A stretch of 64,000 nucleotides of DNA from Nitrospira sp. (GTDB taxonomy: Bacteria; Nitrospirota; Nitrospiria; Nitrospirales; Nitrospiraceae), in contig JACOEK010000001.1 of the NCBI GenBank assembly GCA_024998595.1, positions 124,001 through 188,000 of the forward strand, given 5' to 3'. The notes below the pieces were generated by a model. That model did not search any database. It saw nothing but the letters and a program-made list of their open reading frames with translations, and had not been told where the DNA came from. Each line of letters begins with the position of its first letter. Position 1 is the first letter of the stretch. A program made the position numbers and the translations under genes. This document shows, piece by piece, positions 1 to 64,000 of this stretch.

Positions 1-137
1 AGCAGATAATGGAGTTCAGTTGGATCTCGCGTTTCCAGGGCTTGCGCCATTCTCGTCTTCAAAAAGTCCGCAAACTTGTCGCTCTTTTCGAGTGCGGTGA
101 GAAGCGTGAGTCCGCCTCCCATGGAATAATCAGCCAT
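1..137 (-). CDS. Hypothetical protein, N-terminal part (runs off the left edge)
   Basis: An open minus-strand frame starts with ATG at 137 and is still open at base 1, giving at least 45 residues. A strong Shine-Dalgarno (GGAGGG) lies two bases before the start. The visible part begins MADYSMGGGLTLLTALEK and continues as a charged, probably helical, soluble segment. I do not recognise the family. It lies 85 bases downstream of the P1 peptidase gene on the same strand and could be cotranscribed with it. Confidence 0.6.
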   Translation of the reverse strand, partial: MADYSMGGGLTLLTALEKSDKFADFLKTRMAQALETRDPTELHYL

Positions 138-222
138 AGCCCTCCGGATCCGATACAGACGAGCCAGGAGAATAGCCGCGGGCCCCTGTAAAAGCAAGGT
201 GCCGAAGGCGTCGCTCGCCTGT

Positions 223-1488
223 TCACCGGCTGATGGTCACGTCTGAGGAGAGCAGTGCACGGAGGCGTGGGATCGAAATGGCCTCGGCCCGAAATCCGTC
301 ACGGCCCGTCACGGTCGTTGCGCCGGTCAGCGCGTTGAGGATCGCTTCTTCCGTGGCTTCAACCGTCGCGGTAATCACGGCATTCAGATGGGTGTCGGCA
401 AGATGCGTCATGGAAAAGGTCGGCTCAGCCGGGTAATGAGGAATCATATTGCCGGTGGAAAAGGCCAGCATGAAATCGCCGCTTCCATGGCGTGCGGTCG
501 AGCCGGTCCTGGCGAGTCCCAATGCCGCGCGCTTTCCGAGTCGAGTCAGTTGGCGGCTATCGAGCGGGGCATCGGTGGCCACGATGACAATGATCGACCC
601 CTCGGCATTGCCGCTGGATCCTTCACGCGAGACATGCAGGCGTTCCGGATTCGGATCCGGCACCACGCTGGACTGCGCCGGCGCGGCGTCATACCGCTGA
701 CCGACCGATACGCCGCCCATGACGAGTTCAGGGCGACGGCCGTGGTTGGCGTTGACCAGGACCCCGACCGTAAACCCTCCGTCGGCTGTCGAAAGCCGCC
801 GGGAAGCTGTGCCGATGCCACCCTTGAATCCATACGAGATCATGCCGGTGCCTGCTCCAACGGTGCCTTCCGAGACCGGCCCGGATGTCGCGTCGTCCAA
901 CGCCTGCATGACATCAGCTTCGGAGACATGCCGGCCCTGGATGTCGTTCAACCGTCCGTCATCACATTCCGCCACGACCGGTGTGAGGGTATCATCGGTG
1001 ATGCCGATGCCCGGATAGCGACGGAGCATCCAGCTGATGACGCCGTTCGCGACCCGCGGCACATTGAGCGTATTGGTTAGCGCGATGGGATATTCGAGAA
1101 ACCCCGATTCGGCAACCCAGGCCAGGCCGGTCATTTCACCGGTGCCGTTCAGCACAAAGGCCCCGGCGGGGACTTTCTTGTGCCATACATCATCCCGTGG
1201 CACGACGACGGTCACGCCGGTTCGAACCGGTCCCTCCCCGGGCTTCAGCGCACCGTCCCCTCGCAACAATGTGACTTGTCCGACCGTCACTCCCGGCACG
1301 TCGGTAATGGCATTCAGCGGTCCTGGCTCCAATTGCCCGAGTCTCAGCCCCAGTGCGCGTGCGCGTACCCGCGCCTGCTCTACCGTGTCGTTCGAAGCGT
1401 CCGCGCTCCAGCCTGGAGAGACGCAGGTGGTCATCAGAAGAAGGGCGCAGGCGAGTATCGATGGGGAACCGGTGTATGAAGGGCTCAT
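223..1488 (-). CDS. P1 family peptidase (DmpA/peptidase S58-like), exported
   Basis: A 421-residue serine aminopeptidase/amidase of the DmpA (P1, S58) family. These are N-terminal nucleophile-type enzymes that process themselves and then cleave small peptides or amides. A signal peptide is visible (hydrophobic residues about 10-22, likely cleavage after GWSA near 29), so the enzyme is probably periplasmic. Family blocks include ITDVPGVTVGQ (61-71), FVLNGTGEMTG (111-121), VGAGTGM (210-216) and GIGTASR (224-230), the block that in the family lies around the self-cleavage site and nucleophilic Ser. The length is normal. The gene stands 48 bases after the metallo-hydrolase gene on the same strand. 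The physiological substrate cannot be read from sequence. Confidence 0.9.
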   Translation of the reverse strand: MSPSYTGSPSILACALLLMTTCVSPGWSADASNDTVEQARVRARALGLRLGQLEPGPLNAITDVPGVTVGQVTLLRGDGALKPGEGPVRTGVTVVVPRDDVWHKKVPAGAFVLNGTGEMTGLAWVAESGFLEYPIALTNTLNVPRVANGVISWMLRRYPGIGITDDTLTPVVAECDDGRLNDIQGRHVSEADVMQALDDATSGPVSEGTVGAGTGMISYGFKGGIGTASRRLSTADGGFTVGVLVNANHGRRPELVMGGVSVGQRYDAAPAQSSVVPDPNPERLHVSREGSSGNAEGSIIVIVATDAPLDSRQLTRLGKRAALGLARTGSTARHGSGDFMLAFSTGNMIPHYPAEPTFSMTHLADTHLNAVITATVEATEEAILNALTGATTVTGRDGFRAEAISIPRLRALLSSDVTISR

Positions 1489-1536
1489 GCTGACGGCATC
1501 CTCTCTGCATCACGGGATTTGAATAGCGGGGTGAGG

Positions 1537-2934
1537 CTAGATCTCATAGCTGCTCTCTTTGTGGGGCACGACAATGGATGTCCGGGGGTATTCGCTCTGG
1601 ATGGCTGCTGCGAGTGACAGCGCCTGTTTTTCTTCTCCGTGGACCACGAAAATGTGCTGAGGAGCGGGAGAGATCGCTCTCACGTAGGCGAGCAGGTCGT
1701 TCCGGTCCGCATGGGCCGACAACCCGTTAAACACCACCACTTGGGCGCGGCGCGTGGTGGGGATACCGAACAGCGGCACCACGTCCCACCCTTCAACCAG
1801 CCTGCGTCCCAACGTATGTTCGGCCTGAAACCCCACGATCGCGATGATATTGGCTTCGTCCTGAATGGCATGTTTGAGGTGATGGACCACGCGTCCTCCT
1901 TCGCACATGCCGGAGGAGGCGATGATCACGCAGGGGCCCTTCATGTTATTCAAACGCTTGCTTTCATTCGGCGATGAGACATAGCGGATATACCGCGCGG
2001 CAAAGGGATCTCCTTCCGAGGTGAAGGTGCGATAGGTTTCTTCGTCGTAACATTCAGGATGCTTACGAAAGACTTCCGTGACCTTCGAGGCCAAAGGTGA
2101 ATCGATGTAAATGGGAAGCGGGTCGATCCGTCCCTCGGTCACCAATTGCTTGATGCGCATGACGAGGTCTTGCGTCCGACCGAGCGCGAACGCCGGCACG
2201 ATAATCTTGCTGTGATGCGCTTTGGCGTGGGCGACGAGCTGTTGTGCTTTCTTGGTCAGCGCCTCGCCGGCTTCCTCATGCAAGCGATCGCCGTAGGTCG
2301 ATTCGATGATCAACACATCGCAACTCGGCGGCGGCGTGGGGTCGCGGAGAATGGGCATGTGCGACCGTCCGAGATCACCGGAGAACAGGACGGTGGTGCT
2401 GTTGCCGCGGGCGGAGTATTTGAGACGAATGGCGGCGGACCCCAGAATGTGACCCACATCGTGGAAGGAGGCCGTCACGCGGGGAGTTACTTTGATCGTG
2501 TCCCCATAGCGGGCACCGACGAAGCGGCGGATGATGGCTCGCGCATCACGAGCCCCATAAAACGGTTGCAAGCACTTCCGTCCGCGACGGTTCTCCATCC
2601 GGTTCAGGTAGGCGCAATCGTTTTCCTGCAAGCGGGCGCAGTCCTCCAGCATCACGGCGGTGAGGTCCGCAGTGGCACGGGTCATGTGCACGTCTCCGCG
2701 AAACTGGTGTTGGCCAAGGACGGGAAGCGCACCGGAATGGTCGATATGCGCATGCGACAGGAGCACGGCCTGGATCGCGCGCGGGTCAAATCCCAAAAAG
2801 CGGTTCTGCCGATCGGCCTCTTGCCGCTGCCCCTGAAAAAGTCCGCAGTCCAAGAGGATGTTGCTGCCGGGCATTTCCAGCAGATGACGGCTGCCGGTGA
2901 CCGATCGCGCGGCACCATGAAAGGAAAGTTTCAT
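1537..2934 (-). CDS. Beta-CASP metallo-beta-lactamase fold hydrolase (RNase-like)
   Basis: A 465-residue metallo-beta-lactamase fold protein with a beta-CASP insert, the architecture of CPSF73/RNase J-type nucleases. The metal-binding motif HAHIDH is at residues 61-66. Later conserved blocks include FSGDLGR, ESTYGDR and the C-terminal GLSAHADR. It probably cleaves RNA in the cytoplasm, but the substrate is unknown. I chose the ATG at 2934 because its ATG overlaps the TGA of the upstream LOG gene (shared ATGA), so translation is likely coupled. A longer in-frame start at 2976 would lie inside that gene and adds 14 residues that do not look like the family. Confidence 0.9.
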   Translation of the reverse strand: MKLSFHGAARSVTGSRHLLEMPGSNILLDCGLFQGQRQEADRQNRFLGFDPRAIQAVLLSHAHIDHSGALPVLGQHQFRGDVHMTRATADLTAVMLEDCARLQENDCAYLNRMENRRGRKCLQPFYGARDARAIIRRFVGARYGDTIKVTPRVTASFHDVGHILGSAAIRLKYSARGNSTTVLFSGDLGRSHMPILRDPTPPPSCDVLIIESTYGDRLHEEAGEALTKKAQQLVAHAKAHHSKIIVPAFALGRTQDLVMRIKQLVTEGRIDPLPIYIDSPLASKVTEVFRKHPECYDEETYRTFTSEGDPFAARYIRYVSSPNESKRLNNMKGPCVIIASSGMCEGGRVVHHLKHAIQDEANIIAIVGFQAEHTLGRRLVEGWDVVPLFGIPTTRRAQVVVFNGLSAHADRNDLLAYVRAISPAPQHIFVVHGEEKQALSLAAAIQSEYPRTSIVVPHKESSYEI

Positions 2935-3788
2935 CGGCTGGCAGGGCCTCCATGGTTCAGACTGATCAGCTCCCATGCCTGTTGAGCCGTTTCCGCAAAA
3001 TGGAAGAGCGAGAGATCATTGGGGCCGATGAGGCCTTCTTCCAACAGCATGGACCAATTGATGAGCCGATCCCAATAGGCCTGCCCGATGAGGACAATCG
3101 TGATGTTGCGAGTCTTGCCTGTTTGGAGAAGGGTGAGAGTTTCAAACAATTCGTCGAGCGTGCCGAATCCACCGGGAAAGACCACCAGCGCCCGCGCGCG
3201 AAGGAGAAAATGCATTTTGCGTAACGCGAAATAGCGAAATTGAAAGCAGAGGTCCGGGGTGATGTAGGGGTTCGGGTGTTGCTCGTGCGGCAGCGTGATG
3301 TTGAGCCCTATCGATTTGGCGCCTGCATCGGCCGCCCCTCGATTGGCGGCTTCCATGATGCCGGGTCCTCCGCCGGTAACAATGACGTAATCGCACTGCC
3401 CATCGATTTGACAGGTTGCAGATACCAGTCGGCCGAATTCGCGCGCGATGTCATAGTAATGAGCCATGGCCAGCCGGCGCTCAGCCAGCGTCACCTGCTG
3501 CTGTCGCAGGGCATCCTGTGGGGCGGTTTTCAATTCCGCCTTGGCGGCTTCCAGCGCTTGACGGGCCAGGGAGGGTTCGACCAACCGCGAGCTGCCGAAG
3601 ACGACAATCGTCGAACGGATGCCCTGCTCTGTTTGGATCAATTCCGGCTTCAGTAATTCCAGCCCGAGACGGAGCGGGCGCAGTTCATCGCGCTGGAGAA
3701 ACTCGATGTCGCGGTCGGCCGGGATATAGGAGGAAGACGTGGGGTGTGCCTGTCGGCTCGCTGAATCGTCGGAGGAACCTGCGCCCAT
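2931..3788 (-). CDS. LOG family protein (TIGR00730-like, nucleoside 5'-monophosphate phosphoribohydrolase family)
   Basis: A protein of the LOG/lysine-decarboxylase-like Rossmann family. Numbered from an upstream TTG at 3824, the blocks are GGGPGIMEAANRGA (151-164), RKMHF (202-206) and PGGFGTLDELFE (217-228), the signature that binds and cleaves nucleotide monophosphates at the ribosyl bond. The name lysine decarboxylase seen in databases is misleading for this family. The start chosen is the ATG at 3788, because a good sigma70 -10 box (TATAAT) covers 3801-3796 and would put the transcript 5' end at or next to this ATG. Other starts at 3797 and 3824 (TTG) lie inside the promoter. It overlaps the beta-CASP gene by 4 bases. 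Confidence 0.88.
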   Translation of the reverse strand: MGAGSSDDSASRQAHPTSSSYIPADRDIEFLQRDELRPLRLGLELLKPELIQTEQGIRSTIVVFGSSRLVEPSLARQALEAAKAELKTAPQDALRQQQVTLAERRLAMAHYYDIAREFGRLVSATCQIDGQCDYVIVTGGGPGIMEAANRGAADAGAKSIGLNITLPHEQHPNPYITPDLCFQFRYFALRKMHFLLRARALVVFPGGFGTLDELFETLTLLQTGKTRNITIVLIGQAYWDRLINWSMLLEEGLIGPNDLSLFHFAETAQQAWELISLNHGGPASR

Positions 3789-3795
3789 GAGCGGC

Positions 3796-3824
3796 ATTAT
3801 AACGGGATGCGTGCAAGGCGGCAA
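3796..3824 (-). promoter_or_regulatory. Sigma70-type promoter for the LOG gene, probably leaderless
   Basis: On the minus strand, TTGCCG (3824-3819), a 17-base spacer and a perfect TATAAT (3801-3796). The expected +1 falls about 7 bases downstream, on or beside the A of the ATG at 3788. No Shine-Dalgarno precedes that ATG, which fits a leaderless mRNA. Confidence 0.6.
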
Positions 3825-3854
3825 TTCGCGAACGGCGATGGTCGCGAGGCGGGG

Positions 3855-4277
3855 TTAAAACGGATACGGAGTAAATAGTGGCTCCGGACGATGGCGCACA
3901 AAGGCCTGGTGTGTCACGACCCAGTTGGTGTCGCACAGGAGCTCGAAGGCGTCCGTACCCATGCCGGAACGTGAGAAAACGAGGTCCGGGTCCACCGGAG
4001 ACCAGGGCTTGACCAGCCATCCGAAATTCACGCGAGAATATTTGGCGTTAAGAAAACGATACGTCACGACGGTGCCGCGCTCGGTATCGGTGATGGAATC
4101 CGGCGCGCCCAGTTTGTCGACAACATCGGTCAGGGTGGTCTTCCCCTCGGTAATGAAGGCCACAGAGTTGGGGGTCAGCGGAGTGTTGATGGTCAGACGC
4201 GCGACGTTGCAGCCGGATAGGGGCATCGCCAGCATCGCCATGAGAAGGAGTGTGAGTGAAACGTACCTGCGTGACAC
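3855..4277 (-). CDS. Lipoprotein with BamE/SmpA-like repeat motif (paralogue 1)
   Basis: A 140-residue predicted lipoprotein. A signal peptide (MSRRYVSLTLLLMAMLAMP) is followed by lipobox LSGC at residue 23. The mature part contains EGKTTLTDVVDKLGAPD, the short helix-turn pattern typical of SmpA/OmlA/BamE-like envelope lipoproteins. The rest is not recognised. It follows a second lipoprotein gene with the same motif after 4 bases, so the two are an operon and probably an old tandem duplication. An envelope location is well supported; the function is unknown. Confidence 0.8.
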   Translation of the reverse strand: MSRRYVSLTLLLMAMLAMPLSGCNVARLTINTPLTPNSVAFITEGKTTLTDVVDKLGAPDSITDTERGTVVTYRFLNAKYSRVNFGWLVKPWSPVDPDLVFSRSGMGTDAFELLCDTNWVVTHQAFVRHRPEPLFTPYPF

Positions 4278-4281
4278 GGCG

Positions 4282-4662
4282 TCAGTCTCCGAAGGGCCAG
4301 AACCGGAACTCCAGATTTTCAGTGCGTTTCGAAGCGATCACCTCTTCTACGATTCCTTCGCGATTGATGATGACAAACAGGTCGTCGCTTTTCACCGACA
4401 CGCGGGAAAAGTTGATCAAGATCAGGAGTAGACTCCCGACCTTGGCATCGTATCGGTAGTATTGAAAGAGATCCCGCCCGTTCAGTTGCAGCAGACGGTC
4501 CGGCGCGCCGAGTTGGGCCAGGACGTCCGCCCTTGTGGTGGTGCCCTTCTTGATCGAGTTGACGGTGTCCGTCTTGATTTCTTCACCCAGGGTGCCTCGG
4601 CTGAATGCGCAGGCGTTCAGCGTCAGCAAGATCACGCCCAGCAACAGGCCCACTCGTCGCAT
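4282..4662 (-). CDS. Lipoprotein with BamE/SmpA-like repeat motif (paralogue 2)
   Basis: A 126-residue predicted lipoprotein starting at ATG 4662, seven bases after a near-perfect GGAGG site. The signal peptide MRRVGLLLGVILLTLNAC gives a lipidated Cys at 18. The mature protein carries KKGTTTRADVLAQLGAPD, matching the motif in the next gene (EGKTTLTDVVDKLGAPD). A longer in-frame reading to 4752 runs into the convergently placed end of the GNAT gene region and has no ribosome site. Its role is unknown, but the family usually acts in outer-membrane or envelope assembly. Confidence 0.8.
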   Translation of the reverse strand: MRRVGLLLGVILLTLNACAFSRGTLGEEIKTDTVNSIKKGTTTRADVLAQLGAPDRLLQLNGRDLFQYYRYDAKVGSLLLILINFSRVSVKSDDLFVIINREGIVEEVIASKRTENLEFRFWPFGD

Positions 4663-4699
4663 ATGGGATCCTCCTTTTACGTACAATCGTCCAGGCCGG

Positions 4700-5218
4700 C
4701 TAACTGTGGTGGCCGGGGGAAGAAGGTTTGGGAAGGACGAAATCGGATTCATAAATCCGGTACGTGGAGGGGGTCAGTCCGACCCGTTCATACACCCCTT
4801 GGGCGATGGTATTGTCGCCCTCCACATACAGCCGGACACCGCAGACGTCAGCGCGCGACTGGGCCAAGTTCATCACGGTTCGATGCATGGCACGGTACAC
4901 GCCTTGATGCCGCCACGCAGGGTCAACGTAGACGCTCTGAATCCACCAGAACTGGGCATTCCGCCAATCGCTCCATTCGTATGTGATGAGTAACTGTCCT
5001 AGGGTCACTGTATCGGCCGGAGCGTCCCGGTGCAAGTCCGCGACATAAAATTGCCCCCGTTCCGGTCGGTCGATCACCGCCTGTGTGCCCAGTCGTAGAC
5101 GTGAGAGGTCGAGTTTTCGGTGTTCGGTCTCCAGGGCCATGGCCGCGCTGAATCTCGTGAGAACGTCCAAGTCCTGCAGCGTAGCCTGGCGGATGCGTAG
5201 ATGATCAGCAGAGATCAT
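4700..5218 (-). CDS. GNAT family N-acetyltransferase
   Basis: A 172-residue GCN5-related acetyltransferase. The core beta4-alpha3 acetyl-CoA site is visible as IQSVYVDPAWRHQGVYRAMHR (split about residues 93-113), followed by RLYVEGDNTIAQGVYERVGL, the usual end of the fold. It would transfer acetyl from acetyl-CoA to an amine of an unknown small molecule or protein. The start overlaps the stop of the DUF502 gene by 4 bases (TGA at 5215-5217, ATG at 5218-5216), so the two are translationally coupled. Confidence 0.87.
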   Translation of the reverse strand: MISADHLRIRQATLQDLDVLTRFSAAMALETEHRKLDLSRLRLGTQAVIDRPERGQFYVADLHRDAPADTVTLGQLLITYEWSDWRNAQFWWIQSVYVDPAWRHQGVYRAMHRTVMNLAQSRADVCGVRLYVEGDNTIAQGVYERVGLTPSTYRIYESDFVLPKPSSPGHHS

Positions 5219-5841
5219 GCCGACTTTCCTGCCGGGGCTGTGAGCCAGCCTTGCAGCGGACGATACAACCCGGCTGAAAATTCCAACTTGAGAGCTTCTT
5301 CCGGCAAGAGATTCAGGGGCTGCAGTTGGCTCTTGGGAATCATGGCCAGATATCCCGTGAAGGGATGAATGGCGGTCGGGACGAACACCATGACCAATTC
5401 GACCGTCGGGGCGATCTGCAGTGCAGGCGGCGGTGACCCCATAACGAAGCCGAGCGCCCAGAGCCCATCCCGAGGAAAGGGGAACGCAACCACCGTGCTT
5501 TTTCCGAAGCGGGCCCGGTAGTTCAGGAGATCGGTCATGCTCTTCAACGTCAGGTAGATGCTGCGGATCAACGGGATGCCTTCGAGGGTCGCCTCGGCCC
5601 AGCGGACGAATCGCTGCCCGATGACTTGCGTGGCGATGGCTCCAACGATAAGGACCATTCCGATGAGCACCACAATCCCCAATCCCGGGGCATAAGGCTG
5701 CATCTGCTGACCGATGAGATTGAGCAAGAACGAATCCAGCGTGTCGAACAGAGCGGCCATGATCAAAAACGTCGTCCAGGCGGGAACGAGCACGAGCAGT
5801 CCCGTGAAAAAGATGCGTCCAAGCCGATGAGAAGAAATCAC
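5215..5841 (-). CDS. DUF502 family membrane protein
   Basis: A 208-residue inner-membrane protein of the DUF502 family. Two hydrophobic segments (about residues 9-30 and 53-80 from the GTG start) are followed by a soluble domain with the conserved GIPLIRSIYLTLKSM, GKSTVVAFPFPRDG and VFVPTAIHPFTGYLAM blocks. I prefer the GTG at 5841 because it gives the family's normal length and start. The frame is open to an ATG at 6156, but that extension overlaps the opposite-strand Trm112-like gene and is not family-like. The function is unknown; the plant COV proteins are distant relatives. Confidence 0.85.
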   Translation of the reverse strand: MISSHRLGRIFFTGLLVLVPAWTTFLIMAALFDTLDSFLLNLIGQQMQPYAPGLGIVVLIGMVLIVGAIATQVIGQRFVRWAEATLEGIPLIRSIYLTLKSMTDLLNYRARFGKSTVVAFPFPRDGLWALGFVMGSPPPALQIAPTVELVMVFVPTAIHPFTGYLAMIPKSQLQPLNLLPEEALKLEFSAGLYRPLQGWLTAPAGKSA

Positions 5842-5997
5842 GCTGGGTCCCGGTAGTTGGTGCACGAGAGGGGGTATCAGTATTCTACGATACCAGATGG
5901 AGAAGAGTTTTGGTATCTTCTTGATCTGCCGATTTATTTGGACTATCTTCCCAGTAACCTTTGAGTCACCCTCGCGGGTGAGATTGTGAGATCTATC

Positions 5998-6282
5998 GTG
6001 AGTGACGCCGTTCAAAAGAAAGTCAATCTCGACAAAGACTTGTTGGCTATTCTGTGCTGTCCTGAAACCAAGCAGGCAGTCGTACTGGCTGACGAGGTGT
6101 TGATTCAAAAGGTGAACGGGGCGATTGAGCGCGGGGTGTTGAAGAACAAGGCACAAAAGCCGGTCACGGAAAAGCTCGATGGCGGGTTAGTGCGAGCGGA
6201 CAATAAGATTCTCTATCCCGTGCGGGAAGACATTCCGGTCATGTTGATCGACGAAGGAATTCCGCTCGACCAGTTAGCGTAG
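5998..6282 (+). CDS. Trm112-like / UPF0434-type small protein
   Basis: A 94-residue protein of the Trm112-like type. It shows LDKDLLAILCCPETKQAV near the N-terminus and ILYPVREDIPVMLIDEG near the C-terminus, the hallmark of this family of small partner proteins. The classical CPxC zinc pair is reduced to CCP, so metal binding is doubtful. It starts at GTG 5998 after a weak GAGA; another GTG at 5986 is possible but has its ribosome site only three bases away. It is divergently placed from the DUF502 gene. Confidence 0.75.
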   Translation: MSDAVQKKVNLDKDLLAILCCPETKQAVVLADEVLIQKVNGAIERGVLKNKAQKPVTEKLDGGLVRADNKILYPVREDIPVMLIDEGIPLDQLA

Positions 6283-6436
6283 TTTTCCTGCCCCGAATCT
6301 TCTCGGTGTTCCCATCAAAACTGGATTAGTCGGATGAATGGCCTTTGAGGGAGCAGCGATGCTCCGCCTGCAGCTTGCGTCCTCACGTGCTAGGGCCCTT
6401 GTCTGCGACCGGAATATGACGGGAGGGGGAGGACGC

Positions 6437-6733
6437 CTATGGGGCCAAGAGGCCGCTGTCTCCTGAGGCGCTCTCCGTTTTTGAGCCGGTGGAGGTTCCG
6501 CATTGAGCGCACAGGTATTCGTAGAGATTCCCCGTGGGTAACACGAGAAGCAGGCGCTGACGGGTCGGGGTGGCTTGGCGACAATTCCCGCAGTAGAGCA
6601 AGGACGCGTTAAACGAATCGTACTGATCCGCCTGGCGTTGGCCTTGCGATGGGGGTGTGGCCCTTGGCCTCGCTGCGCGTGGGGGCCAGCCGGGTGGTGA
6701 AGGTTTGTTCGAACGTGGCTGCATGAGGGACAT
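6437..6733 (-). CDS. Small zinc-ribbon protein
   Basis: A 98-residue protein with two Cys pairs, YCGNCRQ and LCAQCGT, about 30 residues apart. They very likely bind one zinc ion as a ribbon. The N-terminal 40 residues are Pro/Arg/Gln-rich and probably disordered. It overlaps frames of the adjacent membrane-protein region on the same strand but is chosen because the CxxC pairs are preserved in this frame only. The function is unknown; the family resembles small transcription- or RNA-associated ribbons. Confidence 0.6.
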   Translation of the reverse strand: MSLMQPRSNKPSPPGWPPRAARPRATPPSQGQRQADQYDSFNASLLYCGNCRQATPTRQRLLLVLPTGNLYEYLCAQCGTSTGSKTESASGDSGLLAP

Positions 6734-6793
6734 TGTACTGAGGGAGTGGTGCAGGGCGCAACGGGGCGAGAGGTACTGTTCGTCAGGATCGAC

Positions 6794-7027
6794 TCAGCGA
6801 ATATGCTGGTCTTCGGTAGCGTCGGCTTCTTCGTTGTTTCTCCCGCGAAACACCCACCAGAGCGAGCGCAGGACCTGAACCACCACATAGAGAGCGAGGC
6901 CGGACAGTAATCCATACAGCCAGGCTTTGCTCCACGGCCACATGTCCGGTGCGTGCAAGACGACGGCAAGGGCAATATGGCCTCCCAAGCCGAGACAAAT
7001 GGCGAAGATGATCCACTCACGGGCCAT
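6794..7027 (-). CDS. Small two-helix membrane protein
   Basis: A 77-residue protein with two clear hydrophobic segments (about residues 5-25 and 34-56) separated by DMWPWSKAW, and an Arg/Glu-rich C-terminal tail (RGRNNEEADATEDQH). It is probably an inner-membrane protein. There is no recognised family. It lies between two other small minus-strand genes of unknown function. Confidence 0.65.
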   Translation of the reverse strand: MAREWIIFAICLGLGGHIALAVVLHAPDMWPWSKAWLYGLLSGLALYVVVQVLRSLWWVFRGRNNEEADATEDQHIR

Positions 7028-7084
7028 AGTCGCCCTCGGAGGAGGCCATAACGAAGGATAAGCCTGGAGACAATCGACAGGCGG

Positions 7085-7453
7085 TTACACGGAGGTTTTC
7101 GCGGACTCGATCTCAGTTGCCGTAATCAGGCTGGACAAGTAGTCCGCGACGAAGGTCAGGGCCTCCTCGCGTCCGTCTGCCCGTCGGCCTTTTTCCCGAC
7201 GCTGGACGGAGAGCTCATGATCCAAGTCTGATTTCACTTCCGTCAAGACGCGCTGGAGCGTCGTCGGAGTGATGTTGGCATCCATATCTTCAAGTTCCTG
7301 GCAACGATCCAGTACCCAATTGAGGCCTTCGATCCGCCCGGCATAGTGTTCCTGCTCAGCGGTATCGATCCGGGACATGGTCGTCGCAAACGTCTGAGCT
7401 TCGTACACCAGGTTATAGAAACTCGTAACAGCGCGTTGTAACGTGGGATTCAT
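7085..7453 (-). CDS. Conserved-looking hypothetical protein, helical
   Basis: A 122-residue, highly charged, apparently all-helical soluble protein without signal peptide or membrane segment. The middle (GLNWVLDRCQELEDMDANITP) and the C-terminal half look like amphipathic helices. I do not recognise the family. Codon use matches its neighbours, which favours a real gene. Confidence 0.65.
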   Translation of the reverse strand: MNPTLQRAVTSFYNLVYEAQTFATTMSRIDTAEQEHYAGRIEGLNWVLDRCQELEDMDANITPTTLQRVLTEVKSDLDHELSVQRREKGRRADGREEALTFVADYLSSLITATEIESAKTSV

Positions 7454-7536
7454 AGTGCTCCTTGACTCATTAAGAGGTTCTCGTGATTATACCTGAGATT
7501 AGGGGGGCGACAAGGAATTTTTTTGATGAACAGCGA

Positions 7537-7866
7537 CTACGTGAACAGGAGGGAATGAAACTCGTTCATGAACCCGTAGTACAGCGGGGCAAAATCTTTG
7601 AGGCTGTCCGGGCTGTTCTCTTTCAGTCGCTTGAAGAAAAAGACCTGCGCGCGAGGATCTAACTGCTCAAGGAGCCGGCTGAGCTGGGCCATCGTATAAC
7701 TGCCGGCCGGAACACTGAGTACGTAGTGCACGAGCCGTTCGACAAACTGCTGCTCCACGTACTCGCTGACAAGCAGTCCCTCGGGAATCTTGCCCGATGC
7801 GAGATACTCGTCGAATGAAATGGCTTGCGCTGCAAACGGGGCCGACTGCTGCGGGCGGGAGGTCAC
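7537..7866 (-). CDS. Hypothetical protein
   Basis: A 109-residue soluble protein of mixed charge with no signal peptide. The segment FVERLVHYVLSVPAGSYTM and the ending FAPLYYGFMNEFHSLLF look like packed helices. No family is recognised. It is the last coding gene before the tRNA-Gly locus, transcribed away from it. Confidence 0.65.
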   Translation of the reverse strand: MTSRPQQSAPFAAQAISFDEYLASGKIPEGLLVSEYVEQQFVERLVHYVLSVPAGSYTMAQLSRLLEQLDPRAQVFFFKRLKENSPDSLKDFAPLYYGFMNEFHSLLFT

Positions 7867-8090
7867 GCTACGGTTACCTCATTGAGGAGAAGAGCAAAAG
7901 GCGACATGACACTCACTGTACTCAAGCCTCTCCAGTCCGTCAAGTGGACAGAAGAAGCAGGCAGCTCTGAGTCGAAAGGCTAAGGATCCCGTAGCAGAAG
8001 GGCAATCTGCGCGGCGAACAGTTTTCGATTGAGCCGTGATTTCGTATGCGTATTATTGATCGCGGTGCGAAGGAATTTGTGAAGGCTGGC

Positions 8091-8120
8091 TTGACAGTCT
8101 TTACATCTGGTCGGTAGAAT
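8091..8120 (+). promoter_or_regulatory. Promoter of tRNA-Gly
   Basis: TTGACA at 8091-8096, an 18-base spacer and TAGAAT at 8115-8120. Transcription would start near 8127, about 17 bases before the mature tRNA 5' end. Confidence 0.7.
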
Positions 8121-8143
8121 CCCGCTTCTTCTGCCGGTCGGAT

Positions 8144-8218
8144 GCGGGAATAGCTCAGTGGTAGAGCATCGCCTTGCCAAGGCGAGGGTCGCGGGTTCAA
8201 ATCCCGTTTCCCGCTCCA
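8144..8218 (+). tRNA. tRNA-Gly (anticodon GCC)
   Basis: The full cloverleaf is readable. The acceptor GCGGGAA pairs with TTCCCGC. The D-arm is GCTC/GAGC, the anticodon stem TCGCC/GGCGA carries loop TTGCCAA (anticodon GCC), and the T-arm is GCGGG/CCCGT. The discriminator base is T and CCA is encoded at 8216-8218. It marks the left side of the accessory region; tRNA-Gly genes are common integration sites, but no repeat of its 3' end is visible nearby. Confidence 0.97.
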
Positions 8219-8385
8219 ATTTTCAATTTCTTAGACCCACTCTTCTCAGCTCCTTCATCCAGTCATATATTCGAGCAGTGCAAGCAACAGTCGCGTAGTG
8301 AATGTCGCCGTTGGTCAGGTGCAATTGTTCACAGGGCACGCGGGGATCTGGAGTGCACCGTCTGGAGACGGGATGCAGCGCATGG

Positions 8386-9297
8386 CTAGCTGTGTCCCTG
8401 ATTTCTATGGATCGTTATGTTCAGGGCCTTTCGACAGATTCTATGGAGAAGGCCAAGTGGAAAAAATCGAAGCAATGTCCAAAAATATTGCAGCGCGAGG
8501 CCTATCTCTCCACGACTGGCGGATAGGGCTAGTTGGTTAAGCGAAAGCTGTCCCCAGAAATCCTGAGCTGCGCGTCTGCTGCGGACGTAGTCCTCCGTGT
8601 ACTGCGGGTGTGTCAGGATATACGGCCGCTGGTATCGATAGGCGGTCATTGCTGACTTCAACATGAGTGCCCGGTTCTTCGTGGTCTGATTGCTGTGGTA
8701 ACGATGTTCTGCCACCAGTTCATGGTGACAATGGACGACAGATCGTCGCGCCAGCCGCAGGAATAACTCGAAATCATCGCACCCATTGATGGCCGGGTCC
8801 GTACAGAAATTTCCAGACTCAGCGAGGATGCTCCGTTTGAACATGGCCGTGATCACGTGAGCGATGCTCGGAAACCGCAGAGCCATTCCATAGAAATCAT
8901 CGGGATCACAGATATGGGAAATGATTCCCTCCTGCTCACCGAACTCCCGAAATAGCCCACAGACTGCAGCCGCATGGGGAGTCTGCTGAAATGCTTTCAG
9001 GCTCGTCTCTAGATGCTTCGGAAGGAGGCGATCGTCTCCATCCAAAAACACGATGTACGTTCCCTTCGTTTCCTGTATCCCTCTATTACGGGTGACCGCG
9101 ACGAGGCCTTGATTACCTTGATGGATGTAACGCACATCAGCATATCGACCTACGATTTGGCCGGTCTGATCCGTGGAGCCGTCGTCCACCACAAGAATCT
9201 CGCGAGCGGGCACGGTCTGAGACAGGGCACTATTTATCGCTTCGCCGATAAATGGCGCTTGATTATAACAGGTGATGACGATGCTGGTGGATTCCAC
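8386..9297 (-). CDS. Family 2 glycosyltransferase
   Basis: A GT-A fold glycosyltransferase. From the GTG at 9297 it reads MESTSIVITCYNQAPFIGEA, then the nucleotide-sugar block VVDDGSTD and the metal-binding FLDGDDR (a DxD variant). This is followed by a conserved INGCDDFELFLRLA acceptor-side motif. It would add a sugar from a nucleotide donor to a glycan or lipid, probably for surface polysaccharide. A TTG at 9363 would extend it by 22 residues that do not resemble the family. It stands alone rather than in a polysaccharide cluster, which fits acquisition with the island. Confidence 0.85.
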   Translation of the reverse strand: MESTSIVITCYNQAPFIGEAINSALSQTVPAREILVVDDGSTDQTGQIVGRYADVRYIHQGNQGLVAVTRNRGIQETKGTYIVFLDGDDRLLPKHLETSLKAFQQTPHAAAVCGLFREFGEQEGIISHICDPDDFYGMALRFPSIAHVITAMFKRSILAESGNFCTDPAINGCDDFELFLRLARRSVVHCHHELVAEHRYHSNQTTKNRALMLKSAMTAYRYQRPYILTHPQYTEDYVRSRRAAQDFWGQLSLNQLALSASRGEIGLALQYFWTLLRFFPLGLLHRICRKALNITIHRNQGHS

Positions 9298-9454
9298 TCT
9301 GCTCGTCCCACGCCTCGCTGTTGAAACAGGCCAGGACAGTTTTTGAAACGCTCGGTGTATCAACTGGTTTCCCCGTTTTTACCGTAAAAACAGATGCTTG
9401 CGTGCATTCTATTGATTCGATGGATTCGAGGGGGATAGGTGGGATTTGAAAATT

Positions 9455-9475
9455 TTTAGCACAAATTTAGCACAG
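9455..9475 (+). repeat. 21-bp direct repeat, left copy
   Basis: A 21-base sequence identical to 15040-15060. It is itself made of two near-identical units (TTTAGCACAAA then TTTAGCACAG). Read in the plus frame it encodes FSTNLAQ, exactly as the integrase C-terminus does at the right copy. It may be an attachment-site repeat or the relic of a second integrase 3' end. Confidence 0.7.
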
Positions 9476-9564
9476 GTAGCCACGCCATTTCGTTTTCCAC
9501 ACAAGTACACGCTTGCGTTGTTCTGGCACTTACTCAATCAGCGCAGAGATCCACCTCGTCCGCC

Positions 9565-10671
9565 TTATTCTAGAGGTGCCGTGAGGCTATAACTTGTGTT
9601 CTTACTGCCCCCCTCATTACGGATCAGCACCCCTTGATCAATCAGCTCCTTGATATCACGTTGAGCAGTTGGCATAGAACATTTTGCGAGAGCCGCCCAT
9701 TTTCTCGCCGTCAGCTTCCCGTCAAACCCGTCGAGCAATCGATTCAGCACTTTCCGCTGGCGTTCATTCAGAGTGCGACCGGTGTGGCGTTGCCAGAACG
9801 CGGCCTTACGCAACACATCCGCGCATCCCGCCTCGGCTGCATCGATCGCATTGGACACGCATTCGATAAACCAGAGCATCCGCTGCGTGATGTCGAGGTC
9901 GCCTTTCTGAGTCACTTCGAGCGAGGCGTAATACTCGGGGCGCTCGCGGTGAATCTGGCCTGCCAGACTATAGAATCGCTGTGGTGACTGTTCGGAGCGT
10001 GCAAGGCTCCGCTCCGCGAGTGCGCGCGCAATCCTACCGTTCCCATCGGCGAACGGATGGATGGTGACAAACCACAGGTGTGCGATCGTCGCATGGAGGA
10101 TGCCGTCGATGGTGAGGGGAGCATTCAGCCATGAGATCAACGCCTCCATCTCGGCATCGACGCGTTCAGCCGGAGGCGCTTGAAAGTGAACCTTCTCACG
10201 TCCGACCGGACCTGAGAGCACTTGCATCGGGCCATCGGCATCATCCCGCCACCCGCCGGTCTTTACCTTGCGTAAACCTGAATACCCGGTCGGGAACAGC
10301 GAGGCCTGCCACCCGTACAGTCTCTCGCGGGTGAGCGGGGTATCCAGTTGGCCCGTAGCATCGAGCATCATGGCAACCATGCCCTCAATGCGTCGGTCCT
10401 CAGGACCGAGGGCGGCCCCAGGAACGCCAAGACGGCGTGCCACTGATGAGCGGACACTCGAAGGGTCCAAACGTTCGCCTTCTATTTCTGCACTTTTGAC
10501 GGCCTCTTCTGTCACAGCCAGAAGTTCAGCCTCAAGGCGTAGCTCGAAGCCCAACTGCATCATTTTGCCAAGGAGCCGACCTTGCTTAAGGTGAGCATTG
10601 CCTAGTAGGTTGAGTAGTTGCTCAGCATTCCAGCGGAAGTGCGGCCAATCAGATAGTTCCCAGATATACAC
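9565..10671 (-). CDS. Fic family protein (class II, with DUF4172-type N-terminus and C-terminal winged helix)
   Basis: A 368-residue Fic-domain protein. Family enzymes usually transfer AMP from ATP to a hydroxyl of a target protein. The active-site motif HPFADGNGRIAR is at 205-216. An N-terminal helix carries SAEIEG (60-65), fitting the (S/T)xxxE(G/N) inhibitory motif, so the enzyme should be self-inhibited. The start YIWELSDWPHFRW is the typical N-terminus of this subgroup, which is why I chose the GTG at 10671. The frame extends to an ATG at 10764, but the extra 31 residues are translated operator-like repeats. Residues about 303-350 form a winged helix, suggesting DNA binding and self-regulation. 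No toxin partner is adjacent. Confidence 0.88.
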   Translation of the reverse strand: MYIWELSDWPHFRWNAEQLLNLLGNAHLKQGRLLGKMMQLGFELRLEAELLAVTEEAVKSAEIEGERLDPSSVRSSVARRLGVPGAALGPEDRRIEGMVAMMLDATGQLDTPLTRERLYGWQASLFPTGYSGLRKVKTGGWRDDADGPMQVLSGPVGREKVHFQAPPAERVDAEMEALISWLNAPLTIDGILHATIAHLWFVTIHPFADGNGRIARALAERSLARSEQSPQRFYSLAGQIHRERPEYYASLEVTQKGDLDITQRMLWFIECVSNAIDAAEAGCADVLRKAAFWQRHTGRTLNERQRKVLNRLLDGFDGKLTARKWAALAKCSMPTAQRDIKELIDQGVLIRNEGGSKNTSYSLTAPLE

Positions 10672-10768
10672 ATTCGCCTCACGGTATGATGCAAATATAC
10701 TCCTATTCGCATCAGGATGCCAGATATTCGCATCACTATTTGATTTGAATTGGCGGTCATTCACATCA
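10671..10768. promoter_or_regulatory. Operator-like array upstream of fic
   Basis: In the minus direction, near-copies of TGATGCGAATA lie just before the Fic start: exact copies at 10725-10735 and 10704-10714, spaced 21 bp (two helical turns). Variants are at 10758-10768 (TGATGTGAATG) and 10671-10681 (TGAGGCGAATG), and one inverted copy is at 10687-10697 (TGATGCAAATA). The arrangement suggests a multi-site operator, perhaps bound by the Fic protein's own winged helix. Confidence 0.5.
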
Positions 10769-10922
10769 TCAGGGGATCATGAAGGGGAATAGTGGAACCT
10801 GCAAGTCGGTGGCTGCTGATAGATGCAGATCAAATAGTAAGTCTTGAGAGTGGATACAAAGCAATTTATTAGCGGTTTAATTTCGAGAAGGCTCCCCAGT
10901 TTTTCTGTCGTGCGTTTAGCAG

Positions 10923-11283
10923 TTAACAGCGCTTTACGGAGGTGTAGGTGACATCTGATCGGCCGGTGGCGTTGTGCTTCAGCCGTCTCCCAATCTCATC
11001 GTATTCCACCGTGCCGGTATTTGTCGTCTCGGCGACGCGCGGATGATGCCCGCTGGACACCATGTCATACAACCACGTGATGTTGCCGCCGATCGTATCG
11101 TTCACACTCGTCAAACGGCCGGTCGCATCCTAGCCGAACGTGGTGGAGCTCCCGGCGTAGGTGGCTGAGGTGCGGCAATTCAAGGCATCGTAGCCAAATG
11201 TACTCACCTGGCTCTTCCGTTCGGTGAACTGACTGGGCCGTTCGATCACGCTCCAACCTTGCACGGTCCTTTTGGAAGTTGGT
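10923..11283 (-). pseudogene. RHS/YD-repeat protein fragment with in-frame stop
   Basis: Minus-strand reading shows YD repeats (TFGYDALNCRTSATYAGSS, then D-A-T-G-R-L-T-S-V-N-D, later VEYDEIGRRL), the signature of RHS polymorphic toxin shells. An in-frame TAG at 11132-11130 falls where FGYD is expected (FG-stop-D), so a TAC or TAT codon has mutated. There is no start codon at the upstream end, and the fragment ends with VKRC and a stop at 10923, far short of a normal RHS protein of over 1000 residues. It abuts the putative immunity gene with no spacer, the layout of a displaced RHS tip module. Confidence 0.75.
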
Positions 11284-11850
11284 TCAGCTACGCCGCTCAT
11301 TGGAAATCCAGTCTGTCCCTATTTCTTGATCAAATTTCTGCTTTAGAAATCCTTCAAGCTCACTTTGGAAGGATGGATCAGTGGGGTTGCGGCCCTGACT
11401 TACTCCCTGCCAAAAATAGATGAAGGTGGCCATCTCTTTTTCAGAACGAGCTGTTTGTGTCACATACAAAAAAAAGTCACGAATATTGAATCCATCCTCT
11501 AGCATATCTGTGTACCAATATCGCCACACATGACGCACACGGTTGTCTGAACTGATACTAAAGCATCTTGTAAAAGGACTACGCCCGTACCGCTTGACCT
11601 GACTCGTCCCATTGCTCAAATCAAATATCTCCCCTCCTGCATACAGTATGAGTCGCTGATCTAGTGTATACAGCGCAAAGAACGCTTGCTTCCGTGGAAA
11701 TAAACCAACCATTTTTGTCACGCCAAACCCTCGCGTACCGCGTTGTCCTTCAGCAAAGGTGGCACACTGTCTGAACTGTGCGCCCCCAGTGAGCAGCTCG
11801 AGTTCGTACTGTCCAAACTTGCTTGCGAAATCGCGAAGAAGGATTGTCAT
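11284..11850 (-). CDS. Candidate RHS-associated immunity protein
   Basis: A 188-residue intact soluble protein with no recognised domain. It is rich in aromatic residues, for example HVWRYWYTDM and ATFIYFWQG, and has no signal peptide. Its position is informative. It starts 12 bases after the stop of a decayed RHS C-terminal toxin tip (11863-12172) and is followed at once by another RHS core fragment. That order, toxin tip then immunity gene then displaced RHS tip, is typical of RHS loci, and immunity genes are often kept after the toxin decays. The role as a cytoplasmic neutraliser of a lost toxin is an inference from context, not sequence family. The base composition is lower in GC than the backbone. 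Confidence 0.6.
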   Translation of the reverse strand: MTILLRDFASKFGQYELELLTGGAQFRQCATFAEGQRGTRGFGVTKMVGLFPRKQAFFALYTLDQRLILYAGGEIFDLSNGTSQVKRYGRSPFTRCFSISSDNRVRHVWRYWYTDMLEDGFNIRDFFLYVTQTARSEKEMATFIYFWQGVSQGRNPTDPSFQSELEGFLKQKFDQEIGTDWISNERRS

Positions 11851-11862
11851 AGCCGTATGAAA

Positions 11863-12172
11863 CTATTTACAGCCACATTTCGGTGAGTTTAATAGCGCTC
11901 CCCCAGCAACACCAGCACCTACCAAATTGAATCCCCGATCTGTACGACCCGTACGTCGGCATTCTAGTATTTGGGAAGGGCCCTCCTCGGAAGATACGCT
12001 TCAGCATGTTTCTGGCGCCAGATGCTTGAGCTACTGAAACGCGAGGGATAAGAGAGATCCCCTTCGCTTAACCAGCGTAAGCAAGCCGACTACCCCCAGC
12101 AGCCAAAGCCGTGTCGTAGCCATAAGAATAAGCATCAGAGCATGGATTGACTGTATTAGTCGTCGGCGTCAT
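11863..12172 (-). pseudogene. Decayed RHS toxin C-terminal tip
   Basis: Minus-strand pieces read as one broken coding region. From ATG 12172 it begins with M-T-P-T-T-N-T-V-N-P, continues SDAYSYGYDTALAAGG and SRLAYAG, and then reaches a stop. The same frame resumes with AKGISLIPRVS and ARNMLKRIFRGGPFPNTRMPTYG. A frameshift leads to DRGFNLVGAGVAGGALLNSP and the ending KCGCK with a stop at 11863. The Gly/Ala-rich repeats and Cys-containing end resemble RHS C-terminal regions. At least one nonsense mutation and one frameshift make it inactive. Confidence 0.5.
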
Positions 12173-12327
12173 GGGCTCACTTCCCTCCGATCGTATCCCA
12201 GAACGCCGGGAATGCCTTCCAAACTTTTTTTTCGCGCACCAGCCAAAAACGGGCCCATTTCTGTTTGGTCGATATTCCGGCTCTGAACGATGCTCACAAT
12301 TGCCGCCACCAGCGCAGTAAAGCGCAC
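12169..12327 (-). CDS. Possible small ORF upstream of the RHS remnant
   Basis: An open minus-strand frame reads (from GTG 12327) MRFTALVAAIVSIVQSRN, then IDQTEMGPFLAGARKKSLEG and GVLGYDRREVSP, 52 residues. Its TGA overlaps the ATG at 12172 (ATGA). The frame is open to 12447 without a better start. The hydrophobic then basic pattern looks coding, but there is no good ribosome site and no family. It may be part of the RHS relic. Confidence 0.3.
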   Translation of the reverse strand: MRFTALVAAIVSIVQSRNIDQTEMGPFLAGARKKSLEGIPGVLGYDRREVSP

Positions 12328-12408
12328 ATACGCATCTTTATGCCTACTTTCCTTCGTGTGTGATCTGCCTGAAAATCTGTCCTCTCCTGTCCCCTCGTGA
12401 CCCCTAGT

Positions 12409-12424
12409 GGCCCCTTCCGGGGCC
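12409..12424 (+). terminator. GC-rich hairpin, possible weak terminator
   Basis: GGCCCC (12409-12414), loop TTCC and GGGGCC (12419-12424) form a 6-bp stem followed by TTTGCTT. The T-tract is short, so termination is uncertain. It sits between the RHS remnant and the replication gene and may insulate them. Confidence 0.35.
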
Positions 12425-12552
12425 TTTGCTTCGGTCCGGTGATTCGCCTACGGTGCGACGAACGGGAACAGCGCTCAATAGGAGAGAACGATGTCCGATT
12501 CGGAGCGCGTCACAGAGCAACACCGTCATCCGTCGCCGGGAGACAACGCCGG

Positions 12553-12629
12553 TCCGCGCCGCATGCCGGCAGGCTGGGGCGCGGAGCGGAATGGCCCCCG
12601 TCTTGGTAACACGGGGGCAACACGGGGGC
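12553..12629 (+). other. Hairpin and tandem repeat upstream of rep, candidate element origin
   Basis: TCCGCGCC (12553-12560) pairs with GGCGCGGA (12578-12585) around a loop that holds the palindrome TGCCGGCA. Downstream, AACACGGGGGC is repeated exactly in tandem (12608-12618 and 12619-12629). Structure plus iteron-like repeats directly before a Rep_trans-type initiator gene suggests an origin or initiator-binding site. A 68-codon plus frame (12491-12697) crosses this stretch but has no family features. Confidence 0.35.
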
Positions 12630-12668
12630 GCTACCCACAGCGCTCCGTACAGGAGTTCGATAGCTTCC

Positions 12669-13676
12669 ATGGATTCCAGCTTCACCCTCACGATTGATTG
12701 GCTGGCGTTTACGGTCTTAGCCAGCAACCCCCAAGAAACCATGAAGGTCCTTGGTGGAGACTGGAGTAAGGCCAAAGGCGGGTTCCGAGGCTATCCCCTG
12801 TCCTGGATGAGAGCAGACGGCCTGCGCGGGGTCGGCAAACTGGGCACCAATGCTCCTCGTCGCCCGAATGAAATCCTTGTGGATCTCTCGGGCGGCCTGG
12901 CGTCCGCCCTGACACTGGATCAGATCCGCACCCTGCTCAAGTGGGTGCATAAGCAGCAAGGGCATGTCACACGTATCGACTGTGCCTTGGATGATCGAGC
13001 CGGAACGGTGCCGGTGGCAACAATCCGAGAAGCCGTCTCGGCAGGCCAATGTGTGACTCGTGCGGCTCAGGTCCGGCATATCGTCTCCAACCTCACGCAC
13101 GGGACCGGAGCCACGACCGGCGAGACGATGTACTTTGGGAGCCCTCAGAGTCAGACCTTGCTGCGAATTTACGACAAGCGGCTCGAACTCCAGAGCAAGG
13201 GCCAGGAGAACTGGCAGGAGTACGGGGTACGTTGGGAGTTGGAACTGAAGAAGGATCGCGCCGAACAATGTGCGAGAGCCCTAGCCTCATTAGACGAAGC
13301 CGATTGGAAGGAATTGGTGATTGGCTTACTTCGCTCCTACGTGGACTTCAGAGCCATCACCAAAGACACCGAAGACGAAGACCGATACCGGGCTCCCGTG
13401 CTGGAGTGGTACGCCCTCCTGACGGAGGGATTTCAAAAGGGGCGATTGGCCCAGGAGCAGCAGGTGCAGACCCTGCAGAACGTAAAACGATGGGTGAGTG
13501 ACACCCTGACGCCGATGTTGGCGGTCATTTGTGCCACCCCTGGAGGGGAAGAATGGCTACTGAACGAAATTGTCAGGGGCATTGCTCGGTGGAACGACCG
13601 ACACCGCAATTTGCTTAAGCAACCACCCACTCGGTTTCACCGGTCTGCCGGCGGTCACGCGGGCAGCCCATGTTAG
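12669..13676 (+). CDS. Replication initiation protein (Rep_trans / phage RstA-like)
   Basis: A 335-residue initiator of the replication initiation factor family found in plasmids, integrative elements and filamentous phages. It would nick or open an origin to start rolling-circle replication. Support comes from FTLTIDWLAFTV at the start, HVTRIDCALDDRAG in the middle, then LLRIYDKRLELQSKGQ and VRWELELKKDRAEQ, the conserved (Y-D-K...E...R-x-E) core. I chose the ATG at 12669 because the upstream in-frame extension to 12426 is Arg-rich and unlike the family. It is followed by excisionase and integrase genes in the same direction, so the three form the mobility module. Confidence 0.75.
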   Translation: MDSSFTLTIDWLAFTVLASNPQETMKVLGGDWSKAKGGFRGYPLSWMRADGLRGVGKLGTNAPRRPNEILVDLSGGLASALTLDQIRTLLKWVHKQQGHVTRIDCALDDRAGTVPVATIREAVSAGQCVTRAAQVRHIVSNLTHGTGATTGETMYFGSPQSQTLLRIYDKRLELQSKGQENWQEYGVRWELELKKDRAEQCARALASLDEADWKELVIGLLRSYVDFRAITKDTEDEDRYRAPVLEWYALLTEGFQKGRLAQEQQVQTLQNVKRWVSDTLTPMLAVICATPGGEEWLLNEIVRGIARWNDRHRNLLKQPPTRFHRSAGGHAGSPC

Positions 13677-13718
13677 GGGGACTGGGGGTGTCGGCAGACT
13701 CCCCCGGTATAACTGCAC

Positions 13719-14030
13719 ATGATCACCGTCAAAGAGCTCTCGGCTTGGCTCAATATCAAGCCATCTACACTCTACCTCTGGGTCTCACAGAACAAAATTC
13801 CCTGCCGGCGTATTCATGGCCTCGTCCGCTTTGAACCTGAGGCGATCCAGGCCTGGTTAGACGGCTTCTCCCCTGCCTCACCCGAGAAACCGTCTAGGTC
13901 TCCCCGGCAGAACGCTGAGGACGTAGACCACCTGATTGCGGCAGCCAAACATGCCGCCTATACTTCCCGCCACGGGGAAACCATCACACCGAGCCCACGC
14001 ACGAAGGAGGAGCAGCATGGGGCTCGTTAA
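13719..14030 (+). CDS. Excisionase-type helix-turn-helix protein
   Basis: A 103-residue protein. The N-terminal half, ITVKELSAWLNIKPSTLYLW then VSQNKIPCRRIHGLVRFEPE and AIQAWL, is a MerR/excisionase-like winged helix (HTH_17 type). The C-terminal tail is Pro/Ser/Arg-rich. In small integrative elements such proteins bend DNA at the attachment site and direct excision, and may also control the integrase. It starts 42 bases after rep and its 3' end overlaps the integrase gene by 14 bases. Confidence 0.85.
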   Translation: MITVKELSAWLNIKPSTLYLWVSQNKIPCRRIHGLVRFEPEAIQAWLDGFSPASPEKPSRSPRQNAEDVDHLIAAAKHAAYTSRHGETITPSPRTKEEQHGAR

Positions 14031-15090
14031 ACGGAACAATACCTGGTGGATGTCATTTACGTTTCAAGGGCGGCAAGTGCGGCGATCGACCGAAACGTCG
14101 GACAAAAAGTTGGCCGAAGCTATTCTGAGCAAGATCCGAGTACAGATTGTCGAGGGGAAATATTTCGAAAAACCGAAAGAAGATCCCTACACCTTTTCCC
14201 AGTTAATGGACCGGTATCTGAAAGAGCATGCGAGTCGCCGCGCCCACTATCGGCGCTATGTAAACATGGTAGCAAATGTGAAGACATTCTTCGGGAATCC
14301 GAACCTTTCACAGGTTACGCCGAAAACCATCGTCGCCTTCAAAGCGAAGCGTTATGCGGATGGCGTCATGCCGGCCACCATCAACCGAGAACTGGCCATG
14401 CTGAAAAAGGCCTTTAACCTGGCCTGTCGCGAATGGGAATGGGCAAAGGACAATCCGGTCTGTCGGGTGTCGATGGAGAAGGAACAGAACTCACGGGACC
14501 GCTGGCTTACCGAACAGGAGGAAGCACGCCTGCTCATGGCTGCCGCCGCCTGGCTGCGGGAAGTCGTCACCTTCGCCCTGAATACCGGCATGCGTCGGGG
14601 TGAAATTCTTGCCCTCACATGGGCAGGGGTAGACTTCACACGACGAACCGTGACCGTCTTTACATCCAAGAACGGGGAACGACGGACGATTCCCGTCAAC
14701 CAAACCGTCCTGGAACTGCTCTCTCACAAATATGAGCAGGGCCGTGGGTTACGGGGAACTGAACACGCCGTCGTGTTCTGCAGTGAAGCGGGTACCGAGC
14801 TGGATGGCAGCAACCTCAGGCGAGGATTTACGGCAGCTCTGAAGGCGGCACAGATTGAGGACCTTCATTTCCACGATCTGCGCCATACTTTTGCTACACG
14901 GCTGGTCCAGGCCGGGGTGGACTTGTACAAAGTCCAGCGGCTGCTCGGGCACAAATCTCCGAGCATGACCCAACGGTATGCGCATCACTATCCGGAGAGT
15001 TTGCGGGATGGGGTGGAGATTCTGGACCGGGGAAAGACGTTTAGCACAAATTTAGCACAGCGACCATTTGTGTCAACGGTGGCAATCTAA
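14017..15090 (+). CDS. Tyrosine recombinase / integrase
   Basis: A 357-residue phage-type integrase. The N-terminal arm-binding region is GLVKRNNTWWMSFTFQGR, the core-binding SAM-like domain covers about 57-140, and the catalytic domain about 160-330. Catalytic residues are visible: Arg193 (TGMRRGE), His286 and Arg289 (HDLRHT), His312 (LLGHKS) and Tyr321 (TQRYAHH). I chose the ATG at 14017 because AAGGAGGAG precedes it. All key residues are intact, so it may be active. Its last codons contain one copy of the 21-bp repeat found at 9455, and a tRNA-Thr half lies 12 bases after its stop, the likely attachment site. Confidence 0.95.
   Translation: MGLVKRNNTWWMSFTFQGRQVRRSTETSDKKLAEAILSKIRVQIVEGKYFEKPKEDPYTFSQLMDRYLKEHASRRAHYRRYVNMVANVKTFFGNPNLSQVTPKTIVAFKAKRYADGVMPATINRELAMLKKAFNLACREWEWAKDNPVCRVSMEKEQNSRDRWLTEQEEARLLMAAAAWLREVVTFALNTGMRRGEILALTWAGVDFTRRTVTVFTSKNGERRTIPVNQTVLELLSHKYEQGRGLRGTEHAVVFCSEAGTELDGSNLRRGFTAALKAAQIEDLHFHDLRHTFATRLVQAGVDLYKVQRLLGHKSPSMTQRYAHHYPESLRDGVEILDRGKTFSTNLAQRPFVSTVAI
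15040..15060 (+). repeat. 21-bp direct repeat, right copy
   Basis: Identical to 9455-9475. Here it lies inside the integrase 3' end and encodes FSTNLAQ. With the left copy it brackets 5.6 kb that hold fic, the RHS relics and the rep-xis-int module. Confidence 0.7.
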
Positions 15091-15102
15091 GTGCTTGATA
15101 AA

Positions 15103-15150
15103 TGGAGCCGGCGAGTGGAATCGAACCACCGACCTGCGGTTTACGAAACC
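15103..15150 (-). pseudogene. 3' half of tRNA-Thr (anticodon CGT), attachment-site remnant
   Basis: On the minus strand the sequence contains loop TTCGTAA (anticodon CGT), the 3' anticodon strand ACCGC, the T-arm GGTGG/CCACT, acceptor strand CGCCGGC and TCCA. The 5' half of the tRNA is absent. Instead CCTCGGGTTT forms an imperfect palindrome with AAACCGCAGG around CGT, the layout of a tyrosine-recombinase core site at an anticodon loop. It lies immediately beyond the integrase stop. It is not a functional tRNA gene. Confidence 0.7.
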
Positions 15151-15291
15151 CGAGGTCCGGTCTAATCCGATCAGCGTGTACTAGATTCTCTTTGATCTTA
15201 CTCCAGAATGGGAATGCGTTCTGCCATCCTGGTAAAAACGCACTGCAAGCGTCGCGGGGAAGAGGGGCGAATTGAGTTGGAGTGTTCCCGG

Positions 15292-17505
15292 TTAGCGTGG
15301 GGGCTGTTGTGAGTCGGTCGTCGAGCGTCGAAGAAGGCGGAGTTTGCGCAAGTGGGTCTCTGCTATGACGAGGTCTTCATCGGTGAGTGGTGCCTGACCA
15401 AACCGCACGCGCGTGTAGAGTTGAGTCAAACCATGGGCGAAGGGCCAGGCTTCGCCCCATCGCGCCTGAATGTGATCAAGAAATTCCAGTGACGTAGTGC
15501 TTGCTGGTTTGGTGAGACCACGCTGCGCACAGCAATGGAGCATGTTGGTGTAGATGGTGATGACGGTTTGTTGCTGCGTTGAAAAGGCACTGTTCTGCGT
15601 GGGGCTCTTCCGGAACCATCGCAGGATCGTCATCACTCCATAGGCTGCAGCGAGCGCCAGCAGGAGAATGACTGCTTGGTGTGGAATACCGGACGGAGTC
15701 AAGCTGGTCACCAGACGGCCAACGATGGCGGCACCCTGCGCCGATAAGGCGCTCAGCGTTTCTGACAGGCCTGCCCGTACCGCCTCCCCGCCCTCTCGAA
15801 TGCCTTGCACGACGGTGAACTGGTCATGCGCGCTGTAGTGGACGAACAGACGATCCCACTTGAGCCGGATCGAATCCATCGCACTATTGGCTGACTGCCA
15901 CCAGGTTGCACCGATAGCCTCTGGAGCGGGTGGGGTAGGATCCATGGTGATCCAGCCTGACTGCGGGAAATAGACTTCCACCCAGGCATGGGCATCTCGT
16001 TGTCGAACCGTGTAGTACCCGCCGAATTCATTCCATTCGCTCGCCAGGAATCCGGTCACCAGCCGGGCAGGGATACCTACGCTGCGAAGCATGATTACCA
16101 TGGCCGTTGCATAGTGCTCGCAATAGCCGGTTTTTCGAGTCAACAGAAAGTCTTCGAGCGGATGCGAAGACTGCAGAGAGGGCACATCCAGGTTGTATCG
16201 ATAATGCGCCAACAAATGGGTGTGCACCAGGGCGACGGCTTGGGCGACGCTGGTCGCGGGCTTGGTGATCTGGCGCGCGAGTTCGATGATCTGCTCATTC
16301 ATGACGGGCACTTGAAGGTATTGTTGGAGAATTGAATCCGGGTAGAGCAACGCAGAGGCCCGTTTCTCCACCGCATTGAGGGCCGTCGGCGAGGAATAGA
16401 CGGTGTATTGGCTACGTGTGTGCAGAGGAATCGGCAGAGAGAGCGAGCCCATGAGATCCGATTGAACGGAAAGAAAATGGCCTTTGACCGACGTGGGAAA
16501 CGGAACCCCGAATAGAACGGTGGTGTCGAGAGGCTCAAGGAGAATCTCTTGTCTGAGTGGTCGAGCCACAGCCGATGATTTGGCGCCGGACGTACGGAGC
16601 GTGAAGGTACCTTCGGGAAGCTCCGTCAACATGCGGCGGTGCGGCAGGCTGTTGCTCCAGGATTTTCCGTCATACCGATTGTAGGCGACGCCTCGAAGGT
16701 ACAAGGGGGCCCGATTCGAGTCTTGGGCGGTGCGATCAGGGAGTTCCACGCGCATAACAATGCTCGGGTCTTGCTTGACCGGCCCGATGACTCCCAGATC
16801 GACGTGCTCCGAAAACCCTGTCGTGCGCAGACTCTCCCCATGGTTGTTTTGAAAGAATCCCACCCCCACTCGCGGAATCAGAAAAAAGAATAACAAAGTG
16901 AGGGCGAACGCGCCCGCCGCCATCGCATTGGTGGTCCAGAAGAAGCGAGCTGTGAGGTGCGGGACCGGCAGGAGGGATGGCGCTGCGTCGGTGGGGTCTT
17001 GCGGCGGCTCCGCCATCTCTTCCTGTTCCTGCAACAGGTGATAGAGAAGCAACGTCCAGACGCCGACGACCAGATAGACGAAGAAAAACGGGGCGTACCA
17101 TATCTGCGTCGTCAGCGCCGCGGAAGCCAGGAGCGCAATCAGGCTGATGGCGTAGAGATGCAGAAAGTCGCGTCGTTGGTCGAGGTTCGAGAGTTTGTTC
17201 ACCAGCAGCAGTACGAGAAAGTGAATCCCTGCCGGAAGGAGTTCCCGTGAGACGAGGAGGAGATCGATCCAGAACCCCGCGAACGCGAGAAGAAGAAAAA
17301 TGTTCCAGGTGAGGGCTGAAAACCGGAACTGACCTATGGCCCCGGAGATCCCGCTCGGAAGTTGGACGCGCAGCAACGCCATGGCGAATGCCCCCGCCGC
17401 CAGGACGAGGAGCCACAACGGCAGGGCAATGGCGAGTGTCAGGCTCGCCAAGCCGGTCGCCGCGAGCAGGATTGAACTAAGCCGGAAGGCCTGATCCAGC
17501 GGCAT
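15292..17505 (-). CDS. TgpA-like membrane transglutaminase (DUF3488 + transglutaminase core)
   Basis: A 737-residue protein. The N-terminal part has about six membrane helices (to about 210, DUF3488 region), then a periplasmic domain, then a transglutaminase-like cysteine protease core with Cys462 (TGYCEHYA), His506 (RDAHAWVE) and Asp522 (TMDPTP). A last membrane helix (about 612-632) and a DUF4129-like cytoplasmic tail follow. The family works with MoxR and DUF58 partners in envelope stress or protein maturation, though substrates are not known. Here the gene overlaps the DUF58 gene by 29 bases and ends the three-gene operon. Confidence 0.92.
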   Translation of the reverse strand: MPLDQAFRLSSILLAATGLASLTLAIALPLWLLVLAAGAFAMALLRVQLPSGISGAIGQFRFSALTWNIFLLLAFAGFWIDLLLVSRELLPAGIHFLVLLLVNKLSNLDQRRDFLHLYAISLIALLASAALTTQIWYAPFFFVYLVVGVWTLLLYHLLQEQEEMAEPPQDPTDAAPSLLPVPHLTARFFWTTNAMAAGAFALTLLFFFLIPRVGVGFFQNNHGESLRTTGFSEHVDLGVIGPVKQDPSIVMRVELPDRTAQDSNRAPLYLRGVAYNRYDGKSWSNSLPHRRMLTELPEGTFTLRTSGAKSSAVARPLRQEILLEPLDTTVLFGVPFPTSVKGHFLSVQSDLMGSLSLPIPLHTRSQYTVYSSPTALNAVEKRASALLYPDSILQQYLQVPVMNEQIIELARQITKPATSVAQAVALVHTHLLAHYRYNLDVPSLQSSHPLEDFLLTRKTGYCEHYATAMVIMLRSVGIPARLVTGFLASEWNEFGGYYTVRQRDAHAWVEVYFPQSGWITMDPTPPAPEAIGATWWQSANSAMDSIRLKWDRLFVHYSAHDQFTVVQGIREGGEAVRAGLSETLSALSAQGAAIVGRLVTSLTPSGIPHQAVILLLALAAAYGVMTILRWFRKSPTQNSAFSTQQQTVITIYTNMLHCCAQRGLTKPASTTSLEFLDHIQARWGEAWPFAHGLTQLYTRVRFGQAPLTDEDLVIAETHLRKLRLLRRSTTDSQQPPR

Positions 17506-18619
17506 CGAAGAGGTCCTTGTGCGAGTGAGGGGTCATGATCTGGTCGACCGTTGGAAACAACTCGCCGAGAGCCGGGTCCGTCCATGGGGAGAGCAGCAGA
17601 GTTGGTCCATCTTGCGACCCTGCGAGCACCTGGGCCAGTGCTGCTTGTACGTTGGCGCGCTCGGCGACGGGACGTCGCTCACAGAGCGCCAGGGCATGGA
17701 ATAGATGAAGCGGGGTCTCGTTTCCGTCAGCCAGGAGTTCTTGTTGATCGCCGAGCAGCAACCGGAGTCGTACGCCGTTATTGAGAAATTGATCAGTTAG
17801 TGAGGCGGCAATGGAGAGCGCCCGTTCGAATGTCTCCGCCTCTTCGTCCGGGGCGATTGTGAAGACGGCCAGCGTGAGCGTGCGTTGATCTTCGGCCTCG
17901 GTCTCTTTGAGCATGAGCTTGGCCGTTCGCGCCGTCGTCATCCAATGGATGGCTCGGGAATCGTCACCGGGGCGAAACTCCCGGAGATTGTACAGTGAAT
18001 TTCCGGGTCCGCGTCGCGCCAGCACGTGATCACGGCCGATCGCGTTCATTTCCTGGATCAGCATGGGCGGGAGAGGAACGAGTTCAGGACAGACGATGAC
18101 GCTGGCCTCTTGCGGATAAAATGCTTTCTTCTGAAACAGGCCGAAGGGGAACGGTGTGACGACACGGATGCCGTCCAGTTGATAGCGTCCCCGCCGTCTG
18201 ATGAGCAGCGGGTAGGAGCGCAACGTCGACGCGCCAGGCGCGAGGTGCGTGAGGTGAATGCCGCGATCATGATCCTGGCCGGCGACGACGTCGAGGAGCC
18301 GCAAGGAGACGCTCGGAATATGTGATTTGCGGTTGGCGATCCAGAGCGTGGCGGTGGCCGGTTGGTTCACAAAGAGCGTGTCGGGGAGATGACGGTGGAA
18401 CTCCAGCCGCCGCACGCATTGTTCCGACAACAAGCCGGATAACACGATCAGGCTGAGCATCATGGCCAGCAAGAGGTAGAACAGATTGTTCCCTGTATTG
18501 ACGGCGGCGATGCCGACGGCCAGGGTCAACAACAGGAAGCGAACGCCTTCCGTTGTCACGCGGATCGCGCGATGTTGAGAGAGCCGGTGGAACAGGGTGC
18601 GGAGGGTCATGGATGCCAT
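17477..18619 (-). CDS. DUF58 domain membrane protein
   Basis: A 380-residue protein with two N-terminal membrane helices (RFLLLTLAVGIAAVNTGNN and FYLLLAMMLSLIVLSGLL), a beta-rich domain, then the DUF58 signature FRPGDDSRAIHWMTTAR. DUF58 is vWA-like and pairs with MoxR ATPases. I chose the ATG at 18619 (another is at 18610). The frame is open upstream to 18865, but that would overlap the moxR gene and has no family similarity. It sits between the MoxR and transglutaminase genes, as in many bacteria. Confidence 0.9.
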   Translation of the reverse strand: MASMTLRTLFHRLSQHRAIRVTTEGVRFLLLTLAVGIAAVNTGNNLFYLLLAMMLSLIVLSGLLSEQCVRRLEFHRHLPDTLFVNQPATATLWIANRKSHIPSVSLRLLDVVAGQDHDRGIHLTHLAPGASTLRSYPLLIRRRGRYQLDGIRVVTPFPFGLFQKKAFYPQEASVIVCPELVPLPPMLIQEMNAIGRDHVLARRGPGNSLYNLREFRPGDDSRAIHWMTTARTAKLMLKETEAEDQRTLTLAVFTIAPDEEAETFERALSIAASLTDQFLNNGVRLRLLLGDQQELLADGNETPLHLFHALALCERRPVAERANVQAALAQVLAGSQDGPTLLLSPWTDPALGELFPTVDQIMTPHSHKDLFDAAGSGLPA

Positions 18620-18695
18620 GCTGGTGGCCTGTCGTCCTGCGAGCGGCCCTGTGACGCGGTGGTCCGATACGACGCCCCCGGGGCCGGAGGAGTAG

Positions 18696-19637
18696 TCACA
18701 CCGGAACGGGAATGCTCTCAAGAATGTCGTGAATGACCCGTTCGGTGTGCTCGACGCTCTTCGTACGCGTGCCCTGCGAGCGGCTGAGCATGACGCGATG
18801 CGACAGGACGACCGGAGCGAGTTCCTTAATGTCCTCGGGCAGGCAATAGGTTCGGTCGCGCGCAAGGGCGAGGGCCTTCGCCGCTTTGGTCAGCGCGAGC
18901 GCTCCCCGCGTACTCACCCCCAAGGAGAGTAAGGCGTTTTGCCTGGTGGCCAGCACGATGGCCAGCAGGTAGTCCATCAGGCTGTCTTCTATTCTCACTT
19001 TGTCCGCCTGGGCCTGAAGATCCAGGATATGCTGCGCGTTCAGGACCGGCTCAATTTCGTTGGCCGGATGCAGCGATTGCGGTCTGTCCAGCACCTTCTT
19101 TTCCTCTTCCGGCGTCGGATAGCCGATGCAGAGTCGCATGAGGAATCGATCGAGTTGAGATTCCGGAAGCGCAAAGGTGCCGTGGCATTCCGCGGGGTTT
19201 TGAGTGGCAATCACCATGAACGGCTGCTGGAGCGGATAGGTTTGATTGTCCACGGAAATCTGGGCTTCGCTCATCGCTTCGAGCAGACTGCTTTGAGTCT
19301 TGGGCGTGGTGCGATTGATCTCATCGGCCAGGACGATGTTGGCAAACAGTGGTCCCGGCATGAACTCAAAGGCCTGTTTTTGACGATTGAATACAGATAT
19401 TCCGACGATGTCGGACGGCAGCAGGTCGCTGGTGAACTGGATGCGCTTAAAGGAGCAATCGAGTGAACGGGCCAGGCTATGCGCCAGGGTGGTTTTCCCG
19501 ACCCCGGGCACGTCTTCAATCAATAGGTGTCCGCGCGCCAACAGGCAGACGACCGCCAATTCAATGGCTCGCGGCTTCCCCTTGATGACGTGCGCGATAT
19601 TGTCCTGTAACAGTTTGATAGATTGAGAAGAATTCAC
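18696..19637 (-). CDS. MoxR family AAA+ ATPase
   Basis: A 313-residue AAA+ ATPase. Walker A is DVPGVGKTTLA (about 42-52), Walker B IVLADEINRTTPKTQ with sensor blocks, FMVIATQNPAE and LPESQLDRFLMR. MoxR proteins act as chaperone-like motors that assemble or activate vWA proteins, here most likely the DUF58 protein encoded 77 bases downstream. It is the first gene of the moxR-DUF58-tgpA operon. Confidence 0.95.
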   Translation of the reverse strand: MNSSQSIKLLQDNIAHVIKGKPRAIELAVVCLLARGHLLIEDVPGVGKTTLAHSLARSLDCSFKRIQFTSDLLPSDIVGISVFNRQKQAFEFMPGPLFANIVLADEINRTTPKTQSSLLEAMSEAQISVDNQTYPLQQPFMVIATQNPAECHGTFALPESQLDRFLMRLCIGYPTPEEEKKVLDRPQSLHPANEIEPVLNAQHILDLQAQADKVRIEDSLMDYLLAIVLATRQNALLSLGVSTRGALALTKAAKALALARDRTYCLPEDIKELAPVVLSHRVMLSRSQGTRTKSVEHTERVIHDILESIPVPV

Positions 19638-19785
19638 GATGGGATGTTTCTGGAGAAGATTATGTTCGGCACATGGCGTGTATGCCGAAGTCTAACAAAG
19701 GGTCCCGGGACCGTCAATTTATACGGGCTTTCACGCAGGCTCACTGGAGGGGTAGAACGTGTCCGGAGCAGGAACCTTGAAGGAT

Positions 19786-21114
19786 TTAAAAAGGTGCGAC
19801 AGGTTCGGGGACGAGCGTCAGCAACCAGGGGGGCGTTTCTTCCGCCATGTTCTGGAAGCGTCGGGCGGTACTGCTGGCCGGGATGCCTTCGAATAACGCC
19901 CCCCGCTGAATTCTGACCTGCCGGAATCGATAGGATGCAGGTTTGTCGGACGGTGTGCGAAGGACTGAAGGAAAACTCTGCCGCAGCGGCGCCAGGTCCG
20001 ACAGCAGACAGGAACCACCGATCGGCAGGGCTGATAGCCGGCGGTAGGTCTCGCCGAAGACTTCAGGGAGAGTTTCTGAGGACAACACGAGATCAGCAGG
20101 CCTGACGCGCGGGTCATCGATCAGCTGCGAGAGAATTTCCCAGCACACCTGGGAGTCCACGGCCCCCAACACACAGAGGGCTCCACGGGTGGCCATCAAT
20201 TCCAGCAGGGCCAGCGGCCCGCGAATATCAAACTTCCAGGGCGGAAACAGCAGGCTCCGTCCTGCATGCTGCACTTCGAGGGCGGCTTCTTTTTCGTGTC
20301 GAGTCTGGCGAAAATCCCCCTTGGTGCGTCGCAGTTCTTCGGCGAGGCAGTGGGGAGATAGGCGGGTCGGTTCGTAGGCGAAGGTCGGAGTTGCCGGCGC
20401 CCAACAGGTGACGATGAGGTATCGTGCGGCCAGACGCTGGTCTCGTTCCAAGGCGTCGAGAGCAAACATGTCTTGGTCGCCGTAGAAGCGAAATTGCAGG
20501 CCCGACTTGGCGCGCAAACGATTCAGGCGAAGTGGCGGGGCATGTAATGGCCCTCCGAGTTGCGAAGAGGGATCGAGCCGGTCGAGGCAGTGGAGCACGA
20601 GCGGTCTGTTTAGGGCGGTCAACGAAGGTTCGTAGAGCGTGGTCAGTTCTTCGGCAAAGGAAAGATCCCCTGCCCCCAGATCTAACACCGATGCCGGAAC
20701 CTGTTCCAGCAGCACATCAAACGGGTTGCGGTGTTCTTGGATGAACCGGTCGATGGTCTCTGGTGAAACGGTCGACAGAGGCCACTTGGTCGTCGATTTC
20801 GGTCGTACGTCAAACAAGACGCACAAGGCGCGCAGGGCTTTCGTGGGCGGAAGGCCGGTGAGCTGCTTGAGCAGGTCGGCGCTGGAGGCACGATCTTCGG
20901 CACCGAGCACTGCGGGCAAGGCCGCCATGAGATGCTGCTTGAGCCCGTCCGGCGTGGAGGAGACCTCGATGGCGTCGGTTAGGGTCTTCCTGGTCGCGGG
21001 CCAGTTTGTCGGGCTCACGAGGTGACGGGAGGCATCCCAGGAAGGTACATCGAGCGACCTGGCAGAGCTGACCTGTTTCCGGAATGCTGCCAGGCTGTCG
21101 GAATCAACAGGCAT
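19786..21114 (-). CDS. Hypothetical protein with methyltransferase-like motif
   Basis: A 442-residue soluble protein. Residues around 140-150 read ASVLDLGAGDLSFAEEL, close to motif I of SAM-dependent methyltransferases (GxGxG-like), but the other methyltransferase motifs are not obvious. A second half contains WKFDIRGPLALLELMATRGA and ends with LLTLVPEPVAP. No signal peptide is visible. I do not recognise the family and do not assign a reaction. It is separated by 148 bases from moxR on the same strand and is divergent from the ChaN-like gene. Confidence 0.75.
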   Translation of the reverse strand: MPVDSDSLAAFRKQVSSARSLDVPSWDASRHLVSPTNWPATRKTLTDAIEVSSTPDGLKQHLMAALPAVLGAEDRASSADLLKQLTGLPPTKALRALCVLFDVRPKSTTKWPLSTVSPETIDRFIQEHRNPFDVLLEQVPASVLDLGAGDLSFAEELTTLYEPSLTALNRPLVLHCLDRLDPSSQLGGPLHAPPLRLNRLRAKSGLQFRFYGDQDMFALDALERDQRLAARYLIVTCWAPATPTFAYEPTRLSPHCLAEELRRTKGDFRQTRHEKEAALEVQHAGRSLLFPPWKFDIRGPLALLELMATRGALCVLGAVDSQVCWEILSQLIDDPRVRPADLVLSSETLPEVFGETYRRLSALPIGGSCLLSDLAPLRQSFPSVLRTPSDKPASYRFRQVRIQRGALFEGIPASSTARRFQNMAEETPPWLLTLVPEPVAPF

Positions 21115-21256
21115 GAATCAGTCAGAAGTGCGTAAAGAGCCGCGCGGGTTGCAGTTAATCGATGCTTCGGATGTGTCGCGCAGAGTATCGGGCCGGTTGC
21201 AAAGGAGTCAAGCGCATCGTCTTGCGGCGGCATGGTGCGTGTGTTAGGTAGACGAT

Positions 21257-22273
21257 ATGCGTACATCACAACACCATTCGCGCGAAAACCGGTGGAAGAG
21301 CCTCAGATGTGCGGTCGTCATGCTGGGTCTGCTGCTCGTCCTGGGGGGCTGCCAGACGAAAGAGCCTGTGACCGTGGTGCCCCCCCAGGTGTGGAACGAG
21401 TGGTCCGTGGGGCAGGTGTTGGATGCCAAGACGGGCCGCCAGGTCTCACTGAGTGAATGGGTGGACGGGTTGGCCGGATATGACGTGATCTATCTGGGAG
21501 AGGAACATCACAATCACTCCCACATCGAAGCGGCGCTGACGGTGCTTCGGTCTCTGGTGAGCCGGGGGCGCCGGCCTGTGCTTGCGATGGAAATGTTCGG
21601 GTGGGAAGGCCAGCCGGCGCTCGACCAGTATCTCCTCGCGAAGGAAGCTGCTCGAGCGGAGTTTCTGGAGCGTGTGGGGTGGAAGCACAATTGGGGCGGA
21701 CCCTTTGAAGATTACGAACCGTTGGTGCAGTTTGCCAAGGAGCAGCGGCTTCCGGTACTGGCCATGAATCCACCCAAACCGCTGATCCGCCAGGTCGTCA
21801 AACTGGGGCTGGCTCAGGCGAAGGAGCAGCCGGAGTGGCGTCAGTGGGGCATGGAGAAGGAGGCCATTGTTGATGATCCGGCCTATCGCTCCCGTATTCT
21901 GTCGCAACTCCAGGCCTGCCACGGAGGCGGTGCACCAGAAGACTACCAGACCATGTACGAAGCCTCCATGGTGAGGGACGAAGGCATGGCGAAGACTGTG
22001 ACGGAGGCGGTTCATCGGGTGCGCGCCGCGGATGACCAGACCCAGGGGCCAGTGGTGAGTTATACCGGCGGCGGGCACGTTCAATACCGATTGCCGGTGC
22101 CGAATCGCGTCGCTCGACGGATTCAGGGGGGTCTCAAAGAGGTGACCATCTATATGGCCACATTCGAACAGGAGCGAGCCGCAGAACTCTATCAAACCAT
22201 GCAGGAAGGCATTGCAGATTTTGTGTGGTTGACGCCGCAAGGGTCTCAAGGGGCTCCTCGCCGGTGCCGATAA
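21257..22273 (+). CDS. ChaN-like lipoprotein (haem/iron-binding family)
   Basis: A 338-residue lipoprotein of the ChaN/DUF399 family. The signal peptide contains VVMLGLLLVLGGC with lipidated Cys32. Family blocks follow: YDVIYLGEEHHNHSHIEA, PVLAMEMFGWEGQPALDQYL and VVSYTGGGHVQYRLPVPNR. Characterised ChaN members bind haem at the outer membrane, and the fold resembles EreA/TraB-like hydrolases with the conserved EExxH. Whether this one binds haem or acts as an enzyme cannot be told. It stands alone, divergent from the hypothetical gene. Confidence 0.85.
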   Translation: MRTSQHHSRENRWKSLRCAVVMLGLLLVLGGCQTKEPVTVVPPQVWNEWSVGQVLDAKTGRQVSLSEWVDGLAGYDVIYLGEEHHNHSHIEAALTVLRSLVSRGRRPVLAMEMFGWEGQPALDQYLLAKEAARAEFLERVGWKHNWGGPFEDYEPLVQFAKEQRLPVLAMNPPKPLIRQVVKLGLAQAKEQPEWRQWGMEKEAIVDDPAYRSRILSQLQACHGGGAPEDYQTMYEASMVRDEGMAKTVTEAVHRVRAADDQTQGPVVSYTGGGHVQYRLPVPNRVARRIQGGLKEVTIYMATFEQERAAELYQTMQEGIADFVWLTPQGSQGAPRRCR

Positions 22274-22417
22274 GCTATGTAGCGGTCGAGTCAGCCCGGC
22301 CCTGCCGAATTGCTTCGACCCCTGCAGGTGCCCCTGTCACCGGGACGGTCCTATCGGGGAACCTGCCGTACACTCGGGTCCCGTCCCTGGGTGATAGGCT
22401 TCAGGGGTAATCATTTC

Positions 22418-23356
22418 ATGACACTGCGGAGATCGTTCGGCAAGTTGCAAGGGCGACTCACAGGAATCAACCAGTCCACAGGTGGCACGATGCGGGGGAA
22501 AATCGCATGTTCGGCGGATCGCCTCGGTTTACTGGAGGCGGACATGATCAGCTCCATCGTGGAGCCCAATGCGTTCCAGATCGGGAAGCAATACCAGACG
22601 GAACGCCGGGTGCAGCTGACCGACGCGTCGGATACTGAGTTCACCTCGTCGGTGATGGGCAACTCCGGGCTGTATGAGCAGACCGTTCGTCTCACCAACG
22701 GCCACCTGGAAGCCAAGTGCTCCTGCACATTAAACGAGCAACCGATCTGCCGGCACGGCGTGGCCGCGCTGCTGGAGTATCAACGTTGGTCGAAGGCTCG
22801 AGTCGTTCCCAGGGCACGGCCTGCGGCTCCTCGGATCGAGGCCGAGCGGGCCACGGCGAAATCCGTCCCTTCCGGTGATGTGAAGTTAAGCGAATTGAAT
22901 CAATTCAGCGATTGGATGCAGCGCGTAGTTCAGGCCATTCAATCCGGTCAGCCGGTGCCCGCCCAGCCAGATATCGAACCGGGCCTGGTATCGACCTGGA
23001 CGCGGATCATTCAGCAATTGGATGAACGAAAGCGGGAAAGCGACGTCGCGCAAATCGAACTCGATGCGGAGATTCGCAATCGAGAAGCGGTGGTTGCCCG
23101 CCTGACTCAGGATCTGGACGCATCGGCAAAAGAAGCCAAGTCTTTGCAGGTGATTTGCCGGGATCTCCAACGTGAAGTAGACAAGCACAAGGCCTCTCTC
23201 GGCAAATCGACCGAACTCTCCCACCACGTTGAACAGTTCGAGACCGAAGTCAGGGCCATTGCCGGGCTCTTGACCGACAAAGGACGCCGGTTGGAGGGGC
23301 TTTCCGATACCTGTCGAGATGTAGCGACGATGCTGAAAGCGCTGGGGAAGGTGTAA
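22418..23356 (+). CDS. SWIM zinc-finger protein with C-terminal coiled coil
   Basis: A 312-residue protein starting at ATG 22418 behind AGGGG. Residues 90-115 form a SWIM finger: VRLTNGHLEAKCSCTLNEQ with Cys101, Cys103, Cys111 and His113. SWIM domains bind nucleic acid or protein partners. A linker (about 125-150) is Arg/Ala/Pro-rich, and about 200-310 is a long predicted coiled coil (LDAEIRNREAVVARLTQDLD, AKSLQVICRDLQREVDKHK). No SNF2 helicase domain is attached, unlike most bacterial SWIM proteins. The function is unknown. Confidence 0.75.
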   Translation: MTLRRSFGKLQGRLTGINQSTGGTMRGKIACSADRLGLLEADMISSIVEPNAFQIGKQYQTERRVQLTDASDTEFTSSVMGNSGLYEQTVRLTNGHLEAKCSCTLNEQPICRHGVAALLEYQRWSKARVVPRARPAAPRIEAERATAKSVPSGDVKLSELNQFSDWMQRVVQAIQSGQPVPAQPDIEPGLVSTWTRIIQQLDERKRESDVAQIELDAEIRNREAVVARLTQDLDASAKEAKSLQVICRDLQREVDKHKASLGKSTELSHHVEQFETEVRAIAGLLTDKGRRLEGLSDTCRDVATMLKALGKV

Positions 23357-23426
23357 GGGCGATCCTTAACCCAAATAAGCGCTATCCTCTCCGATTCTGA
23401 GCCGTAACCTTCCTTCTTCTCCCCCC

Positions 23427-23456
23427 TTGCGTCATGCCTGGTCCCTTCAGTACAAT
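23427..23456 (+). promoter_or_regulatory. Candidate promoter of the 58-residue membrane protein
   Basis: TTGCGT (23427-23432), 18 bases, TACAAT (23451-23456), followed by GCGGGCC. The distance to the ATG at 23498 leaves a short 5' leader of about 35 bases. Confidence 0.5.
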
Positions 23457-23497
23457 GCGGGCCTCTTTGGGAATTCCTTGATTACAAGGGGGAGATC

Positions 23498-23674
23498 ATG
23501 AACAAGCTGATAGCAGGAGTCTTGGGTGGAATCGTGGCGCTTCAGGCCACCAATGCGTTTGCCAATGTCAGTGAGGGGCCGCCTGATTACAGTGGCATTA
23601 CGGGTCTCTACTACACCTTGATCGCCTTGATCTTGGGTTTCGGGGTTTACGACACCTTCTTCAAGAAGAGCTAA
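23498..23674 (+). CDS. Small membrane protein, 58 residues
   Basis: A short gene with a strong ribosome site (GGGGGAG, 4 bases before ATG). The N-terminus MNKLIAGVLGGIVALQATNAFA is a signal peptide or first membrane segment with a possible AFA cleavage site. NVSEGPPDYSGITG follows, then a membrane helix LYYTLIALILGFGVYD and a basic end FFKKS. It has its own promoter and a strong terminator, so it is a dedicated, perhaps abundant, transcript. No family is recognised. Confidence 0.7.
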   Translation: MNKLIAGVLGGIVALQATNAFANVSEGPPDYSGITGLYYTLIALILGFGVYDTFFKKS

Positions 23675-23694
23675 CCAGCTCCTCCGAATTGAGC

Positions 23695-23752
23695 GGCGTG
23701 AAATGTTTCTTCGCTGGCTGAGGCGAAGCGGATGTTTCACGCCTTCTTTTTT
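23695..23752 (+). terminator. Rho-independent terminator
   Basis: GGCGTGAAA (23695-23703) pairs with TTTCACGCC (23735-23743). The stem encloses a second hairpin (TTCGC...GCGAA) and is followed by TTCTTTTTT. It ends the 58-residue membrane protein transcript and overlaps the 3' end of the opposite-strand esterase gene. Confidence 0.8.
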
Positions 23753-24537
23753 GAGACAGGCGAATTGGATTCGCTGGTTTTCAGGAGCGGAAGCAACGTC
23801 TGCAGCACGTTTTGAACCACAATCCGGTACCCTTCCCCGGTGGGATGGATGCCGTCGGCTTGATTGAGCTTCTGATCGCCGCCTACTCCTTCCAGAAGAA
23901 ACGGGATCAGTGGAAGTGAATGGGTCTTCGCCAGGTCTCGGTACATCGTTTCAAATGTGGTCGTGTACTCTTCCCCATAGTTCGGCGGCAGCTTCATGCC
24001 TGCCAGAATCACCTGCACCCGGGCTTCTTTCAGCCGTGTGATAATCGCGTCCAGATGGGAACGTGTTTCCGGCAGGCTCAGACCACGCAATCCGTCATTC
24101 CCGCCTAATTCAAGAATCACCACGAACGGTTTTCCGGCAAGCACCCAGGAGACCCGGCGGAGTCCTCCGGCTGAGGTTTCTCCGCTCACCCCTGCATTGA
24201 GCACCTGATAGTGATGCCCGAGTGCATCAAGCTGTTTCTGAAGCTGCGCAGGGTAGGTCTGTTCAGGGGAGACGCCAAGCCCGGCTGTCAGACTATCTCC
24301 GAAGGCGACGATTCTGGGCCGGGTGTCGGAGTCTGGAATCGTCGCTGAGGCCGGCGGGTCGGCGGCAGGCTTGTAATCAGTCGGTGGCTGAGGTCTGGAA
24401 AGACCAGCGGGTGTGGACGACGTTGGAGCGCTGGAGGAAGATTGGTCGCAGCTTACGAGCCCACTGAGGAGCAACGCCACGAGGCCGCCTGTCAGCAGTC
24501 GCGAGATGGGGCGGAAAAGGTCGGGGCAGGTCGTCAT
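23737..24537 (-). CDS. tesA: SGNH/GDSL lipase, TesA-type, lipoprotein
   Basis: A GDSL-family esterase/thioesterase (arylesterase TesA type). Numbered from the longer start at 24570, the nucleophile Ser93 is in FGDSLTAG, NAGVSGETSAGG and ELGGNDGLRG are blocks II and III, and Asp239/His242 lie in DGIHP. A signal with lipobox LVSC (Cys41) and a Ser/Thr/Pro-rich linker place it as a lipoprotein, where Escherichia coli TesA is soluble. I chose the ATG at 24537 because the signal peptide then has normal length; 24570 is possible. It is divergent from the YbbA/YbbP-like exporter genes, the classical tesA-ybbA-ybbP neighbourhood. Confidence 0.9.
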   Translation of the reverse strand: MTTCPDLFRPISRLLTGGLVALLLSGLVSCDQSSSSAPTSSTPAGLSRPQPPTDYKPAADPPASATIPDSDTRPRIVAFGDSLTAGLGVSPEQTYPAQLQKQLDALGHHYQVLNAGVSGETSAGGLRRVSWVLAGKPFVVILELGGNDGLRGLSLPETRSHLDAIITRLKEARVQVILAGMKLPPNYGEEYTTTFETMYRDLAKTHSLPLIPFLLEGVGGDQKLNQADGIHPTGEGYRIVVQNVLQTLLPLLKTSESNSPVSKKKA

Positions 24538-24589
24538 CTGTACAGTATAATATGAAAACTGTTTCTGCATATGCGGTCAACGGATCAAC

Positions 24590-25300
24590 ATGACGATGAT
24601 TGCTACCCACCATGTGACGATGCAATTGGAGGCCGGAGGCCAGACGGTCACTATTCTGGAAGACGTCACCGTAGACATTCCGGAGAAGCAAACCGTGGCG
24701 ATTGTCGGGCCGTCCGGAAGTGGAAAGTCGACTCTGCTGGGCTTGATCGCGGGGCTTGATCGGCCGACATCCGGAACCATCTGGCTCAATGGACGTGAGA
24801 TCACGGCACTGGGCGAAAAGGCTATGGCGCGCCTGCGCCTGGCCAACGTTGGGTATATCTTTCAATCCTTTCACCTGATTCCTACGTTAACTGCATTGGA
24901 GAACGTGTCGATTCCGCTGGAACTGTCGGGCGACCGTCATGCCAGCCAACGGGCCATCGAATTGTTGCAGGCGGTAGGGTTGGGGCACCGGGTCTCGCAC
25001 TATCCGGTGCAGCTCTCCGGAGGGGAACAACAGCGGGTGGCGGTCGCGCGTGCGTTTGCCTGCCGGCCGCCGATCCTGTTGGCCGATGAGCCGACCGGGA
25101 ATTTGGATTCGCATACGGGACAGCAGGTGATCGAACTCATCATGGCATTGCACCGGGATGCCGGCACCACCCTCGTGCTGGTCACGCATGATCAGCAATT
25201 GGCGGCTTCGATGGAGCGGGTCATTACCCTGCGCGACGGCAGGATTGGATCTGATCAGCTCACCGCACTCCACTACAACGGGTCCGGCGACCAGGTATGA
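24590..25300 (+). CDS. ABC transporter ATP-binding protein (YbbA/LolD type)
   Basis: A 236-residue ABC ATPase of the MacB/LolD/YbbA group. Walker A GPSGSGKST is at 40-48, signature LSGGEQQR at 142-149, Walker B ILLADEPTGNLD at about 162-173. It would power the FtsX-type permease encoded next, whose ATG overlaps its stop (25297-25300). With tesA divergent upstream, the pair matches the ybbA-ybbP arrangement, thought to handle lipids or lipoproteins at the inner membrane. Confidence 0.93.
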   Translation: MTMIATHHVTMQLEAGGQTVTILEDVTVDIPEKQTVAIVGPSGSGKSTLLGLIAGLDRPTSGTIWLNGREITALGEKAMARLRLANVGYIFQSFHLIPTLTALENVSIPLELSGDRHASQRAIELLQAVGLGHRVSHYPVQLSGGEQQRVAVARAFACRPPILLADEPTGNLDSHTGQQVIELIMALHRDAGTTLVLVTHDQQLAASMERVITLRDGRIGSDQLTALHYNGSGDQV

Positions 25301-27969
25301 TGCCGTTCTGGTTCATCCTGGCCTGGCGGGAACTGCGATCATCCTGGCGACATTTTGTGTATTTCCTCGCTTGCATCGCCCTTGGCGTCGGGGCGGTCGT
25401 CGGGGTGTCTCTCTTTTCCGCCAATGTGGAGCGTGCGGTTCTCAAAGAGGCGCGTGGATTGCTGGGGGGCGATCTGGAGATCCGGCTGTCCAGACCTCTA
25501 AAGGAACCGGGCTCAGCGGTGCTGAGGGATTTGGCCGGGCGCGGGATTGTGGCCACGCGTGTGAACGAGTTGGTCGCAATGGTGGCCCGGGTTGATCGGG
25601 CCCAGGGGCCAACGGACGTCACACAACTCGTCGAGTTGAAAGCGATCGAACCAGGATATCCGTTGTATGGCGTGGTGCGGGTTGACCCGGATCGGTCATT
25701 GATGGAATTGCTCCACCCGGCAGGTGAACGTTGTGGAGACATCTGCCATGGGGCGGTCGTTCAGGAGGCGTTGTTGATCCGGCTTGGCCTGGTTGTGGGC
25801 GACGCGATCAAGATTGGGCAGGCCTCGTTCCGGGTCACGGGCGTGATCCACACGGAGCCGGATCGTATGGCCAACATGTTCAGCTTGGGTCCGCGAGTGC
25901 TGATCTCGCAGGAAGGGCTGGCAGCAGCCGATCTCATCAAGCCGGGGAGCCGATTGCGCGAACGGCATCTGTTGAAGCTTCCTGCTTCCATGGCCCTGTC
26001 GCCACTTATGCACGAGCTCCGGGGACGACTCACCGTCGAATCCGCGCGAGTGTCTTCGTATCGGGATGCTCAACCACAGCTCAAGCAGTTTCTCGATCAA
26101 CTCGCTCGGTATCTGGGGCTGGTCGGGTTGACGGCGCTGTTTGTCGGAGGCATCGGCGTGGCGCTGTCGATTCACGCTTTCGTCCGGGAGAAGCTCCCTT
26201 CTATTGCGATTCTCAAAACCGTGGGAGCGGATACGGAAACCATCATCTATTCCTACTTAGGCCAAGCCGTCGGCTTAGGGCTGTTGGGGAGCGTGGCGGG
26301 GATTGGCATTGGAGTCGCTTTGCAATCGGTCCTTCCACAGGCGGTCTCCACATTGCTGGCGACCGATGTGCTGCAGCAAGTCGAGTTTACGTCCATGCTT
26401 TCCCTCGCGGCAGCGGCTCCCATTGGGAAAGGGCTGGGCTTGGGCATGCTGACAACGTTGCTGTTCAGTCTGTGGCCCCTACTCACCATTCGGGATATCA
26501 AACCGGCTGCCATCTTCAGGCGTGACGTGGAAGGTGTTGATGCCCCGCTGGTGCGACGCGAGAGAGCTCTGGCGACACGGGCGGTGCGATTGATCACGGC
26601 GGATCCTCTTCGAACCGCCACGGCGGCAGGTATCGGGATCGGGCTGGCAGGGCTGTCCATGTGGCAGGCCGGATCGTTCGCCATCGGCGGTTTGTTTATC
26701 AGCGGCTTGCTCGTCGCGATAGGGGTCTTGGCCGGGGCCGCTCAGGCGCTGTTGCGGGCATTACGGGCGTTGCCGGTGCCGCGGGCGTTGTCTTTGCGGC
26801 AGGCGCTTGGCAACATTCAACGGCCGGGCGGGCAAACGCTCGGGGTGATGGTGTCAATCGGCGTCGGCGTGATGGTGATTCTTGCGATCGCGTTGCTTCA
26901 GCATGCGCTCGTGCGGCAGGTGGGAGAAAACCGTCCGTCCGATTCACCCACGTTCTTCTTTATCGATATTCAACCGGATCAGGCCAATGCCTTTAGTGAG
27001 TTGGTGCATCGACGCACCGGCGATTTCGCTCCTGACCTGACTCCGTTGGTGCGTTCACGGATCCATGCCATCAATGGGCGACTGGTCACTGACGAGCGCG
27101 ATTCCCAACCGGAGGAGCCCTCTTCCCAGTCGAAGGAGGAGAAACGCAAAAGCTGGTATGTGAGTCGCGAGTATGTGCTGACGTTTCTCGATCAGGTGCC
27201 CAAGGATAATACGATTGTGAAAGGCGCTTGGTGGAAGGCTGGTCAGGTGTTTTCGAAACCGCTGGTGTCCGTTGAGGAGGAAGCCGCCAAAAGTCTCGAT
27301 CTCGACATCGGCAGTCTGCTGGATCTCAACATTCAAGGAACCATTCTGCAAGCCGAAGTGAGCAGCATCAGGAAAGTCGAGTGGGGGAACTTCTCCACGA
27401 ACTTCTACATGATCTTCTCGCCGGGCTCCCTCGATGCGGCGCCGATGACCTACGTGGCTACCGTTCGAGTGCCTCCTCAGGACGAGGTGGCCTTTCAATC
27501 GGCCGTGGTCGAGGCGTTTCCCAATGTGACCGCCATCAATATCGGCGAAGTCCTGAACAGTTTTGCCCGCGTGCTCGATCGCCTGTCGTTAGCCATTCGA
27601 GGCGTCGCGCTGTTTTGCCTGATGGCCGGAGCGTTGGTGATGGCGGCGGCGTTAGCGGCGACGCGATATCGGCGGCTGTATGAGGCGGTGATCCTGAAGG
27701 CGCTTGGCGCGACGCGCGGGTTGATTGCGCGGTCATTCGCGGCTGAATATGCAGTGCTGGGATGTGTGGCGGGGGTGATTGGCGTTGCCCTGGCGAGTCT
27801 GTTCTCGTGGGCGATCTTACGCTACATTTTGGAACTGCCCTGGGCGTTGGAACTGCCTTTGCTGAGTATTGGATTGGGCTGCACCATTCTGCTGACGCTA
27901 CTCGTCGGATTCCTCAGTACCTACCGCATTCTTGGCCAACCCCCGTTAACCGTGCTTCGGCACGAGTGA
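25297..27969 (+). CDS. FtsX-like ABC transporter permease (YbbP type)
   Basis: An 890-residue permease with the YbbP layout: an N-terminal membrane helix (HFVYFLACIALGVGAVVGVS), a large periplasmic domain, four helices of a first FtsX domain (about 255-395), two more helices (about 435-490), a second periplasmic domain and a C-terminal FtsX domain (about 770-885) ending LSTYRILGQPPLTVLRHE. The start overlaps the ATPase stop by 4 bases, so the complex is coexpressed. The substrate is probably a lipid or lipoprotein but is not shown by sequence. Confidence 0.92.
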   Translation: MMPFWFILAWRELRSSWRHFVYFLACIALGVGAVVGVSLFSANVERAVLKEARGLLGGDLEIRLSRPLKEPGSAVLRDLAGRGIVATRVNELVAMVARVDRAQGPTDVTQLVELKAIEPGYPLYGVVRVDPDRSLMELLHPAGERCGDICHGAVVQEALLIRLGLVVGDAIKIGQASFRVTGVIHTEPDRMANMFSLGPRVLISQEGLAAADLIKPGSRLRERHLLKLPASMALSPLMHELRGRLTVESARVSSYRDAQPQLKQFLDQLARYLGLVGLTALFVGGIGVALSIHAFVREKLPSIAILKTVGADTETIIYSYLGQAVGLGLLGSVAGIGIGVALQSVLPQAVSTLLATDVLQQVEFTSMLSLAAAAPIGKGLGLGMLTTLLFSLWPLLTIRDIKPAAIFRRDVEGVDAPLVRRERALATRAVRLITADPLRTATAAGIGIGLAGLSMWQAGSFAIGGLFISGLLVAIGVLAGAAQALLRALRALPVPRALSLRQALGNIQRPGGQTLGVMVSIGVGVMVILAIALLQHALVRQVGENRPSDSPTFFFIDIQPDQANAFSELVHRRTGDFAPDLTPLVRSRIHAINGRLVTDERDSQPEEPSSQSKEEKRKSWYVSREYVLTFLDQVPKDNTIVKGAWWKAGQVFSKPLVSVEEEAAKSLDLDIGSLLDLNIQGTILQAEVSSIRKVEWGNFSTNFYMIFSPGSLDAAPMTYVATVRVPPQDEVAFQSAVVEAFPNVTAINIGEVLNSFARVLDRLSLAIRGVALFCLMAGALVMAAALAATRYRRLYEAVILKALGATRGLIARSFAAEYAVLGCVAGVIGVALASLFSWAILRYILELPWALELPLLSIGLGCTILLTLLVGFLSTYRILGQPPLTVLRHE

Positions 27970-27992
27970 TGCGAGAGAGGTTTTCGATTCTG

Positions 27993-30770
27993 TCAGGTCG
28001 TCTTGCGCGTCAGCACGGCACGAATCGCCTCGCGCTCGCGTTCTCGAAACTGCACGGCGATATGCAGTTGTTCCAGGTACTGCTCCAGCGTCTTTCCGCC
28101 GAGGTCGATCTTGCGGGACGTAAAGAAGTGTCGGACGTCCCGTTCCAGATCAGGGGTTGAGAGTCCGGTGATTCCCCCGCACATTCTCCGCAACCCGCTT
28201 TTGGGAAACAGCTTGTCCATCCGTTCCCAATTGGTCTTCACAAATTCCCAGGCCTTCTCGCGGATGTACACATTATGCAGCAGGCTGCTGACGAGGAACG
28301 GCGCATCTTGAGTGCGGATCTCGTCGGTCAAGGTTTTCGCCAACGTACGGTCCAGCAGCTCCGGTGCGCGGAACGCGGCGAGAGAGAAGAGATAGCGGCG
28401 TTCCTCTTGGGGGGTGGTGGCGCGACGGAACCGGCCGGCAAATTCTTCGTAGCGAGCTTCGTCACCGGTAAAGGCCAGGATGGAGACGAGCGCTGGAATC
28501 ACGTTAGGGTCGATGGGCCGGGACTGTTGCTGAAGCGCTGTGTAGGCTTCCCGCGCTTGGGCCTGGATGGTCTGATCGCGTCCCAAGGTACCTAACGCGC
28601 GAATGATGTCGCCGCGCAACTCTTTGACGAGCTCGCGCTCATCGGCGCGCGGGGTCCACCCGAGCTGCTGAAACATCGGCGCGACCCGATCGCGTACCAA
28701 CGCAGCCAACAACGGCCGATCGTCTTCGGCCAGGAGATGGTTGATCGTGGAGAACGACCCCAACATGACGGCCCAGACATGTGGGTCCTGTTCATTGCGG
28801 AAATGCTCGGTCAAGGCGAGGTAGTCGGCGGACGACACCATCCCGGCCAGGGTCGCGGCCCAGGTATCATTCAGGAGATTGAATCGTTCCACCGGCGCCA
28901 GGGTGTTCAGCCCATCCTTCTGCAGGCCGCTGAGTAAATCGGCGCTGTATCGAACGCGGTAAAAGCCGTGGCCCCCTTCATTGGCGAGGACCGAGGTCCA
29001 GCCTTCGGGCAGGGGAATGCGATTCTCCCGCTCACTGAGCAACACGCGTCTGGTTTCCGTGCCTCGCGGGGTGCTGATGCGTAATTGAACGGGAACCTGC
29101 CACCGTGGCTCCGCAGCCCCGGATGGTGTCACGGAAGAGTCACCGGCATAGGTGAATCGGCGTTGCGTGAGCATCAACGTGGAGCGTGACTCCACGGCCA
29201 GTGAGAGCAAAGGATACCCGGGGGAGAAAATCCATTCGTTCATGAGCGCTGGGACATCCTGTTTGGATGCCTGCCCGAGGGAGACCCAAAGATCCGTGGT
29301 CTCGGCATTGCCATAGGCATGCGTCGTCAGGTAGTGGCGAACGCCGTCCCTAAAGACCGTCGGGCCGATGTGTTGTTCCAGCATGCGAAGGACGGAGGCG
29401 CCTTTCTCGTATGTCAGCACGTCGAACATGGCTTCGGCTTCCTTCGGCGCACGCACGGGAAATTCAATCGGTCGCGTGCTCAGCAGGCCATCCACCGACA
29501 GGGCTGCGGCGCGTGCCATGCCAAAGGCCGTCCAGCGGTCCCATTCCGGTTTCCAGGCGTCGACGACCAGCATTTCCATAAATGTGGCGAACGCTTCGTT
29601 GAGCCAGAGCCCGTTCCACCAGGCCATGGTGACTAAGTCACCGAACCACATATGCGCGTTCTCATGCGCTACGACATCCGCAATGCGCCCTTGCTCCGCG
29701 TGCGTGGCGGTGCGTTGATCGAGCAACAAGGCGGTTTCCCGAAAGGTGATGGCGCCCAGATTTTCCATCGCGCCGGAGGCGAAATCGGGAATGGCGATCA
29801 GATCAAGTTTGTCGCCCGGATAGGGAATATCGTAATACTCGGCCAGGAAATTGAGTGAGTAGACGGCGATCTCATGCCCGAATGGGGTCAGATGTTGTTT
29901 GCCGGGTACCGACCAGAGTCGAACCGGTGTCTGCTTGGCCATGATCGGGGCCGTAGACACCAATTCACCGACAATGAATGCCACCAGGTACGTGGACATC
30001 TTCATGGATTCCGCGAACCGTACGATTCGTTTGCCGCTCTCCAGCCGGTCGTCGACGATCCGCGTATTCGAAATAGCCGTGAAAAGGGGATCGATGGCTA
30101 ACGTGACAGCGAACACCGCCTTGAACTGCGGCTCGTCCCAACAGGGGAAGGCCCGTCGTGCGTCCGTGGCTTCAAACTGCGTGGCGGCGAGGGAATGCGC
30201 GACGCCCCGCTCATCCTTGTAACTACTGCGATAGAACCCGCGTAGCTTGTCGTTCAACGTGCCGCGAAATGCGAGGCCTAACTTCCACAGGCCCGGGGGG
30301 ATCACCGAGGAAAAGGTGATGTGGCATCGCTGGTGTTCATCGTCCATCCGCACGGTCCCGGTGCGGGGTGCTTGGCCCTCGCCGGATATGGTCGCTGCCG
30401 ATACCTCCAACTCCGTTGCGTTTAAGAGCAGCTCGGTGGTGGGTTCGGTGACGGTCAGGGTGACGAGCTCATGTCCCATGAACGAATGTGATTGGAGATC
30501 CGGCTCAATCCGCAGGTCATAGTGTGTAGGAATGACGTGGCGCGGGAGGCGGTAGGGATCGGATCCAGGTGCAGATGTGGTCATCATAGTGTGTGTAGGC
30601 TGTCGTTGGTTGTGAGATGGATTCGTTCGGCTCCAGGCTGCAGGCACGAACAACAGTGATGCCGTTCCCTGCCACGCGCCAACCAGCAAGACCGCCTGGG
30701 TGGCAGCACGCGCGATCAGAGCCACCGCTTGCCGGCGTGTCACCGGCGGGTGGTCGTGGGCGCTGTTCAT
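27993..30770 (-). CDS. pepN: M1 family aminopeptidase with N-terminal export-like extension
   Basis: A 925-residue zinc aminopeptidase of the M1 (puromycin-sensitive/ERAP-like) type. GAMEN is at 333-337, HENAH (the HExxH zinc motif) at 369-373 and the third ligand Glu392 in NEAFATFME. An ERAP1_C-like helical domain follows. Residues 10-45 (TRRQAVALIARAATQAVLLV) have two arginines and a hydrophobic stretch resembling a Tat signal, unusual for this normally cytoplasmic enzyme. The start at 30770 is supported by a 4-base overlap with the rpiA stop. If translation began at Met63 the extension would be lost. Confidence 0.92.
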   Translation of the reverse strand: MNSAHDHPPVTRRQAVALIARAATQAVLLVGAWQGTASLLFVPAAWSRTNPSHNQRQPTHTMMTTSAPGSDPYRLPRHVIPTHYDLRIEPDLQSHSFMGHELVTLTVTEPTTELLLNATELEVSAATISGEGQAPRTGTVRMDDEHQRCHITFSSVIPPGLWKLGLAFRGTLNDKLRGFYRSSYKDERGVAHSLAATQFEATDARRAFPCWDEPQFKAVFAVTLAIDPLFTAISNTRIVDDRLESGKRIVRFAESMKMSTYLVAFIVGELVSTAPIMAKQTPVRLWSVPGKQHLTPFGHEIAVYSLNFLAEYYDIPYPGDKLDLIAIPDFASGAMENLGAITFRETALLLDQRTATHAEQGRIADVVAHENAHMWFGDLVTMAWWNGLWLNEAFATFMEMLVVDAWKPEWDRWTAFGMARAAALSVDGLLSTRPIEFPVRAPKEAEAMFDVLTYEKGASVLRMLEQHIGPTVFRDGVRHYLTTHAYGNAETTDLWVSLGQASKQDVPALMNEWIFSPGYPLLSLAVESRSTLMLTQRRFTYAGDSSVTPSGAAEPRWQVPVQLRISTPRGTETRRVLLSERENRIPLPEGWTSVLANEGGHGFYRVRYSADLLSGLQKDGLNTLAPVERFNLLNDTWAATLAGMVSSADYLALTEHFRNEQDPHVWAVMLGSFSTINHLLAEDDRPLLAALVRDRVAPMFQQLGWTPRADERELVKELRGDIIRALGTLGRDQTIQAQAREAYTALQQQSRPIDPNVIPALVSILAFTGDEARYEEFAGRFRRATTPQEERRYLFSLAAFRAPELLDRTLAKTLTDEIRTQDAPFLVSSLLHNVYIREKAWEFVKTNWERMDKLFPKSGLRRMCGGITGLSTPDLERDVRHFFTSRKIDLGGKTLEQYLEQLHIAVQFREREREAIRAVLTRKTT

Positions 30771-31468
30771 GACTCCGGGGCATGGGTGATGTCGGCGCCT
30801 TGTCCATGGCCGACGATCAGGATGCTGGTCCGTCCGATAAACAGACCGGTTTCGACAATACCGGGAATCTGGTTCAGTTCAATTTCGAGCGCGGCGGGGT
30901 CATGGATTGTCGGCATGTGCAGATCAAGGATGACATGCCCGGCTTCCGTCTGGAACACAGTCCCGTTGCGCTGGCGCAACACGGCCTTGCCCCCCGAGGC
31001 CTTTTCAATGTGTCGTGCGGTGCTGCCCCATCCGAACGGCACTACCTCAATGGGGAGAGGAAAACTGCCGCCAAGCGCCGGTACGAGTTTCGTATGGTCG
31101 ACCATGACGATGAATCGTTTCGCGGCGGCTGCCACAATTTTTTCTTTCAACAGCGCCCCACCGCCGCCCTTCACGAGATTCAATGCCGGGTCGACTTGAT
31201 CGGCTCCATCGATCGCGACATCGATCATCCACGCATTGTCGGGATCGATGAGAGGAATGCCGGATTGCTTCGCGAGGGCGGCCGTGTCGTGAGAGGTGGG
31301 CACGGCTTGAATGTTGAGCCCAGCGCGCACCCGTTCTCCGAGGGCGATAATCAGATGTTTCGACGTGGTACCGGTTCCTAACCCGACGACCATGCCGTCG
31401 CGAACGAATTCAGTTGCCTTCAGCGCGGCCTGGCGCTTTTCCAAATCGAGGTCACAGGATGTTGTCAT
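30767..31468 (-). CDS. rpiA: Ribose-5-phosphate isomerase A
   Basis: A 233-residue RpiA that interconverts ribose 5-phosphate and ribulose 5-phosphate in the non-oxidative pentose phosphate pathway. Blocks seen are VVGLGTGTTSKHLI, DGADQVDPALNLVKGGGGAL (catalytic Asp and Gly-rich loop) and VDHTKLVPALG followed by LPIEVVPFGW. It starts with ATG overlapping the glk stop (31465-31468), so it is coupled within the pgi-pgl-glk-rpiA-pepN operon. Confidence 0.97.
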   Translation of the reverse strand: MTTSCDLDLEKRQAALKATEFVRDGMVVGLGTGTTSKHLIIALGERVRAGLNIQAVPTSHDTAALAKQSGIPLIDPDNAWMIDVAIDGADQVDPALNLVKGGGGALLKEKIVAAAAKRFIVMVDHTKLVPALGGSFPLPIEVVPFGWGSTARHIEKASGGKAVLRQRNGTVFQTEAGHVILDLHMPTIHDPAALEIELNQIPGIVETGLFIGRTSILIVGHGQGADITHAPES

Positions 31469-32550
31469 AATGTAGGAGAGGGTGTGAGTTGTGCCGCCAC
31501 GGAGGCGGCGCCGAGCAAGGCGGTTTTATCGTTCATCACGACTTTCACCGGAATTTGGCTCATCAGCCGTTTATAGCGGCCTTTGTTGGTGAAGCCGCGC
31601 ATGAACGAGCCGTCCTGCAGTTTCTTCAGGAGCTTCGGGGCAATGCCTCCGGCGACATAGACTCCGTCCAGCGTGAGCGCTTTCAGCGCCAGATTGCCCG
31701 CTTCTGCGCCATAGACAGATGCAAATAAATCCAGCGCCTGGGTGGCGATCTCCGCCTGGCCTTTGAGTCCGGCTTCGGCGATTTCCGCCGCCGGGTTGCC
31801 GACTTTGATCTTTTCGGCCAGCCAGGTGGGCTCGTTCTTTTTCGTGTCGCGCACGTACTCATAGATAGCATGCAGGCCGGGTCCCGACACAATGCGCTCG
31901 TAGCTGACGTGAAGATAGCTGCCGCGCAAATGCCGGAGCAGTTCAATTTCGCTGTCGCTGTTTGGCGCAAAGTCCGTATGTCCGCCTTCCGACGGCATGG
32001 GGCGGTACCGCACTCCATCCCAATACAGAAAACATTCACCGAGGCCGGTCCCTGCCGCGATGAGAGCGAGGGCTTGTTTTTTCTTTGGCGGCGATCCCGC
32101 ATTCAGCACCACGACCTCATCGGGAGTGAGATGGAGGAGGCCATGAGCGGTGGCTTCGAGATCATTCAAAAGTCGCACGTGGGGGATGGCGAATCGTTCG
32201 GCCAGGGTGGCACCGTCAATGAACCAGGGCAGATTGGTCGTTCGACAACGGTTGTCGATCACCGGTCCTGCCACGCCAAAACAGGCCGCCGTCAACTTGA
32301 TCGGTTCGGGAGCCACTTCGACGGCCTCTGCGGTCACCTCGCTGCTAGGATCAACAGGTTCCTCTTCAAGAGCGCCCTCTGTCACCGGCTTAGGGAGCGG
32401 GGCGCTGAGGAATTCGTCGATGATGTCTTCAAGGGCTTTGTAATCCGCACTGTGAAAGCTGTCTTCGCGCACCGGCTCGACCCGTCCGGTGGTCCACTCA
32501 TAGAGCGCCAAATTGGTCTTCGTCCCGCCGATATCGCCTGCCAAAATCAT
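31465..32550 (-). CDS. glk: Glucokinase with acidic insertion
   Basis: A 361-residue Glk-type glucokinase (ROK-independent) that phosphorylates glucose with ATP. It opens LAGDIGGTKTNLALYEW (phosphate 1), has LLNDLEATAHG with the catalytic Asp, AAGTGLGECFLYWDGVRY, SEGGHTDFAP, and YVAGGIAPKL near the end. Residues about 53-82 form a Glu/Val/Pro-rich insert (VTEGALEEEPVDPSSEVTAE) not present in the usual 320-residue enzymes. It probably forms a flexible surface loop. The gene begins 12 bases after pgl. Confidence 0.93.
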   Translation of the reverse strand: MILAGDIGGTKTNLALYEWTTGRVEPVREDSFHSADYKALEDIIDEFLSAPLPKPVTEGALEEEPVDPSSEVTAEAVEVAPEPIKLTAACFGVAGPVIDNRCRTTNLPWFIDGATLAERFAIPHVRLLNDLEATAHGLLHLTPDEVVVLNAGSPPKKKQALALIAAGTGLGECFLYWDGVRYRPMPSEGGHTDFAPNSDSEIELLRHLRGSYLHVSYERIVSGPGLHAIYEYVRDTKKNEPTWLAEKIKVGNPAAEIAEAGLKGQAEIATQALDLFASVYGAEAGNLALKALTLDGVYVAGGIAPKLLKKLQDGSFMRGFTNKGRYKRLMSQIPVKVVMNDKTALLGAASVAAQLTPSPTL

Positions 32551-32562
32551 GGTTCCTCTTAC

Positions 32563-33330
32563 TTATGACAACTCGTCCGTCGGCACAGTCAATTCGGACG
32601 CCGCGGCGCGGTCAAGATACCACAACAGGCGTCCCGTCTCAGGACGGACTTTCGCTGCCGGATAGGTATCGGGGGAGTCGATACGACTCTCGACGATGCG
32701 ACGTACGACATGGGCTTTATTCTGTCCCGTAACCAGGAACAGTACCACACTCGCATGATTGATCACACCTAGGGTGAGGGTGATGCGGGATCGCGTACCT
32801 TGCGGTGACTGGCCGGGAACAACCCAACGGCTTTCTTCCATGAGCGCTGCGGTGCCTGGAAAGAGCGACGCTGTGTGACCATCTTCCCCCATGCCCAACA
32901 GGACCAGGTCTAACACCGGCCATGGTCCGGGTGTGGTAGACGTCAGCCGCCGCAAGGTGTCTTCGTACTGCATGGCCGCGGTCTCAACCGAGTCTTCCCC
33001 CCGCATCCGGTGGATGTGTGCTGGTGGAATATTCAGCGGGGTGAACAACAGAGTATTTGCCAGGGCAAAGTTACTGTCGCTATGCGTAGGGGGAACTGCG
33101 CGCTCATCGCCGAACAGGAAGTGCACTTTGCTCCAGTCGAGTCGTGTCGCGAATTCCTGGCTCGCCAGGACCGCATACAGCGCCTTTGGAGTCGAACCTC
33201 CGGAAAGAGCGACGAGGAACTGCGCGCGTTCTCGTATCGCCTGTTGTCCCTCGGTGACGAAGAGGGTTGCTGCGGCGCGGACCAGTTGTTGCGCATCAGC
33301 GAAGGTGTGAAGTTCCGGCGTTCGTGCCAT
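32563..33330 (-). CDS. pgl: 6-phosphogluconolactonase
   Basis: A 255-residue DevB-type lactonase that opens 6-phosphogluconolactone in the oxidative pentose phosphate pathway. Conserved blocks are FLVALSGGSTPKALY, WSKVHFLFGDERAVPP, SNFALANTLLF and LVLLGMGEDGHTASLFPGT. It lies one base after pgi and 12 bases before glk in the operon. The partner enzymes zwf and gnd are not in the window. Confidence 0.96.
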   Translation of the reverse strand: MARTPELHTFADAQQLVRAAATLFVTEGQQAIRERAQFLVALSGGSTPKALYAVLASQEFATRLDWSKVHFLFGDERAVPPTHSDSNFALANTLLFTPLNIPPAHIHRMRGEDSVETAAMQYEDTLRRLTSTTPGPWPVLDLVLLGMGEDGHTASLFPGTAALMEESRWVVPGQSPQGTRSRITLTLGVINHASVVLFLVTGQNKAHVVRRIVESRIDSPDTYPAAKVRPETGRLLWYLDRAAASELTVPTDELS

Positions 33331-33331
33331 C

Positions 33332-35032
33332 TCAACGGCGGGTGCGACGAGTGGGAGTGGTTCGTTTCTTTGGGACGGATTTCCGGCGCGTGGCCTTCGT
33401 CGGTGTGAGGAATGTCACCAGGCTGCGAATGGTACGCACGGGATTCGGTCCGAGAGCAATACGGACCGCCGGGCGCTGATGTGTGTGCAGCGATTGCAAG
33501 TCGCCGATGGCCTGGGCTTGAGCCAATGTCCCGAAGGTATAGAACTTTTCCGGGACGGCCAGATCCGGCTTCATCGTATCGACCAATTCGAGAAACAGTC
33601 CGCTGTTCGGTCCGCCCTTGTGAAGTTGCCCGGTCGAATGCAGATAGCGAGGTCCATACCCTGCCGTCGTGGCCAGGTGGTGTCGCACCATGAGGGCCTT
33701 GCGCAACGCTCGCAGCGCGGCTTCTATCTGAGAGCTGGGCGTGGTGTAGGCCAGAATGGCCACGTAGCGATTCGGTGCAGTCTGCTCGAGCAATTGAGTT
33801 AAGGCCTGCTTGGGTGTCAGCACCGCCAGAGAGGGCAATGCCCCCTGGGTTTCGACCTCTTTCAGAACGCGGCCCGTGTTGTCTTTGCTTTCTTGGACAT
33901 TCGGTTGATCGAATGGATGAATGCCAAGGGCATGTCCGGCTATGGCCGTGGCGAACTCCCAACGGAAGAATTCGCCGCCCAGGTCGTAGCGATCTTTCAG
34001 CTGTAAGGGATACACGGGATGGCCTGCTCGCTGCAGCGCGGAAACGGTTCGATCCAAGGAAGCATTCCGATCGCCTCTCAGCCGGAGTGAGACAAATACG
34101 CGATCGGATCCATATGCGGCAGGTGATGCGAGTGGCTCTCCTGCGATGGGGATAAGGCCGGTTCCTTCCTTCCCGGTGCTTTCGGCGAGCAATTGTTCTA
34201 CCCAGAGTCCGAATGAGGTTAGTGCGGGAGAGGCGAGAAGGGTGACCTTGTCCCGACCGCTTCGGGCCATGGCAGCCATCATGCCTCCCAGGGCGGCTCC
34301 CGGATTATCTTTTGCCGCAGTATGCCGACAGGCTTCGCGCATGGCGAGGGCGCGAGCGAGGAGTTTTCCTACATCCAGCCCAAGCAAGGCGGCGGGAACC
34401 AGTCCAAAATACGAAAGAACGGAATAGCGCCCGCCGATGTCCGGTTGATTGGTAAAGGTGCGCCAGAACCCGCGTTCACGCGCGAGTTGTTCGAGCCCGG
34501 TTCCCGGATCCGTAATGGCGACAAATTGCGCGCCGCCACGATGACCTTTCGTCTGATGGACAAGTTTCCAGAAGTGGGCGAAGAGGGACATGACTTCGAT
34601 CGTGCCCCCGGATTTGCTCGCCACAAGAAACAACGTCCGGGCCGGTTGGATCGCATTGGTCACTTGCCGGACCCACCCCGGTACCGTGGAGTCCAAGACC
34701 CAGAGTCGAGGGGCACCCTTCGATGATCCAAAAGTGCAGCGCAGTACTTCCGGTCCCAGGCTGCTGCCTCCCATGCCAAGCAGCACCACGTCGGTCGTGC
34801 GGGCCTCTCGAGCGGCTTGGGCGAAACTTCGCAGGTCGGAAAGTCCGTCCTGCATGTGGTCAAGGACTGTCAGCCAGCCCAGCCTGTTGTCGATTTCGGT
34901 GGGATTCGATTTCCAGAGGGTATGGTCTCGAGTCCAAATGCGCTCAATCGCGCGGCTGCTTGTCAGTTCATCGAATGTCGTCGTCAGGATCTGGCTGTCC
35001 AGAAGGGAGGAGACCTTGGGGCGGATCGGCAT
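33332..35032 (-). CDS. pgi: Glucose-6-phosphate isomerase
   Basis: A 566-residue sugar isomerase (SIS) enzyme interconverting glucose 6-phosphate and fructose 6-phosphate. Seen blocks are VVLLGMGGSSLGPEVL, LVASKSGGTIEVMSLF and DIGGRYSVLSYFGLVPAAL. It resembles the Pgi half of transaldolase-Pgi fusions, but no transaldolase domain is attached. The C-terminal tail is basic (RRKSVPKKRTTPTRRTRR). The ATG at 35032 has GAGAG upstream; a longer frame to 35071 is unlikely. It heads the operon. Confidence 0.93.
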   Translation of the reverse strand: MPIRPKVSSLLDSQILTTTFDELTSSRAIERIWTRDHTLWKSNPTEIDNRLGWLTVLDHMQDGLSDLRSFAQAAREARTTDVVLLGMGGSSLGPEVLRCTFGSSKGAPRLWVLDSTVPGWVRQVTNAIQPARTLFLVASKSGGTIEVMSLFAHFWKLVHQTKGHRGGAQFVAITDPGTGLEQLARERGFWRTFTNQPDIGGRYSVLSYFGLVPAALLGLDVGKLLARALAMREACRHTAAKDNPGAALGGMMAAMARSGRDKVTLLASPALTSFGLWVEQLLAESTGKEGTGLIPIAGEPLASPAAYGSDRVFVSLRLRGDRNASLDRTVSALQRAGHPVYPLQLKDRYDLGGEFFRWEFATAIAGHALGIHPFDQPNVQESKDNTGRVLKEVETQGALPSLAVLTPKQALTQLLEQTAPNRYVAILAYTTPSSQIEAALRALRKALMVRHHLATTAGYGPRYLHSTGQLHKGGPNSGLFLELVDTMKPDLAVPEKFYTFGTLAQAQAIGDLQSLHTHQRPAVRIALGPNPVRTIRSLVTFLTPTKATRRKSVPKKRTTPTRRTRR

Positions 35033-35216
35033 AACACGCTCTCTTCCATAGGTGGAGGAACGACGATGCACGTCGGCTGAGCCTTATCTTAGGTTCGGGA
35101 GTTTGAAAAGGCAAACGAGGAAGGGGATTGGTAGGTCAGGGAAGATTGAGATGAACCGAATTTGATGAATGATGGGGGCAGATGCCGCAGCGGGAAGGTA
35201 CGTAGCGCAGCGTGCG

Positions 35217-36365
35217 CTAGGTCTCTTCTTCCTGATCGCCCAAGTCAGCGAGGACCAGCGAGATGGAATTTTGGGATTCCAGCGCCCCGACGATATTGAC
35301 CGGTGTCCCTACGGCGACGTGATCAAACAACTGCGCAATCTGCGGGTTATCCAGCACGATACTGCCGTACGGTTGATCTGAAATCCCTTGTGCGATGCCG
35401 TGAAGCTGAATGAGGCCTGGCATATGTTGGCTTTTGGGAATCAACCCTGCCTTTTGGGCTTCCTCAAATCGACGTCGGTCGTCGCTATTGGGATAGTCAA
35501 GAATCAGCGCCCGGAAGTACGGAGTTTGTCCAGGTCCGCGCTTGCGTTGAATGCGATACTCGCCTTCTGGGGTTGCCCCATCTCCATAGTGCTGTTTTGC
35601 CCGGATGCCTCGTGATCCTAATCGAATGGGATAGGTCAGGACTTTTCGACCGTTCTTGTACAGCGTGAGGACGCGGTCGGCCTTGCTGACGACAATGGCC
35701 TGGGCCCGGTGCGTTCGAGACCAGTCAATGGTCCGCTGAGCAGATTCCCGCCAGGCTGAGATGAGATCATCGTCCGCATACCGTCCTAATTCGTTCGTGA
35801 GTAGTGCAGTCTGGGTGAGCAGGACCTTGCCGGCGCGCTCTGAGGCCTGGATCGAATGTTCGAATTGTCCCTGTTCAAGGAACAGTCGAGCCTGTTTGAC
35901 GTGCACTTCAGTTTCGACCGGATGTTCCCCGAGCACCACACGACTACCGATGTCTCCCACCCGGGTGTTGAGAAGGCGGAGTCGCTGTTCGATTCTGGCT
36001 AGTTTCGCTTCGGCACTGGTGCGCTGAGCCTGAATACGGCTATTTACGTCACTCACAAGCTCTGTGCCCTCGACTTGAAGGGCTTCCAAATCGGATTCCA
36101 GCTCATTATCTTCCCAGGGCCACCGGACGATATTTTCCTCGGCCCGGATTCGGCCTTTAAGCTCAATCCATTGGCGGGAGAACTTGGAATAGGATTCGGG
36201 GGTGACATCGGAGGCTCGAAGTGTCACTAGGTCACGATCGATGCTCTCGATAGCTTCCACCAATTCATCAGGGACCGTTTCGACGCACCCGCCCGCACTC
36301 ATCGACAAAAGACCGACGAGGGTGAACCGAGTTAACATGCGGCAGATCTGATGTGGGCGGCTCAT
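35217..36365 (-). CDS. YkuD (L,D-transpeptidase)-like lipoprotein lacking the catalytic Cys
   Basis: A 382-residue lipoprotein (lipobox SAGGC, Cys27). A helical, coiled-coil-like region spans about 30-215, and a YkuD domain about 222-362 contains IVVSKADRVLTLYKNGRKVL, GDGATPEGEYRI and IQLHGIA (His322). Where L,D-transpeptidases have (S/T)xGC, this protein reads QPYGSIVLDNP, with Ser335 in place of the nucleophilic Cys (codon AGT). It therefore probably lacks normal 3-3 crosslinking activity, or uses Ser. It may bind peptidoglycan instead. The gene stands alone. Confidence 0.85.
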   Translation of the reverse strand: MSRPHQICRMLTRFTLVGLLSMSAGGCVETVPDELVEAIESIDRDLVTLRASDVTPESYSKFSRQWIELKGRIRAEENIVRWPWEDNELESDLEALQVEGTELVSDVNSRIQAQRTSAEAKLARIEQRLRLLNTRVGDIGSRVVLGEHPVETEVHVKQARLFLEQGQFEHSIQASERAGKVLLTQTALLTNELGRYADDDLISAWRESAQRTIDWSRTHRAQAIVVSKADRVLTLYKNGRKVLTYPIRLGSRGIRAKQHYGDGATPEGEYRIQRKRGPGQTPYFRALILDYPNSDDRRRFEEAQKAGLIPKSQHMPGLIQLHGIAQGISDQPYGSIVLDNPQIAQLFDHVAVGTPVNIVGALESQNSISLVLADLGDQEEET

Positions 36366-36795
36366 GATATCTGTATTCTATCTTGTAGAGGGCGTATCCA
36401 GCGAGTTCTTCCCGCCTTTTGTCCTCACTCGCACGGTCGTGTGACCGTCGAGTTCTTCCGCTGCTACGGCTCTGATGTCTGGCCGAGTCACTTTCTTAAG
36501 CTTGAAATCCGCGCGAAGGCCGTTGGTTCGATGACATCAATCTTCTCTACGCAATGTAAGTGCCAGGGATTTCATTCTGTCACAGGTCATTGAATGCTTC
36601 GCGAGAACAACTAGTTACAAGGAAACATTCAGTTGCCCAGCTGACTGTCTGCTGTGGCATCTTTGCCGCAATCGGGCAAGAGTGCCTCAAGAACTGGTGA
36701 CACTCAGGTGCCTGCCCATTGGAAGATGACTCACGGTCTATGGATTTTGGATTGTATTCCCTCGATTTCGTGGCAGGGATCCGGGGGCAGATTGA
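36366..36795. other. Intergenic stretch upstream of rpmH
   Basis: About 430 bases between the YkuD-like gene and the rpmH promoter with no supported gene. Long minus-strand frames here are Arg/Ser-rich and antisense to rpmH. I see no DnaA boxes, so it is not an obvious origin. Confidence 0.5.
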
Positions 36796-36824
36796 TTGAC
36801 AGCCTCCCGTTGCGCCCCTATAAT
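36796..36824 (+). promoter_or_regulatory. Consensus sigma70 promoter of rpmH-rnpA operon
   Basis: Perfect TTGACA (36796-36801), 17-base spacer and perfect TATAAT (36819-36824). It is the strongest promoter visible in the window and drives the ribosomal protein L34 / RNase P / YidC cluster. Confidence 0.9.
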
Positions 36825-36868
36825 GCGGCCTCTTTACTGCAAAATGATTTCTCGAGAAGGAGTGCGCA

Positions 36869-37006
36869 ATGTCGTTCACTTTTAAACAACCCTCGAATCT
36901 CAAGCGCAAGCGGGAACATGGATTTCGGAAGCGCATGAGCACTAAGAACGGCCGCAAAGTCATCGCTCGTCGTAGAGCCAAAGGCCGCGCTCGCCTCACC
37001 GTCTGA
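36869..37006 (+). CDS. rpmH: Ribosomal protein L34
   Basis: A 45-residue, highly basic protein: [19 protein letters not shown], then [20 protein letters not shown], the full L34 signature. It is a 50S subunit protein bound to 23S rRNA. The ribosome site GAAGGAG precedes the ATG. It is first in the origin-proximal rpmH-rnpA-yidD-yidC cluster and directly follows a consensus promoter. Confidence 0.98.
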
Positions 37007-37185
37007 TCTTTCCTGCCGCTAGGCAATCTGCATGTAGGCAAACATCCAGGTGGTGGGTGGTCACCTCGGGTGAGTACTGTCGTTTTAGCCTGGTCGTGGA
37101 AGAATAAGGGCGACAAAAAGGATGATACGCGACATCGAATAGATGAAGCGCGGTCGAACCTGCTCACCCCGCAGACAGGTCGGTT

Positions 37186-37557
37186 ATGACGGCAGGACAG
37201 ACGTCTGCGCCGTTTTTCTTGAAGCGTAGCCGGGATATCCAGCTCATCAAGAAGAATGGGCGACGGGTTTCAACAGGATTGTTCAATCTCCAGATTTGTC
37301 CGGGCATGCTGCCCCAGGATGCCATGATGGGGATTGTCATCGGACGGCGGTTTGGGACGGCGGTGCGTCGGAACCGGGCGAAGCGCCTGTTTCGCGAATT
37401 GGGCCGCGCAGTTCGGCCGACGTTGATATCAGGGCATGCGTTCCTGGTATTCCCGAAGCGAGATTGTCTGAATTTGCCGTTTGCGGAGCTGCAAAACGTA
37501 TGGCGCAGCACATTGCAAAGACAGCGGTTGGCCCGTTTTGGGGATATCTCGTCGTGA
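37186..37557 (+). CDS. rnpA: Ribonuclease P protein component
   Basis: A 123-residue basic protein subunit of RNase P, which with the RNA subunit trims the 5' ends of tRNA precursors. The RNR motif [11 protein letters not shown] is at 61-71, preceded by [11 protein letters not shown] leader of 179 bases separates it from rpmH. Its stop overlaps the yidD start (GTGA). Confidence 0.95.
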
Positions 37558-37763
37558 GGTATTTTTGTATCGGCCTGCTGTCGGTCTATCGGGCCTTTTT
37601 ATCGCCGATGCTGGGTCCTGCGTGCCGTTTTCACCCGACCTGTTCAGTCTATGCGCAAGACGCTATTGAACGATACGGAGTGCTCAAGGGAGTAGGTATG
37701 GCTGGCCTGCGCCTCCTGAGATGTCATCCATTCCATCCCGGCGGCGTGGATCCGGTACGGTGA
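37554..37763 (+). CDS. yidD: YidD membrane insertion efficiency factor
   Basis: A 69-residue protein beginning at GTG 37554, which overlaps the rnpA stop. It contains [31 protein letters not shown] and [13 protein letters not shown], the full YidD family signature with its three Cys. YidD is an inner-membrane-associated helper of YidC. The overlap favours this start over upstream ones. Confidence 0.95.
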
Positions 37764-37809
37764 TCCTTGTGACAACAACCCCTCAGTCTCTACTCAGTAC
37801 GTAAATTTC

Positions 37810-39555
37810 ATGGAAAAGCGCGTCATTGTTTTTCTCGTCATCTCTCTCGCCGTCATTATCGGTTACGACTACCTGCTGAAAGGCATGGGGTTGCTGCCGC
37901 CGTCGGAGCCTGTACAGGTCGCGACAAGTACCCCGGTCGCCGAAAAGACCTCCGCGGGATCCGAGAATGCGTCATCCCAGACTGCGGGTCCTGCCTCTTC
38001 CGGTTCTGTGGGTTCCCTATCCCAGCCTGGTTCGTCCAATGGTGAGACTGGAGCGGTCAAAGACGAACAGACGATTGAGGTGGATACAGACTTGTTTCGG
38101 GCCAGGTTCAGCAATCGTGGCGGAGTGATCAAGTCCTGGGAGCTGAAGCGATATACCACTGCAACCGAGCAGGGTCCTGCGCCGGTACAGCTCGTGTACG
38201 CGGGGGGACGCTTCAAGGGGCCTCTCAGTTTGGTCACCACCGATCAGTCCGTCACCGCCGATCTCGGATCTGGCCTCTACCAGGTGAGCCAGGACTTCTC
38301 TCGCCTGGATAGTGCCCATCCTATCGGTCACCTCACATTCCGGTATCACGACGCCGAGCGGAGCGTAGACATTGAGAAGGAATTGACGTTCCATCACGGA
38401 TCGTATGTGGTGGACATTGCCATTCGGACACAAGGTCTGACGACGCCGGTGGACGTCACCCTCGGTACCAATTTTGGCATCGTGGAATGGGGGGAGGGCT
38501 TTATCGGTCTCATGGGGTCGGCGTCCCTCGTCGACGACAAGGTGCTGAAGGAGACGCCGGACGGCGAAGCTGAACGCAAAGGGGACGTGAAGTGGTCTGC
38601 GATTCAGGATAAGTATTTTCTCAGCGTCCTGATGCCCCAGAAGGCTTCGGCTGCCCTCGCCAAGAAAGAAGGCGATAAGCTGGTGTCTGCCGGTGTCCGC
38701 TTCCCCGCGCCAGCAGCAGGCTCGACGATGGCGATGCAGCTCTATGCCGGACCCAAAGAATACGACACCCTCAAAGGATTGAACGCCGGCCTGGAAGATA
38801 CGATCGACTTCGGCTGGTTTGTCTTTGGCAGCTGGGGCCTGGTCAAGGCAGTGGCCAAACCGATTTTCTACGTTCTGCGCTTTCTCCACGAATTTACGCA
38901 CAACTATGGTGTCACGATCATTCTCTTGACCATGTTGATCAAGCTGATGTTCGTGCCGCTGCAGTACAAAAGTTATAAGTCGATGAAGCAGATGCAGGTC
39001 ATTCAGCCGAAGGTCCTGGCGATCCAAAATAAATTCAAGGATGATCGTGAGCGGCTGAACAAGGAACTGATCAAGCTGTACAAGGACCATCGGGTGAATC
39101 CGGTCGGTGGCTGTCTGCCGATGGTGCTGCAGATGCCGGTCTTTGTCGCGCTCTTTAATATCCTCTATATGACCATCGATCTTCGGCAGGCGCCGTTCAT
39201 GCTCTGGATCAAAGACCTTTCGGTGCAGGATCCGTACTACGTGCTGCCGATCATCATGGGCGCCACCATGGTGATTCAGCAGAAGATTACGCCGACCACG
39301 ATGGACCCCATGCAAGCGAAGATCATGTTGTTCCTGCCGGTTTTCATGACCTTCCTGTTCGTGAACTTCCCCGCGGGCTTAGTGCTGTATTGGCTGACGA
39401 ACAATACGCTCACGATTACTCAGCAAGTCGTGACCGAGCGGTTGTTTGGGAAGAAGTGGCAGGCGCCGCCAGAGGGCGTTGAGGCTGCTGCCATCGAAGA
39501 ATTGAAAGAACAGAAAAGTAACGGCAAGCGGCGAAACACCTCATCCGCCGAATAG
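37810..39555 (+). CDS. yidC: Membrane protein insertase YidC
   Basis: A 581-residue insertase that places proteins into the inner membrane with or without SecYEG. The first membrane helix is at about 5-22, then a Ser/Gly/Thr-rich linker and a large periplasmic domain (about 80-340) typical of Gram-negative YidC. The conserved core begins near YGVTIILLTMLIKLMFVPLQ and includes NPVGGCLPMVLQMPVFVALF and VNFPAGLVLYWLTNN. Followed 21 bases later by mnmE. Confidence 0.97.
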   Translation: MEKRVIVFLVISLAVIIGYDYLLKGMGLLPPSEPVQVATSTPVAEKTSAGSENASSQTAGPASSGSVGSLSQPGSSNGETGAVKDEQTIEVDTDLFRARFSNRGGVIKSWELKRYTTATEQGPAPVQLVYAGGRFKGPLSLVTTDQSVTADLGSGLYQVSQDFSRLDSAHPIGHLTFRYHDAERSVDIEKELTFHHGSYVVDIAIRTQGLTTPVDVTLGTNFGIVEWGEGFIGLMGSASLVDDKVLKETPDGEAERKGDVKWSAIQDKYFLSVLMPQKASAALAKKEGDKLVSAGVRFPAPAAGSTMAMQLYAGPKEYDTLKGLNAGLEDTIDFGWFVFGSWGLVKAVAKPIFYVLRFLHEFTHNYGVTIILLTMLIKLMFVPLQYKSYKSMKQMQVIQPKVLAIQNKFKDDRERLNKELIKLYKDHRVNPVGGCLPMVLQMPVFVALFNILYMTIDLRQAPFMLWIKDLSVQDPYYVLPIIMGATMVIQQKITPTTMDPMQAKIMLFLPVFMTFLFVNFPAGLVLYWLTNNTLTITQQVVTERLFGKKWQAPPEGVEAAAIEELKEQKSNGKRRNTSSAE

Positions 39556-39576
39556 TACCACCTCACTGGGTGCGTC

Positions 39577-41004
39577 ATGCTTGGCGCGCTAGACGATACC
39601 ATCTGTGCCATCGCGACACCTCCCGGCGAGGGGGGGATCGGCATACTCCGCATCAGTGGGCCTCGCGCTCTTGAAGTGGCCTCATGCGTAGTGCGCCTCC
39701 GGTCAGGCAAATCCCTTTACGATCTTCCTACGCATAGGCTCACCCTCGCGGACCTCTGCGCGCACAGTAAGAACGCGCTTGCTGAGAAGCGTGACGCTCC
39801 CGCGTCGAATTTTATCGATGAAGCGCTCGTCGTCGTGATGAATGCCCCGCATTCCTTCACCGGGGAAGATGTTGTGGAAATACAATGCCACGGTGGGCCG
39901 GTTATTCTTGATCAGCTGTGTCGCGGATTACTCTCGGCGGGAGCGAGACTTGCGGCCCCCGGCGAATTTACTCAACGTGCATTTCTCAACGGGCGTCTCG
40001 ATCTTGCGCAAGCGGAAGCGGTGCTCGATACCATTCGCGCGAAGACCGAACGCAGCCTCACTCTTGCGCAGTCTCAGCGGCGGGGTGAGTTGTCTCGCCA
40101 TGTGGAGGAGATCCGTTCCAAGTTAGTAGTGGCGCTGGCGCATATTGAGGCCGCCCTGGATTTTGCAGAGGAAGATATTGCCTTCGTCCGCCAAGACGAA
40201 TTGATGCGGCTCCTCGATGTCACCCTGGACAAGCTACGGCAATTGGTTCGATCGGGACGTGACGGCCGTATCTGGCGTGAAGGGGCGGTGGTGGCCATTC
40301 TTGGGCGTCCCAACGTCGGCAAATCCAGCTTGATGAACGCCTTGCTGCGGAGCGATCGGGCCATCGTGACCGCTATTCCCGGCACGACGCGAGACTTGTT
40401 GGAAGAACTGCTCAGCATCGATGGCATCCCGGTGCGATTGCTCGATACGGCAGGAATACGCATGACGGACGATCCGGTCGAAGTGGAAGGGATCCGCCGC
40501 AGCAGACTAGCCTGGGCAGACGCCGATCTTGCGCTGATACTGTTGGACGGGTCTCAGCCTTTGTCGGAAAGCGATGGCGCACTCCTTTCTCAGCCTGAAT
40601 CTGCGCACGCGCTGCTGGTCGTCAATAAATGCGACTTGCCGCGCCAATTGTCGAGAGAGGGTCTTGATCGATCTCATCCCGGCCATGGCAATATTCTTGA
40701 GATCTCTGCCACGATGGGGATTGGTCTCGAGGAACTGCGGCTAGCGGTTCGTAGCCGGCTAATGCCGGGCAGTCTGGAATCCGACGAGGGGGTGCTGGTG
40801 ACGAACCTCCGCCACGCGAATGCATTTGAACGAGCATTGCAGGGGGTTGATCAGGCCAGGCAGTCCGTCGATGCTGGCCGTGCGGGCGAATTGGTCGCCA
40901 TGGATCTCCGTATTGCGGCTGATGCCCTAGGAGAAATTACGGGTATCATTACGACCGACGAAATCCTAGAACGCATTTTTGCCGAGTTCTGTATCGGAAA
41001 ATGA
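39577..41004 (+). CDS. mnmE: tRNA modification GTPase MnmE
   Basis: A 475-residue GTPase. The N-terminal folate-binding domain spans about 1-125, followed by a helical domain and a G domain with GRPNVGKS (243-250), DTAG (290-293) and NKCD (350-353). The C-terminal FCIGK motif contains the Cys needed for modification. With MnmG it makes 5-carboxymethylaminomethyl-uridine at wobble U34 of several tRNAs. The mnmG gene follows after 13 bases. Confidence 0.97.
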
Positions 41005-41017
41005 AAGGATATCCCGC

Positions 41018-42898
41018 ATGAGTGAGCAATATGACGTGATCGTGGTCGGAGGAGGGCATGCGGGCTGTGAGGCGGCCTTGGCTGCGGCTCGCATGGGCGC
41101 GCGCACGTTGTTGCTCACCATGGATCCTGACCGGATTGCCCAAATGTCCTGCAATCCTGCCATCGGCGGAATCGCCAAGGGGCATCTCGTCAAAGAAATT
41201 GACGCCTTGGGTGGAGAAATGGGCAGGAATACCGATCAGTCTGGAATCCAGTTCCGTATGATCAATACGAGCAAAGGGCCGGCTGTACGCGCATTGCGCG
41301 CACAGTGCGATAAAAAAATCTATCGCCAGGTGATGCAGGACACGCTTCGCGCACAACCGGGCCTTCACATAAGAGGCGGGACGGTTGATCGTATTCTCAG
41401 TCAAGCCGGTGCCGTCACCGGCATTGTGACCGATTCGGGCAATCATATTGCGGCTCGTGCGGTGGTGCTGACCTCGGGCACCTTTTTGAAAGGGCTCATC
41501 CACATCGGCCTGAGTCACTTTCCGGCGGGACGCGCTGGGGAGTCTTCCGCTGAGCACCTTTCTGATTGCATGCGTGATTTCGGATTCGAGGTTGGCCGCC
41601 TCAAAACGGGGACTCCGCCCAGGCTGGATCGCGATACCATCGATTTTTCCGTTATGGAACTACAGCCTGGTGACGATCCGCCTCCGCCTTTTTCTTACCG
41701 CACCACTCGAATCCCCTTACCGCAGGTCCCTTGCCATTTGACTCATACGAATTCGCAAACGCATGATATTATTGCAAAAAACATCGATAGGTCACCATTG
41801 TTCAGCGGGGTGATCGACGGTGTCGGCCCCCGCTATTGCCCGTCGATCGAAGACAAAGTGGTCAAATTTGCGGATAAGGACCGGCATCAAATCTTCGTTG
41901 AGCCAGAAGGGCTTGATACCAACGAATTCTACCCGAATGGGATCTCGACCAGTTTGCCGGTTGATGTACAGGCAGCCATGTTGAAAACCATTCCTGGTCT
42001 GGAGCGGGCGACAATCTTAAAGCCGGGATATGCAGTGGAATACGATTATTTCCCACCCCGGCAACTCCATAACTCCTTGGAGACGAAGCTGGTGAAGGGG
42101 CTGTACCATGCGGGCCAGATCAACGGTACATCCGGCTATGAAGAGGCCGGGGCTCAGGGAATCATGGCCGGCATCAACGCGGCCTTGAGCATGCGAGGCG
42201 AGGAGCCGCTGGTGCTCGAGCGGTCGCAAGCCTACATCGGCGTATTAATTGACGATTTGATCACCAAAGACGCGAGAGAGCCGTACCGCATGTTTACCTC
42301 GCGAGCGGAGTATCGCCTGGTGTTGCGTCATGACAATGCGGATCTTCGTCTCATGGATATCGGGCACCGGATAGGACTCGTCCCCGATAAGATCCATCAC
42401 AAATTTCAGGAGAAACGTTCAGCCATTGAGCGGGAGGTTGAACGGCTGAAGGGCACCAGGCCTAAGCTGACGCCAGAGGTCAGGCGGTTACTGGAAGAGT
42501 TTGAGATAGGAACCGTCACTCCAACGCAGTCCTTGGCTGAAATTCTCAGGCGTCAGGAGCTGACCTATGAAAAGATTTGCTCAGTGTTCGGCGGAGCTGA
42601 GATCGACGATCCTGAAATCATGGATGCCATTCAGCTCGAAGTGAAGTATGAGGGATATATCAAGAGGCAGCAGCAGCAGATTCTCCGCTCGCAAAAATTT
42701 GAACACCGGGTGATCCCTGGAAGCTTTGAATACGACGAGGTTTCAGGGTTTTCAGCCGAGGTAAGGGAAAAACTCAAACGTGTGAAACCGGCTTCCGTGG
42801 GCCAAGCATCCCGAATTTCTGGTGTGACGCCTGCCGCGATCTCTCTGTTGCTCGTTGCGGTTGAGCGCCATAGGCGGCGGCCGATAGTTGGCGAGTGA
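41018..42898 (+). CDS. mnmG: tRNA uridine-5-carboxymethylaminomethyl modification enzyme MnmG
   Basis: A 626-residue FAD enzyme, partner of MnmE. The FAD-binding [19 protein letters not shown] is at the N-terminus. Other family blocks are [53 protein letters not shown] and [18 protein letters not shown]. The ATG at 41018 is preferred over a frame start at 40979 that lies inside mnmE. Length is normal. The gene lies between mnmE and rsmG, the usual origin-proximal order. Confidence 0.97.
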
Positions 42899-42987
42899 TA
42901 TCGTTCCGCCGCCACGATCATCTTCATCTGACAAATTTCCTCCTCTTGTCCAAGAACATTCTTGACCCCTGGGATGGTTTCGCGTAA

Positions 42988-43641
42988 TTGTTCCACGTGG
43001 AACACGACGCACTCCAGTTCGCAGCTTCTTTTCGAAAACTCGCCTCAGAGCTAGCCATTCCCATTCCTGAGTCCTGTCTTTCGAGTTTTTTTAATTATCT
43101 ATGTGAGCTTACAAAGTGGAATCAGGCGATCAATCTCACGTCCATCGATGACCAATATGAAATCCTGGTGAAGCACTTTATCGACTCCATTGCAGGCACT
43201 AAAGCAATTGATAATTATAATAAAATTGAGTTGCTCGATGTTGGGGCTGGCGCCGGTTTTCCGGGCCTTCCGCTAAAATTTGTTTTGCCAGATCTTGTGT
43301 TGGAACTTCTTGAGCCCAGTGAAAAGAAGGGCTCGTTTTTGCGGTACCTGGTTGGATCCCTGGGCCTGAAGGATGTCACGGTTGCCGCCGCCAAATTGCA
43401 ACAGTATGTGAGCCGTGTGAATCGGCGGACCTTTGATTACATCGTGGTGCGAGCATTTAAGGTAGATCAGTGTGGGCACTTGCTGGCTGATCTGCTCAAG
43501 CCGAACGGTAAAGTGATTTTATATCGCGCCGAGCCTGTTCCGAAGGGGTTCGAGCTTGCTGACCTTGCTTTGGTGCAGGAACTCGAGTATGAGCTTCCAT
43601 CTGATTATGGACATCGCGTGCTTTCCGTCTTCTCGAAATGA
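42988..43641 (+). CDS. rsmG: 16S rRNA (guanine-N7) methyltransferase RsmG
   Basis: A 217-residue SAM-dependent methyltransferase that makes m7G527 in 16S rRNA. It has motif I LLDVGAGAGFPGLPLK, then LEPSEKKGSFLRYL and FDYIVVRAF. The start is unusual. A TTG at 42988 and a GTG at 42997 both fall inside the parS palindrome, so the first codons encode the centromere site (FHVEH). There is no ATG nearby, so the true start is uncertain. AT-rich codons near 43070-43220 set it slightly apart from its neighbours. Confidence 0.93.
   Translation: MFHVEHDALQFAASFRKLASELAIPIPESCLSSFFNYLCELTKWNQAINLTSIDDQYEILVKHFIDSIAGTKAIDNYNKIELLDVGAGAGFPGLPLKFVLPDLVLELLEPSEKKGSFLRYLVGSLGLKDVTVAAAKLQQYVSRVNRRTFDYIVVRAFKVDQCGHLLADLLKPNGKVILYRAEPVPKGFELADLALVQELEYELPSDYGHRVLSVFSK
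42989..43004. promoter_or_regulatory. parS: parS centromere site 1
   Basis: TGTTCCACGTGGAACA, a perfect 16-bp palindrome matching the bacterial parS consensus TGTTNCACGTGNAACA. It should be bound by the ParB encoded 1.5 kb downstream and lies at the rsmG start. Confidence 0.92.
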
Positions 43642-43655
43642 TGGAGTGGGAATGG

Positions 43656-43671
43656 AGTTCCACGTGGAACA
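43656..43671. promoter_or_regulatory. parS: parS centromere site 2
   Basis: AGTTCCACGTGGAACA differs from the perfect site by one end base. The 14-bp palindromic core is intact. It lies between rsmG and parA, 667 bp from site 1, about 40 bases before the parA ATG, where ParB binding could also affect parA expression. Confidence 0.88.
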
Positions 43672-43711
43672 TCGGATTCAATGGACTACGCGTTAGGGGG
43701 TTAGGAACTAC

Positions 43712-44488
43712 ATGGCTCGAATCATTGCTGTCGCAAATCAAAAGGGTGGAGTAGGCAAAACAACCACCTCTGTGAATCTTGCCGCAGCCTTGGCAATTGA
43801 AGGTGGATCAGTTCTGCTGGTCGATATTGATCCTCAAGGGAACGCCACCAGCGGCCTTGGTGTGGACGCGATGTCACTGGGAAAGACCATTTACAATGCC
43901 TTGATTGTGAAAGAGAGTCTTGCCTCTCTTGCCATGCCGACTGCAGTAAATGGTTTGTCTTTGGTTCCGGCCAATTCCCACCTGGCCGGCGCTGAAGTGG
44001 AATTAGTCAATATGGAGGGCAGGGAGCAGCGACTCAAGGAAGCCTTGGCCGAGGTTTCTGGTCGCTACGATACTATTTTGCTGGACTGCCCGCCTGCCCT
44101 CGGGCTCCTCACCATCAATGCCATGGTGGCGGCACACTCCGTTCTCATTCCCGTGCAATGTGAATACTACGCCATGGAAGGTCTGGGACGGCTCATGGAG
44201 AGCATCGAGCGTCTGAGACAGTCCTTGAATCCGAATTTGGAGATCGAGGGCATCGTACTTACGATGTATGACGCGCGCAATTCGCTTGCGCGTCAGGTCG
44301 TTGAGCAGATTCGAGGCCATTTTGGCGAAACCGTGTATCAAACTATGATTCCCCGTAACGTCACGTTGGCGGAGGCACCGAGTTATGGCCGTCCGGCGTT
44401 GCTCTATAACATGGCATCATCCGGTGCCCAAGCCTATCTTTCCCTAGCCAAGGAGTTTGTGGTCCATGGAGAAAAAAGCCCTCGGTAG
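43712..44488 (+). CDS. parA: Chromosome partitioning ATPase ParA (Soj)
   Basis: A 258-residue deviant-Walker ATPase. NQKGGVGKTTTSVNLAAAL holds the P-loop (11-18), then LLVDIDPQGNATSGLG and YDTILLDCPPALGLLTINA. It binds DNA non-specifically as an ATP dimer and moves ParB-parS complexes in chromosome segregation. Its 3' end overlaps parB by 23 bases, so the pair is one operon. Confidence 0.97.
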   Translation: MARIIAVANQKGGVGKTTTSVNLAAALAIEGGSVLLVDIDPQGNATSGLGVDAMSLGKTIYNALIVKESLASLAMPTAVNGLSLVPANSHLAGAEVELVNMEGREQRLKEALAEVSGRYDTILLDCPPALGLLTINAMVAAHSVLIPVQCEYYAMEGLGRLMESIERLRQSLNPNLEIEGIVLTMYDARNSLARQVVEQIRGHFGETVYQTMIPRNVTLAEAPSYGRPALLYNMASSGAQAYLSLAKEFVVHGEKSPR

Positions 44489-45317
44489 AGGTCTCGACGC
44501 GCTGTTGCCGACCGGCCGAGGCACGGCCGATCCCGAGCGAGGAGATGTCCAGGAGTTGCGGTTGGAGGCAGTTGTCCCCAATCGTTTTCAGCCACGGCAA
44601 CAGTTCTCCGAGGTCGAATTGGCCGAACTGACGGCTTCGCTCAAGCAAAATGGCCTCCTGCAACCCATTCTGGTGCGTCGGAAAGGTGACGGCATTTATG
44701 AGCTGATCGCGGGTGAACGTCGCTTGAGAGCTGCTAAGTTAGCGGGAATGCAGAAGATTCCAGCTCTTATTCGGAATGTGTCCGATCAGGAATCGATGGT
44801 GCTGGCGCTGGTGGAGAACCTTCAGCGTGACGACCTGAACCCCATGGAGACGGCGCGGGCGTACCAACGAATGCTGAATGAATTCGGTCTGACGCAGGAG
44901 GCGATCGCGCAAAAGGTGGCCTGCGATCGGTCGTCCGTGGCGAACATGTTGCGATTGACGTCGCTGCCCGCTGAAGTTCAGCACATGATCGAGGCGGATC
45001 AATTATCCACAGGGCACGCTAAGGTGATCCTTGGATTGATGACGCCGGCTGCGCAGGTCAGTCTGGCGACGCAGATCGTGAGCGGTCAACTATCGGTGCG
45101 AGAAACAGAGCGGTTGGTGCAAGGGCACGCGGAGGCAAAAAAAGCGGGGAAGCGTCCGATGCGGGCGCCGCTGCGTTCCGATCTCGAGGAGCGGCTGCAG
45201 AAACGCCTCGGCACCAGGGTCGATGTGCAAAAGGGGCGCCGTGGCGGCAAGATCGTCATTCACTATTTCTCTCCGGAAGAATTAGACGGAGTGGTCGAGC
45301 AATTGCTGAACGGATAA
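44466..45317 (+). CDS. parB: Chromosome partitioning protein ParB (Spo0J)
   Basis: A 283-residue ParB CTPase/DNA-binding protein. It begins EKKALGRGLDALLP (ParA-contacting N-terminus). GERRLRAAK is the CTP-binding motif region, ALVENLQRDDLNPMETARAY is conserved, and a helix-turn-helix is at about 140-165. The C-terminal dimer domain ends GKIVIHYFSPEELDGVVEQL. The ATG at 44466 has AAGGAG ten bases upstream. It should load on the two parS sites beside rsmG. Confidence 0.97.
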   Translation: MEKKALGRGLDALLPTGRGTADPERGDVQELRLEAVVPNRFQPRQQFSEVELAELTASLKQNGLLQPILVRRKGDGIYELIAGERRLRAAKLAGMQKIPALIRNVSDQESMVLALVENLQRDDLNPMETARAYQRMLNEFGLTQEAIAQKVACDRSSVANMLRLTSLPAEVQHMIEADQLSTGHAKVILGLMTPAAQVSLATQIVSGQLSVRETERLVQGHAEAKKAGKRPMRAPLRSDLEERLQKRLGTRVDVQKGRRGGKIVIHYFSPEELDGVVEQLLNG

Positions 45318-45457
45318 CGGGAGGCATTTCAGAGCAGATTTTTACGGTTTGACCGGAGTACAATGCCGACGGAATGTGAATGAGTCATCGACCTGAACGA
45401 TGAAAAGTTGCCGGTCGGCTTTTGAGACGTATGGTTCTTTGTTTGGAGGTATGACCC

Positions 45458-45940
45458 ATGTGGATTAAGGACAAACCAGAAGGAAAGCGTCAGGCAGGAC
45501 AAAGCGAGGGAAGCGAAATGGAAAACTTGGAATCGACAGCACCCCGCGAAGGGAATGAAGAGATCAATGCCTTTGTCGGGAAGGGCGTGAGCTTTAAGGG
45601 CGTTATATCCTATAACGGCACCGTGCGTATCGATGGCAATCTAGACGGGGAAATTCATACTGAAGGTGTTTTGTTGGTCGGTGAGGACGCGGTCCTGACT
45701 GCCAAGATCACGGCCGGCACGGTCGTGTGCAAGGGAAAGATCACCGGCGACATCAGCGCGCGGGAGAAGGTGAAGTTGCGCGCGCCTGCGGTGGTGAACG
45801 CCGGCGTCAAAGCTCCGTTGCTTGCGATGGAAGAGGGTGTGGTCTTCAACGGCACCTTGGAGATGAGCCAGTCGGGAACGCGTGAGCCGCAGGGGCAAGG
45901 ATCTACGCGCGGCCAGGGCGTCAAGTTGGTCAACGGATAA
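45458..45940 (+). CDS. Bactofilin, copy 1
   Basis: A 160-residue cytoskeletal protein. The bactofilin domain (about 38-140) is a beta-helix of short repeats: VGKGVSFKGVISYNGTVRID, GNLDGEIHTEGVLLVGEDAV, and KGKITGDISAREKVKLRAPA. The flanks (EGKRQAGQSEGSE and the Gln/Gly-rich tail) are disordered, as in the family. Bactofilins polymerise without nucleotide and scaffold cell-shape or ParABS-linked complexes. It lies 140 bases after parB, which fits a link to ParABS as known in Myxococcus. Confidence 0.93.
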   Translation: MWIKDKPEGKRQAGQSEGSEMENLESTAPREGNEEINAFVGKGVSFKGVISYNGTVRIDGNLDGEIHTEGVLLVGEDAVLTAKITAGTVVCKGKITGDISAREKVKLRAPAVVNAGVKAPLLAMEEGVVFNGTLEMSQSGTREPQGQGSTRGQGVKLVNG

Positions 45941-45973
45941 AGTTCGTTAACGACGAATTTGTTGGACCGCGTG

Positions 45974-45996
45974 CCGCCGGCCTTGTATGCCGGCGG
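45974..45996 (+). other. Hairpin between the two bactofilin genes
   Basis: CCGCCGGC (45974-45981), loop CTTGTAT, GCCGGCGG (45989-45996). A strong 8-bp stem without a T-tract, so more likely an mRNA-stabilising or attenuating hairpin than a terminator. Confidence 0.5.
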
Positions 45997-46074
45997 TAGG
46001 CATCAAGAGAAAAGTTCCATTTCAGTCCGCGCCACGGCCGGTCACCGTCGTGGAATGCGTGAAGGAGGACGCTG

Positions 46075-46530
46075 ATGTGGGGTGAGACCAAAAAGCAGTC
46101 CGTCGCGGAATCCGATAAGTTTACCTTTCTCGGAAAGGGAACGAGTTTTAAAGGCATCGTCACCTTTGATGGAACTGTCCGTATCGATGGCCGCGTCGAA
46201 GGGGAGGTTCACACGGGTGGCGCGGTGATCGTCGGAGAAAGTGCGGTGATTAAAGGTGTGATCGCCGCCGGCTCTGTTGAAATCAGCGGGCGCGTGAAGG
46301 GATCGATCACCGCGCTGCAAAAGGTGGAAATTCAGAAGCCCGGGATTCTCATCGGAGACATTCAGAGCCCCGTCATCATGATCGAAGAAGGCGCGCATTT
46401 TCACGGCATGAGCAACATGGGCGCTGAGAAGTGGTCGGAGGATGAGTCTTCCGAATTTGGTTCTCCGCAGGATCCGGGTGTGCGCGACCTCGTGGCCCAT
46501 CGCGGCAAAGTCAAAACTCAAGAGCCGTAA
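46075..46530 (+). CDS. Bactofilin, copy 2
   Basis: A 151-residue bactofilin, paralogous to the preceding gene (both open MW and share LGKGTSFKGI/VGKGVSFKGV, then DGTVRIDGRVEGEVHTGG). The repeat core spans about 18-112. The C-terminal tail is acidic then basic (EKWSEDESSEFGSPQD). It starts after AAGGAGG. Two adjacent bactofilins often co-polymerise. The pair sits between parAB and mnmA. Confidence 0.93.
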   Translation: MWGETKKQSVAESDKFTFLGKGTSFKGIVTFDGTVRIDGRVEGEVHTGGAVIVGESAVIKGVIAAGSVEISGRVKGSITALQKVEIQKPGILIGDIQSPVIMIEEGAHFHGMSNMGAEKWSEDESSEFGSPQDPGVRDLVAHRGKVKTQEP

Positions 46531-46562
46531 GTGCTCGGTTCATCGTTCTCCCGGTATCATTT

Positions 46563-47645
46563 ATGACACGTCAGACGGTGCTGCTAGGTATGAGCGGCGG
46601 GGTGGATAGCTCCGTCGCTGCTTCATTGCTTGTGCAACAGGGGTATGATGTTCACGGCATCACGCTCCAGGTGTGGGAGCAGGAAGATGAGCAGGCGGCA
46701 GTGTCCAAGCGTTGGGAAGAGCGGGGCTGCTGCAAGATCGGGATTGCGAAGTTCGTCGCGCAACGGCTTGGGATTCCCTATGAGGTTGTCGATCGCCGTG
46801 AAATTTTTCAGCAGGGTGTCATCGATGATTTTGTCGCCGGGTATGCCGCCGGTACGACGCCCAATCCCTGTGTCCGCTGCAATGAGCGGGTGAAGCTCCG
46901 ATCCCTCTATGCCTTAGCGCAGGAGCGGGGCATGGACTATGTAGCGACCGGGCATTACGCGCGTGTGCAGCAAGCCGGAGGACAATGGTCGCTGCACCGG
47001 GCTCTCGATGCACGCAAAGACCAGAGCTATTTTCTGTATCGCATTCAGGCGGACTGGCTGCCAAAGCTGTTGTTCCCCGTCGGAGAGATGCAAAAAACCG
47101 AGGTGTGGAAAGAAGCGGAATCTCTCGGGCTGCCGGTGGAGGAGCTCAAGGAGAGCCAGGAGATTTGTTTCGTGAGCCAGGGCGACTATCGAACATTCCT
47201 CGAGCAGGAACGGCCGGAGCTCAAGCAGCCGGGATCCTTTGTCGGCGTGGATGGTGAAGTGTTGGGCCGGCACGAAGGGATAGCCTTTTACACGCCAGGA
47301 CAGCGACGTGGACTGGGCATTGCCGTCGGTCAGAGGCTGTATGTGCAGAAAGTGGTGCCCGAATCGGGAGACGTGGTCTTGTGCGCAGAAGACCAGCTCG
47401 TGCAGTCCGATTGCCACGTGGGGGATCTCAGTCTCTTGGATGCAGGCATCGGTCATCAGCCGGTCGATGTGGACGTGAAAATCCGGTATGCGACGCCACC
47501 AGCCGCCGCGACTCTTTTGCCCTCGACCAATGGGTCCTTGCAGATCCGATTCCACCAGCCACAACGAGCGCTGAGTCCCGGACAGTCGGCGGTCTTTTAT
47601 CGGGGGGATCATGTGCTTGGCGGCGGCATCATTCAACGCAGCTAG
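46563..47645 (+). CDS. mnmA: tRNA-specific 2-thiouridylase MnmA
   Basis: A 360-residue enzyme that adds sulphur at C2 of wobble U34 in tRNA-Lys, Glu and Gln. The PP-loop LLGMSGGVDSSVAA is at the N-terminus. The catalytic cysteines are Cys103 (NPCVRCNE) and Cys202 (SQEICFVSQGDYR), and FYTPGQRRGLGI marks the C-terminal domain. It acts on the same U34 as MnmE/MnmG encoded upstream. The next operon (atp) has its own promoter. Confidence 0.97.
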   Translation: MTRQTVLLGMSGGVDSSVAASLLVQQGYDVHGITLQVWEQEDEQAAVSKRWEERGCCKIGIAKFVAQRLGIPYEVVDRREIFQQGVIDDFVAGYAAGTTPNPCVRCNERVKLRSLYALAQERGMDYVATGHYARVQQAGGQWSLHRALDARKDQSYFLYRIQADWLPKLLFPVGEMQKTEVWKEAESLGLPVEELKESQEICFVSQGDYRTFLEQERPELKQPGSFVGVDGEVLGRHEGIAFYTPGQRRGLGIAVGQRLYVQKVVPESGDVVLCAEDQLVQSDCHVGDLSLLDAGIGHQPVDVDVKIRYATPPAAATLLPSTNGSLQIRFHQPQRALSPGQSAVFYRGDHVLGGGIIQRS

Positions 47646-47723
47646 GTGGTGACCGTTTCTTTTCAGTCATCATGCCCGAGGACATTCAACGGCCACTCCA
47701 CTCTCTCATGTGCGGGATCCTCC

Positions 47724-47753
47724 TTGACAGTACCCGCGTTTGAATGCTAACTT
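47724..47753 (+). promoter_or_regulatory. Promoter of the atpHAGDC operon
   Basis: TTGACA (47724-47729), 18-base spacer and TAACTT (47748-47753) preceded by TGC, an extended -10 (TGnTAACTT). It lies 79 bases upstream of the atpH GTG start. Confidence 0.6.
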
Positions 47754-47832
47754 GGCGCGCTTTTTGTCGTGCCCACCGCACGCAAGCTTCCCGTTTGATC
47801 AAAACACGGTTAACCGTAGCGGATAGTCCATT

Positions 47833-48372
47833 GTGATTAAGACAGCCGTCGCACGTCGATACGCAAAAGCTCTGTTCGAACTTCTTGATAACCCAAGCAT
47901 TGAGCCGGCCCGTTTGGCCCTGAATGGACTTGGGGAGGCGTTTACGCAGTCAGCCGAATTGCGGCATGCCGTTGCCTCTCCTGTGTTCTCTGAAGGCACC
48001 AAGTTAAGTGTGCTGATCGAAGTGGCCACCAAACTCGAATGCCCTCCTGTCGTCAAGCGGTTCCTCGATCAGTTGGTAAAAAAGAATCGCGTCAGTTTCC
48101 TGCCCGACATCGCCGAGGCTTTCGCCAAGCTGGTGGATGAATCCAAAGGGACGCAGCAAGTGCTCGTGTCTTCCGCCAATGCGTTGCCTGCCACCGAACA
48201 GGATCGGATTACCACCCGATTGCGCGATCTTTTGAAGCGAGATGTCGATGTCACTTTCCATACAGAACCTGAACATGTCGCCGGCCTCCACATCCGCCTG
48301 GGCAGCACCGTCGTAGACAGCACGGTCCGGGGCCGACTGAGCGCCATGCAGCGTGTGTTGACCAAGGAGTAG
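47833..48372 (+). CDS. atpH: ATP synthase F1 subunit delta
   Basis: A 179-residue delta subunit of F1, linking the alpha3beta3 head to the peripheral stalk. It opens [16 protein letters not shown] and ends with the family block [20 protein letters not shown]. It starts with GTG. The atpF, atpB and atpE genes for F0 are not upstream of it here, so the F1 genes form a separate operon. Confidence 0.95.
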
Positions 48373-48374
48373 CC

Positions 48375-49892
<1,518 letters not shown>

Positions 49893-49985
49893 GATATCGT
49901 GATGGCGTGAGCGGGGATGTGATCGTCGAGTGACCTGCTTCCCTTCCCTGAATCGTCCAATCGCACCTGTCTGCTTCCGTAAAAT

Positions 49986-50873
49986 ATGCCGAGTTTACAA
50001 TCTCTCAGGCGGAAAATTGCCGCCTTCAAAAATACGCAGAAGATCACCAAGGCCATGAAAATGGTCGCGGCCGCGAAGCTGAAGCGTTCGCAGGACCGTA
50101 TTCTGGCTGCGAGGCCCTACGCTCATAAAATGCGTGGGGTGCTCAGCAATCTCAGTCAGCGCGTGAATCGTACGTCCCATCCTCTGCTCCAAAAGCGGGA
50201 GGGAAAAAGAATTGAAATCCTCGTCGTGACGAGCGATCGCGGTCTTTGCGGTGGCTTCAACGGCAACATCGTCAGAAAGAGCGCCGAATTCGTCCGGCAA
50301 TGCGAGGCACAAGGCTTGTCGGTCAATCTCAGCCTGATCGGACGAAAGGGACGTGATTATTTCCGCCGGCGGTCATGGCCGATCAGACAAGAGTGGACAG
50401 GGATTTTCGACAAATTGAGCTTTGAGCACGCCATCGACATCGGTGGTGATCTGACCGAAAATTTCGTCAAGGGTACGTTCGACGAACTTTATGTGGTGTA
50501 CAACGAGTTCAAGTCGGCGATCCAGCAGCGAGTGATTGTCGAAAAACTATTCCCCATCGATGTGGCCGCCGAATTCGGAACGGCGCCCAATTCGACCGGG
50601 CAATCCGCAATCGGCGGTAGTTACTTATATGAGCCGGAAGAGGGCGAGCTATTGACCGCCCTGGTGCCGAAGCATTTCCAGATTCAGGCCTATCGCATCC
50701 TCCTAGAATCGGCCGCGGCCGAACACGGCGCCCGCATGGCGGCCATGGACGGTGCGACTCGAAATGCCGGGCAGCTCATCAAGAAAGTGACCTTGTATTA
50801 CAACAAGACCCGCCAGGCGGCGATCACCAAAGAACTCATGGACATCGTGGGCGGCGCAGAAGCCCTGAAATAA
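49986..50873 (+). CDS. atpG: ATP synthase F1 subunit gamma
   Basis: A 295-residue central-stalk subunit that turns inside the alpha3beta3 ring. Conserved ends are present: LRRKIAAFKNTQKITKAMKM at the start, VTSDRGLCGGFNGNI in the middle and MDGATRNAGQLIKKVTLYYN, KTRQAAITKELMDIVGGAEAL at the end. Confidence 0.97.
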   Translation: MPSLQSLRRKIAAFKNTQKITKAMKMVAAAKLKRSQDRILAARPYAHKMRGVLSNLSQRVNRTSHPLLQKREGKRIEILVVTSDRGLCGGFNGNIVRKSAEFVRQCEAQGLSVNLSLIGRKGRDYFRRRSWPIRQEWTGIFDKLSFEHAIDIGGDLTENFVKGTFDELYVVYNEFKSAIQQRVIVEKLFPIDVAAEFGTAPNSTGQSAIGGSYLYEPEEGELLTALVPKHFQIQAYRILLESAAAEHGARMAAMDGATRNAGQLIKKVTLYYNKTRQAAITKELMDIVGGAEALK

Positions 50874-50905
50874 AATGTGGAATGAGGAATGCTGCATCAC
50901 GGTAA

Positions 50906-52384
<1,479 letters not shown>

Positions 52385-52508
52385 GGAGAGTGCCTCGAGC
52401 GTCCTCTTTGCTCGCGCCACGAGCGGTCTCAGAAGACCCTCGTCGAACGTGCGCAATACAGGACGCTTCGATTCCCTCTCACATGGAATAAGGGAGTAGT
52501 AAGAGAAG

Positions 52509-52931
52509 ATGGCCGGGAAGATTTTGTTAGAAGTTGTCACGCCGGAAAAGTTGCTCCTGAGCCAGGATGTCGATATGGTGATTGCTCCCGGCTCTGAGGG
52601 AGAGTTCGGCGTGTTGCCGGGCCACTGCCATTTCCTCTCTACTTTGCGGATTGGAGAACTACGGTACCAGACGGGAGATATCTGGCACTATATGTCGGTG
52701 CTGTGGGGCTTTGCCGAAGTGACGCCGACGAAGGTCACGGTGATGGCTGAAGTTGCTGAAAAGGCTGAAGACATCGATGTCGGCCGTGCCCAACAGGCTG
52801 TTGAAAAAGCCGAGCAACGCCTCCAAGCCGGCGGCCTTCCCTCAGAAGTGAGAGAGGCGGAAATCAGCCTCGAAAAGGCTCGCCTCCGCAAAAAGATTGC
52901 CGACCGTGCGCGAAAAGCAGGGCACGCCTAA
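52509..52931 (+). CDS. atpC: ATP synthase F1 subunit epsilon
   Basis: A 140-residue epsilon subunit that regulates and couples F1. The N-terminal beta-sandwich starts LEVVTPEKLLLSQDVDMVIA and has GSEGEFGVLPGHCHFLSTL; the C-terminal half is two helices (IDVGRAQQAVEKAEQRLQAG). It ends the atp operon. Confidence 0.96.
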   Translation: MAGKILLEVVTPEKLLLSQDVDMVIAPGSEGEFGVLPGHCHFLSTLRIGELRYQTGDIWHYMSVLWGFAEVTPTKVTVMAEVAEKAEDIDVGRAQQAVEKAEQRLQAGGLPSEVREAEISLEKARLRKKIADRARKAGHA

Positions 52932-53001
52932 CTTTCCTCCTCGGTACCTCAGCGCACTCTGCGGATTCCGTTTCAGCCTGATCTGCCGTCGGGGTCATCA
53001 G

Positions 53002-53886
53002 GTGGTACAACGCACGTCATTCGCATCTTGCTTCCTCGGGCTGGTGATCCTCTTTTGTCTCGGTTGTGCGGGACATCCGGTGACAAGTCGCGTCGTTCAA
53101 CAGGAGTCTTCCTGGTTCGTACGCCTCGACACCTTTCAAGAAACCCGCGATTCGTCCCTACGCTACGATCATCCAAAGGCCTGGAAGGATGCTGAGCTCT
53201 CTGCCATCCTCAGCCAGTTGTTGCTTCAAGAACGGGTCGGTCTCATGGATAACGCGAGACCGCCGCGTTCGGTCTTCTCGTTGGAAGAGCTGAACCTCCT
53301 AGTCCCTGCCGTTCGCCAGTCCTTTCAAGAAGCGAGGTCTCGCGAATGGATCGTCTTTACGCTGGTAGGGACGGAAGGGTCCGGCCACGAAACCACCTCT
53401 GGCGGAATGTTTATTGAAGAGGGACAGCTTCATCTGGTGATCGCGAATCATCGACTCCCGCTAGGGGAAAAGTTGGAAGAGCTTGCGCGCGTGCGAGCGA
53501 ATCCCCTCTATTCCGTACAAGGCAGCGGCGGGGCCTTAGCATTTGACTCACCCAGATTTGTGATCGGCACCAAGGCCAATTGGTCAGGGGGGCACCGAGC
53601 ATCGGCCAGCGAATTGATCCTCGACTACACTGGATTTTTGTCATCTCTCCAGCGTAGGGGATCGGCGAGAGCCTCCCTGCAGATGGTCGGATCACCGGCG
53701 TCGGCTTCGACGCCTGAATTTGAAGCCTTCCATCCTGGACCATCCACCTCCGGAGAGGTCGATTCAGAAGGCATCATTCTTCAACTCCAGGAGGAGATCG
53801 AACAACTGAAGCAGCAACTTGCAGAGAAGGATGCAGCGCTTAATCGGCTGAAGTGTCGCGAAATCCGCCGCCTTCCGGTTCCATGA
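53002..53886 (+). CDS. Lipoprotein with C-terminal coiled coil, unknown function
   Basis: A 294-residue predicted lipoprotein. From the GTG at 53002 the N-terminus VVQRTSFASCFLGLVILFC gives lipobox CLGC. The frame opens further upstream (52897) across the atpC end, but that adds residues before the signal. The middle has SVFSLEELNLLVPAVRQSF and WIVFTLVGTEGSGHETTSGG; the end is a coiled coil (LQEEIEQLKQQLAEKDAALN). No family is recognised. It may be cotranscribed with the atp operon. Confidence 0.7.
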   Translation: MVQRTSFASCFLGLVILFCLGCAGHPVTSRVVQQESSWFVRLDTFQETRDSSLRYDHPKAWKDAELSAILSQLLLQERVGLMDNARPPRSVFSLEELNLLVPAVRQSFQEARSREWIVFTLVGTEGSGHETTSGGMFIEEGQLHLVIANHRLPLGEKLEELARVRANPLYSVQGSGGALAFDSPRFVIGTKANWSGGHRASASELILDYTGFLSSLQRRGSARASLQMVGSPASASTPEFEAFHPGPSTSGEVDSEGIILQLQEEIEQLKQQLAEKDAALNRLKCREIRRLPVP

Positions 53887-53950
53887 CGCGTATACCTTTT
53901 CCTGAACAAGACCGACGCCCATTGACGTGTAGGATGGGACCTGTTCCCAC

Positions 53951-53987
53951 CCGGCAGGATCGCGATGCGTCCTGCCGGTCTTGTTGT
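53951..53987 (+). terminator. Rho-independent terminator
   Basis: CCGGCAGGA (53951-53959) pairs with TCCTGCCGG (53970-53978), 9 bp with a 10-base loop, followed by TCTTGTTGT. It ends the lipoprotein transcript, before the convergent DUF3365 gene. Confidence 0.75.
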
Positions 53988-54023
53988 AGCGCGAGGGGCT
54001 TCCAGGGTTGAACGTCCAAGGAA

Positions 54024-54620
54024 CTATTGCCCCACGGGAATGGTGATGACGAGCGCACCCATCACATCATTCAGCTTGAAATCCCGTTTTGGGCTGTCGG
54101 GGTGTGCGTTGTGGCAACCGAGGCAGGCTTGAGTCGCTGCGAGATCGGCGTACACGGCTTGGAAATAGCGCGTCTCTCCGATCTTCATGAAGCCGGTGTG
54201 GGGGCGAGTTGGTTGCGTCAGAATGGTTCCCAGCCCCACCTTTTCGAGCTCATTCGCCGCCACATTGCGCTTGTTGATCGGCCATAGGCTAATCAGTCGA
54301 TATTGGATACCCAGGCCTTTCTTGGCGATGTAGCGTCCCGACTCCATCAGGAACTGGGCCGGTAGCGGCAAGGTATTCTTCTGCTCCCAGTTCTCCGATG
54401 CCACGACCACGCCCTTGGTCTGCAAGCGTTCGACGACATGTCTGGTATACACATCGCGATCTGCTTCAATCACGGCGTGCAGGTAGTTTGCCACCGTTTC
54501 GATAGGCAGGGTGACCGGGGCATTATCAGGTCGCGCGTGAGAGGGCCACAACAGAGTCGCGCCCGCCAAAGCGAGTCCCAGCACGGCCGCGACCCGTCGC
54601 AATTTTAGAGAGGATGTCAT
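54024..54620 (-). CDS. DUF3365 (Tll0287-like) periplasmic c-type haem protein
   Basis: A 198-residue exported protein with one c-type haem site, CLGCH at 166-170. The signal peptide (LRRVAAVLGLALAGATLLWP, cut near SHA) directs it to the periplasm. The DUF3365 region reads YLHAVIEADRDVYTRHVVER to the haem and ends LNDVMGALVITIPV. The family is thought to be redox or sensor haem proteins. AAGGAGG precedes the ATG at 54620, deciding the start. Confidence 0.87.
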   Translation of the reverse strand: MTSSLKLRRVAAVLGLALAGATLLWPSHARPDNAPVTLPIETVANYLHAVIEADRDVYTRHVVERLQTKGVVVASENWEQKNTLPLPAQFLMESGRYIAKKGLGIQYRLISLWPINKRNVAANELEKVGLGTILTQPTRPHTGFMKIGETRYFQAVYADLAATQACLGCHNAHPDSPKRDFKLNDVMGALVITIPVGQ

Positions 54621-54671
54621 CGCAACCTCCTTGTTACGCCCATGGGTGATCCGGTCTGGCCGGTGCACCAC

Positions 54672-55211
54672 GTGAGCAGATGAATTGCACGAGAGGGTCT
54701 GGAACGTGAGTGCTTGGTGAAGCGTGAAGCCGACGAGATGGTTGGCGAAGGAATGAGAAGAGTTGAAGGAGATCGACGCTGTGGAGGGGGGAAGCGATGA
54801 GCCGGGCTACCGGCCCTATCGATGGCCTCCTGAAAAAACGACCGGTCGTGGGAAGGTACCGAAGGCATCGCCCCAGCTCCTTGCCCGTACGAACCAGCGT
54901 GCCCGCAAGGTCATACGATGAGTCATCCTACTCCGGAGTACGGGGGTTGTCCAATGCAGAGATTACATGTATTGAGCGAGCCCGTTCTCAATCGCCTGCC
55001 GGTCTCACCTCGTGAAAGACCCTCGCGCAGCAGGTCGTTGATTGCCCACGAACTGATTTCACTGGTGTTAGTAGTGAATGAAAATGGGGGTTGGCACGCT
55101 CGAGCGCCGTGCTTGTGGTCGCCGTCGTCAACGCTCATTGCGCCTGCCGAGTTATTGGGGGAAGATCCTCGATTGCATTCCGTCGTCCGACTGCCATAGC
55201 GTAATCCCGCC
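54672..55211. other. Intergenic stretch with only doubtful small ORFs
   Basis: About 540 bases without a confident gene. On the plus strand a 46-codon frame from GTG 54781 (after AAGGAG; Pro/Arg-rich) is overlapped at its stop by a 93-codon frame from ATG 54918 (ATGA). That frame ends at 55199, 12 bases before the pseudouridine synthase gene. Neither has recognisable domains. They could be a small leader operon or chance. Confidence 0.4.
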
Positions 55212-56174
55212 ATGCAAACGGAATTTGTTATCTCTTCGGGGGAGCAGCCAAAGCGATTGGACGTATTCCTGGTGCATCGTGAGCCGAAGCTCTCGCGAGC
55301 GGCTTTGCAACGGATGATTGCGGCGGGATGGGTGCGGGTAAATAATCACCTCGCCAAATCGAGTCAGCGCATCAAGGCGGGAGATGTCATCGTCTTTGAT
55401 GCTCCCCAGCCAGCCCCACTACGCATCGATGGTGTGACGAAACAGTTGGAGATTCTTTTTGAAGATCAGGCATGTCTGGTGCTGAATAAGACTGCGGGGA
55501 TCGTGGTCCACCCGTCACCGGGACATTGGTCCAACACGCTGCTGAATGCATTGCTGGACCATTGCGCCCGCGGAGATGGGACGGCGACCCCGGGCGTAGT
55601 GCATCGGTTGGATAAAGACACGTCCGGAGTGATGGTGGTGGCTAAGACAGAGGAGGCGCACCGAACACTATCCATGCAGTTCGAGCGTCATGCCATCACC
55701 CGTCACTATGAAGCGCTCGTTGTAGGCGTGCCGGCTGAATTGACAGGCCGGATCGATGCTGCGCTGGGCCCGGATCGGCAAAACCCCAAACGCACCTCAA
55801 TCCAGACGTTCTCTCCGAAACCTGCCGTTACAGAATATCGAGTCGAAGAGGTGTTCGGCGCCGCGGCGGCCCGCGTCGTGCTTAGTCCGCACACAGGCCG
55901 CACGCACCAAATTCGGGCGCATCTTCACACCATTGGCCATCCAATTCTCGGTGACCGAACATACGGGGGTGAGCGGGTCGGTGCAATCGCGGGGGATGAG
56001 ATTCCCCGGGTCATGTTGCATGCCCGTACGCTGGGGTTCACACATCCTGTTACCGGGGTATATGGCGAATGGACGGTCGCCGCCCCGCCTGATTTTGAGG
56101 CCGTGCGACAAGCGCTCTCTGGGGGCAGGCAATTCGTGCCGTTGGGTGGTGAGCGGTTAGAGCGAAAGGCCTGA
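55212..56174 (+). CDS. RluD-type 23S rRNA pseudouridine synthase, paralogue 1
   Basis: A 320-residue pseudouridine synthase of the RluA/RluD group. An S4 RNA-binding domain (about 13-70, RLDVFLVHREPKLSRAALQR) is followed by the catalytic domain with Asp134 in VHRLDKDTSG and LSPHTGRTHQIRAHLHTIGH. It isomerises uridines in rRNA, most likely in helix 69 if it is the RluD orthologue. A second RluD-like gene lies 850 bases away, so which one is RluD cannot be settled by eye. It converges on the PilZ gene with an 18-base overlap. Confidence 0.92.
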   Translation: MQTEFVISSGEQPKRLDVFLVHREPKLSRAALQRMIAAGWVRVNNHLAKSSQRIKAGDVIVFDAPQPAPLRIDGVTKQLEILFEDQACLVLNKTAGIVVHPSPGHWSNTLLNALLDHCARGDGTATPGVVHRLDKDTSGVMVVAKTEEAHRTLSMQFERHAITRHYEALVVGVPAELTGRIDAALGPDRQNPKRTSIQTFSPKPAVTEYRVEEVFGAAAARVVLSPHTGRTHQIRAHLHTIGHPILGDRTYGGERVGAIAGDEIPRVMLHARTLGFTHPVTGVYGEWTVAAPPDFEAVRQALSGGRQFVPLGGERLERKA

Positions 56175-56642
56175 GATGTCGCGGTCCAAGTGTTGGCGCT
56201 GGACAAGGAAGTAGGGGAATCGGCCTGATGCGAGACGGCAACCAACCAGGTAGCGCGGGTGGGTGGTGCCTACAGGAAGGTGCGTGGACCAGCGCACCTC
56301 GAACAACGTCAATGAGCGTTGTCGCTGCAGTGCGGGATTCTGAAGACTGAGCACCTGTCTGCTTTGCGGCTTCTGGTCAAGCAACAGGAGAATGCCGTCC
56401 GAACTCACATTCAAGGAATAAGCCTTCCCGAGTATCGTGGCGGCGTCGGAGCCATGTTCCACCACCCACTCGTAGACGCAAGGAGTCCTGACGGCAAAGC
56501 GAGTGTCGATGCGTCGTTCGCGCACGGGGGGTGGCATCGATTCCTCTGTCCGGTTGTCCACAACGGGGGGCTGAGCTTCTTCTGTTGTGACGAACTTGCC
56601 CTGCAGCGACCTGAGGATTCTGTGGATAAAATCAGCAGCCAT
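56157..56642 (-). CDS. PilZ domain protein (cyclic di-GMP binding)
   Basis: A 161-residue protein. The PilZ domain has the RxxxR motif at Arg44-Arg48 (ERRIDTRF) and NVSSDG (78-83), a (D/N)xSxxG motif, so it should bind cyclic di-GMP. The N-terminal 40 residues are helical then disordered. The ATG at 56642 has no clear ribosome site; another frame on the same strand (from about 56803 or 56782) runs across it and looks coding upstream, so a coupled or frameshifted upstream part is possible. Confidence 0.8.
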   Translation of the reverse strand: MAADFIHRILRSLQGKFVTTEEAQPPVVDNRTEESMPPPVRERRIDTRFAVRTPCVYEWVVEHGSDAATILGKAYSLNVSSDGILLLLDQKPQSRQVLSLQNPALQRQRSLTLFEVRWSTHLPVGTTHPRYLVGCRLASGRFPYFLVQRQHLDRDISGLSL

Positions 56643-57024
56643 TGGATTGTCCCAACCCCCAAATGTTGAAGCGCCAAACCTTCTCCATAATTAAGCAAGT
56701 CAGGTGCCTGTAGCGAGGGCGATAGGTATCGTGCTAACAACATGAATTTTTTCTGGAGTGCGAGTGTGTCATCATGCGACATCAGGGAGATGCGCAGAAA
56801 CATGGTGTCAAATCCAACGCACCACTGACAGAAATGGACGGTCACAGCTACGCTCGTACCGGCGTGGAAGCGCGCGAGTATGCAACGCAACATGTGGATG
56901 AAGTGTGGACGACATGTGGGTGAGGTGTGTAGAGGATGGGGACGGAATGGGCAATGTGTGTGTTTGATCGATCTGTGTGGCAGCGTGTATCCTCTCGTAT
57001 CGCAAGACGTCAGGCAGTCACCAC
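56643..57024. other. Intergenic stretch with 11-bp phased repeats
   Basis: No supported gene. It contains three 9-mers close to the DnaA box complement TGTGGATAA, spaced exactly 11 bp: TGTGGATGA (56893), TGTGGACGA (56904) and TGTGGGTGA (56915), with a weaker fourth unit near 56926. It lies upstream of the second pseudouridine synthase and may be a binding array for a regulator. Part of the left side may be an N-terminal piece of the PilZ gene in another frame. Confidence 0.4.
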
Positions 57025-57987
57025 GTGAATAGGATCAGCACAACTCCGGTTGAAATTGTCGTGACCGGAGGAGAATCGTCCAAGCGGATTGACGTCTTTC
57101 TTGCCAATCGCGACCCGACCTTTTCCCGTTCGGCCTTGCAGCGCCTAATCGGGGAAGGGCGCATTCTCATCAATGGGCAGACGATCCGGCCAAGCCAGAA
57201 GATCAAGCCTGGGGACCGCATCAGGCTGGAGGTGCCGCGGCCTGAACCGCTGGACCTCAAACCCGAAGCCATCCCGTTTGTTATTCTCCACGAAGATGCG
57301 GATCTATTGGTGCTCCATAAGCCGGCCGGGCTCGTGGTACACCCCGCACCGGGGAATTGGTCGGGAACATTGGTGAATGCCCTCCTGCATCACTTCGCGA
57401 CCTCAGGTGTCACGCCTTCGCATATCGGAGGCAAGGAACGTCCAGGACTCGTCCACCGATTGGACAAGGAAACCTCGGGCGTCATGGTGATTGCGAAAAC
57501 GGACCAGGCTCACCGCGCGCTGGCCGCTCAGTTCAAATTGCACACGATTACCCGCGTCTATGAAGCGTTGATCTGGGGAGTGCCGAAGAAAGGGCATGGC
57601 CTCATCGAGCTCGCGATCGGGCGGGATACGAAGGAGCGAAAGAAGTTTTCGGCACGCACCACCAAACCAAAGGCTTCTGCAACCGACTACCAAGTTGAGG
57701 AGCGATATGGAAAGATCGCGTCGCAGGTGCGGCTTTCTCCCAGGACAGGACGCACCCATCAGCTGAGGGTACACCTCACCTCCATCGACCATCCCATCCT
57801 GGGCGATAAAACATATGGGGGATCAAAAGTGATGACGGTTGCAGGCATCCCGATACCCCGAGTGATGCTGCATGCCCGTACGCTGGGATTCACACATCCT
57901 ACCGGTGGGGAGTATCATCAGTTCGATGTGCCTTTTCCTCCCGATATGGAGCAGGTGCGGGATCTCCTTCGCGCAGCCACGAGATAG
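57025..57987 (+). CDS. RluD-type 23S rRNA pseudouridine synthase, paralogue 2
   Basis: A 320-residue RluA/RluD-family enzyme, clearly homologous to the product at 55212. S4 domain RIDVFLANRDPTFSRSALQR, catalytic Asp147 in VHRLDKETSG, and LSPRTGRTHQLRVHL. An insert before the active site (SHIGGKERPG) and RDTKERKKFSARTTKPKASA are typical of RluD. A GTG at 57025 gives the usual length; an upstream GTG at 56977 would add 16 residues. With two paralogues, one is probably RluD and the other acts on another site. Confidence 0.92.
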   Translation: MNRISTTPVEIVVTGGESSKRIDVFLANRDPTFSRSALQRLIGEGRILINGQTIRPSQKIKPGDRIRLEVPRPEPLDLKPEAIPFVILHEDADLLVLHKPAGLVVHPAPGNWSGTLVNALLHHFATSGVTPSHIGGKERPGLVHRLDKETSGVMVIAKTDQAHRALAAQFKLHTITRVYEALIWGVPKKGHGLIELAIGRDTKERKKFSARTTKPKASATDYQVEERYGKIASQVRLSPRTGRTHQLRVHLTSIDHPILGDKTYGGSKVMTVAGIPIPRVMLHARTLGFTHPTGGEYHQFDVPFPPDMEQVRDLLRAATR

Positions 57988-58070
57988 GGGATGCCTGCCG
58001 GGCAATGATTGGAAGTCAACAGAACAGAAGGCCGACGGTTCTCGTCGGCGAGGGTGAGGAGAAGCCAACG

Positions 58071-58493
58071 ATGGAAACCAGTGCCGTGCTCGATCGGATC
58101 GGAGAGCTGATTGCACAGCTCAAGGGATATGCAGCCAAGTTACCGGCTGTGGTGCATCTGGCATCCGTGCCGACAGGGGTTAAGCCCAAGCCCGAGGCTG
58201 TGGAGGCATTTGAGCAGGCCCTCTTACGATTTCGAGAGCAGAGTGGGCGCTCTCCGCTCAAAGCGTTGCAGGAATACCTGATTGAGTCGTTGGAAGCGTT
58301 CGAAGTCGGCAATGTGTTGGGCACGGTTCAGCCGCTGATGGCCGTCCTCGACCAGGTGGAACGGATGCAGCGGGATAAGGAAATTACAGTCAGCCCGGCG
58401 GAGGAGAGGCGGATGGGAGAGTATCGTACGGCTCTGATCAAGATTCTGCCAGGCAACCAGCCGGAGTTGGAAGGCGCCGGGCGAGGCATGTAG
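58071..58493 (+). CDS. Hypothetical helical protein
   Basis: A 140-residue acidic, mostly helical protein (AVLDRIGELIAQLKGYAAKL, QEYLIESLEAFEVGNVLG, RRMGEYRTALIKILPG). No membrane segment or known domain. The ATG at 58071 has GAGGAG upstream; the frame opens earlier (58005) but with no ribosome site. It follows the pseudouridine synthase by 83 bases and may share its transcript. Confidence 0.65.
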   Translation: METSAVLDRIGELIAQLKGYAAKLPAVVHLASVPTGVKPKPEAVEAFEQALLRFREQSGRSPLKALQEYLIESLEAFEVGNVLGTVQPLMAVLDQVERMQRDKEITVSPAEERRMGEYRTALIKILPGNQPELEGAGRGM

Positions 58494-58575
58494 AGTTACG
58501 CGGCGACTCAGACCGGGATGAGTTGATGAAGCGCCTCACGTTCCGGTACGTCGCACGCAGGGCTTGCTCGGCGAA

Positions 58576-58755
58576 TCAATGCCCCATCTTCGGTCCCGTA
58601 GCGTTCGCGCCGGCGGTAACCAACTGAAAGCGGACAATCGAATCGCAATGCGGACATTTCGTGCGGACCGTTTCTTCGTCGATCACGTCGTAGTGATCTT
58701 GTTTGAGCCACATCAACTGAAAACACTTCGGACAGCTTCTTACTTGCGTTCCCAT
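58576..58755 (-). CDS. Small zinc-ribbon protein, 59 residues
   Basis: A short gene: MGTQVRSCPKCFQLMWLKQD, with a second pair in VRTKCPHCDSIVRFQ. CPKC and CPHC are 23 residues apart and should bind one zinc ion. GAGGAAG precedes the ATG. The closing AGANATGPKMGH is flexible. The type resembles zinc-ribbon proteins that accompany transcription or redox complexes, but the role is unknown. It is divergent from the GNAT gene. Confidence 0.75.
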   Translation of the reverse strand: MGTQVRSCPKCFQLMWLKQDHYDVIDEETVRTKCPHCDSIVRFQLVTAGANATGPKMGH

Positions 58756-58818
58756 GGTCTTCCTCTTACACTACGGTTAACCGACTGACCCCGTTCGGAG
58801 GGATTAATTTAGTACAAG

Positions 58819-59259
58819 ATGCCTCCTGCTCTCAAGACCGGCCAACGACCAATCGCATTTTCCGATCGCAACGATTTCGACGCGACCCAACTGATTCATT
58901 TGTACCGGCAGGCTCCCTGGGCCAGGCATCGCGAGCTGGAGCAGGCCCAAGCCATGCTGGCGAAGACGGATCTGGTCATTTCGGCCTGGGACGGTCCTCG
59001 ATTGGTGGGCTTCGGCCGGGTGCTGACGGACTATGTGTTTCGCGCCTCCATTTGGGACGTGATCGTCGATCGCGAGTATCAAGGTCAACAGATCGGCACC
59101 GAGATCGTGCGGCGCATTCTTGATCATCCCACGCTGCAGCAGGTCGAGTTGTTCTGGCTGTGCACGCGCATGCCGGGATTCTACGAGCGGCTCGGATTCA
59201 GCGCCAAGGAGCAGACCGGCATGGTCTGGTCCCGGAAGAATCCGAACCCTCAGGCCTGA
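58819..59259 (+). CDS. GNAT family N-acetyltransferase
   Basis: A 146-residue acetyltransferase. The acetyl-CoA motif is WDVIVDREYQGQQIGTEIV then RRILDHP, and the end LCTRMPGFYERLGFSAKEQ is typical of the short GNATs. The substrate is unknown. It is not obviously related to the GNAT at 4700 beyond the fold. Confidence 0.88.
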   Translation: MPPALKTGQRPIAFSDRNDFDATQLIHLYRQAPWARHRELEQAQAMLAKTDLVISAWDGPRLVGFGRVLTDYVFRASIWDVIVDREYQGQQIGTEIVRRILDHPTLQQVELFWLCTRMPGFYERLGFSAKEQTGMVWSRKNPNPQA

Positions 59260-59364
59260 CCGACGATTCCAATCCCTCGTTCCCGTCTCTTTTATCTCTC
59301 GAAACCCTGGCAACGATCACTCACCACCGCTATGTTTTTCGGCCAAAATCTCGGCGGCCATTGG

Positions 59365-60186
59365 CTATTCCGTTTGAATACGATGCAGCCGCTTCGGGGA
59401 ACAGCAGACTGCAAGGAAGAAAAGGCTTGTGGCTAACAGCACGATGGATGGACCGGATGGCAGGTCGAACGCATAGGACAGCAGCACGCCGGTCACGGAA
59501 CAGAAGATGCCGATGAGCATCGAATAGAGCGTCATTTGTGTGAGGCTGTGCGTGAGCTGGTAGGCGGTGGATGCCGGGATGAGAATCATCGCGAACACGA
59601 GAATGGCGCCGACCGTTTTTAAGGATATCACCACGGTCAGTGCGACGAGCGTGAGGAGGAGGTAAAAAATTTGCCGGGCAGGCACACCGGAAGCCGCGGC
59701 CATTTCCTGGTCGAATGCAATGAAGTAGAGTTCTTTCGAGAGCAGGAGAATCGTCCCCAATACGACGACGCTCAGTCCTCCGATGGTCAAGAGCTCTTCG
59801 GTGGTGACGGACAGCACGCTGCCGAAAAGGTAGCCATAGACTTCCGGGTTATACGTCTTCATGAGACCCAGAAACAGAATAGCGAGGGCCATGGTTGCGG
59901 TGTAAAGAATGCCGATGGACACATCCAACTTCATGCGGCCCTTTTCTTCGACCCAGCCGGTGATCCATACCGTTGCGAGTCCGAACACAATGGCGAGGCT
60001 CAGGGGAGGCAGGCCGAGCAAGTAGGCCAGCGTGACACCGGCAAATGCGGCATGGGCTGTTCCTGCACCGGCGAAAGCCAGGCCTCGCAGCACCACAAAC
60101 ACGCCGATCACGGAACAGACCGATCCCACCAGCGCAGCGGCCAGGAGCGAGCGTTGCATAAAATCGTACGCGAGCAGTTCTAACAT
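59365..60186 (-). CDS. znuB: Metal ABC transporter permease (ZnuB/MntB type)
   Basis: A 273-residue ABC-3 family permease with about eight membrane helices, for example SLLAAALVGSVCSVIGVFVV, the conserved GLAFAGAGTAHAAFAGVTLA and the late KTVGAILVFAMILIPASTAY. It forms the membrane channel for Zn2+ or Mn2+ import with the ATPase and binding protein encoded upstream on the same strand. It is last in the operon, 105 bases after the ATPase gene. Confidence 0.9.
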   Translation of the reverse strand: MLELLAYDFMQRSLLAAALVGSVCSVIGVFVVLRGLAFAGAGTAHAAFAGVTLAYLLGLPPLSLAIVFGLATVWITGWVEEKGRMKLDVSIGILYTATMALAILFLGLMKTYNPEVYGYLFGSVLSVTTEELLTIGGLSVVVLGTILLLSKELYFIAFDQEMAAASGVPARQIFYLLLTLVALTVVISLKTVGAILVFAMILIPASTAYQLTHSLTQMTLYSMLIGIFCSVTGVLLSYAFDLPSGPSIVLLATSLFFLAVCCSPKRLHRIQTE

Positions 60187-60291
60187 GGTCTCACTGAGTC
60201 GTTGGGCCAGGTGAATGGATGATAAACGGTGGTACGGGAATAAGCCCTGCCCCTCCGTTCAATGAATGCTCCGTGATCAGATCGGCAGGCA

Positions 60292-61074
60292 TCAGTGGTG
60301 ATGATGGTAGTCTTCCACGATGATGAAGTCCTTGTCGGTAATGACCAGCTCTTTGCCATAGACCTGGCTGAGAATCTCCGGTTTCAGCACATCCTGCGGA
60401 GGTCCCGCCGCAAACAATTTGGTCTTGAGCAGGACCAATCGATCCACCCGCGCACGAATCATATTGATGTCGTGGGTAATCATGAGAATCGTCAGCTTTA
60501 GTTCTTGATGCAGCTGTTGGATCAATTCCACGACGCTGTGTTGGGCCGTGAGGTCCAGACCGGTTGTGGGCTCATCCAGGAGCAGGATGCGGGGCTGTTG
60601 CGCCAGGGCGCGCGCGATGAACACGCGTTGCTGCTGACCCCCGGACAACGCGCCCAATGCGGAATCCCGGTGGTGGTCCATGCCGACCTGTGTGAGCGCC
60701 TGACGGGCGATGTCGCGATCTTTTCCGGAGGGCCGCCGAAACAGGCCGAGCGCGCCGTATCGCCCCATCATCACCGCTTCCAGCACGGTGACGGGAAAGT
60801 TGCGATCGAGCATGCCCTTTTGCGGGAGATATCCGATGAGCGCCCGATGGTGGCAGCGAAGTTCTTCGCAGGCACAGTCGAGGACGCGGAGGGTGCCGCT
60901 CAGCGGGGCCATCAAGCCGAGCACGGCGCGACACAGGGTGGTCTTCCCCGATCCGTTCGGGCCGATTACCCCGACGAATTCCGATTCGGGAATGGACAGA
61001 GAAATATCCTCCAGCGCAACGGTGCCGGGAAACCCAAACGTAGCATGGTCAAAACGAATTATCGGATGGGTCAT
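60292..61074 (-). CDS. znuC: Metal ABC transporter ATP-binding protein (ZnuC/MntA type)
   Basis: A 260-residue ABC ATPase: Walker A GPNGSGKT (38-45), signature LSGGQQQR (143-150) and LLLDEPT (164-170). The group is the metal-ion importer type (GYLPQKGMLDRNFPVTVLEA). The end EDYHHHH is a short histidine tail that could bind metal and sense cytoplasmic zinc. It lies between the binding-protein and permease genes. Confidence 0.92.
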   Translation of the reverse strand: MTHPIIRFDHATFGFPGTVALEDISLSIPESEFVGVIGPNGSGKTTLCRAVLGLMAPLSGTLRVLDCACEELRCHHRALIGYLPQKGMLDRNFPVTVLEAVMMGRYGALGLFRRPSGKDRDIARQALTQVGMDHHRDSALGALSGGQQQRVFIARALAQQPRILLLDEPTTGLDLTAQHSVVELIQQLHQELKLTILMITHDINMIRARVDRLVLLKTKLFAAGPPQDVLKPEILSQVYGKELVITDKDFIIVEDYHHHH

Positions 61075-61131
61075 GCGTGGCGCGTTCGATGAAGATGCTG
61101 GTTGTCGTCGATGTCCGGTTGGCGGCAGCGG

Positions 61132-62049
61132 TTATGTCTGTTCAAGCGCGTGGGCCAATTGGAGCACATTATAGCGGAGCATGTCGAGGTAGGTCTCGGT
61201 TCCCGGAAGGCCGCCCGGCAAGGTGGTCAGGACGGCGATGTGCGCCCCGGTTTCACGGGCAAGCAGTTGTGGAACTTTCTGATTGAGTTGGACCTCGGAG
61301 ATAATCACCCGGATATGGCCACGTTTGATGGTCTCGATCAGCGTATGCAGATGCCGCGCGGAAGGTTCCCCTCCAGGCTGGGTGAGAATCGTACCGGCGA
61401 TATGCAGATCGTACCGCCGGGCAAAATAGGGCCAAGCCGGATGATGGACAATGACCGCCCGGTTCGGCACCGTTTTGAGCCGGTTGATCGATTCTTCCTG
61501 AACCCGCATGAGGGCCTGAAGATAGTCTGCTGTGTTGGTGCGGTATTCCGCCGCGTGAGGGGGGTCGGCGTCCGACATGGCCTTGGAAATATGCTGTACC
61601 ATCGTGGCGGCCGCGGAGGGATCCAGCCAGACGTGAGGATTGCCACCCGCATGCTCGTGCCCATGCGCATCGGCGGACTCGGGGTGATCCGGGATCAATT
61701 CAATGCCCTTGGAGGTCGTGACCACCTGCAAGGACGCGTTGCCCGCATTCCTGACCAGCGATGAGACCCACACTTCGAGCCCCGCTCCGACCTCGAACAA
61801 GAGGGCGGCTTTACGGACAGCGATCAGATCGCTGGGCTTGGGAGAATAGGTATGCTCGCTCTCATAGCCGGTCATGAGCGAGACGACATGCACATGTGAT
61901 CCGCCGATCTGCTGCACCCAATCTTTTAGGACCGGGAGCGTCACTACGACATTGAGCGGTTCTGCGGCAGATGCCGTGGGAACAGCCGTGGAAGAGGTCC
62001 ACAGCAGAGAAATCAGGATGAAAAGGGTGAGCAAGATCGGGCGAAACAT
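61132..62049 (-). CDS. znuA: Metal-binding periplasmic protein (ZnuA type)
   Basis: A 305-residue periplasmic solute-binding protein of the ZnuA/TroA family. The signal peptide (LLTLFILISLLWTSSTAVPT, cut after ASA) is followed by LNVVVTLPVLKDWVQQIGG. A His-rich loop, SADAHGHEHAGGNPHVWLDP, favours zinc over manganese. IVHHPAWPYFARRYDL contains further metal ligands. The ATG at 62049 is chosen because the 17 residues before it precede the signal. It is the first gene of the uptake operon and divergent from anmK. Confidence 0.92.
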   Translation of the reverse strand: MFRPILLTLFILISLLWTSSTAVPTASAAEPLNVVVTLPVLKDWVQQIGGSHVHVVSLMTGYESEHTYSPKPSDLIAVRKAALLFEVGAGLEVWVSSLVRNAGNASLQVVTTSKGIELIPDHPESADAHGHEHAGGNPHVWLDPSAAATMVQHISKAMSDADPPHAAEYRTNTADYLQALMRVQEESINRLKTVPNRAVIVHHPAWPYFARRYDLHIAGTILTQPGGEPSARHLHTLIETIKRGHIRVIISEVQLNQKVPQLLARETGAHIAVLTTLPGGLPGTETYLDMLRYNVLQLAHALEQT

Positions 62050-62129
62050 CCGGCGGACGGTAACATCCGATTTTCGCAAAGTCAACGCGATGGCCTGCAC
62101 AGATGGAATCCTTTACAGAACTGCAGCGC

Positions 62130-62158
62130 TTGACCCGTTGCGTGGTTTCGATTAGCGT
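62130..62158 (+). promoter_or_regulatory. Candidate promoter of anmK
   Basis: TTGACC (62130-62135), 17 bases, TAGCGT (62153-62158). The -10 is weak. It would start transcription at about the first arm of the hairpin at 62161. Confidence 0.35.
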
Positions 62159-62160
62159 AG

Positions 62161-62198
62161 CGCACCGCATGCCAGGCGGATGCTTGGCATGCGGTGCG
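62161..62198 (+). promoter_or_regulatory. 14-bp inverted repeat just before anmK
   Basis: CGCACCGCATGCCA (62161-62174) and TGGCATGCGGTGCG (62185-62198) are perfectly complementary around a 10-base loop. The GGGGAG ribosome site begins at its right foot, 11 bases before the anmK ATG. It may be a 5' mRNA hairpin or an operator shared with the divergent metal-uptake operon. No T-tract follows on either strand. Confidence 0.6.
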
Positions 62199-62209
62199 GG
62201 GAGAACGGG

Positions 62210-63394
62210 ATGAAGATTATCGGACTCATGTCCGGGACATCGGCAGATGGTGTGGACGCGGTGCTGGTCAATATCGTCCGCCGCGGGGGCAGACCGAACA
62301 TCACGCCCATCGCCTTCTCATCCCTGCCCTACCCTCGAACACTGCAGCAACGAGTGGTGGATCTGTCGCTTCACGGCCAGGTGGCGGAGATCTGCCATAT
62401 GAACATGTACCTGGGGGAATTGTTTGCCAAGGCGGCGCTCAAGGTGATTCGAGCCGCGAAGTGTCAGCCGTCCGATATCCACGCCATTGGATCACACGGC
62501 CAGACGATCCACCATCTGCCGAAGGGAACGCGCGAGCCGGGTACGGGCCTGGTTCGATCGACATTGCAAATTGGTGAGCCGGCCGTGATTGCAGAGCGTA
62601 CAGGTATCACCACCGTCGCAAATTTCCGGCCGCGTGACATGGCGGCGGGTGGTGAGGGAGCTCCGCTGGTTCCCTATGCCCATGCGATCGCCTTCAGCCA
62701 TGCACGTCGGGGTCGGTTGGTGGTGAATATCGGGGGGATTAGCAATGTGACGTATCTTCCTGCTGGCGGCGGCGTGGTTGATGTGCGCGCGTTTGACACA
62801 GGGCCAGGCAACATGGTGCTCGACGCAATCATACAGGGAGCGACAAAAGGCCAGCGTGCGTATGACGCCGGGGGGAGATGGGCGAGCAGGGGAACCGTCA
62901 ATCGGGCTCTGCTCACGGAACTTATGGCCCATCCGTTTTTGACGCGGCGTCCGCCGAAGTCTACCGGACGGGAAGAGTTCGGTGCTCCGTTCGTTCGCAC
63001 CTTGCTCGACAGGCAGAAGAGGGCGCGGTTATCGATGGAAGACCTGCTGGCGACCTGCGCGGCCTGGACGGCGGAAGCGATCGGGTCGTCCCGGCGGTGG
63101 GTTCACGGCAAGATCGATGACGTGATCGTCGGTGGCGGCGGCGTGTCCAATCGAGCCATTATGGCGTCACTGCGGACGGTGTTTGCTCCTGCGCCCGTGC
63201 TGACGTTCGATGAATGCGGGTGGAGCAGCAAGGCGTTTGAAGCGACGGCCTTCGCATTGCTCGCTCACGATCTGTTGCACGGGCAATGCACAAATGTTCC
63301 GCAAGTGACAGGGGCTCGTCGTTCCGTTTTACTCGGTTCCGTGGTTCCCGGCGGTATGGGTAGGCGGAGTATGGGCCTGTCTCTGCCTCGTTAA
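62210..63394 (+). CDS. anmK: Anhydro-N-acetylmuramic acid kinase
   Basis: A 394-residue AnmK that opens and phosphorylates 1,6-anhydro-MurNAc, giving MurNAc 6-phosphate, in cell-wall recycling. Blocks: IIGLMSGTSADGVDAVLV, IGSHGQTIHHLPKG, RLVVNIGGISNVTYLP, FDTGPGNMVLDA and VIVGGGGVSNRAIM. I chose the ATG at 62210; a frame start at 62180 would translate the hairpin. It precedes a DUF2726 gene by 15 bases. Confidence 0.95.
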   Translation: MKIIGLMSGTSADGVDAVLVNIVRRGGRPNITPIAFSSLPYPRTLQQRVVDLSLHGQVAEICHMNMYLGELFAKAALKVIRAAKCQPSDIHAIGSHGQTIHHLPKGTREPGTGLVRSTLQIGEPAVIAERTGITTVANFRPRDMAAGGEGAPLVPYAHAIAFSHARRGRLVVNIGGISNVTYLPAGGGVVDVRAFDTGPGNMVLDAIIQGATKGQRAYDAGGRWASRGTVNRALLTELMAHPFLTRRPPKSTGREEFGAPFVRTLLDRQKRARLSMEDLLATCAAWTAEAIGSSRRWVHGKIDDVIVGGGGVSNRAIMASLRTVFAPAPVLTFDECGWSSKAFEATAFALLAHDLLHGQCTNVPQVTGARRSVLLGSVVPGGMGRRSMGLSLPR

Positions 63395-63409
63395 TTCAAT
63401 CGGACTGTC

Positions 63410-63928
63410 ATGGACCTACTCTTTCCTCTCCTCGGTATAGGCGCGCTGGTCTTTCTGGGAAGTTTGGCCTGGGAGACATTCGGACGGCGGCGTGCGCCGG
63501 CTGCGCCGGGGGACAACCTGCCGTCCGGAATGGCATTTGCCCCCAAGCCGCTGCTGACGGATCAGGAGGTTCAACTGTATAACCTTCTCCGTCTGGCGGT
63601 AGAAGATCGCTATCTGTTATTCACGCAGATTCCTCTGTGGAGTATCTTGGATTTGCGCGTTCCATCCGGAATGCCTCCGGCTGAGACGCTGCGGGAACTG
63701 GCGCTCACCCGGGCAACGTTTGTATTGGTGCATCCCGGCAGCCGGTTAGTAGAGAAGGTGGTGCAGGTCGAGCGACCGGCACCGGAGGCTGAAGCGGATG
63801 GAGCCTCTGACTCTCTGTTCGACGGTGCCCTTCGCGCCGCTGGCGTGCAACTCGTAAGGCTGAGTTCCTTACACACGTATACGGTTCCAGGTCTCGTGAC
63901 GGTCCTGGATCTTGCCGATCCGGACTAA
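63410..63928 (+). CDS. DUF2726 domain protein with N-terminal membrane anchor
   Basis: A 172-residue protein. One membrane helix (LLFPLLGIGALVFLGSLAW) anchors a cytoplasmic DUF2726 domain: KPLLTDQEVQLYNLLRLAVE, FTQIPLWSILDLR and ATFVLVHPGSRLVEKVVQVE. The domain is found in nuclease-like or DNA-associated proteins, but no function is firmly known. It follows anmK by 15 bases and is probably cotranscribed. Confidence 0.8.
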   Translation: MDLLFPLLGIGALVFLGSLAWETFGRRRAPAAPGDNLPSGMAFAPKPLLTDQEVQLYNLLRLAVEDRYLLFTQIPLWSILDLRVPSGMPPAETLRELALTRATFVLVHPGSRLVEKVVQVERPAPEAEADGASDSLFDGALRAAGVQLVRLSSLHTYTVPGLVTVLDLADPD

Positions 63929-64000
63929 TGCCGGTTCGGTCAAGGACGCGGACGGGTGGACGACCTGCAGCGACCGAATGTGGCAACCCGGTCAGTTCGG

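Follow-up and report, generated by a model that had tools for sequence, protein, structure and literature searches.

A conserved YkuD-type lipoprotein of Nitrospira with serine at the catalytic cysteine position and without its partner L,D-transpeptidase

The window, the whole 64,000-nucleotide stretch of Nitrospira DNA analysed here, carries on its minus strand an open reading frame (35217–36365) for a predicted lipoprotein of 382 residues. The first-pass annotation had proposed this frame without its strand, and had described an L,D-transpeptidase-like lipoprotein with serine in place of the catalytic cysteine. The frame is real, and the residue numbers given there (His322 of LHG; Ser335 of YGSIVLDN, codon AGT) agree with ours. 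The locus comprises the following genes and features, in which LDT stands for L,D-transpeptidase.

35217–36365, minus strand: YkuD-type lipoprotein gene, 382 residues, with a helical N-domain and a YkuD domain without its nucleophile; single-copy orthologues occur family-wide
36285–36287, minus strand: lipobox Cys27 (SAGG-C), a lipidation site predicted from sequence
35721–36284, minus strand: helical N-domain, residues 28–215, homologous (hhalign) to the Lpp-like lipoprotein whose gene lies next to the Cys orthologues
35292–35702, minus strand: YkuD domain, residues 222–358 (PF03734, E of 8e-16); profile matches DpaA, Bd1075, Pgp2 and Csd6
35361–35363, minus strand: Ser335 (AGT; plus-strand letters act), at the catalytic cysteine position (DpaA Cys143)
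35370–35372, minus strand: Pro332, in Cys orthologues the Thr/Ser of the [ST]xGC motif
35400–35402, minus strand: His322, at the catalytic histidine position (HG motif), invariant
35595–35597, minus strand: Lys257, invariant, aligned with Lys83 of DpaA, which binds mDAP
35072–35216: short gap before pgi, the place of a canonical LDT and a third ORF in Cys-type genomes
36366–37185: gap towards rnpA, the place of the Lpp-like lipoprotein gene in Cys-type genomes
33332–35071, minus strand: pgi, conserved downstream neighbour, followed by pgl, glk, rpiA and pepN
37186–37557, plus strand: rnpA, conserved divergent neighbour, followed by yidD, yidC, mnmE and mnmG

PF03734 matches residues 222–358 with 59.4 bits (curated cut-off 23.4), and the lipobox cysteine is common to all orthologues of the family that were aligned (judged by eye). 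LHG (His322) is followed by DQPYGSIVLDN, in which Ser335 replaces the cysteine. The histidine of the HG motif is present, and the [ST]xGC motif has lost both its catalytic cysteine (Ser335) and its first residue (Pro332). A search of 100 relatives gave a match in 63. Serine occupies the nucleophile position in 28 of the 29 orthologues from the window's genus and a single sister genus, the remaining one (G025) having glycine (GGC). In the family's other genera, 28 orthologues have cysteine, and the more distant G048 has glycine. AlphaFold2, given the window protein and 18 close orthologues, reached a pLDDT of 53, and the model was unusable.

Both AGC and AGT serine codons occur, and Ca. Nitrospira defluvii, whose genome (FP929003, L075) is complete, also encodes the serine protein. 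A wrong base call was rejected because the serine recurs across 28 genomes in both codons, a complete genome included; a sequencing or annotation artefact, to which we attach virtually no probability, is refuted by the same residue in separate assemblies, some of them complete. A catalytic cysteine elsewhere in the protein, or a misalignment, was also considered and rejected: the profile of the Cys relatives puts their GC cysteine on the catalytic cysteine region of Bd1075 and Pgp2, which makes Ser335 the nucleophile position. The description of a YkuD domain with serine at the cysteine position was thus borne out.

The best match of the window protein among solved structures is DpaA (8IKR, E of 1.2e-5). 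The best NCBIfam match is DpaA/YafK (NF040599), at 25 bits (32.9 bits for a Cys relative), far below the cut-off of 365. DpaA (YafK, LdtF) of E. coli and the window protein have in common the Lys83 equivalent, the GD--PEG strand and a YPN/FPN-DR segment. In the docking model of its authors, Lys83 of DpaA holds the D-centre carboxylate of mDAP; the K83A mutant is inactive and Y109A has 0.7% activity (PMC10653827). By alignment, with a numbering offset inferred from construct length, Lys83 and Tyr109 fall on Lys257 and Tyr283. DpaA is a single-domain active amidase, whereas the window protein has Ser335 at the place of Cys143, together with a predicted lipid anchor and an extra Lpp-like helical N-domain.

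The profile of the Cys relatives also matches the LD-carboxypeptidases Bd1075, Pgp2 and Csd6, with a fit about equal to that with DpaA, and for Bd1075 and Pgp2 the alignment runs through the catalytic cysteine. These are active cysteine enzymes with other accessory domains, whereas the window protein lacks the cysteine. Because of the four matches, the Cys relatives may be classed, by resemblance, as DpaA-like amidases or LD-carboxypeptidases. The earlier term 'L,D-transpeptidase-like' holds for the YkuD domain and not for a classical transpeptidase, the nearest kinds being the DpaA/YafK amidase and the YkuD LD-carboxypeptidases.

The helical N-terminal part noted at first pass is present; its homology to a lipoprotein lost from the locus had been missed. 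Residues 28–215 align with the Lpp-like lipoprotein over 161 columns (hhalign probability of 92 and score of 50.5), compared with scores of 14.9 for a reversed profile and at most 23.3 for 20 block shuffles. The protein is thus a fusion of two modules, one Lpp-like and one of the YkuD type.

The flanks are identical in Cys and Ser genomes, with mnmG-mnmE-yidC-yidD-rnpA diverging and then pgi-pgl-glk-rpiA-pepN, and this conservation of locus and flanks makes the Cys and Ser genes orthologous. Four genes make up the Cys-type cluster: those for the Lpp-like helical lipoprotein and the Cys protein, that for a canonical LDT (HGCIR), which lies directly downstream of the Cys gene, and an uncharacterised third ORF. 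The Lpp-like lipoprotein has approximately 205 residues and a C-terminus that is usually rich in lysine (for example, AAKKK); in two Cys genomes (L093 and L119) the tail ends in arginine rather than lysine. The third ORF has no Pfam match and shows a weak likeness, over 42 columns, to the N-terminal hairpin of the LDT (hhalign probability of 55). One example lies at L088:4873–5511 on the minus strand, and this ORF is lost along with the LDT.

A genome-wide search at E 1e-3 detected the LDT, the Lpp-like gene and the third ORF in none of the 29 genomes of the genus, some of which are drafts. In the sister genus (G042) and in G048 the LDT is absent, and a diverged Lpp-like gene, whose product has no lysine tail, is still present. 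In 15 of the 28 genomes of the genus with a match, that of Ca. N. defluvii among them, no YkuD protein other than the Ser protein was found, so that YkuD transpeptidation seems to be missing from these diderms. OmpA-like domains gave 12 matches in the genome from which the window comes, and these could provide tethering without the window protein.

Loss of the cysteine is coupled to loss of the LDT. The first-pass annotation had missed that close relatives keep the cysteine at the same locus, and that its loss accompanies that of the LDT and the Lpp-like gene. The set comprised 121 orthologous rows, draft genomes among them, with the LDT state known in 113. All 77 LDT-bearing rows have cysteine; among the 36 LDT-less rows, 31 have serine or glycine and five keep cysteine. 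The tree requires three independent cysteine losses, all in LDT-less lineages, and one Ser-to-Gly change. Besides the loss in Nitrospira and its sister genus, one gave glycine (G048) and one gave serine (G202, genus g10), the latter reading QTLGSVML in an otherwise intact motif, next to an LDT that is broken. Branches without the LDT account for 19.5% of the ingroup branch length, and all three losses would fall there by chance with a probability of approximately 0.007 under a length-proportional model, a figure computed post hoc with whole stem branches assigned as LDT-less and draft genomes included. An independent-pairs sign test gave about two concordant and no discordant pairs, too few for significance. 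The G202 copy (L162, minus-strand ORF 2386–3543) has undergone a recent Cys-to-Ser change and seems to show the same process near its outset.

The Nitrospira protein is under strong purifying selection. Values of dN/dS were determined by the Nei–Gojobori method, for which dS is near saturation in distant pairs and close sets agree. In the Ser genus, the YkuD domain has a dN/dS of 0.027–0.038 and the loop of the former active site one of 0.026–0.049; between Cys orthologues, the domain gives pairwise values of 0.05–0.22. The whole gene has a dN/dS of 0.055, the lowest of eight local genes tested, with pgl, pgi, rnpA, yidC, mnmE, glk and rpiA at 0.065–0.157 in the same genomes. The C-terminal tail (residues 359–382, ESQNSISLVLADLGDQEEET) is nearly invariant in Nitrospira, with a dN/dS of approximately 0–0.014, below that of the YkuD domain, and is a possible interaction surface.

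In genus g10, dN/dS of the YkuD domain is 0.149 in LDT-less copies versus 0.046 in LDT-intact ones, and that of the N-domain 0.321 versus 0.059. Several of the LDT-less copies are broken, and other g10 genomes lack the YkuD domain or the whole gene. Such relaxation and breakage are what would be seen if an enzyme no longer needed had lost its cysteine and its gene were drifting. For Nitrospira a decaying remnant of this kind is most improbable: the dN/dS of the gene matches the low values of LDT-intact relatives and lies below that of seven neighbouring genes, and no broken copy was found among the orthologues of the genus. Loss of the LDT in g10 seems to end the need for the protein, so that in Nitrospira it would be kept for something else. 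In L170–L174 (G184, G186, G189, G190 and G198), the helical N-domain alone is left (approximately 190–210 residues), the YkuD domain being gone.

The Ser group shows three further changes that are nearly fixed, namely motif Thr332 to Pro, Glu320 to Gln and Gly316 to Pro, and Lys257, GDGATPEG, YPN, His322 and Gly334 are invariant. A switch of chemistry, with Ser335 as the working nucleophile and His322 as base, would be consistent with the fixation of serine in 28 of 29 orthologues, the invariance of His322 and Gly334, and the strong constraint on the former active-site loop. Turnover of beta-lactams that is cysteine-independent and serine-dependent has been described for Lpg1514 of Legionella (PMC13400389), which resembles the window protein in being a YafK-like lipoprotein. 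However, Lpg1514 keeps its cysteine (Cys174), and its active Ser132 is a different residue, probably near Thr281 of the window protein by spacing; it calls for caution in that the YafK fold can act without its cysteine through another serine. The steadiness of Ser335 makes serine catalysis possible, and this is weakened by the tolerated glycine in one member of the genus and by the lost neighbouring motif residues (Thr to Pro and Glu320 to Gln). Furthermore, AGY is one base change from TGY, which makes serine a cheap substitution, the two additional independent losses gave serine and glycine, and the partner LDT and the Lpp-like substrate are gone. We consider a catalytic Ser335 improbable.

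Of the two suggestions made at first pass, use of the serine is thus disfavoured, and the assignment as a pseudoenzyme appears well supported. An essential catalytic residue has been lost throughout the lineage in a conserved protein under strong purifying selection, with the motif threonine also lost and a glycine variant present.

Some residues of the pocket have changed, the DpaA Gln86 position being Tyr260 and the Arg108 position Pro282, and mDAP may for this reason not be bound. A role without catalysis, as a scaffold or regulator whose binding partner is a protein and not peptidoglycan, would accommodate these changes, an N-domain that is an Lpp-like helical module, and a tail whose near-invariance within the genus suggests a protein interface. 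Invariance of Lys257, His322 and the GDGATPEG strand would be unexpected for an unused pocket, and we judge this role rather unlikely.

We favour a non-catalytic, peptidoglycan-binding role, derived from an ancestral amidase or carboxypeptidase, which on the sequence evidence has a somewhat better than even chance of being correct. Retention of Lys257, the equivalent of DpaA Lys83, and of His322 makes peptidoglycan binding by the window protein plausible. The pattern as a whole suggests that a former enzyme now serves the cell envelope in a non-catalytic capacity.

The ancestor would have combined two parts, a helical lipoprotein domain resembling Lpp and a cysteine hydrolase akin to DpaA/YafK or to the LD-carboxypeptidases. 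In the ancestral cluster, the LDT probably joined the basic C-terminus of the Lpp-like lipoprotein to peptidoglycan, and the Cys protein probably cut the lipoprotein–peptidoglycan link so made; this substrate and chemistry are inferred from resemblance and from the gene neighbours. Such a scheme would correspond to that of Braun lipoprotein (Lpp), LdtA–C and DpaA, in which a lipoprotein with a basic C-terminus is served by attaching LDTs and a detaching amidase. The Nitrospiraceae protein differs from Lpp in its length of approximately 200 residues, the absence of a Pfam match to Lpp and the clustering of the genes, and its covalent linkage is putative.

In the ancestor of the genus and its sister genus, the LDT was evidently lost, the cysteine replaced by serine and the site remodelled to DQP[YF]GSI. 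The present protein would be lipid-anchored, and its old pocket (Lys257, His322 and GDGATPEG) would bind mDAP stem peptides without a covalent bond. With the Lpp-like helical part as a spacer, the protein may act as a tether between membrane and cell wall, or as a sensor, and not as an enzyme. A more tentative proposal, which we regard as possible though doubtful, is that the covalent lipoprotein–peptidoglycan linkage of Lpp-like protein, LDT and amidase gave way to one non-covalent tether, for which the detaching enzyme, now dead, was recruited.

The open-access literature searched yielded neither a conserved YkuD protein that naturally lacks the cysteine nor any account of this protein in Nitrospira. 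Loss of the cysteine recurs three times within the orthologues, and the likely evolutionary order is loss of the partner LDT, followed either by gene decay, as in g10, or by constrained retention without the cysteine, as in Nitrospira. The locus offers a natural experiment, in a nitrifier of ecological importance, on the consequences for envelope tethering when a covalent link disappears. Outside the family, two order-level relatives (L060 and L061, from G088 and G081, respectively) each have two divergent Cys-type copies per genome, several kilobases apart. The lipobox cysteine is missing from its expected place in these copies, which hints at another kind of membrane anchor outside the family.
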